Translations under genes and position numbers: made by a program
In this document: positions 1 through 21,548 of the stretch, piece after piece
Layout: every line of letters starts with the position of its first letter
How positions within the stretch are numbered: position 1 is the stretch's first letter
The notes under the pieces: model-generated
The model's database searches: none
What the model was told of the DNA's origin: nothing
The model's input: the letters and a program-made list of their open reading frames with translations, nothing else
IMG/VR virus record: IMGVR_UViG_3300021425_000220
Coordinates: 1 to 21,548 of that record
Length of the DNA: 21,548 bases
Direction: 5' to 3' (one strand)
Origin: a virus

Positions 1-1395
1 TCTAATGTATTGATCTGCGTATCTAGGATGGATACCAGAAGCAGAATCAACAAGCTGAGAAACAGTACCGGAAGGCTTAACAGCAGTAATAGCGGTAGAC
101 ACATTAATACCAAGATGTTCCGCCCATGCTGCATTAGTTTCAATCGCTTCCTCTTTGAGAGCCACAAGCCACTCTTTAAGTTTTTCACGATCTTTCCTCC
201 CTGATAACATTGGGTGATCCATGATTCCTGTAAGTGATACTCCTAGTAACGCTTCATCCTCTGTGTTGTTCTTCCAGACCTTACGCAGGTAACGAAAGTC
301 TGTCAGGGTAGCCTGTAAAGTTCCAAGGATAGCCGCAGTACGAACTTTTCGTTTAAGGTCTGACAACGTATCGGTTGCCCGGACAACAACTTCTGATAGA
401 TTGCAGAATTGGTAAGGCCGTAGGATGATTTCGCTACATGGATTAGTTCCAAAATCATAGGTAGCATCTCGTCGCTCGTTCTTTGCAGCTTGCTTTTGAC
501 TTGCGACTCGAGAGAACATACCTCTCTCTCCTGATCGGGACTCGTATAAACTTTTCCATTCATTTAGGAATGCCTCAAAATCTGGCTTCTCTGTATAACA
601 TGCACTGTTGTTGGCTAGCCCTCGTTGGGGGTTGTCTTGCCACCACTGTCCTGACTTGCATCGTCGGAGTCTATCGTCAGTGAGGTTAGACAGACTGATG
701 AGAGCACTTCTCCTAACCCCACCGACGACGACGATCTGTGCAATCTTACAGCAGATATCGTGACATTCAATTGAGGAGAGCCTACGTCCATGAGCTTCCC
801 TAAAGACTTCAATGGTAAAGTTAAACAGATCGACAAGAGGTTCTGGACCAGATGCTCTACCGCCGAAGGTTTTAAGTGCTGACCCTGCAGGTCGTACTCC
901 AGATATGTCCCACTTTGGAAGCTGACCCGAATAGAGCAAGCTGATAAGTTCTCTATATGCTTTAGCCCATCCAATTTTAGAGTCGGCGACGTGTATAACT
1001 GTATCGGTTTCATGAAAATCCTCCGCAACTTCTGGTAGTTTAGATACATACTGTCGTTCAACACTGAAGCCCACGCCTGTACCGCACATCAGGACGTACA
1101 TCATCTCGTCAAACGCTTTAGGGTGGTCAATAGGTAAGTAGCTACAGTTAAAGCCAGCTACGTTGTCACGGTCAAGAGCCTCACCAGCAGTCATCAATGC
1201 TCTCATGCTAGGCATAACATCCAGACTATGAATGTCAGAAAAGATACTGTTAGCTTCTTCAAGAGTGAGCTTACCTTTCTCAATCCAGAAGTTTAGGTAC
1301 CTGTCGATTGTTTCTTCCCAAGTTTCCCGTCGCTGCTCCTCTGGTAGGTAACGTGCATAGCGGGACTTGTGAATGTATTGTTGATATGCGTCCAT
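1..1395 (-). CDS. nrdJ: Adenosylcobalamin-dependent (class II) ribonucleotide reductase, 3' part missing
   Basis: Converts ribonucleotides to deoxyribonucleotides with a B12-generated thiyl radical, supplying dNTPs for phage replication. The frame is open from ATG 1395 to the window edge (465 codons, C-terminus cut off). Visible monomeric class II motifs: GFNCSYLPID with Cys84 (first of the redox cysteine pair), CGTGVGFSVE about residues 99-108, NPCSEIIL with Cys320 and FCNLSE with Cys331, and KPSGTVS near the cut end. The 11-residue spacing of Cys320 and Cys331 matches Cys408/Cys419 of the Lactobacillus leichmannii enzyme. The start overlaps the stop of the upstream DUF3310 gene (TAATG) and has AAGGAA about 8 bases upstream. 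It is oxygen-independent and needs host or environmental cobalamin. I translated nearly the whole stretch and found no frameshift. Confidence 0.95.
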   Translation of the reverse strand, partial: MDAYQQYIHKSRYARYLPEEQRRETWEETIDRYLNFWIEKGKLTLEEANSIFSDIHSLDVMPSMRALMTAGEALDRDNVAGFNCSYLPIDHPKAFDEMMYVLMCGTGVGFSVERQYVSKLPEVAEDFHETDTVIHVADSKIGWAKAYRELISLLYSGQLPKWDISGVRPAGSALKTFGGRASGPEPLVDLFNFTIEVFREAHGRRLSSIECHDICCKIAQIVVVGGVRRSALISLSNLTDDRLRRCKSGQWWQDNPQRGLANNSACYTEKPDFEAFLNEWKSLYESRSGERGMFSRVASQKQAAKNERRDATYDFGTNPCSEIILRPYQFCNLSEVVVRATDTLSDLKRKVRTAAILGTLQATLTDFRYLRKVWKNNTEDEALLGVSLTGIMDHPMLSGRKDREKLKEWLVALKEEAIETNAAWAEHLGINVSTAITAVKPSGTVSQLVDSASGIHPRYADQYIR

Positions 1396-1658
1396 TAATT
1401 AATTTCCTTGATTAGTTTTTCAATGTACCACCGACACTTGCGTAAGTCTTCTACTGGTTTACCTTTGTAATCGTAACGCCACAGATACTTCAATGCGTTA
1501 CCCTTAAGATAGCCGTTAAACTCGTGGGGCGGCATAGATGCTTTGATAGCTTCAATAGCTTCGATAGCGCCTTTGTTGTAGTGGTCAGGTTTCTCTACTG
1601 GATCAGGCACTGCTCTTAAACTGTCCCACTCAGCAGGAGTTACATCGTCTATGCTCAT
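1395..1658 (-). CDS. DUF3310 family small phage protein
   Basis: An 87-residue protein of the DUF3310 type found in many phages. The family pattern is clear: KPDHYNKGAIEAIEAI in the middle, GNALKYLWRY about residues 53-62, KGKPVEDLRKCRWYIEKL near the C-terminus. The biochemical role is not established; members sit beside nucleotide-metabolism and replication genes, as here between a metallophosphoesterase and the ribonucleotide reductase. The start overlaps the metallophosphoesterase stop by 4 bases (ATGA) and the stop overlaps the reductase start by 1 base (TAATG), so translation is probably coupled on both sides. Confidence 0.88.
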   Translation of the reverse strand: MSIDDVTPAEWDSLRAVPDPVEKPDHYNKGAIEAIEAIKASMPPHEFNGYLKGNALKYLWRYDYKGKPVEDLRKCRWYIEKLIKEIN

Positions 1659-2419
1659 CCGTACTTCCTCCTCAGATAGTTCATGCTAATCGGTAGCTCA
1701 TCAAAGGAACCGTCGTCTACTTCGTTGAGCATCCAGATTCCAGACCAGCTACCGTTCGTTTGTGGGTTTAGATAGTCCTCACTGTGGTTGTAATAGATAC
1801 CAGCAAACAAACCAGTGATGTTACTACCGTCTGCTTTACGTGCGTAGGCTATGTCTCTGTCTTGCACGTGTCCCATGATGCACGACATGAACTTCTTTTG
1901 CAACATGAGTTTCGCACATGTGACGGGTCTTCCCATGACTCCACTCGTGAAATAGTGGCAGTACGCGATACCATCAATGATGATGGGTTGCAGAAAAGGG
2001 ATAACTTCCCAGCCGGTTTCATCCAATAAGAAATGGTCATAACTCATTAGTCCTTCTAGTTTAGGATCAGCTTCAATAGCTCGCTCAATCCGTTGCTCAT
2101 GGTTGCCTAACAAGAATACCATCCGTGGTGTCCATGTCTTCTTCTTGTTACTGCGCAGCCTGTTTTGTTCCTTACGGATAGGTAACATGAACTGATCCAT
2201 GGCTTCAATGCCAGCTTCAATGTCAAGTGTGTACCTACGACCTTCAAAGGACTTCTTGCCTACGTCATAGCTACTGAGACTTGGCATGTCCCAGTGATCC
2301 CCCAGATGTACAATAACGTCAGGCTTAGTTGCTGCTGCGTAACGACCAGCCCAGTACAGATGCTGGTTAGGCAGTCCCGGTTTTACTTGAGTATCAGGTA
2401 TTACTAGGTGTCTAGTCAT
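1655..2419 (-). CDS. Calcineurin-like metallophosphoesterase
   Basis: A 254-residue phage metallophosphoesterase, predicted to hydrolyse phosphomono- or phosphodiesters with a two-metal centre; the substrate is unknown. Motifs in order: IPDTQ with Asp9 (a Gln sits where many relatives have His in DxH), LGDHWD with Asp41 and Asp44, LLGNHEQR with Asn106-His107-Glu108, His155, and MGHVQ with His184. The N-terminal DTQVKPG variant is typical of the phage branch. It lies in the replication operon, overlapping endonuclease I upstream and DUF3310 downstream by 4 bases each. A nucleotide-processing or DNA-end-processing role is plausible from context but not shown by sequence. Confidence 0.88.
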   Translation of the reverse strand: MTRHLVIPDTQVKPGLPNQHLYWAGRYAAATKPDVIVHLGDHWDMPSLSSYDVGKKSFEGRRYTLDIEAGIEAMDQFMLPIRKEQNRLRSNKKKTWTPRMVFLLGNHEQRIERAIEADPKLEGLMSYDHFLLDETGWEVIPFLQPIIIDGIAYCHYFTSGVMGRPVTCAKLMLQKKFMSCIMGHVQDRDIAYARKADGSNITGLFAGIYYNHSEDYLNPQTNGSWSGIWMLNEVDDGSFDELPISMNYLRRKYG

Positions 2420-2826
2420 TGCTTTTTACTCCATCCGACAGGACAGGTTTCTGGTGTGTACCATGTGAATCCCTGTTTGTCTGCCCATTCTTGCATGGTG
2501 TATCTTGTCCCGTCACTTCTACGTCTTGCTCCAGGCATGGCTGTTCTTGGATTTTGGAAGACGAATACCAACGTCTCCTGTTCGCAAAGGCATCTGCTAA
2601 TATCAACATACTTTTTCGCTTCTGCTCTATCACGGAACCTCCCTTTAGCTTCAATGTAGATAGTATACTCACCGTCCCTGTAGATAAAGTCAGGCTCGTA
2701 TGTTCGTACTTGAGTATAGGTTATCTTGTCAACGTGGTACTCGCACCGTTTAAACTTCTGGTGAAGATCGTACTCAAACCAACTGTCATATCCTTTCGGT
2801 ATGTTACGTCTCGTTCTTTTCTTCAC
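2416..2826 (-). CDS. Endonuclease I, T7 gp3-like Holliday junction resolvase
   Basis: Resolves branched DNA and helps degrade host DNA during T7-type replication. Counting from GTG 2826 the protein has 136 residues and the catalytic set matches T7 endonuclease I: Glu18 (SWFEYDL), Asp46 (YEPDF), Glu59 and Lys61 (IEAKG), corresponding to T7 Glu20, Asp55, Glu65 and Lys67. I chose GTG 2826 because GGGAAAG lies 6 bases upstream and it overlaps the exonuclease by only 23 bases. A longer form from GTG 2892 (158 residues, GAGGAG immediately upstream) is possible, but its extra N-terminus lies inside the exonuclease gene and looks non-homologous. The stop overlaps the next start (ATGA). Confidence 0.88.
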   Translation of the reverse strand: MKKRTRRNIPKGYDSWFEYDLHQKFKRCEYHVDKITYTQVRTYEPDFIYRDGEYTIYIEAKGRFRDRAEAKKYVDISRCLCEQETLVFVFQNPRTAMPGARRRSDGTRYTMQEWADKQGFTWYTPETCPVGWSKKQ

Positions 2827-3499
2827 TTGGTCTTTCCCACATCTGATTAGGTTCACGGCGTAGCCAGAGCAGCCTAGCGTTTTCAATGACACGCTCCTCA
2901 GACTCTAACAACTCAACGCACTTGTTGAACATCTCTATCTCTGTCAGTCCTTCAAGGAGCTTCTGAGACTTCTTATCACCGATACCATACACACCGACAA
3001 TGTTATCAGCTTTGTCGCCCATGATGATTTGACGGTAGAAGAACAGTAAGCCTTCCTCTTCGTTAACAGAAGTTAGTTCACGTTTGTTGAAGTTGTAGTG
3101 TCTGCACGGTACTTGTTGGAAGTCCTTGTCGAGACTGACAATGATGCTGTCAGGGGTGGTGGTAGCGTCGATAGCAATCAAGTCATCAGCTTCCTCACCG
3201 TCTGACACGACAGCATTCCAGTCTTCGATAAGATACTTACGTATAGCTTCCAAGTGTACAGGTTTCTCTTTGTCCTTACGATTACCCTTGTAGGGCGCGG
3301 TAACAGCTACGTCATTACGGAAGTTACCCTTACCTGTTAGGTAGACACGGTAGTCTGGTTCGCCGTCTATCATAGTGTATAGATCGCTTACCATATCAGA
3401 CAAGAAACTGCCCGTAGTATAACAGGCAGTCTTGACTGACTCATCATTGCACTTGAATGCACAACGATAAGCTACAATGTCACCATCAATCAGGATCAC
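2804..3499 (-). CDS. 5'-3' exonuclease, T7 gp6-like (FEN/PIN fold)
   Basis: A 231-residue 5'-3' exonuclease that would remove RNA primers and degrade host DNA to nucleotides. Acidic metal ligands are visible in family order: Asp5 and Asp7 (LIDGD), Glu103-Asp105-Asp106 (EEADDLI), Asp124 and Asp126 (LDKDFQQ), Asp162 and Asp165 (GDKADNIVGV). They are followed by the helix-3-turn-helix GIGDKKSQKLL near 172-182. Translation starts at GTG 3499, which shares a GTGA overlap with the SSB stop; the upstream Shine-Dalgarno (GGAAGC) is weak, so coupling to the SSB gene is likely. The C-terminal tail overlaps the endonuclease I gene. Confidence 0.92.
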   Translation of the reverse strand: MILIDGDIVAYRCAFKCNDESVKTACYTTGSFLSDMVSDLYTMIDGEPDYRVYLTGKGNFRNDVAVTAPYKGNRKDKEKPVHLEAIRKYLIEDWNAVVSDGEEADDLIAIDATTTPDSIIVSLDKDFQQVPCRHYNFNKRELTSVNEEEGLLFFYRQIIMGDKADNIVGVYGIGDKKSQKLLEGLTEIEMFNKCVELLESEERVIENARLLWLRREPNQMWERPSEEKNET

Positions 3500-3900
3500 A
3501 ACGCTTCCGCTTCAGATACTGAGTTGTCAGCGTATTCGATCAGGTTAGTAACCTTCATCTTGATCATGGATGGTGAACGGCCAGTACCAACAGACCAGTC
3601 GTAGTAACCTACAACAGCAACAGCCTCAGACCCGTTAGCGATGAGTACATCTTCAGGAATCTCAACACCGTTCTCATCCGTTAGACGCATAGGGTTGTTG
3701 CTCTTCATGGTGATAAAGAAGCCACGTTCGTCACCTTTGTTGCTCGGTGCAATACCCATTTCTTCGATAGCTTCAACAGCTTTCTCGCTGAGGTTTCCAA
3801 GCTGCACTTGATACTTGTTACTGTACTTGTTGAGCTTGTTACGCTCACACCAGTAGACGGTACCGCGTACAGTGATGGGTGGTAGTTTGTTTGCAGACAT
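3496..3900 (-). CDS. Single-stranded DNA-binding protein, gp2.5-like
   Basis: A 134-residue protein resembling the short SSBs of podophages. The N-terminal part (GTVYWCERNKLNKYSNKYQVQLGNLS) is a typical OB-fold beginning, a central strand carries FITMKSNNP, and the acidic tail ends EYADNSVSEAEAL, the kind of C-terminus that contacts polymerase and helicase. It is shorter than T7 gp2.5 (232 residues). ATG 3900 is preceded by AAGGAG 6 bases upstream, one of the best ribosome sites on this strand, fitting a protein needed in quantity. It sits between polymerase and exonuclease, as expected for a T7-type replisome. The family call rests on pattern and context. Confidence 0.78.
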   Translation of the reverse strand: MSANKLPPITVRGTVYWCERNKLNKYSNKYQVQLGNLSEKAVEAIEEMGIAPSNKGDERGFFITMKSNNPMRLTDENGVEIPEDVLIANGSEAVAVVGYYDWSVGTGRSPSMIKMKVTNLIEYADNSVSEAEAL

Positions 3901-3910
3901 AAGTTTCTCC

Positions 3911-5551
3911 TTAATGAGTTTCTGCCCAATTGTTGCCTACTCTATATTCGCCGTCTAATGGACACCGTAGGCTGAGTGTCTCTCCGGCAAGCTTGATAGC
4001 ACGTACACCCATACGTCCAACCGTATCAGCGTAGTGTGCTGGTGTTTCTATCTGCCATTCGTCATGGACGTTAGCAACAAATTTGTGTGGTATATACAGT
4101 AACTTAGCATTCAAGATTGTCAAGGCTTCTTTCATAACAATAGCCCCAGCGCCTTGAAGCAGTGTGTTCAGTGCGGCGTGTTCTGATCTGACTCTGAGCT
4201 TTCGTCCGTCGAGTCCAGCAAGGACGCCTGATACAGCCTCTCTGTGAGTATCTCTTCTAACTCTTTCAAGAGACGGCGTGTTAGAAAGAAATGTTTCTTT
4301 AAGTCTGCGTCCAGTAACGCTATTTCCTCCAACGATAGCTCCGATCTTAGCATCTCCGGCTCCATACAGAAACGCATAAATGAATGTTTTTGCAAGAGGC
4401 CTTGTCTCAAGTCCAGCTGCTCGTTGATTAGCCGTATGAATATCGCCATTGAGGATTTCATTGGTATAGTCTTCGTCATCCATGTAGTGAGCCAGCATAC
4501 GTAGCTCTAAACCGCTGGCGTCGATGCCAACTAACTTGTTACCTTCGTCCACTGTCCAGCACGACCGACACTCTGTGCCAAACGGTGCAGACACAGCTGG
4601 TACCTGCGCCATGTTAGGTGATTGGTGTGTCATACGTCCTGTCACAGCACCGTTAGTGATGACTCTACCGTGTACTCTACCATCCTCTTTGACAGCTTTC
4701 AACCACGAGTCGATCTGTGCAACACGTTTCTGCAACATCATGTAACGTGCAACAGCTTTAGCTTCGGGTCTGTCGATACCGTCAAGCACCTTCTCATCCA
4801 CGATGATGTTACCCTTCTCAGTCTTCTTGTCAAACTTAACGCCAAGACTTTGCAGACGCTCTGCTATCTGCTTACGTGAGCCAGGGTTGAACACTGTTAC
4901 CTTGTCCTTCAGACGCTTACCTGTCTTCTCAGAGATACGTTCTTCAACGATAGGCGGAAAGATAGACTGTAGCTCTGCTTCGATGTTGTTCATCTCAAAC
5001 ATTAAATCCATCATCAACTTGTCTGCATACTCAGTGTCAAGCCTGAAGCCGTTACGTTCCTGTTCAGTCACGATCCAGCCTACACGATGCTCAAGATCAA
5101 TGGACTTTTGAGAGAAACCTTCCTTGCGTAGCTGCAACGCTAACCACTTATGAACCTGCTCGGTCAGCTCCACGTCAGCTATACAGTATCGGACCATTTC
5201 TTCAGTAAGGCCTCCATCGAAGTCTTCGAATGCAATTTTTCCATCTCCTCCAATAATTTTGCCCCAGTTTCGCAGGGAATGTCCGCCTTCTTGACTGGGG
5301 TTGTAGAGTCTGGAGAGGTATAAAGTGTCAACAACATAATGCCTAGGGATGCGTACGTTCCAAACACGATCAAGAACACCAACATCGAAGCCGATGAGAT
5401 TATGTCCGACAATTTCTTCAGCATTGTTCAACACCTTCTGTAAGGTATCTGGTGTAGTGTGAACCTGTATATCGTTCTTCACCTTCGTAACTGCACACCA
5501 GATCGTTGAGTGATCCGTAGTAGTTTCTATATCCAAGTAACAAGTATTCAT
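3911..5551 (-). CDS. Family A DNA polymerase (T7 gp5-like) with 3'-5' exonuclease domain
   Basis: Replicative polymerase, 546 residues. The proofreading domain shows ExoI YLDIETT (Asp7, Glu9), ExoII GHNLIGFD and ExoIII YCIADVELT. The polymerase domain shows motif A GIDASGLELR (Asp344), the O-helix RPLAKTFIYAFLYGAG and motif C VHDEWQ (His496, Asp497). The O-helix residue equivalent to E. coli Phe762/T7 Tyr526 is Tyr392, and the next residue is Ala where T7 has Gly. Tyr762-type phage polymerases are usually associated with lytic phages that carry a reductase. The protein is about 160 residues shorter than T7 gp5 and appears to lack the thioredoxin-binding loop. ATG 5551 is the first start after an in-frame stop at 5564-5566; its ribosome site is weak. 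Confidence 0.96.
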   Translation of the reverse strand: MNTCYLDIETTTDHSTIWCAVTKVKNDIQVHTTPDTLQKVLNNAEEIVGHNLIGFDVGVLDRVWNVRIPRHYVVDTLYLSRLYNPSQEGGHSLRNWGKIIGGDGKIAFEDFDGGLTEEMVRYCIADVELTEQVHKWLALQLRKEGFSQKSIDLEHRVGWIVTEQERNGFRLDTEYADKLMMDLMFEMNNIEAELQSIFPPIVEERISEKTGKRLKDKVTVFNPGSRKQIAERLQSLGVKFDKKTEKGNIIVDEKVLDGIDRPEAKAVARYMMLQKRVAQIDSWLKAVKEDGRVHGRVITNGAVTGRMTHQSPNMAQVPAVSAPFGTECRSCWTVDEGNKLVGIDASGLELRMLAHYMDDEDYTNEILNGDIHTANQRAAGLETRPLAKTFIYAFLYGAGDAKIGAIVGGNSVTGRRLKETFLSNTPSLERVRRDTHREAVSGVLAGLDGRKLRVRSEHAALNTLLQGAGAIVMKEALTILNAKLLYIPHKFVANVHDEWQIETPAHYADTVGRMGVRAIKLAGETLSLRCPLDGEYRVGNNWAETH

Positions 5552-5589
5552 GGTAACGCTCGTTTATTTCGTTGCGGTCAAGATCATGG

Positions 5590-5832
5590 TTAAACTTCTG
5601 ATAAGTCTCCGTCAACTGTTCCTGTTCCAAAATCCAGCTCCCAATCTTGCTCATGGTAAACCATCTCCTCTATGTCTGCGAGTGTTCGTAGGTCTGCTCT
5701 GTCGATTACGTCACTGTCATCAAGACTAACAGCTGCACATCGGTTGCACAAGTCTACAAACTCTTGGCTAACAGCGAATCGTCTTGTTGCTTCGTAGTCT
5801 GTTAGCTCTACGTCACACGCTATACATCTCAT
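5590..5832 (-). CDS. Small zinc-binding phage protein (CxxC...CxxC)
   Basis: An 80-residue protein with two knuckles, Cys3-x2-Cys6 and Cys29-x2-Cys32, around ELTDYEATRR, followed by an acidic tail with many Asp and Glu (about residues 37-80). The N-terminal half matches a small protein seen in many T7-like and T4-like environmental phages, usually beside replication genes; its function is unknown. The four cysteines suggest a single zinc ribbon. Its start shares an ATGA overlap with the upstream gene, and its stop lies 38 bases before the polymerase start. Confidence 0.8.
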   Translation of the reverse strand: MRCIACDVELTDYEATRRFAVSQEFVDLCNRCAAVSLDDSDVIDRADLRTLADIEEMVYHEQDWELDFGTGTVDGDLSEV

Positions 5833-6329
5833 TCAATCAGTTCCTTTACATCTGTCAGCTTATGCTGATCTAAAAAGTATGCGGGTCTGTTACGACCAAA
5901 AGGATCACCCCAGTTTTCCTCTTGTACTATATCATCATACGTTGCATAACCTACTACAGTATACTCAGGAAACTCCCCCACTACTAGCAAATATATCTCA
6001 CACTGATCGTGTTTCTTGTGAGGCATTACGATAAGTCTGCCTGTTCTATACTTGGTTGTCTTCACATCGACAGTTTTACCTTTGTGTATCATGTCGTATG
6101 CTGGCAACTCGTGTGCTTGAAAGTCTGTTTCAATGTCATAGTACACATTGAGTATCTTTGCTGCGGCCATTTCAGAGCCAACACCGTCAACGTCAATGTT
6201 CTTGTACGAATCCACAGTGACTACGTTTTTATCCTGCCCAAAACCTTTCTCTCTGGCATTCTCATAACGCATCTTTGCAATAGATTGACAGACCTTTTGT
6301 TCGTTCTTTCCTAGCTTATAAGATATCAT
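5829..6329 (-). CDS. Hypothetical protein with PD-(D/E)XK-nuclease-like features
   Basis: A 166-residue protein with no family name I can assign. After GVGSEMAAAKIL (conserved Glu in a helix) comes AYDMIHKGKTVDVKTTKYRTGRLIV: an Asp, then about ten residues on, D-V-K at the end of a beta strand. That is the usual spacing of the catalytic core in PD-(D/E)XK nucleases. The remainder is beta-rich and ends ELIE. I chose ATG 6329 because AGGAGA lies 6 bases upstream; an in-frame GTG at 6344 would place that Shine-Dalgarno inside the coding region. It overlaps the helicase 3' end by 14 bases and the next gene by 4. The nuclease role is inference. Confidence 0.75.
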   Translation of the reverse strand: MISYKLGKNEQKVCQSIAKMRYENAREKGFGQDKNVVTVDSYKNIDVDGVGSEMAAAKILNVYYDIETDFQAHELPAYDMIHKGKTVDVKTTKYRTGRLIVMPHKKHDQCEIYLLVVGEFPEYTVVGYATYDDIVQEENWGDPFGRNRPAYFLDQHKLTDVKELIE

Positions 6330-7944
6330 TGTGCTTCTCCTCACGCTGTGTCAGTCGTCCAGTGGCTTCATTGTAGAATACCTCACACGCCTTGCCTGTC
6401 TTGCCAGTGTACCTGTTCTTCAACACACGCAGCACGGTCGTATTTCTGACAACGGCGTCGTCACTCTGGCTGTTACGCTCAGCACCAATGACCGCATCAG
6501 ACAGCTGTGCAATCGACGCAGAGCCACGTAACATACCAAGGCTAGTCACTGCACCATCCTCCAGTTGCTTCCCTTCAGGGCGTCTCAGGTGGCTCACAAG
6601 AAACATACAAATACCCATCTCCTGTACGAACGTCCGCAGCTTAGTCATTATCATGTCCAAGGCACGTCGCTCGTCACCGTTGCTCTGGTCAGAGACCAGG
6701 ATAGAGACGTGATCGAGTACGATATAACGTACGCCTAAGACCTTGACGAAGTATCTCATACGGCCCAGTACGTTTTCTATCTCGTTACTGCCGAAGTGTT
6801 CCCACAGATACACACGGTTCTCATAGTCCATCGTATCGTAAACTAAATCAATGTCGCTGTCGTCATACTCACAGTCAGGTAAGTGTATTGGCTTGTTCAG
6901 TTCAAGCCCTACAAGGCCACGCATGGTTCGCTCAGGTGTCTCCTCAAGAAACATCAAGCCAAGGTTATCTTCAGACTGTGCCATGATGGAACTAACTATC
7001 TCACGTAGAAGCGTACTCTTACCCAGCCCTGAACCTGCACAAATAGTAACCAACTCAGACGTGCGTATGCCGTACAAGTGTTTGTTCAGTCCATCGAACG
7101 GGTACTGTACCTTCGCCTTGGTTAGTGGCTTCTTAATCAGATCGCGCAGCTCACCAGCACCAACGATACCTTCAGGTGTGTAAGGCTGAGCAGACCAGAA
7201 TGCTTTGGTGTATAGCTCTGACTGGTTGTTAACAAGGTAATCACACGCATCCTTGTAGCCGTTGACGTGCTTAACAATCCTTGCCTTGTTACCGAACAGA
7301 TCAGCACACTCCTTTGCTGCTTTCTGTCCTGGCTCGTCAGCATCGAAGCAGATAACCACATTCTCGAAGCTGTTAAGCCAATCATAAAAGAGGCGACAGT
7401 CCTTTGCCGCCGACGTTGCACCGTTACGGACACTGACAACGGGAAACTTACTACCTGTCATTTGGTGAGCCGCTAACGCATCATACTCACCTTCAACGAT
7501 AGTCACATACTTACCACCTTCAGAGAACAAGTGTTGTCCATACAAGCCAGCCTGTTTCCAATCACCAATGATACTGAACCGCTTGTCAGGGTTGCGTACC
7601 TTGGCGGCGATGGGTTTTGTCGGGTCTTCAGGGTTGTAATAACCGAATGTTGTGATGTCACCTTGCTTTAACGCTGCGTACTTCTTCGCCGTTGTTCCTG
7701 TAATTAGACGGTCAGTGATGGACCTGTACTCCGCCGTGATTAAACGGTGTTCTGTCTGGCTAAACGATGGCTTTGGTGCATCGCTGATAGAACCTAGCTC
7801 TCGTACGTTTTCCCGTACGCTACCCTTGTCGGCTGGTGTGTACGTATCACAAACAAAACACTTGCTCGAGCCGTCTTCATTATACGCTAACCCGTCGCTA
7901 CTGTCACAGTCAGGGCAAGGTTGGTGTGTTTCAGTGAAGGCCAT
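6316..7944 (-). CDS. Bifunctional DNA primase-helicase, T7 gp4-like
   Basis: Unwinds the phage fork and lays RNA primers. Counting from ATG 7944 (542 residues): a zinc-binding domain with CPDC (Cys10, Cys13) and CFVC (Cys29, Cys32), the same layout as T7 gp4A; a TOPRIM primase core with VEGEYD (Glu151) and CFDADEPG (Asp201, Asp203); then a DnaB/RecA-type helicase with Walker A GSGLGKST (Lys309), Walker B IVLDHVSIL (Asp411), the SHLRRPEG motif and the LKNRYTG arginine-finger region. ATG 7944 has AGGA/GGAG just upstream and starts right before the zinc domain, so it is preferred over an in-frame ATG at 7986 lying inside the upstream gene. It overlaps both neighbours by 14 bases. Confidence 0.95.
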   Translation of the reverse strand: MAFTETHQPCPDCDSSDGLAYNEDGSSKCFVCDTYTPADKGSVRENVRELGSISDAPKPSFSQTEHRLITAEYRSITDRLITGTTAKKYAALKQGDITTFGYYNPEDPTKPIAAKVRNPDKRFSIIGDWKQAGLYGQHLFSEGGKYVTIVEGEYDALAAHQMTGSKFPVVSVRNGATSAAKDCRLFYDWLNSFENVVICFDADEPGQKAAKECADLFGNKARIVKHVNGYKDACDYLVNNQSELYTKAFWSAQPYTPEGIVGAGELRDLIKKPLTKAKVQYPFDGLNKHLYGIRTSELVTICAGSGLGKSTLLREIVSSIMAQSEDNLGLMFLEETPERTMRGLVGLELNKPIHLPDCEYDDSDIDLVYDTMDYENRVYLWEHFGSNEIENVLGRMRYFVKVLGVRYIVLDHVSILVSDQSNGDERRALDMIMTKLRTFVQEMGICMFLVSHLRRPEGKQLEDGAVTSLGMLRGSASIAQLSDAVIGAERNSQSDDAVVRNTTVLRVLKNRYTGKTGKACEVFYNEATGRLTQREEKHNDIL

Positions 7945-8113
7945 TACGTCCTGCTCCCATGTCGCTGTACAATTCATCAATCTCACCGTCGTCCATTGTC
8001 TCTAACAACTCGGTGAAAAATCCCCCTGCAATGTTCAAAGCTTCCGTTACGGTTAACAAGTCCAACTGCCGTTCAACAAGTTCCATTATCTTCTGCTCTT
8101 TAGAGATACTCAT
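7931..8113 (-). CDS. Small acidic hypothetical protein
   Basis: A 60-residue protein, mostly helical by composition, with an acidic C-terminal half (LLETMDDGEIDELYSDMG). No motif or family recognised. Its stop overlaps the primase-helicase start by 14 bases, so it is the leader gene of the replication block and may be translationally coupled to the helicase. Upstream is an AT-rich gap of about 65 bases to the next gene; AAGG lies 9 bases before ATG 8113. Confidence 0.65.
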   Translation of the reverse strand: MSISKEQKIMELVERQLDLLTVTEALNIAGGFFTELLETMDDGEIDELYSDMGAGRNGLH

Positions 8114-8180
8114 AGGATAAATACCTTATAAGATAATAAATTTAAGATAAACTTATATGCTTTCTGCATAGAGTCTAACA
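8114..8180. other. Short AT-rich gap with inverted repeat
   Basis: This 67-base gap is the only clear break in the tiled small-gene block. It is very AT-rich and contains CTTATA/TATAAG arms around a roughly 20-base AT loop. It could hold a weak minus-strand promoter or an RNA processing site ahead of the helicase operon, but no -35/-10 pair close to consensus is visible, so I assign no function. Confidence 0.35.
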
Positions 8181-8315
8181 TCACTCTTCTTCATCGCGCA
8201 AGCGTTTATATTCTTCAAGGTCATCCCGTTCAAATTCCTCAGCGTAGTTACCCTTCGCTTCCCAATAGTCTTGGTAATCATCGGCCCAAACTTCCCAGCT
8301 TTCTCTACTGCTCAT
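8181..8315 (-). CDS. Tiny acidic hypothetical protein (44 aa)
   Basis: A 44-residue protein rich in Asp, Glu, Trp and Tyr (starts MSSRESWEVW, ends RLRDEEE); family unknown. The case for a real gene is the ribosome site: GGAGGTGA lies 4 bases before ATG 8315, nearly the full anti-Shine-Dalgarno match. The gene also overlaps the end of the upstream gene by 11 bases. The strongly acidic, aromatic composition is typical of small early phage proteins that bind host proteins, but nothing specific can be said. Confidence 0.72.
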   Translation of the reverse strand: MSSRESWEVWADDYQDYWEAKGNYAEEFERDDLEEYKRLRDEEE

Positions 8316-8475
8316 AAATCACCTCCGTTGTATGCTTGACAATTCGGTATCGTTTACCATTACCACGTTTAGAATATACGTAATCCTTCGCTTGATCTAT
8401 GCAATCTATTGACCACACTTGCGACCATACATCGTCGTATAACTCAATTACATATAACGTATTCGTTCCGATCAT
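8305..8475 (-). CDS. Small hypothetical protein (56 aa)
   Basis: A 56-residue protein beginning MIGTNTLYVIELYDD, with a basic middle (YSKRGNGKRYRIVKH). The pattern looks like two or three beta strands and a helix, with no known motif. GGGGTGA lies about 3 bases before ATG 8475, overlapping the stop of the previous gene, and the 3' end overlaps the next gene by 11 bases in another frame, so it fits the compact tiling of this block. Confidence 0.65.
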   Translation of the reverse strand: MIGTNTLYVIELYDDVWSQVWSIDCIDQAKDYVYSKRGNGKRYRIVKHTTEVIYEQ

Positions 8476-8484
8476 GTCTCACCC

Positions 8485-8673
8485 CTAGTCAAACGTTAAA
8501 ACAAAATGGCCTTCTTCAGGCATACTCTCATCATCTACGCGGTACGTAAAGTGCGTGATCTTTACCGCGTTGATAAGCTGCAAGTCATCTTCACCTCTGC
8601 TGTAGCAAACCTCTTGCTTCAGGTAACGATCATCCATGCGTAACAGTGTTTCAATTAATTTTTGATATGTCAT
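8485..8673 (-). CDS. Small hypothetical protein (62 aa)
   Basis: A 62-residue protein starting MTYQKLIETLLRM. A short N-terminal helix is followed by alternating beta-like segments (INAVKITHFTYRVDD) and an ending GHFVLTFD. This resembles a small phage family that begins 'MTYKELLEKL' and may reflect a shared fold, but its function is unknown. I chose ATG 8673 because it forms an ATGA overlap with the upstream stop; an upstream in-frame start at 8724 would lie within the neighbouring gene. Confidence 0.7.
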   Translation of the reverse strand: MTYQKLIETLLRMDDRYLKQEVCYSRGEDDLQLINAVKITHFTYRVDDESMPEEGHFVLTFD

Positions 8674-8894
8674 GCTTCCATCTCCATCCTTCCAGATATT
8701 TCTATGCGTAACCATCCAAGCCAAACAATATACGAGAACATAATGTAATCATCTGGTGGTGCATACATGGTTGATACTTTAAATCGTTTTGTCAAGTATA
8801 TATCGACAGTGTACTTACCAAACTCGATGATGATCCCATCACTGCCGAAGTTTGTTGTGCATCCATAATACTTTTTAGCCGTTGTGAATCTCAT
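8670..8894 (-). CDS. Small hypothetical protein (74 aa)
   Basis: A 74-residue protein, beta-rich with aromatic residues (FGKYTVDIYLTKRFKVSTMY), a hydrophobic patch YIMFSYIVWLGWLRIEI about residues 50-66, and an ending GRMEMEA. The patch could be a core helix or a peripheral membrane contact. ATG 8894 is preceded by GGGAGGGTGA, a strong ribosome site. It overlaps the zinc-ribbon gene upstream by 20 bases and the next gene by 4. No family recognised. Confidence 0.68.
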   Translation of the reverse strand: MRFTTAKKYYGCTTNFGSDGIIIEFGKYTVDIYLTKRFKVSTMYAPPDDYIMFSYIVWLGWLRIEISGRMEMEA

Positions 8895-9033
8895 TTGTCA
8901 CCCTCCCTGTTAGCTCTACCACGTTATCTTCCCAACACGACACACAGATGCAGTCACCGTTGTCCTCTTGGTAGACATCCTTCTCGTTCCTGTACCACTC
9001 GCCACACTCTATGCACTCGTATACCTCGCCCAT
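8875..9033 (-). CDS. Small zinc-ribbon protein (52 aa)
   Basis: A 52-residue protein with Cys7-x2-Cys10 and Cys30-x2-Cys33 (plus Cys28), the layout of a minimal zinc ribbon, in the context YECIECGEW ... CICVSCWED. Such ribbons bind nucleic acid or host transcription proteins; no specific partner can be inferred. GGAGG lies about 10 bases upstream of ATG 9033. Its 3' end overlaps the next gene by 20 bases in another frame. Confidence 0.7.
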   Translation of the reverse strand: MGEVYECIECGEWYRNEKDVYQEDNGDCICVSCWEDNVVELTGRVTNEIHNG

Positions 9034-9037
9034 GTTT

Positions 9038-9166
9038 CTAGCCCTCCTCTAAAAAGCCCTTAAGACGCTCCTCAGAAACCTCTCTCAACAACTCCTCAAT
9101 CGCAGACAGTTCTCCGTGTTCCACGTCTTGTTTGATCTGTTCGATCACCTTTTCCATCAAGCTCAT
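9038..9166 (-). CDS. Small acidic helical phage protein (42 aa)
   Basis: A 42-residue, almost fully helical protein (MSLMEKVIEQIKQD ... IEELLREVSEERLKGFLEEG). The pattern 'IEELL..V.EE.L..FL' recurs in small uncharacterised proteins of many environmental podo- and myophages, which supports it being real. Function unknown. GGAGG lies 8 bases upstream of ATG 9166, and the start overlaps the stop of the poly-Arg membrane protein gene (ATGA). Confidence 0.72.
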   Translation of the reverse strand: MSLMEKVIEQIKQDVEHGELSAIEELLREVSEERLKGFLEEG

Positions 9167-9339
9167 CGTAACAACCTCCCTTGTCGTTGTAAGTCTCTGC
9201 GTAACGCCTTGCGTCGTGCTTTGCGTTGTCGTCTGCGTCTCGCTCGTGGGTCTGTCCAGCGTTCGTACTGGTCAAAGATGATATACCATAGCGGTACAAA
9301 GCTAAACAGAATCGCTATGTCAAGTAGTGTCGGGTTCAT
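9163..9339 (-). CDS. Single-pass membrane protein with arginine-rich tail (58 aa)
   Basis: A 58-residue protein with two sharply different halves. Residues 5-22 (LLDIAILFSFVPLWYIIF) form one hydrophobic helix long enough to span a membrane. After DQYERWTD, residues 31-58 are dominated by Arg and Lys, with roughly half of the positions basic. By the positive-inside rule the tail should face the cytoplasm, where it could bind nucleic acid or an acidic protein. There is no signal peptidase site. It could be a membrane anchor, a holin-like protein or an inhibitor; I do not recognise it. Both ends are ATGA overlaps, and GAGGCG lies just upstream. Confidence 0.68.
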   Translation of the reverse strand: MNPTLLDIAILFSFVPLWYIIFDQYERWTDPRARRRRQRKARRKALRRDLQRQGRLLR

Positions 9340-9539
9340 AAACGCCTCGCTATTTCTTTTGGGTCAATGTTCTTAATCATGTCAGAGCGTATCGCCTTAA
9401 ATAAATCTTGCTCGCTCCCTTCCTTGTTTACTCTGTCAAGTACCGTCGCCTCATCAACGCCCCACAACTGAGACATAACAATCGTGGTGTGTCTGTTTAC
9501 TGATTCGGTAATAATCTCTTCTAGTTCCTTTGCGTTCAT
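9336..9539 (-). CDS. Small helical hypothetical protein (67 aa)
   Basis: A 67-residue protein starting MNAKELEEIITESVNRH and ending DPKEIARRL, predicted mostly helical. Its middle (WGVDEATVLDRVNKEGSEQDLFKAI) has no known motif. I chose ATG 9539 because it forms TAATG with the GP88-like gene stop and has GAGGGC just upstream; the in-frame extension towards 9650 lies inside that gene. It overlaps the membrane protein gene by 4 bases. Confidence 0.7.
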   Translation of the reverse strand: MNAKELEEIITESVNRHTTIVMSQLWGVDEATVLDRVNKEGSEQDLFKAIRSDMIKNIDPKEIARRL

Positions 9540-10186
9540 TATGAAGCCCTCGCTATGATGTTTCGTTGATTCTTTTGCATTATTTGCCCGTGTCCGATGT
9601 AACAAACAACCGCCACATCTTTTGACCAACAAGCCCGACACGTTCCGCACTTGCCTTCTCGCGTGTATGCCTCACAGACTGCCGCGCCTACTGGTACACT
9701 GTCAAGCGTCGCGATTGTGGACGTTGTAGCGCCTTCGATAGTCTCGCCGGTGATACTGTCAGACGATCGGCGAATCACTACGTTTGGCAATGTTTCCATC
9801 TGAGACAGTACGCCACGAAACTTTGCAAACTTATACATTCGCGTCGGTAACCAATGATTACACCATGGCGTCTTTTGCATCACTTCCAATATCTTATAAG
9901 CCAGTCGGATGTCATAAACATCGCCACTATCAAACCATCGGAAGTACCGATCGTTATCTAGCTCTGTCACCATATCATCAACCCAACCGTCTCGCTTCCA
10001 ATCCTCTTTGTTATGCTGTCGGGATTCTTTAACGCTCTTAAACGTATAGTTGCCCGTCGTCGCATAACATCCTTTACAAGCGTCCACCAACGACCCGTCT
10101 TTGTTCTTTGATGCCGGACAAGTGGTAAGTGCCTGAAGCGACCACGACCGGCAAGGCATCTTTGAAGCTTTGGATAATTTCAACAT
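9539..10186 (-). CDS. GP88-like cysteine-rich phage protein
   Basis: A 215-residue protein whose arrangement matches the phage Gp88-type family (unknown function) as I remember it. An N-terminal cysteine set, Cys23 and Cys37-x2-Cys40 (CPAS ... CKGCYA), is followed by a strand-turn motif FRWFDSGDVYD (residues 82-92), a stretch NHWLPTRMYKF, and RRSSDS (139-144). A C-terminal set Cys171, Cys180-x2-Cys183-x2-Cys186, Cys195 ends in YIGHG with His199. The cysteines could hold zinc or an Fe-S cluster. The C-x2-C-x2-C then His ending resembles the zinc site of tRNA-guanine transglycosylase-like enzymes, including phage DNA 7-deazaguanine transferases, but that link is speculative. It lies second in the leftward operon, so it is probably an early gene. 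Confidence 0.72.
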   Translation of the reverse strand: MLKLSKASKMPCRSWSLQALTTCPASKNKDGSLVDACKGCYATTGNYTFKSVKESRQHNKEDWKRDGWVDDMVTELDNDRYFRWFDSGDVYDIRLAYKILEVMQKTPWCNHWLPTRMYKFAKFRGVLSQMETLPNVVIRRSSDSITGETIEGATTSTIATLDSVPVGAAVCEAYTREGKCGTCRACWSKDVAVVCYIGHGQIMQKNQRNIIARAS

Positions 10187-10187
10187 A

Positions 10188-10346
10188 TCACCAACCCAAC
10201 CATTCTAAAACGTCATCTGAATAATAAACTGACTGTACACCAAACGTGTCTACAAATTCTTGCCAGTCTTCGCCTTGCTTCTCAATCTCTCGCCGCGCTT
10301 CTGCCGGTGATATTTCGAGATGCTGTGTTGCTTCTTCGTATGTCAT
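10188..10346 (-). CDS. First gene of the leftward operon, small HTH-like protein (52 aa)
   Basis: A 52-residue protein starting MTYEEATQHLEISPAEARREIEK and ending SDDVLEWLGW. The two N-terminal helices separated by a short turn resemble a minimal helix-turn-helix, and the aromatic C-terminal 'YYSDDVLEWLGW' could form a beta hairpin plus helix, as in small phage regulators; this is inference. I chose ATG 10346 because AGGA lies 8 bases upstream; a farther upstream in-frame start at 10397 lacks a ribosome site. Being promoter-proximal next to the presumed origin, it is probably among the first proteins made. Confidence 0.65.
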   Translation of the reverse strand: MTYEEATQHLEISPAEARREIEKQGEDWQEFVDTFGVQSVYYSDDVLEWLGW

Positions 10347-10553
10347 GTGATGTTTCCTCGTTGTTTGTGTTGATGTGTGTAGATTGAACCTTGACATTCA
10401 TAAACACAATACCTTTTTGCAAATAATGAAACAGAAAAACATTCACGCCATGAATAGAGGTGTGTTATGCATAAGTACAGTCGAGTCTGTCGAGCTACCT
10501 ATGGGGACCAACCTAGACCCACACACCTACCCTTGTCAGTTCTATTTTGACAC

Positions 10554-10593
10554 TAACCTGTGGATAACTTTGTTGATAACCTGTGGATAACTT
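10554..10593. repeat. 17-bp direct repeat with DnaA boxes (origin candidate)
   Basis: TAACCTGTGGATAACTT occurs exactly twice (10554-10570 and 10577-10593; period 23 bases). Each copy holds TGTGGATAA, a perfect reverse complement of the DnaA box TTATCCACA (10559-10567, 10582-10590). Between them TGTTGATAA (10571-10579) is the same box with one mismatch, so three boxes in the same orientation recur every 11-12 bases, about one helical turn. A G-rich tract and an AT-rich stretch follow. The arrangement looks like a small bacterial oriC; use as a phage origin is inference. Confidence 0.75.
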
Positions 10594-10788
10594 GGGCGGG
10601 GGAGGGGCTGTGGCTGCGCTGACCGACGGCATGTCCTACCTAGACACAAAAAAGATCAAAATTGAACCTTAAAATAACCCCTAGTCATCTAACAAGAAAC
10701 AACATATAAATCAATAGGTTATGCGGTGCAGAATCTGGACCGTGCTGGTACAGTTTAAAGGACAGTAAAGTCTTATTAAAAATAATGC

Positions 10789-10817
10789 TTGACAAATCAT
10801 CAAAAGTATGGTACAAT
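10789..10817 (+). promoter_or_regulatory. Sigma70 promoter for the rightward (late) operon
   Basis: TTGACA (10789-10794), a 17-base spacer and TACAAT (10812-10817) give a near-perfect host sigma70 promoter. TG one base before the -10 (TATGGTACAAT) adds an extended -10 element. Transcription should start near 10824, leaving a leader of about 120 bases before the first gene at 10945. The spacer end GTATGG is shared with the second promoter at 16090. Confidence 0.85.
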
Positions 10818-10832
10818 AAATAGTATATTATG

Positions 10833-10930
10833 TCTTTAAAGATTCTTTACCGCGCCGTATAAGATAAATTTTATATGATAATTATTAAATGTATGTCATA
10901 TAAGCACGGTAACGAGACTTTAAAGAGTCT
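10833..10930 (+). promoter_or_regulatory. Structured 5' leader of the rightward operon
   Basis: The leader holds a 10-base perfect palindrome TCTTTAAAGA (10833-10842), a long-range stem TTACCGCGC/GCACGGTAA (10847-10855 with 10904-10912, one mismatch) around an AT-rich loop, and AGACT/AGTCT arms around TTAAAG (10915-10930) just before the ribosome site AAGAGGT. CTTTAAAGA occurs in both palindromes. It might control translation, RNA processing or protein binding; there is no match to a known riboswitch. Confidence 0.4.
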
Positions 10931-10944
10931 TATAAGAGGTATGT

Positions 10945-11334
10945 ATGTCAGATGTTGATAATCCTCCTCGCCGAAAGCGTGGAAGACCGCGTAAAAGTGA
11001 CGTTACAACAGTAAAAAAAGGTAATCGCAACGCTGTTGGTCGCCCAAAGGGTGACGCTGCAATCATTAATGAATACAAAGCACGGATGTTAGCGTCTCCA
11101 AAGTCAAGAAAAGTGCTAGATACTATCTTTGAAGCAGCTCTTGACCACGATCATAAGAATCAAGCAGCAGCGTGGAAACTTGTTATGGACAGAATACTGC
11201 CCGTTGCAGCGTTTGAAAAGGATATTGTTAAGGATGGTGGCAGAAATGCCATTCAGATTAACATTAGCGGTGTTGGTGCGGTAGATGTTGGTGAACCTAA
11301 AATTATAGAAGGTGAAGTAGTAGATGAATCTTAA
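10945..11334 (+). CDS. AT-hook DNA-binding protein, candidate small terminase subunit
   Basis: A 129-residue protein. Its basic N-terminus has a classic AT-hook, RRKRGRPRK (residues 9-17), and a second half-hook GRPKGD (32-37), both of which bind AT-rich minor grooves. The middle is helical (INEYKARMLASPKSRKVLDTIFEAALDHDHKNQAAAWKLVMDRI) and the end acidic (EPKIIEGEVVDES). Small terminase subunits of environmental podophages often look like this and lie upstream of the large subunit, as here with two genes between, so packaging-site recognition is the likeliest role; a general DNA-binding protein is the alternative. ATG 10945 follows AAGAGGT; an out-of-frame ATG lies at 10941. Confidence 0.72.
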   Translation: MSDVDNPPRRKRGRPRKSDVTTVKKGNRNAVGRPKGDAAIINEYKARMLASPKSRKVLDTIFEAALDHDHKNQAAAWKLVMDRILPVAAFEKDIVKDGGRNAIQINISGVGAVDVGEPKIIEGEVVDES

Positions 11335-11674
11335 GCATTTTGATCCTTCAGAGTTTAACTGTCAAGTCACTGGCACCAATAACATGGAAAAAGACTTCTT
11401 AGAGAAGTTAGACGAGTTGAGAGAGGCGTGCGGGTTTCCTTTCACGATCACCAGCGGGTATCGACACCCGACTGAGCATCCGATAGAGGCTAAGAAAGAC
11501 GTACCCGGCACCCACGCTCAGGGCATCGCGGCGGATATAAAAATAACAAACGCCGTGTTTCGCCTTAAGATTGTAAAAGAGGCTCTTCGTCTAGGCTTCA
11601 CAGGCATTGGTATTGCTGATGACTTCGTACACGTAGATACACGCGGTACAACACCTGTTATGTGGACATACTAA
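11324..11674 (+). CDS. M15-family zinc peptidase, probable endolysin
   Basis: A 116-residue single-domain enzyme predicted to cut peptidoglycan peptide stems (L-Ala-D-Glu or D-Ala type bonds) for host lysis. Family motifs: TSGYRHPTEH (43-52), GTHAQGIAADI with zinc ligands His64 and Asp71, and DDFVHVDTR with catalytic Asp100 and third zinc ligand His103. The Asp-x2-His spacing is the same as in phage T5 endolysin (Asp130/His133). No signal peptide is present, so it would need a holin, and none is evident beside it. It overlaps the AT-hook gene by 11 bases and abuts the next gene as TAATG. Confidence 0.9.
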   Translation: MNLKHFDPSEFNCQVTGTNNMEKDFLEKLDELREACGFPFTITSGYRHPTEHPIEAKKDVPGTHAQGIAADIKITNAVFRLKIVKEALRLGFTGIGIADDFVHVDTRGTTPVMWTY

Positions 11675-12027
11675 TGTTATATACTAAAAACAAAAACCTA
11701 ACGGACACTTCTACGCAGACAATTGTAGAAATACCTGCTGGTTACGTAGCACATTGGAACATGGCGTTTATAGCTAACCTACACAACTCTACCAATAGCA
11801 TCACGTTGTTTGTAGACAAACCAAGTCCAACGCCTGATGTGTATATCTACAACGGCACTAACATATCGTCAAAAGAAAACCTATTGATTGACGGCAATGC
11901 AGTCTTTGTTTTACAACCGGGAGACATTATTAAAGCATCTAGTGGTAGTACCGGTAACGTAGAAGTAGTAGTTACATTTGATTTGTTAGAAGCACCATCG
12001 GTGTTCAATAATTTTAATGGATCTTAA
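11674..12027 (+). CDS. Small beta-rich hypothetical protein, possibly structural
   Basis: A 117-residue protein of alternating hydrophobic strands rich in Thr, Asn, Ser and Val (TIVEIPAGYVAHWNMAFIANLH, VEVVVTFDLLEAP), with no catalytic motif. It looks like a beta-sandwich such as a capsid decoration or fibre-tip domain, and similar proteins occur between lysis and terminase genes of environmental podophages. I chose ATG 11674, which forms TAATG with the peptidase stop; an in-frame GTG at 11662 is less likely. Its 3' end overlaps the large terminase start by 11 bases. Confidence 0.7.
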   Translation: MLYTKNKNLTDTSTQTIVEIPAGYVAHWNMAFIANLHNSTNSITLFVDKPSPTPDVYIYNGTNISSKENLLIDGNAVFVLQPGDIIKASSGSTGNVEVVVTFDLLEAPSVFNNFNGS

Positions 12028-13267
12028 TATAGAACTACTGCCTTGGCAACAAAAAGTCTGGGCAGACGACACAAGATTTAAAATAGTTGCAGCGGGACGA
12101 CGTACTGGTAAGTCCAGATTAGCTGCGTGGATGTTAATTGTTAACGCACTACAGGCAGATAAGGGTCATGTATTTTACGTCGCACCTACTCAGGGACAAG
12201 CCAGAGACATTATGTGGTCCACCCTGTTGGAACTGGGGCACCCTGTTATTAGCGGTAGTCACATTAATAATTTGCAAATTAAGCTTGTCAACGGTGCTAC
12301 CATTAGCCTAAAAGGTGCCGATAGACCAGAAACAATGCGTGGTGTTAGCCTTAAGTTCCTAGTTATGGACGAGTATGCTGACATGAAGCCAGAGGTGTTT
12401 GAGCAGATTCTTAGACCTGCGTTGGCTGACCAAAAGGGATGTGCTATGTTTATTGGTACACCTATGGGAAGGAATCACTTTTATGAGTTATACAAGTATG
12501 CAGAACTGGATGACGATCCTACGTACAAAGCTTGGCACTTTACGTCGTACGATAACCCCTTATTGGATTCGTCTGAAATTGATATTGCAAAAAGGTCTAT
12601 GTCTTCTTACGCGTTTCGCCAAGAGTTTATGGCAAGCTTTGAAGCGCGTGGGTCAGAAATGTTTAAGGAAGACTGGGTACAATTTAGTGAAGATCGGCCC
12701 GAAATAGGAGATTACTACATTGCAGTTGACTTGGCAGGATTTGAAGAAGTCAACAAGAAGAAGACTAAGAATTCCAAGCTTGACGACACAGCGATCGCCG
12801 TGGTTAAGGTCAATGAGCATGGTTGGTATGTTGACAATATTATATACGGTCGATGGTCACTTGACGAGACAGCACTTAAAATATTTCAGGCCGTTAGAGA
12901 TTACCGTCCCGTATCGGTTGGAATCGAAAGAGGTATTGCTAAACAAGCAGTAATGTCTCCTTTAATGGACATGCAGAAACGTTACGGTATGTTTTTTAGA
13001 GTAGAAGAACTAACCCATGGCAACAAGAAAAAAACAGATCGTGTTATGTGGGCGTTGCAAGGACGATTTGAAAACGGATACATAACGCTAAACAAAGGAG
13101 AGTGGAACAGTAGGTTTCTTGACCAGTTGTTTCAATTTCCAGACCCATTAACCCACGATGACTTGGTTGACGCACTAGCGTACATCGACCAGTTAGCAAA
13201 TGTGGCTTACGACTACGATTACGAAATCGAAGACCACGAAATCTTAGACGTAGTAGCAGGATACTAA
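12017..13267 (+). CDS. terL: Terminase large subunit
   Basis: The 416-residue motor that drives DNA into the capsid and cuts it. The ATPase domain has Walker A AAGRRTGKS (Lys32), Walker B FLVMDE (Asp118, Glu119) and coupling motif IGTPMG (146-151). The nuclease domain has IAVDLAG (Asp238), IERG (Glu304) and HDDLVDALAY (Asp381, Asp382, Asp385), the RNase-H-like acidic triad. The length is somewhat short for the family but every key residue is present. It starts 11 bases inside the preceding gene, and the stop is followed after one base by the portal ATG, the standard packaging-portal pair. Confidence 0.96.
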   Translation: MDLNIELLPWQQKVWADDTRFKIVAAGRRTGKSRLAAWMLIVNALQADKGHVFYVAPTQGQARDIMWSTLLELGHPVISGSHINNLQIKLVNGATISLKGADRPETMRGVSLKFLVMDEYADMKPEVFEQILRPALADQKGCAMFIGTPMGRNHFYELYKYAELDDDPTYKAWHFTSYDNPLLDSSEIDIAKRSMSSYAFRQEFMASFEARGSEMFKEDWVQFSEDRPEIGDYYIAVDLAGFEEVNKKKTKNSKLDDTAIAVVKVNEHGWYVDNIIYGRWSLDETALKIFQAVRDYRPVSVGIERGIAKQAVMSPLMDMQKRYGMFFRVEELTHGNKKKTDRVMWALQGRFENGYITLNKGEWNSRFLDQLFQFPDPLTHDDLVDALAYIDQLANVAYDYDYEIEDHEILDVVAGY

Positions 13268-13268
13268 T

Positions 13269-15302
13269 ATGAGTGAACTATACGATAACGAGCCTCTGAT
13301 GATCCAAGAAGCGCTAGAAGACTGGGTTATAACCAAATGTGAAGATTGGAGGGATTATTACGAAAGCAATTATGAAGCAAAATTTGAAGAATATTATAGA
13401 CTATGGCGTGGTATATGGGACCCTGCTGACAGCCAGCGTGGGTCTGAGCGTTCCCGTATTATTTCTCCTGCACTTCAACAGGCAGTTGAATCTAATGTAG
13501 CAGAACTAGAAGAAGCCACCTTTGGACGTGGTAAATGGTTTGACGTTAGTGACAACCTTGGAGATACCGACAAACAAGACGTACAATTCCTTCGTAACAA
13601 GCTTACAGAAGACTTTGAAGAATGTATGGTACGTAAGGCTGTAGCTGAATGTCTTATTAACTCAGCAGTCTTTGGTACAGGTATCGGTGAAATTATTATT
13701 GAAGAAATGAAAGAAATGGCTCCAGCCACTCAACCAATTATGGGAGGTGATCTTCAAGCTATTGGTGTTAACATTACAGATCGTGTCAAGGTAAAACTTA
13801 AACCTGTACTACCACAAAACTTTCTGATTGATCCTGTAGCTACATCTGTAGAAGATGCTTTGGGTGTAGCTATTGATGAGTTTGTCAGTAAGCACCAAGT
13901 AGAGTTATTGCAAGAACAAGGTGTGTACCGTGATGTTTATGTTGGTTCTGCCGCTCCTGACACTGATTTAGAGCCTGACCAAGACATTACTATTTATAAC
14001 GACGACAAAGTACGTTTGACTAAATACTATGGTTTAGTGCCACGAGAGCTTTTAGATGCCGCTACAAGCGACGATGATGAAGAAGTAGTAGGTGAAGAAG
14101 GATCTAAATCAAAGTACGTAGAAGCCGTTGTAGTTATTGCTAATGGCGGTATCCTTCTTAAAGCTGAAGCTAATCCTTATATGATGGTGGATCGTCCTGT
14201 TGTTGCGTTTCCTTGGGATGTAGTACCAGGTCGTTTTTGGGGTAGAGGAGTCTGCGAAAAAGGTTACAATAGTCAAAAAGCACTTGACACAGAATTACGT
14301 GCTAGAATTGACGCACTTAGTCTTACTATCCACCCGATGATGGCTATTGATGCAACCAGGCTGCCACGTGGTTCTAAACCTGAAGTACGTCCCGGCAAAA
14401 TGGTTTTAACTAACGGAGACCCTCGTGAAGTTCTACAACCTTTCAACTTTGGTCAAGTCAGTCAAATCACTTTTGCTCAGGCCGGAGCATTGCAGCAAAT
14501 GGTACAGCAAGCAACAGGAGCCGTTGACTCAGCAGGAATTGCAGGTCAGGTTAATGGCGAGGCTACTGCCGCTGGTATTAGTATGTCTCTTGGCGCTATT
14601 ATTAAACGTCACAAACGCACACTGATTAACTTCCAGCAATCTTTCCTAATTCCCTTTGTTAAGAAAGCAGCTTATCGGTACATGCAGTTTGATCCTGAAA
14701 ACTACCCTGTTGCCGACTACAAGTTTAACGCAAGCAGCACACTAGGTATTATTGCACGTGAGTACGAAGTTACTCAGTTAGTTCAGTTGTTACAGACTAT
14801 GGGTAAAGACTCGCCGTTGTATAACACACTTATCCAGTCTGTTGTGGATAACATGAACTTGTCTAATCGTGAAGAACTTGTTGCAGCACTAGCTCAAGCT
14901 TCACAGCCTAATCCGCAAGCACAACAAATGCAGCAACAGATACAACAATTGCAAATGCAGTTCCAGCAATCACAAACTGCAGCACTATCTGCTCAGGCTC
15001 AAGAGTCACAAGCACGTGCTGCTAAGTTAGCTGCAGAGGCTCAAGCAGTGCCGCAAGAACTAGAGATTGACAAAATTAACGCTATCACCCGTAACCTTCG
15101 TGAAGGTGACGCTGAAGATAAAGAGTTTGAACGTCGCATGAAAGTGGCTGATACTCTCCTCAAAGAAAAGCAAATACAAGGTAAGACTAATGTTAATAAC
15201 GCAAAAGGAAATGCAACTCCTGTTAGACCAGATCAACAACAAGTTCAGCGACCAGTTCAGCCGATTGGACCAGCTGGAAGCCAAGGTGGAGGAACTATCT
15301 AA
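13269..15302 (+). CDS. Portal protein (head-tail connector)
   Basis: The 677-residue protein that would form the dodecameric ring at the capsid vertex, through which DNA passes and on which the terminase docks. The N-terminus is acidic and aromatic (WRDYYESNYEAKFEEYYRLWRG). The core has FGTGIGEI (about 136-143), a long alpha/beta region with VAFPWDVVPGRFWGRGVCEK and a helical crown. The C-terminal 160 residues are Gln/Ala-rich (QAQQMQQQIQQLQ) and end in a Gly/Pro/Gln tail, as in portals of environmental podophages. It is larger than the T7 portal (536 residues). It starts one base after the terminase stop and ends with TAATG into the next gene. Confidence 0.92.
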   Translation: MSELYDNEPLMIQEALEDWVITKCEDWRDYYESNYEAKFEEYYRLWRGIWDPADSQRGSERSRIISPALQQAVESNVAELEEATFGRGKWFDVSDNLGDTDKQDVQFLRNKLTEDFEECMVRKAVAECLINSAVFGTGIGEIIIEEMKEMAPATQPIMGGDLQAIGVNITDRVKVKLKPVLPQNFLIDPVATSVEDALGVAIDEFVSKHQVELLQEQGVYRDVYVGSAAPDTDLEPDQDITIYNDDKVRLTKYYGLVPRELLDAATSDDDEEVVGEEGSKSKYVEAVVVIANGGILLKAEANPYMMVDRPVVAFPWDVVPGRFWGRGVCEKGYNSQKALDTELRARIDALSLTIHPMMAIDATRLPRGSKPEVRPGKMVLTNGDPREVLQPFNFGQVSQITFAQAGALQQMVQQATGAVDSAGIAGQVNGEATAAGISMSLGAIIKRHKRTLINFQQSFLIPFVKKAAYRYMQFDPENYPVADYKFNASSTLGIIAREYEVTQLVQLLQTMGKDSPLYNTLIQSVVDNMNLSNREELVAALAQASQPNPQAQQMQQQIQQLQMQFQQSQTAALSAQAQESQARAAKLAAEAQAVPQELEIDKINAITRNLREGDAEDKEFERRMKVADTLLKEKQIQGKTNVNNAKGNATPVRPDQQQVQRPVQPIGPAGSQGGGTI

Positions 15303-15586
15303 TGCCAGCAAAGAAAGATCCAAGACTAGCACGAGCAGGAGTAAGCGGGTACAACAAACCAAAGCGGACGCCTAATCATCCTACTAAGTCTCACGTAGTT
15401 GTTGCTAAAGAAGGCGACAAAGTTAAGACTATTAGGTATGGACAGCAAGGAGTTAGCGGTGCAGGTAAAAATCCTACAACTGCTAAAGAAAAAGCAAGAC
15501 GTAAATCATTTAAAGCTCGTCATGCAAAAAATATAGCTAAAGGCAAAATGTCTGCGGCTTACTGGGCAAACAAATCAAAATGGTAA
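15302..15586 (+). CDS. Small basic conserved phage protein (94 aa)
   Basis: A 94-residue, strongly basic protein (MPAKKDPRLARAGVSGYNKPKRTPNHPTKSH ... FKARHAKNIAKGKMSAAYWANKSKW). This sequence pattern is very widespread in environmental phages, usually next to the portal or capsid genes, and is often filed as a domain of unknown function (I believe DUF6321, not certain). It has no catalytic motif. The charge suggests DNA or capsid contact. It is translationally coupled to the portal (TAATG). Confidence 0.82.
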   Translation: MPAKKDPRLARAGVSGYNKPKRTPNHPTKSHVVVAKEGDKVKTIRYGQQGVSGAGKNPTTAKEKARRKSFKARHAKNIAKGKMSAAYWANKSKW

Positions 15587-15596
15587 GGAGATTACT

Positions 15597-15710
15597 ATGC
15601 CAATGGTAAACGGTAAAAAATACGCATACACTGCAGCAGGTAAGAAAAAAGCTAAAGCAGCCGCTAAAAAAACAGGTAAAAAGGTTAGTTATGGCAAAAG
15701 CAAAAAGTAG
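15597..15710 (+). CDS. Tiny lysine/alanine-rich protein (37 aa)
   Basis: A 37-residue protein, MPMVNGKKYAYTAAGKKKAKAAAKK and so on, almost entirely Lys, Ala and Gly after the first 12 residues. It has AAGGAG 6 bases upstream of ATG 15597, one of the best ribosome sites in the right arm, which argues that it is expressed. Similar 'MPMVNGKKYPYT' peptides accompany the neighbouring small basic gene in many environmental phages. Its histone-tail-like composition suggests binding of DNA or acidic capsid proteins; the role is unknown. Confidence 0.75.
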   Translation: MPMVNGKKYAYTAAGKKKAKAAAKKTGKKVSYGKSKK

Positions 15711-15846
15711 TCCTAAACCTAAAAACAAAGCTCTTTACTCACGAGTCAAAGCAGAGGCTAAAAAGAAATACAAAGTTTGGCCTAGTGCGTATGCTTCAGG
15801 TTGGTTGACTAAAGAGTATAAAAAACGTGGCGGAACTTATGAGTAA
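15691..15846 (+). CDS. Small basic protein with KVWPSAYASGW motif (51 aa)
   Basis: A 51-residue protein with a Lys/Pro-rich start, then ALYSRVKAEAKKKYKVWPSAYASGWLTKEYKKRGGTYE. The second half is a compact sequence pattern shared by many environmental phages and, as far as I recall, some giant viruses; it is often the whole protein. Function unknown. It overlaps the previous gene by 20 bases and the next by 8 in other frames, so the set is co-translated. Confidence 0.78.
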   Translation: MAKAKSSPKPKNKALYSRVKAEAKKKYKVWPSAYASGWLTKEYKKRGGTYE

Positions 15847-16093
15847 ACCAAAAGGCGGACTCACTAAGTGGTTTAAAGAAGATTGGGTAGACGTTAAAAC
15901 AGGTAAGCCTTGTGGACGCAAATCAGCTACCAAAAGTAAACGTCCTTACCCTTCTTGTAGACCTAAAGCGGTTGCAGCTAAAATGACTGCGGCAGAAAAA
16001 AAGTCTTCAGCAAAGCGCAAAACTGGCCCTGCTAAGATTAAACATGCTGTAACAGCGTCAGGCCGTAGAAGAAAGTCTACAAAAAAGTCTTGA
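15839..16093 (+). CDS. Small basic protein with WFKEDWVDVKTGKPCGR motif (84 aa)
   Basis: An 84-residue protein with GGLTKWFKEDWVDVKTGKPCGRKS near the start, PYPSCRPKAVAAKMT in the middle and a Lys/Arg-rich end (TASGRRRKSTKKS). Two cysteines (CGR and SCR contexts) may pair or bind metal. The pattern recurs beside the KVWPSAYASGW gene in other viruses. I chose ATG 15839, which overlaps the preceding stop, over an in-frame GTG at 15827. The second sigma70 promoter begins inside its last codons, separating it from the next transcription unit. Confidence 0.78.
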   Translation: MSKPKGGLTKWFKEDWVDVKTGKPCGRKSATKSKRPYPSCRPKAVAAKMTAAEKKSSAKRKTGPAKIKHAVTASGRRRKSTKKS

Positions 16094-16118
16094 CATTTAA
16101 CAAAATGTATGGTATAAT
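16090..16118 (+). promoter_or_regulatory. Consensus sigma70 promoter for the capsid genes
   Basis: TTGACA (16090-16095), a 17-base spacer and TATAAT (16113-16118): a perfect consensus pair, with TG one base before the -10 as an extended element. The start point should be near 16125, giving a short leader to ATG 16149. The -35 overlaps the stop region of the previous gene. It shares GTATGGTA-AAT with the promoter at 10789. It would boost scaffold and capsid protein above the level of packaging genes. Confidence 0.9.
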
Positions 16119-16148
16119 ATAACTATACAGTAAACTTTAGAGGAAACT

Positions 16149-16403
16149 ATGACACCCGAGCTTGAAACATACTTTAACAATTACAATGAATTGTTTAATC
16201 ATGAAGGTTTCAAACAACTCGTTAGCGAACTTTCCAACAACGCAACGCAGTTAGCAGACATTCAAACAGTTAAAGATCAGGAAGATTTGTACTTCCGTAA
16301 AGGTCAAGTAGCTGCTTTTGCTACTGTTATAAATCTACAAGGTACTATTGAAGCTGCTCGTGATCAAGCAGAAGCAGAGGCTGAAGAACCCGTAGATGTA
16401 TAA
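16149..16403 (+). CDS. Small acidic hypothetical protein (84 aa)
   Basis: An 84-residue helical protein (MTPELETYFNNYNELFNHEGFKQLVSEL ... ARDQAEAEAEEPVDV) with an acidic Ala/Glu tail. It resembles small proteins found just upstream of the scaffold in environmental podophages. There is no catalytic motif, so a structural or assembly role is inferred only from position. GAGG lies 6 bases before ATG 16149, and the gene is the first one after the second promoter. Confidence 0.75.
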   Translation: MTPELETYFNNYNELFNHEGFKQLVSELSNNATQLADIQTVKDQEDLYFRKGQVAAFATVINLQGTIEAARDQAEAEAEEPVDV

Positions 16404-16605
16404 AATATATGACTTCCGTTGTACTAACGGACATGTCTTTGAAGAAATGGTAGAGAGTAACGTTACAACCAGTAGGTGCGGTTGTGGCGCGAATGCTACA
16501 AAAATGGTATCTGCCCCATCTTTTCACTTAGATGGCGCTGACGGTTCATTTCCCGGCGCTCATATAAAGTGGGTGAAAGAGCATGAAAAAGCAGGTAAAC
16601 AGTAA
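16396..16605 (+). CDS. Zinc-ribbon protein resembling FmdB-type domains (69 aa)
   Basis: A 69-residue protein. MYKIYDFRCTNGHVFEEMVES is followed by a CGCGA turn (Cys28, Cys30); with Cys9 and His13 this forms a probable zinc ribbon. The rest, KMVSAPSFHLDGADGSFPGAHIKW, is a conserved phage pattern. FmdB-type ribbons are small regulators or RNA/DNA binders; in phages the role is unknown. The start lies 8 bases inside the previous gene with no clear Shine-Dalgarno, so translation is probably coupled. Confidence 0.75.
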   Translation: MYKIYDFRCTNGHVFEEMVESNVTTSRCGCGANATKMVSAPSFHLDGADGSFPGAHIKWVKEHEKAGKQ

Positions 16606-16640
16606 CATCTCCATAATGATAACGATCACGGAGTTTAATT

Positions 16641-17444
16641 ATGTCCAGAGCAACGATTATAGATCAAGCCCCTGAAGAAGGTAACGCTGATCAAATCGAA
16701 CAAAACGAAGTTAACGAGATTCAACAACAAGAAGAAGAAGTTGAGCAACCTCAGCCAAAAGAACCTAGCTTACCAGAAAAGTACCAAGGTAAGTCTTTAG
16801 AAGAAGTAGTACAGATGCACCAAGAAGCTGAAAAGCTGTTAGGTCGTCAATCTTCTGAAGTAGGCGAACTTCGTAAAGTGGTGGATGATTACATTGCTAC
16901 TCAGACACCCTCAGCACCTCAACAGCAACACGTTGAGCCTGAAGACGATATTGACTATTTTACAGATCCTCAAGCAGCTGTTAATCGTGCTATTGAGAAT
17001 CACCCTAAAATTAGAGAAGCACAGCAGTACACTGAGCAGTACAAAAAGCAGTCGTCACTTGCTACGCTTCAAGTTAAACATCCAGATATGCAGACGATCC
17101 TTAGCGATCCTAAGTTTGCTGAATGGATTAAGGCATCTAAAATTAGGACTCAGTTGTTTGTAGCAGCTGACCAACAGTATGACGCTGACTCTGCTGATGA
17201 ATTGTTTACACTCTGGAAAGAACGTAAAACAGTTGCACAGCAAACTGCCAATGTTGAAAAACAGGTACGTAAGCAGACACTTAGGGCAGCTAATACAGGC
17301 AACGCACGAGGCACTGGTGAAGGTTCACGTAAAAAGGTATATCGCAGGTCCGACATTATTAAACTAATGAAAACAGACCCTGAGCGTTACCAAGCATTGT
17401 CAGATGAGATACTGACAGCATACGCGGAGGGTCGGGTCAAATAA
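16641..17444 (+). CDS. Capsid assembly scaffolding protein
   Basis: A 267-residue protein directly upstream of the major capsid gene. It has the usual scaffold build: an acidic Glu/Gln-rich N-terminus (NEVNEIQQQEEEVEQPQ), a long coiled middle with many Gln and Glu, and a basic C-terminal segment (GSRKKVYRRSDIIKLMKTDPERYQALSDEIL) of the type that contacts capsid protein. It would form the internal core around which the procapsid assembles and then leave. CGGAG lies about 8 bases before the start. Confidence 0.88.
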   Translation: MSRATIIDQAPEEGNADQIEQNEVNEIQQQEEEVEQPQPKEPSLPEKYQGKSLEEVVQMHQEAEKLLGRQSSEVGELRKVVDDYIATQTPSAPQQQHVEPEDDIDYFTDPQAAVNRAIENHPKIREAQQYTEQYKKQSSLATLQVKHPDMQTILSDPKFAEWIKASKIRTQLFVAADQQYDADSADELFTLWKERKTVAQQTANVEKQVRKQTLRAANTGNARGTGEGSRKKVYRRSDIIKLMKTDPERYQALSDEILTAYAEGRVK

Positions 17445-17461
17445 TCTAAAGGAGATTAATC

Positions 17462-18454
17462 ATGGCTAACGAAACTTCGGGAACTTACTTCACAGCTAAT
17501 GCTGTGGTAGACAAAACAGCAGCAAGTACTTTTATTCCAGAAATTTGGAGTGATGAGATTATTGCTGCATACCAAAAGAACCTCAAGATGGCTCCTCTTG
17601 TCAAGCGCATTCAAATGTCTGGCAAGAAAGGCGATGTAATCCACATCCCTAAGCCTACTCGTGGTTCAGCTTCTGCTAAGGCGGAATCAACTGCGGTAAC
17701 AATCCAAGCAAACCTTGAGTCAGAGTTGACTGTCACTGTTGACCGTCACTTCGAATACTCACGTCTTATCGAAGACATCGTAGAAGTACAGGCTCTCAAC
17801 AGCCTCCGTCAGTTCTACACTGAAGACGCTGGCTACCAGCTTGCTCTTAAGGTAGACACTGATCTTATCAATGCTGCTACTGGCTTCGGTGACGGTACTC
17901 GTACTCAGACTCCAGCTAACACTGGTGCTAACTGGGTTAACAGCAACAGCTATTACTTTAATGCCGCTGCTGGCCTTGCTGCTTATGCTGCTGACACTGT
18001 AACATCAGGCGACAACTTCACTGACCTTGGTTTCCGTGAAGCTATCAAGCTAATGGACGATGCTGACGTACCTATGGAAGGTCGTTGCCTCGTAGTTCCA
18101 CCTGCAGTACGTAAGTCTTTGATGGGTATCGACCGATATGTGTCTTCTGACTTTGTTGGTGGTCGTGGTGTAGAGTCTGGTCTTATCGGTAACCTTTACG
18201 GCGTAGACATTTACGTTTCAAGCAACGCTCCAGTAATTGAAGCAGCAGGTCAAAACAGTGCTTCTTCTGATGACACTCGTGGTTGCTTGTTCTTCCACTC
18301 TGACGCTCTTGTTATGGCAGAGCAAATGGCTGTCCGTTCACAAACACAGTACAAGCAGGAATACCTGTCAACACTGTTCACTTCGGACACTCTGTACGGC
18401 GTAGAAGTATACCGTCCAGAAGCTGGCTTCATCCTCGCAGTTTGCGACGAGTAA
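17462..18454 (+). CDS. Major capsid protein
   Basis: A 330-residue protein of HK97-type fold by family resemblance to podophage capsid proteins: an N-arm (MANETSGTYFTANAVVDKTAASTFIPEIWSDEII), a spine-helix region around RQFYTEDAGYQLALKVDTDLINAA and a beta-rich core with SSDFVGGRGVESGLIGNLYGVDIYVSSN and a C-terminus TLYGVEVYRPEAGFILAVCDE. AGGAGA lies 6 bases before ATG 17462, fitting very high expression, and an intrinsic terminator follows 8 bases after the stop. Codon choice differs subtly from its neighbours (more C-ending codons, for example GACACT, TCTGAC), as often seen for the most abundant protein. Confidence 0.92.
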   Translation: MANETSGTYFTANAVVDKTAASTFIPEIWSDEIIAAYQKNLKMAPLVKRIQMSGKKGDVIHIPKPTRGSASAKAESTAVTIQANLESELTVTVDRHFEYSRLIEDIVEVQALNSLRQFYTEDAGYQLALKVDTDLINAATGFGDGTRTQTPANTGANWVNSNSYYFNAAAGLAAYAADTVTSGDNFTDLGFREAIKLMDDADVPMEGRCLVVPPAVRKSLMGIDRYVSSDFVGGRGVESGLIGNLYGVDIYVSSNAPVIEAAGQNSASSDDTRGCLFFHSDALVMAEQMAVRSQTQYKQEYLSTLFTSDTLYGVEVYRPEAGFILAVCDE

Positions 18455-18461
18455 GTCCACT

Positions 18462-18486
18462 AGGGGGTCAGCAATGGCCCCTTTTC
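18462..18486 (+). terminator. Intrinsic terminator after the major capsid gene
   Basis: AGGGG and CCCCT pair, followed after one bulged G by TCA/TGG pairing, around a GCAA loop, which is a GNRA tetraloop. The 3' side runs into TTTTCCTTT. It lies 8 bases after the capsid stop and would end or attenuate transcription before the fibre gene, keeping capsid transcripts higher than fibre transcripts. Confidence 0.8.
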
Positions 18487-18522
18487 CTTTCTCCTCCTTC
18501 TTCTCTGCAATAGGACTTTCCG

Positions 18523-21500
18523 ATGTCGAACTACTCTAAGACTACAGACTTTGAAGCTAAGGACTCGTTACCTACAGGCGACTCAGGAAAGATTATCCGT
18601 GGCGCTGAATTTGAAACAGAGTTTGATGCAATCTCCACAGCTATTGCAACCAAAGCTGACACAGCAGGGCCTACGTTTACCGGAACCCTGACCTTTGAAA
18701 CTATTTCTGATGGAACCATTGGTGTTACTGCATTCGTTGACGAAGACGATATGTCGTCCGACAGTGCAACTCTGGTTCCTACACAGCAGTCCGTAAAAGC
18801 GTACGTTGACTCACAAGTCACTGCACAAGACCTAGACTTCCAAGCTGACTCTGGTGGTGCGCTTAGCATTGATTTAGACAGCGAAACACTGACCTTTACG
18901 GGTGGCACTGGTATTGATACGTCTGGTTCAGGTAATGCCGTTACCTTTGCTATTGACTCTACCGTTGCCACACTGACTGGCACTCAGACGCTAACTAACA
19001 AGACTCTAACGTCTCCTGACGTAAACACTCCAGACATTGACGGTGGTACTATCGACGGTACTGTCATTGGTGGCACTACTCCTGCCGCTGTTTCTGCTAC
19101 TACTGTTTCTGCTACAGGCAACATTACTGTAGGCGGTACTGTAGACGGACGTGACGTAGCTACAGACGGTACTAAGCTAGACACAGTAGAAACCAATGCA
19201 GATGTAACGGACACAGCTAATGTTACCGCCGCTGGCGCCTTGATGGACTCAGAAGTTACTAACCTAGATCAGGTTAAAGCCTTTGACTCTGCTGACTACG
19301 CCACAGCTGCACAAGGCTCTACTGCTGACTCTGCATTGCAAAACGTAGTAGAAGACACTACGCCACAGCTAGGTGGTGATCTTGACCTTAATGGTAATGA
19401 TATTACTGGCACAGGTAACATCAACAACACAGGTACAGTTACTACTGACGGTTTGACTGTTGATGGTGTTGCTACAGTCAAAGTTAATAGTGATGGTGCT
19501 ACTGCTGAAGCATTTAATGTTTACAACACTGGCTCTGGTAATAATACTCAAGCTCGTGTTTATTTTGGGGCAAGCGCATACAGCACTGCTGGTCGTGGCT
19601 TACGAATAGATGCTGGACGTGATTCTGGTGCTGACGGCATAGCTACTTTTTATGCAGTAGACCAAGCAGAACACAGTGATTATGAAGCCATTAAGATTCT
19701 TACTGATGGCGGCGTTACACTTTCGCATTTAGGCTCTAACACATTAGCCACAACTTCTACAGGCATCGACGTAACGGGTACTGTGACTGCTGATGCTGTT
19801 GCAACAGGAACATCTACTTTTACAGGAAATTTAACTATTGATGCGGCTGGTGCGTCTGTAACAGTTAAAGACTCTAATGATGGAGGAACGGTTGCCTTTG
19901 TTTTTGAAAACGATAGCGGAACAACCAGCTCTATAAGAGGAGCGTCTTCTTCCCAAGACATACAAATTAAACCAAATGAAGTGTTGGCCGCTAATTTTGC
20001 TTCAGGCGGAGACATCAGCTTCTACGAAGACACTGGCACGACTGCGAAGTTGTTCTGGGATGCGTCTGCGGAGTCTTTGGGTATTGGTACTAGCAGTCCA
20101 AGCCGTAAACTTCATGTAAACGCATCTGGAGTTACTGCTTTATTTGGCAATACTGAATCAAACAATTCTATTGAATTAACAAGAACAACAAGTTCTGCGT
20201 CGTATGTTAGTTTAGCCGCAAATTCTTCTACTGCTGGGATTGTTGCTGGCCCTACCTTTACGTTTAGTACAGCCAACAGTGGTGGTGGTGCTGTCAATGA
20301 ACGCATGCGCATCGACTCCAGCGGTAACGTCGGTATTGGTGTTACCAGTTTGGTTACTGGCAGCAGTAGGCGTGTTCTTCAAGTTTCTACTGGCTCTGAT
20401 GGCGGACAAATTGCTTTTGCAGATAGCACAACAGAAGCCGCTAACCCTAGAATTTTTGCAACTAATAAATCTGATTTAAAGCTGGCTTCTGCCAATAGTG
20501 GAACCTCAACCATTCAGTTTATAACTGGCACTACTCCCGCTGAAGCCATGCGCATCGACAGCAGCGGCAATGTTGGTATCGGTACGACTTCGCCAAACTC
20601 ACCATTACATATCGCAAACGCGGCTCCTATTATAAGGCTGGAAGATACTTCAGCAAGCGTAAGCCACTATATAAACAGCAATAACACGGAACTGCGCGTC
20701 CAAGCTGACAGTGTTTTAAGTCTACGCACAAGCGGCACAGAAGCCATGCGCATCGACAGCAGCGGCAATGTTGGTATTGGCACTAGCTCAGTAGATTCAT
20801 TTTTAACACTAGATAAAGATGTTTCTACAGCTTATGACTCAACAAGTGATGATGCACAACGCAGTAATACCAATACGTTACTTCTTAAAAACGAAGACGG
20901 AACAGCTAATAGTTTTGCTCAAATTGCTTTTGATTTGGCAAGTGCTAATCAGTCTATTGCGCGCATTGTCGGCCTTAACGATGGAGCATCTACGTCAGCT
21001 TTAGCATTTGTTACGGAAGGGTCTAATACTAAACGTGAAGTTATGCGTCTTGATGGAAGCGGGAATGTTGGTATTGGTACTAGCAGTCCAGACACTATGT
21101 TGCACCTGTCTGATACTTTAGGCGGCGCAGTATTACGACTAGAGCGCAATGACACGGCAATAGTCGCTACAGACCAGTACGGAGCTATTGAGTTTGAAGG
21201 TCAAGATGCGAACGCAGGAGCTAGTGGCGTAAGAGCATCTATGCGGGCCATAGCAGAAGCATCTGTAGGTCAAACATCTTTAACTTTTTCTACGGCAGGC
21301 TCTGGTGCTTCTGAAGCAGAACGCATGCGAATCGACAGCAGCGGTAACGTCGGTATTGGCACAGATTCGCCTGATACATTGATCCACGCCTACCAAGCAA
21401 GCAACCCTGTTTTAAAAGTTGAAGAAACCAGTGGTTATGTTTCTTTACAACAAAGTGGCGTCAATTCTTACCTCAATAACGTATCTAGCGGCGGTTCTTT

Positions 21501-21548
21501 AATTTTTAGAAACGGAACAGCTCCTACAGAACGCATGCGCATCGACTC
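18523..21548 (+). CDS. Large tail-fibre-like structural protein with ERMRIDSSGNVGIG repeats, 3' end missing
   Basis: The frame is open from ATG 18523 (AGGA 7 bases upstream) to the window end, 1008 codons. Low-complexity Thr/Ser/Asp/Gly composition and fibre phrases are visible: GTQTLTNKTLTSPDV (about 153-167), DTTPQLGGDLDLNGNDITGTGNI (about 277-299), then a series of beta-rich modules. Each module closes with a motif like ERMRIDSSGNVGIGT, starting at residues 593, 674, 740, 839, 933 and 1003. Such repeats occur in phage receptor-binding fibres, which often end in an S74 self-cleaving chaperone domain; that end lies outside this window. It probably mediates host attachment. Short minus-strand frames within it are composition artefacts. 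Confidence 0.85.
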   Translation, partial: MSNYSKTTDFEAKDSLPTGDSGKIIRGAEFETEFDAISTAIATKADTAGPTFTGTLTFETISDGTIGVTAFVDEDDMSSDSATLVPTQQSVKAYVDSQVTAQDLDFQADSGGALSIDLDSETLTFTGGTGIDTSGSGNAVTFAIDSTVATLTGTQTLTNKTLTSPDVNTPDIDGGTIDGTVIGGTTPAAVSATTVSATGNITVGGTVDGRDVATDGTKLDTVETNADVTDTANVTAAGALMDSEVTNLDQVKAFDSADYATAAQGSTADSALQNVVEDTTPQLGGDLDLNGNDITGTGNINNTGTVTTDGLTVDGVATVKVNSDGATAEAFNVYNTGSGNNTQARVYFGASAYSTAGRGLRIDAGRDSGADGIATFYAVDQAEHSDYEAIKILTDGGVTLSHLGSNTLATTSTGIDVTGTVTADAVATGTSTFTGNLTIDAAGASVTVKDSNDGGTVAFVFENDSGTTSSIRGASSSQDIQIKPNEVLAANFASGGDISFYEDTGTTAKLFWDASAESLGIGTSSPSRKLHVNASGVTALFGNTESNNSIELTRTTSSASYVSLAANSSTAGIVAGPTFTFSTANSGGGAVNERMRIDSSGNVGIGVTSLVTGSSRRVLQVSTGSDGGQIAFADSTTEAANPRIFATNKSDLKLASANSGTSTIQFITGTTPAEAMRIDSSGNVGIGTTSPNSPLHIANAAPIIRLEDTSASVSHYINSNNTELRVQADSVLSLRTSGTEAMRIDSSGNVGIGTSSVDSFLTLDKDVSTAYDSTSDDAQRSNTNTLLLKNEDGTANSFAQIAFDLASANQSIARIVGLNDGASTSALAFVTEGSNTKREVMRLDGSGNVGIGTSSPDTMLHLSDTLGGAVLRLERNDTAIVATDQYGAIEFEGQDANAGASGVRASMRAIAEASVGQTSLTFSTAGSGASEAERMRIDSSGNVGIGTDSPDTLIHAYQASNPVLKVEETSGYVSLQQSGVNSYLNNVSSGGSLIFRNGTAPTERMRID
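20299..21548 (+). repeat. Dispersed 42-bp intragenic repeats in the fibre gene
   Basis: A roughly 42-base unit coding GERMRIDSSGNVGIG-like sequence starts at 20299, 20542, 20740, 21037, 21319 and 21529 (the last truncated by the window). Copies 2 and 3 share 38 identical bases. Spacings are 243, 198, 297, 282 and 210 bases, all multiples of three. A 21-base sequence coding GIGTSSP is identical at 20080-20100 and 21070-21090. Confidence 0.9.

Follow-up and report, generated by a model that had tools for sequence, protein, structure and literature searches.

What would a cluster of binding sites for the host initiator DnaA be doing between the replication and packaging genes of a T7-like phage? 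The window (the whole stretch of DNA analysed here, a 21.5 kb IMG/VR virus record) has a leftward arm encoding a B12-type ribonucleotide reductase, a T7-type endonuclease, a 5'-3' exonuclease, a family A DNA polymerase and a T7-type primase/helicase, and a rightward arm encoding a probable small terminase subunit (TerS), a peptidase-like endolysin, the large terminase subunit (TerL), portal, scaffold, capsid and fibre. The divergent intergenic region that separates the leftward replication arm from the rightward terminase/structural arm, 10398-10944, contains tandem DnaA boxes (Table 1). A sequence-only reading of this locus had proposed an oriC-like replication origin. Comparison with relatives and cultured phages shows instead the anatomy of a direct terminal repeat (DTR) edge, together with a conserved, phased array of apparent DnaA specificity.

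Table 1. Features of the window discussed in the text. A slash within a sequence marks a predicted DTR edge.
Feature	Position	Strand	Basis or remark
Family A DNA polymerase	3911-5551	-	Gene annotation
T7-type primase/helicase	6316-7986	-	Gene annotation
Element A, predicted right DTR edge, CCAACCT/AGACCCACACACC	10509-10532	+	Consensus of relatives C[AT]ACATAGGCTCACACACTTGTCA
Predicted DTR, 122 bp	10515-10636		Left edge by matrix; right edge by element A, less certain
17-bp direct repeat TAACCTGTGGATAACTT, copy 1	10554-10570	+	Period 23
Perfect DnaA box TTATCCACA	10559-10567	-	Exact match
One-mismatch DnaA box TTATCAACA, probably weak	10571-10579	-	Mismatch at position 6
17-bp direct repeat TAACCTGTGGATAACTT, copy 2	10577-10593	+	Period 23
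Perfect DnaA box TTATCCACA	10582-10590	-	Exact match
G tract GGGCGGGGGAGGGG	10594-10607	+	Slot alignment
Left DTR edge and packaging-cleavage motif, TGTCC/TACCTAGACACAAAAAAGATCAA	10632-10659	+	Predicted cut between 10636 and 10637
Sigma-70-like promoter TTGACA-17-TACAAT, TG ahead of -10	10789-10817	+	Points to small terminase gene
Probable small terminase subunit, AT-hook-like N-terminus	10945-11334	+	Position and conservation; PHROG match weak
Large terminase subunit	12017-13267	+	Gene annotation

The 17-bp direct repeat is exactly as it had been described, and the two perfect boxes with a one-mismatch box between them were likewise confirmed; the three span 10559-10590, share one orientation and start at intervals of 12 and 11 bp. 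The middle box is probably weak because position 6 almost never varies among the near-boxes of related arrays. Across the whole window the total of perfect boxes is unremarkable (3 found, 1.1 expected). The boxes of the window do, however, cluster beyond chance. In 3000 dinucleotide shuffles, a same-orientation TTATNCACA pair within 40 bp appeared once and a same-orientation TTATCCACA pair within that distance never. The boxes appear to be genuine, and recruitment of host DnaA, as originally suggested, is the best reading of them, with box positions conserved in many relatives.

A search of viral contigs with the large terminase returned at least 599 relatives. Alignment of the homologous intergenic sites (slots) of relatives showed as common elements the CACAC-rich element A, an interior that varies, a G tract, some 28-29 nt of spacer and the motif GTAGC/YACYYAGACACAAAAWAGG. 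In the window, the predicted left-edge cleavage element consists of the G tract, about 29 nt and then TACCTAGACACAAAA. The GGGCGGGGGAGGGG tract of the window is the counterpart of the GGGGG(G)AA situated about 25 nt inside the left DTR edge of T7, Syn5, HTVC019P, Pf-WMP3 and A-4L. In T7, Syn5, HTVC019P and A7, GGGGG(G) is followed after about 25 nt by the DTR edge and then by TAGTCACTCAG, TACCCCTTCACAAAA, TACCCCCTCA and TACCCACTCAG, respectively. G tract and motif, which both occur with or without DnaA boxes, belong to the DTR edge. The window carries a putative cleavage motif with the G tract 24-29 nt inside it, as at the left edge of a T7-type DTR, and the site is placed as such a repeat would be, with the terminase side on one flank and the early/replication genes on the other. 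The DnaA boxes fall inside the predicted DTR, which is single-copy in this contig because the contig spans the concatemer junction.

A left-edge matrix derived from 62 slots, all of the marine group, was scanned blind over each cultured genome. In Syn5 the top score among 92,974 positions fell exactly on the DTR edge (offset zero), at 20.0 against -3.6 for the next-best site with a G run. Among sites with an upstream G run, the edge of A-4L ranked second of 326 and that of T7 fourth of 177, those of Pf-WMP3, HTVC019P and A7 fell between 14th and 24th, and the ZK1 edge was not recovered by the genome scan with this matrix. Element A is conserved within the group and resembles the right DTR edges of HTVC019P and T7. 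The corresponding right-edge matrix was weak in genome-wide scans and did not reliably single out known right edges (the HTVC019P edge came no higher than 66th of 84,722 and was 6 nt off), so the boundary at 10515 is less certain than the left one.

If the segment were no terminal repeat at all but ordinary intergenic DNA or a cos site, this would agree with the contig ends of relatives, which show no pile-up at the predicted edges, and with Arthrobacter phage Seahorse, in which three DnaA boxes and, after them, a G tract (MH910041, 56388-56433) lie about 90 bp from the right record end. We regard this as quite improbable, given that the Syn5 edge was recovered at the exact base and that the order of right edge, array, G tract, 24-29 nt and left edge is common to five known DTR phages, T7, Syn5, HTVC019P, A7 and phiEap-1. 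Cos-type fixed ends in particular were rejected for want of any such pile-up. Exact terminal overlaps of 127 bp in G009 and 141 bp in G006 look like assembly k-mer lengths and were not counted in favour of a DTR. Among isolates, the closest relatives by capsid include Pf-WMP3 and A-4L of the Saffermanviridae, whose records place the DTR between leftward terminase/structural and rightward replication arms, a layout as in the window. Searched against cultured phages, the window's own intergenic region gave no meaningful nucleotide match, only AT-rich chance hits.

These edges also bear on the G-rich and AT-rich stretches that had been likened to the order of elements in small bacterial origins. 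Both are present, but the G tract is part of the DTR edge and the AT-rich stretch to its right is where the small terminase gene has its promoter and leader. An inverted repeat (10833-10926) with 23-nt arms, 83% complementary, and 48 nt between them also lies in this leader. Positions 1-60 of contig L010 repeat the start of the small terminase in reverse, probably through chimeric assembly.

Conservation of the repeat in the same intergenic region of relatives, one of the checks suggested, was seen in part. The close relative G002 has two perfect boxes in the same place as the window and many other relatives have 5-11 at the homologous site, while others have none, including the close relatives G004 and L021, which lack the array. 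Box density, which had also been named as a check, was scored in 70 loci that were found regardless of boxes and had both edges present. There were 103 boxes in 14.1 kb of predicted DTR and 25 in the 647.9 kb outside, roughly 190-fold denser inside. Two or more boxes were present in the predicted DTR of 16 loci and fewer than two in 54, i.e., about three quarters are without a DnaA array. A scan for three boxes in 11-bp register returned at least 114 further contigs; among the matches listed, roughly one in four is a member of this group (TerL identity down to 48%) and the rest are other phages. In another phage group (L119, L120, L132, L136, L139, L165, L175 and L192), whose TerL is about 24% identical, four phased DnaA boxes lie some 0.4 kb from the terminase gene; this may be a further independent case.

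Among 79 one-mismatch variants of the box, the mismatch fell at position 5 in 43 and at position 3 in 23, and never at positions 2, 4 or 9; membership of the array class allowed any base at position 5, so that position 3 is the cleaner evidence. Variation among near-boxes thus appears confined to positions that DnaA tolerates. Same-orientation neighbours are spaced 11 bp apart in 72 pairs and 22 bp in 13. Besides DnaA boxes, the interior classes comprise 11-bp ATGCAA/RTGCCAA repeats, 12-bp TTGCATTCTGCG repeats and rarer ones. Phased ATGCAA or RTGCCAA arrays replace the boxes in L004, L006, L007, L016, L023, L065-L071 and others, and TTGCATTCTGCG arrays of 12-bp period occupy the predicted DTRs of L021, L036, L043, G006 and G007, whose replication genes are quite different. 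The mean autocorrelation of the non-DnaA interiors also peaks at 10-12 bp, which makes helical phasing a general feature rather than one of DnaA arrays alone.

Pairs of close relatives were informative as to what reads the array. L003, with 10 boxes, and L004, with none, have identical TerL (100%) and 96.4% identical TerS; L013, with 2 boxes, and L028, with none, are 99.1% identical in TerS and 99.0% in primase/helicase. Near-identical terminases and primase/helicases with differing arrays indicate that the reader is neither the terminase nor that helicase. The terminase was ruled out as reader by pairs that combine identical TerL with different arrays. A pac signal recognized by the phage terminase, its match to the DnaA box being coincidental, would suit an array placed between two DTR edges and directly upstream of the terminase genes. 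We give this very little weight, because completely different arrays occur at 100% TerL and 96-99% TerS identity, the variation follows DnaA tolerance, and exact consensus boxes recur across unrelated phage lineages. No left-arm gene tracked array class beyond multiple testing in 28 contigs, and no iteron-type initiator family was found in the left arm or beside the slot.

The slot itself outlasts exchange of the replication genes. In G006 and G007 (L212-L215), TerL is about 90% identical to that of the window and neither the polymerase nor the T7-type primase was detected; G007 has NinB, NinG and an AAA_25 protein in their place, the replication module having thus been exchanged. Both retain the slot, with G tract and left-edge motif, which argues that the slot belongs with packaging.

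With a natural array as query, matches in cultured phages lay near genome ends. Cultured phages of three lineages bear boxes inside their DTRs: phiEap-1 has 5 perfect boxes in a 195-bp DTR and 2 elsewhere, A7 has 4 in 177 bp and 0 elsewhere, and ZK1 has 6 in 292 bp and 3 elsewhere. HTVC019P has 1 box in the DTR and 0 elsewhere, the A-4L DTR has one box, and the DTRs of T7, Syn5 and Pf-WMP3 contain none. In Berlinvirus, the DTR of A7 recurs over its full length in P483, while BA14, Kvp1 and others match at the edge only and have a different interior, the same interior exchange as in the marine group. Experimentally determined DTRs of Yersinia podophages (190-224 bp) are reported to owe their differences in length to poly-C tracts and to repeats of 10 and 12 bp (PMC5923468), which would fit a repeat-filled, fast-changing interior. 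Hits near record ends were also seen in the Arthrobacter phages OP434463 and PV105567, and together with Seahorse these suggest that arrays lie near the ends of non-DTR phages too. DnaA boxes were further noted near the record end of Vibrio phage BD1 (PV244424, 47000-47200) and about 12.6 kb from the end of Streptomyces phage Jollison (PQ184817, ~118.6 kb).

A primary oriC-like origin, at which DnaA starts genome replication in phages without their own RNA polymerase and the DTR position is incidental, must be weighed against this record. The sequence-only reading had presumed that T7-type phages start from a promoter of their own RNA polymerase, a premise that does not simply apply here, as a search of ten near-complete relatives turned up no phage RNA polymerase. 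That absence would favour such an origin, as would the up to 11 phased boxes in relatives, the AT-rich DNA nearby and the 11-bp head-to-tail spacing, which suits cooperative DnaA binding. However, the G tract and the motif that follows it are parts of the DTR edge, T7-like phages that do possess an RNA polymerase carry the array as well, and most close relatives with near-identical replication proteins are without it, in line with the 54 of 70 loci that have fewer than two boxes. The site would also be at the extreme ends of the linear virion DNA. A DnaA-trio beside the boxes is absent from the window and present in 2 of 22 relatives, and in cultured T7-like phages the boxes face the other way relative to the edge. 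We therefore consider the proposed origin unlikely.

Two other roles for bound DnaA were considered. The arrays might titrate DnaA, with many copies soaking up the host protein and restraining host initiation and the non-coding DTR serving as a convenient location. The large arrays of some relatives and the several independent occurrences would be in keeping with this, but the window holds only two perfect boxes, boxes are confined to the DTR though any intergenic site would serve, and titration leaves unexplained the other array classes of the same slot and phasing; we judge it very unlikely. DnaA is a known transcription factor, and it might alternatively time the early/late switch or act as a roadblock or repressor where the two divergent transcription units meet; a strong sigma-70-like promoter lies 150 bp rightward. 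This too seems rather improbable, as no predicted promoter overlaps the boxes and unrelated arrays occur in phages that share the same promoter region.

We think it probable that the locus is a DTR at the concatemer junction with a DnaA array at which host DnaA opens the DNA for local synthesis. Host DnaA would oligomerise on the helically phased array within the terminal repeat, open the adjoining DNA and recruit a helicase, either host DnaB or the phage T7-type primase/helicase. Local synthesis at the junction would serve duplication of the DTR in concatemer processing, the start of replication, or both. In T7-type processing the single repeat at the concatemer junction must be copied for both daughter genomes, so a host initiator bound inside the repeat would supply synthesis where it is needed. 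The other phased 11- to 12-bp arrays of relatives would presumably bind other proteins for the same purpose. Against this explanation, most relatives, and T7 itself, manage without DnaA boxes, the window has no DnaA-trio, no left-arm gene follows the array class, and the opposite orientation of the boxes in A7, phiEap-1 and ZK1 argues against one fixed unwinding geometry. More tentatively, and with appreciable doubt, several T7-type lineages may have repeatedly captured DnaA in their DTRs for repeat-duplicating (or replication-restarting) synthesis, with boxless phages using other phased arrays.

To our knowledge, the mechanism of T7-type DTR duplication during concatemer processing is unsettled. 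A host-initiator array in the DTR of unrelated lineages, swapped among close relatives, would place a host protein at the duplication step, and this is testable in ordinary coliphages. Terminal repeats are well known; no description of DnaA-box arrays within them turned up in the literature library that was searched. In one Pseudomonas phage, a predicted origin with DnaA boxes is reported at 70.5 kb of a 95-kb genome, separate from its 628-bp DTRs (PMC11512268). As a practical rule, metagenome contigs of a large, uncultured group of marine phages can have their packaging edge located directly by the G tract plus the TACCYAGACACAAAA motif.

Among known systems, the bacterial oriC and its basal unwinding system resemble the window in having clustered same-orientation DnaA boxes followed by a GC-rich stretch, but the window lacks a DnaA-trio, its G tract is part of a DTR edge, and the slot is conserved even where boxes are missing. 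Plasmids such as P1, F and pSC101 have iteron origins, in which short phased repeats likewise occupy a small non-coding region and are at times accompanied by DnaA boxes; unlike these, the slot has no Rep-type initiator gene beside it, and its arrays are swapped between relatives with near-identical proteins. The DTRs of phiEap-1 (Eapunavirus), A7, P483 and nasanit (Berlinvirus) and ZK1 (Molineuxvirinae) are similar in holding an array, here of 4-6 perfect TTATCCACA boxes, by a G/C tract. These phages differ in that they encode an RNA polymerase and in box spacing, often about 21-22 bp rather than 11, and the boxes of A7, phiEap-1 and ZK1 are oppositely oriented relative to the left edge. The repeats of T7, Syn5, HTVC019P, Pf-WMP3 and A-4L are given in their records, whereas that of the window is predicted; like the window, these five have a G tract that lies some 25-29 nt inward of the left edge. 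These DTRs further share with the window a TACCC/TACCY-type motif just outside the left edge, in several cases a CACAC-rich right edge, a size of 100-350 bp, and a position between terminase and early/replication genes.
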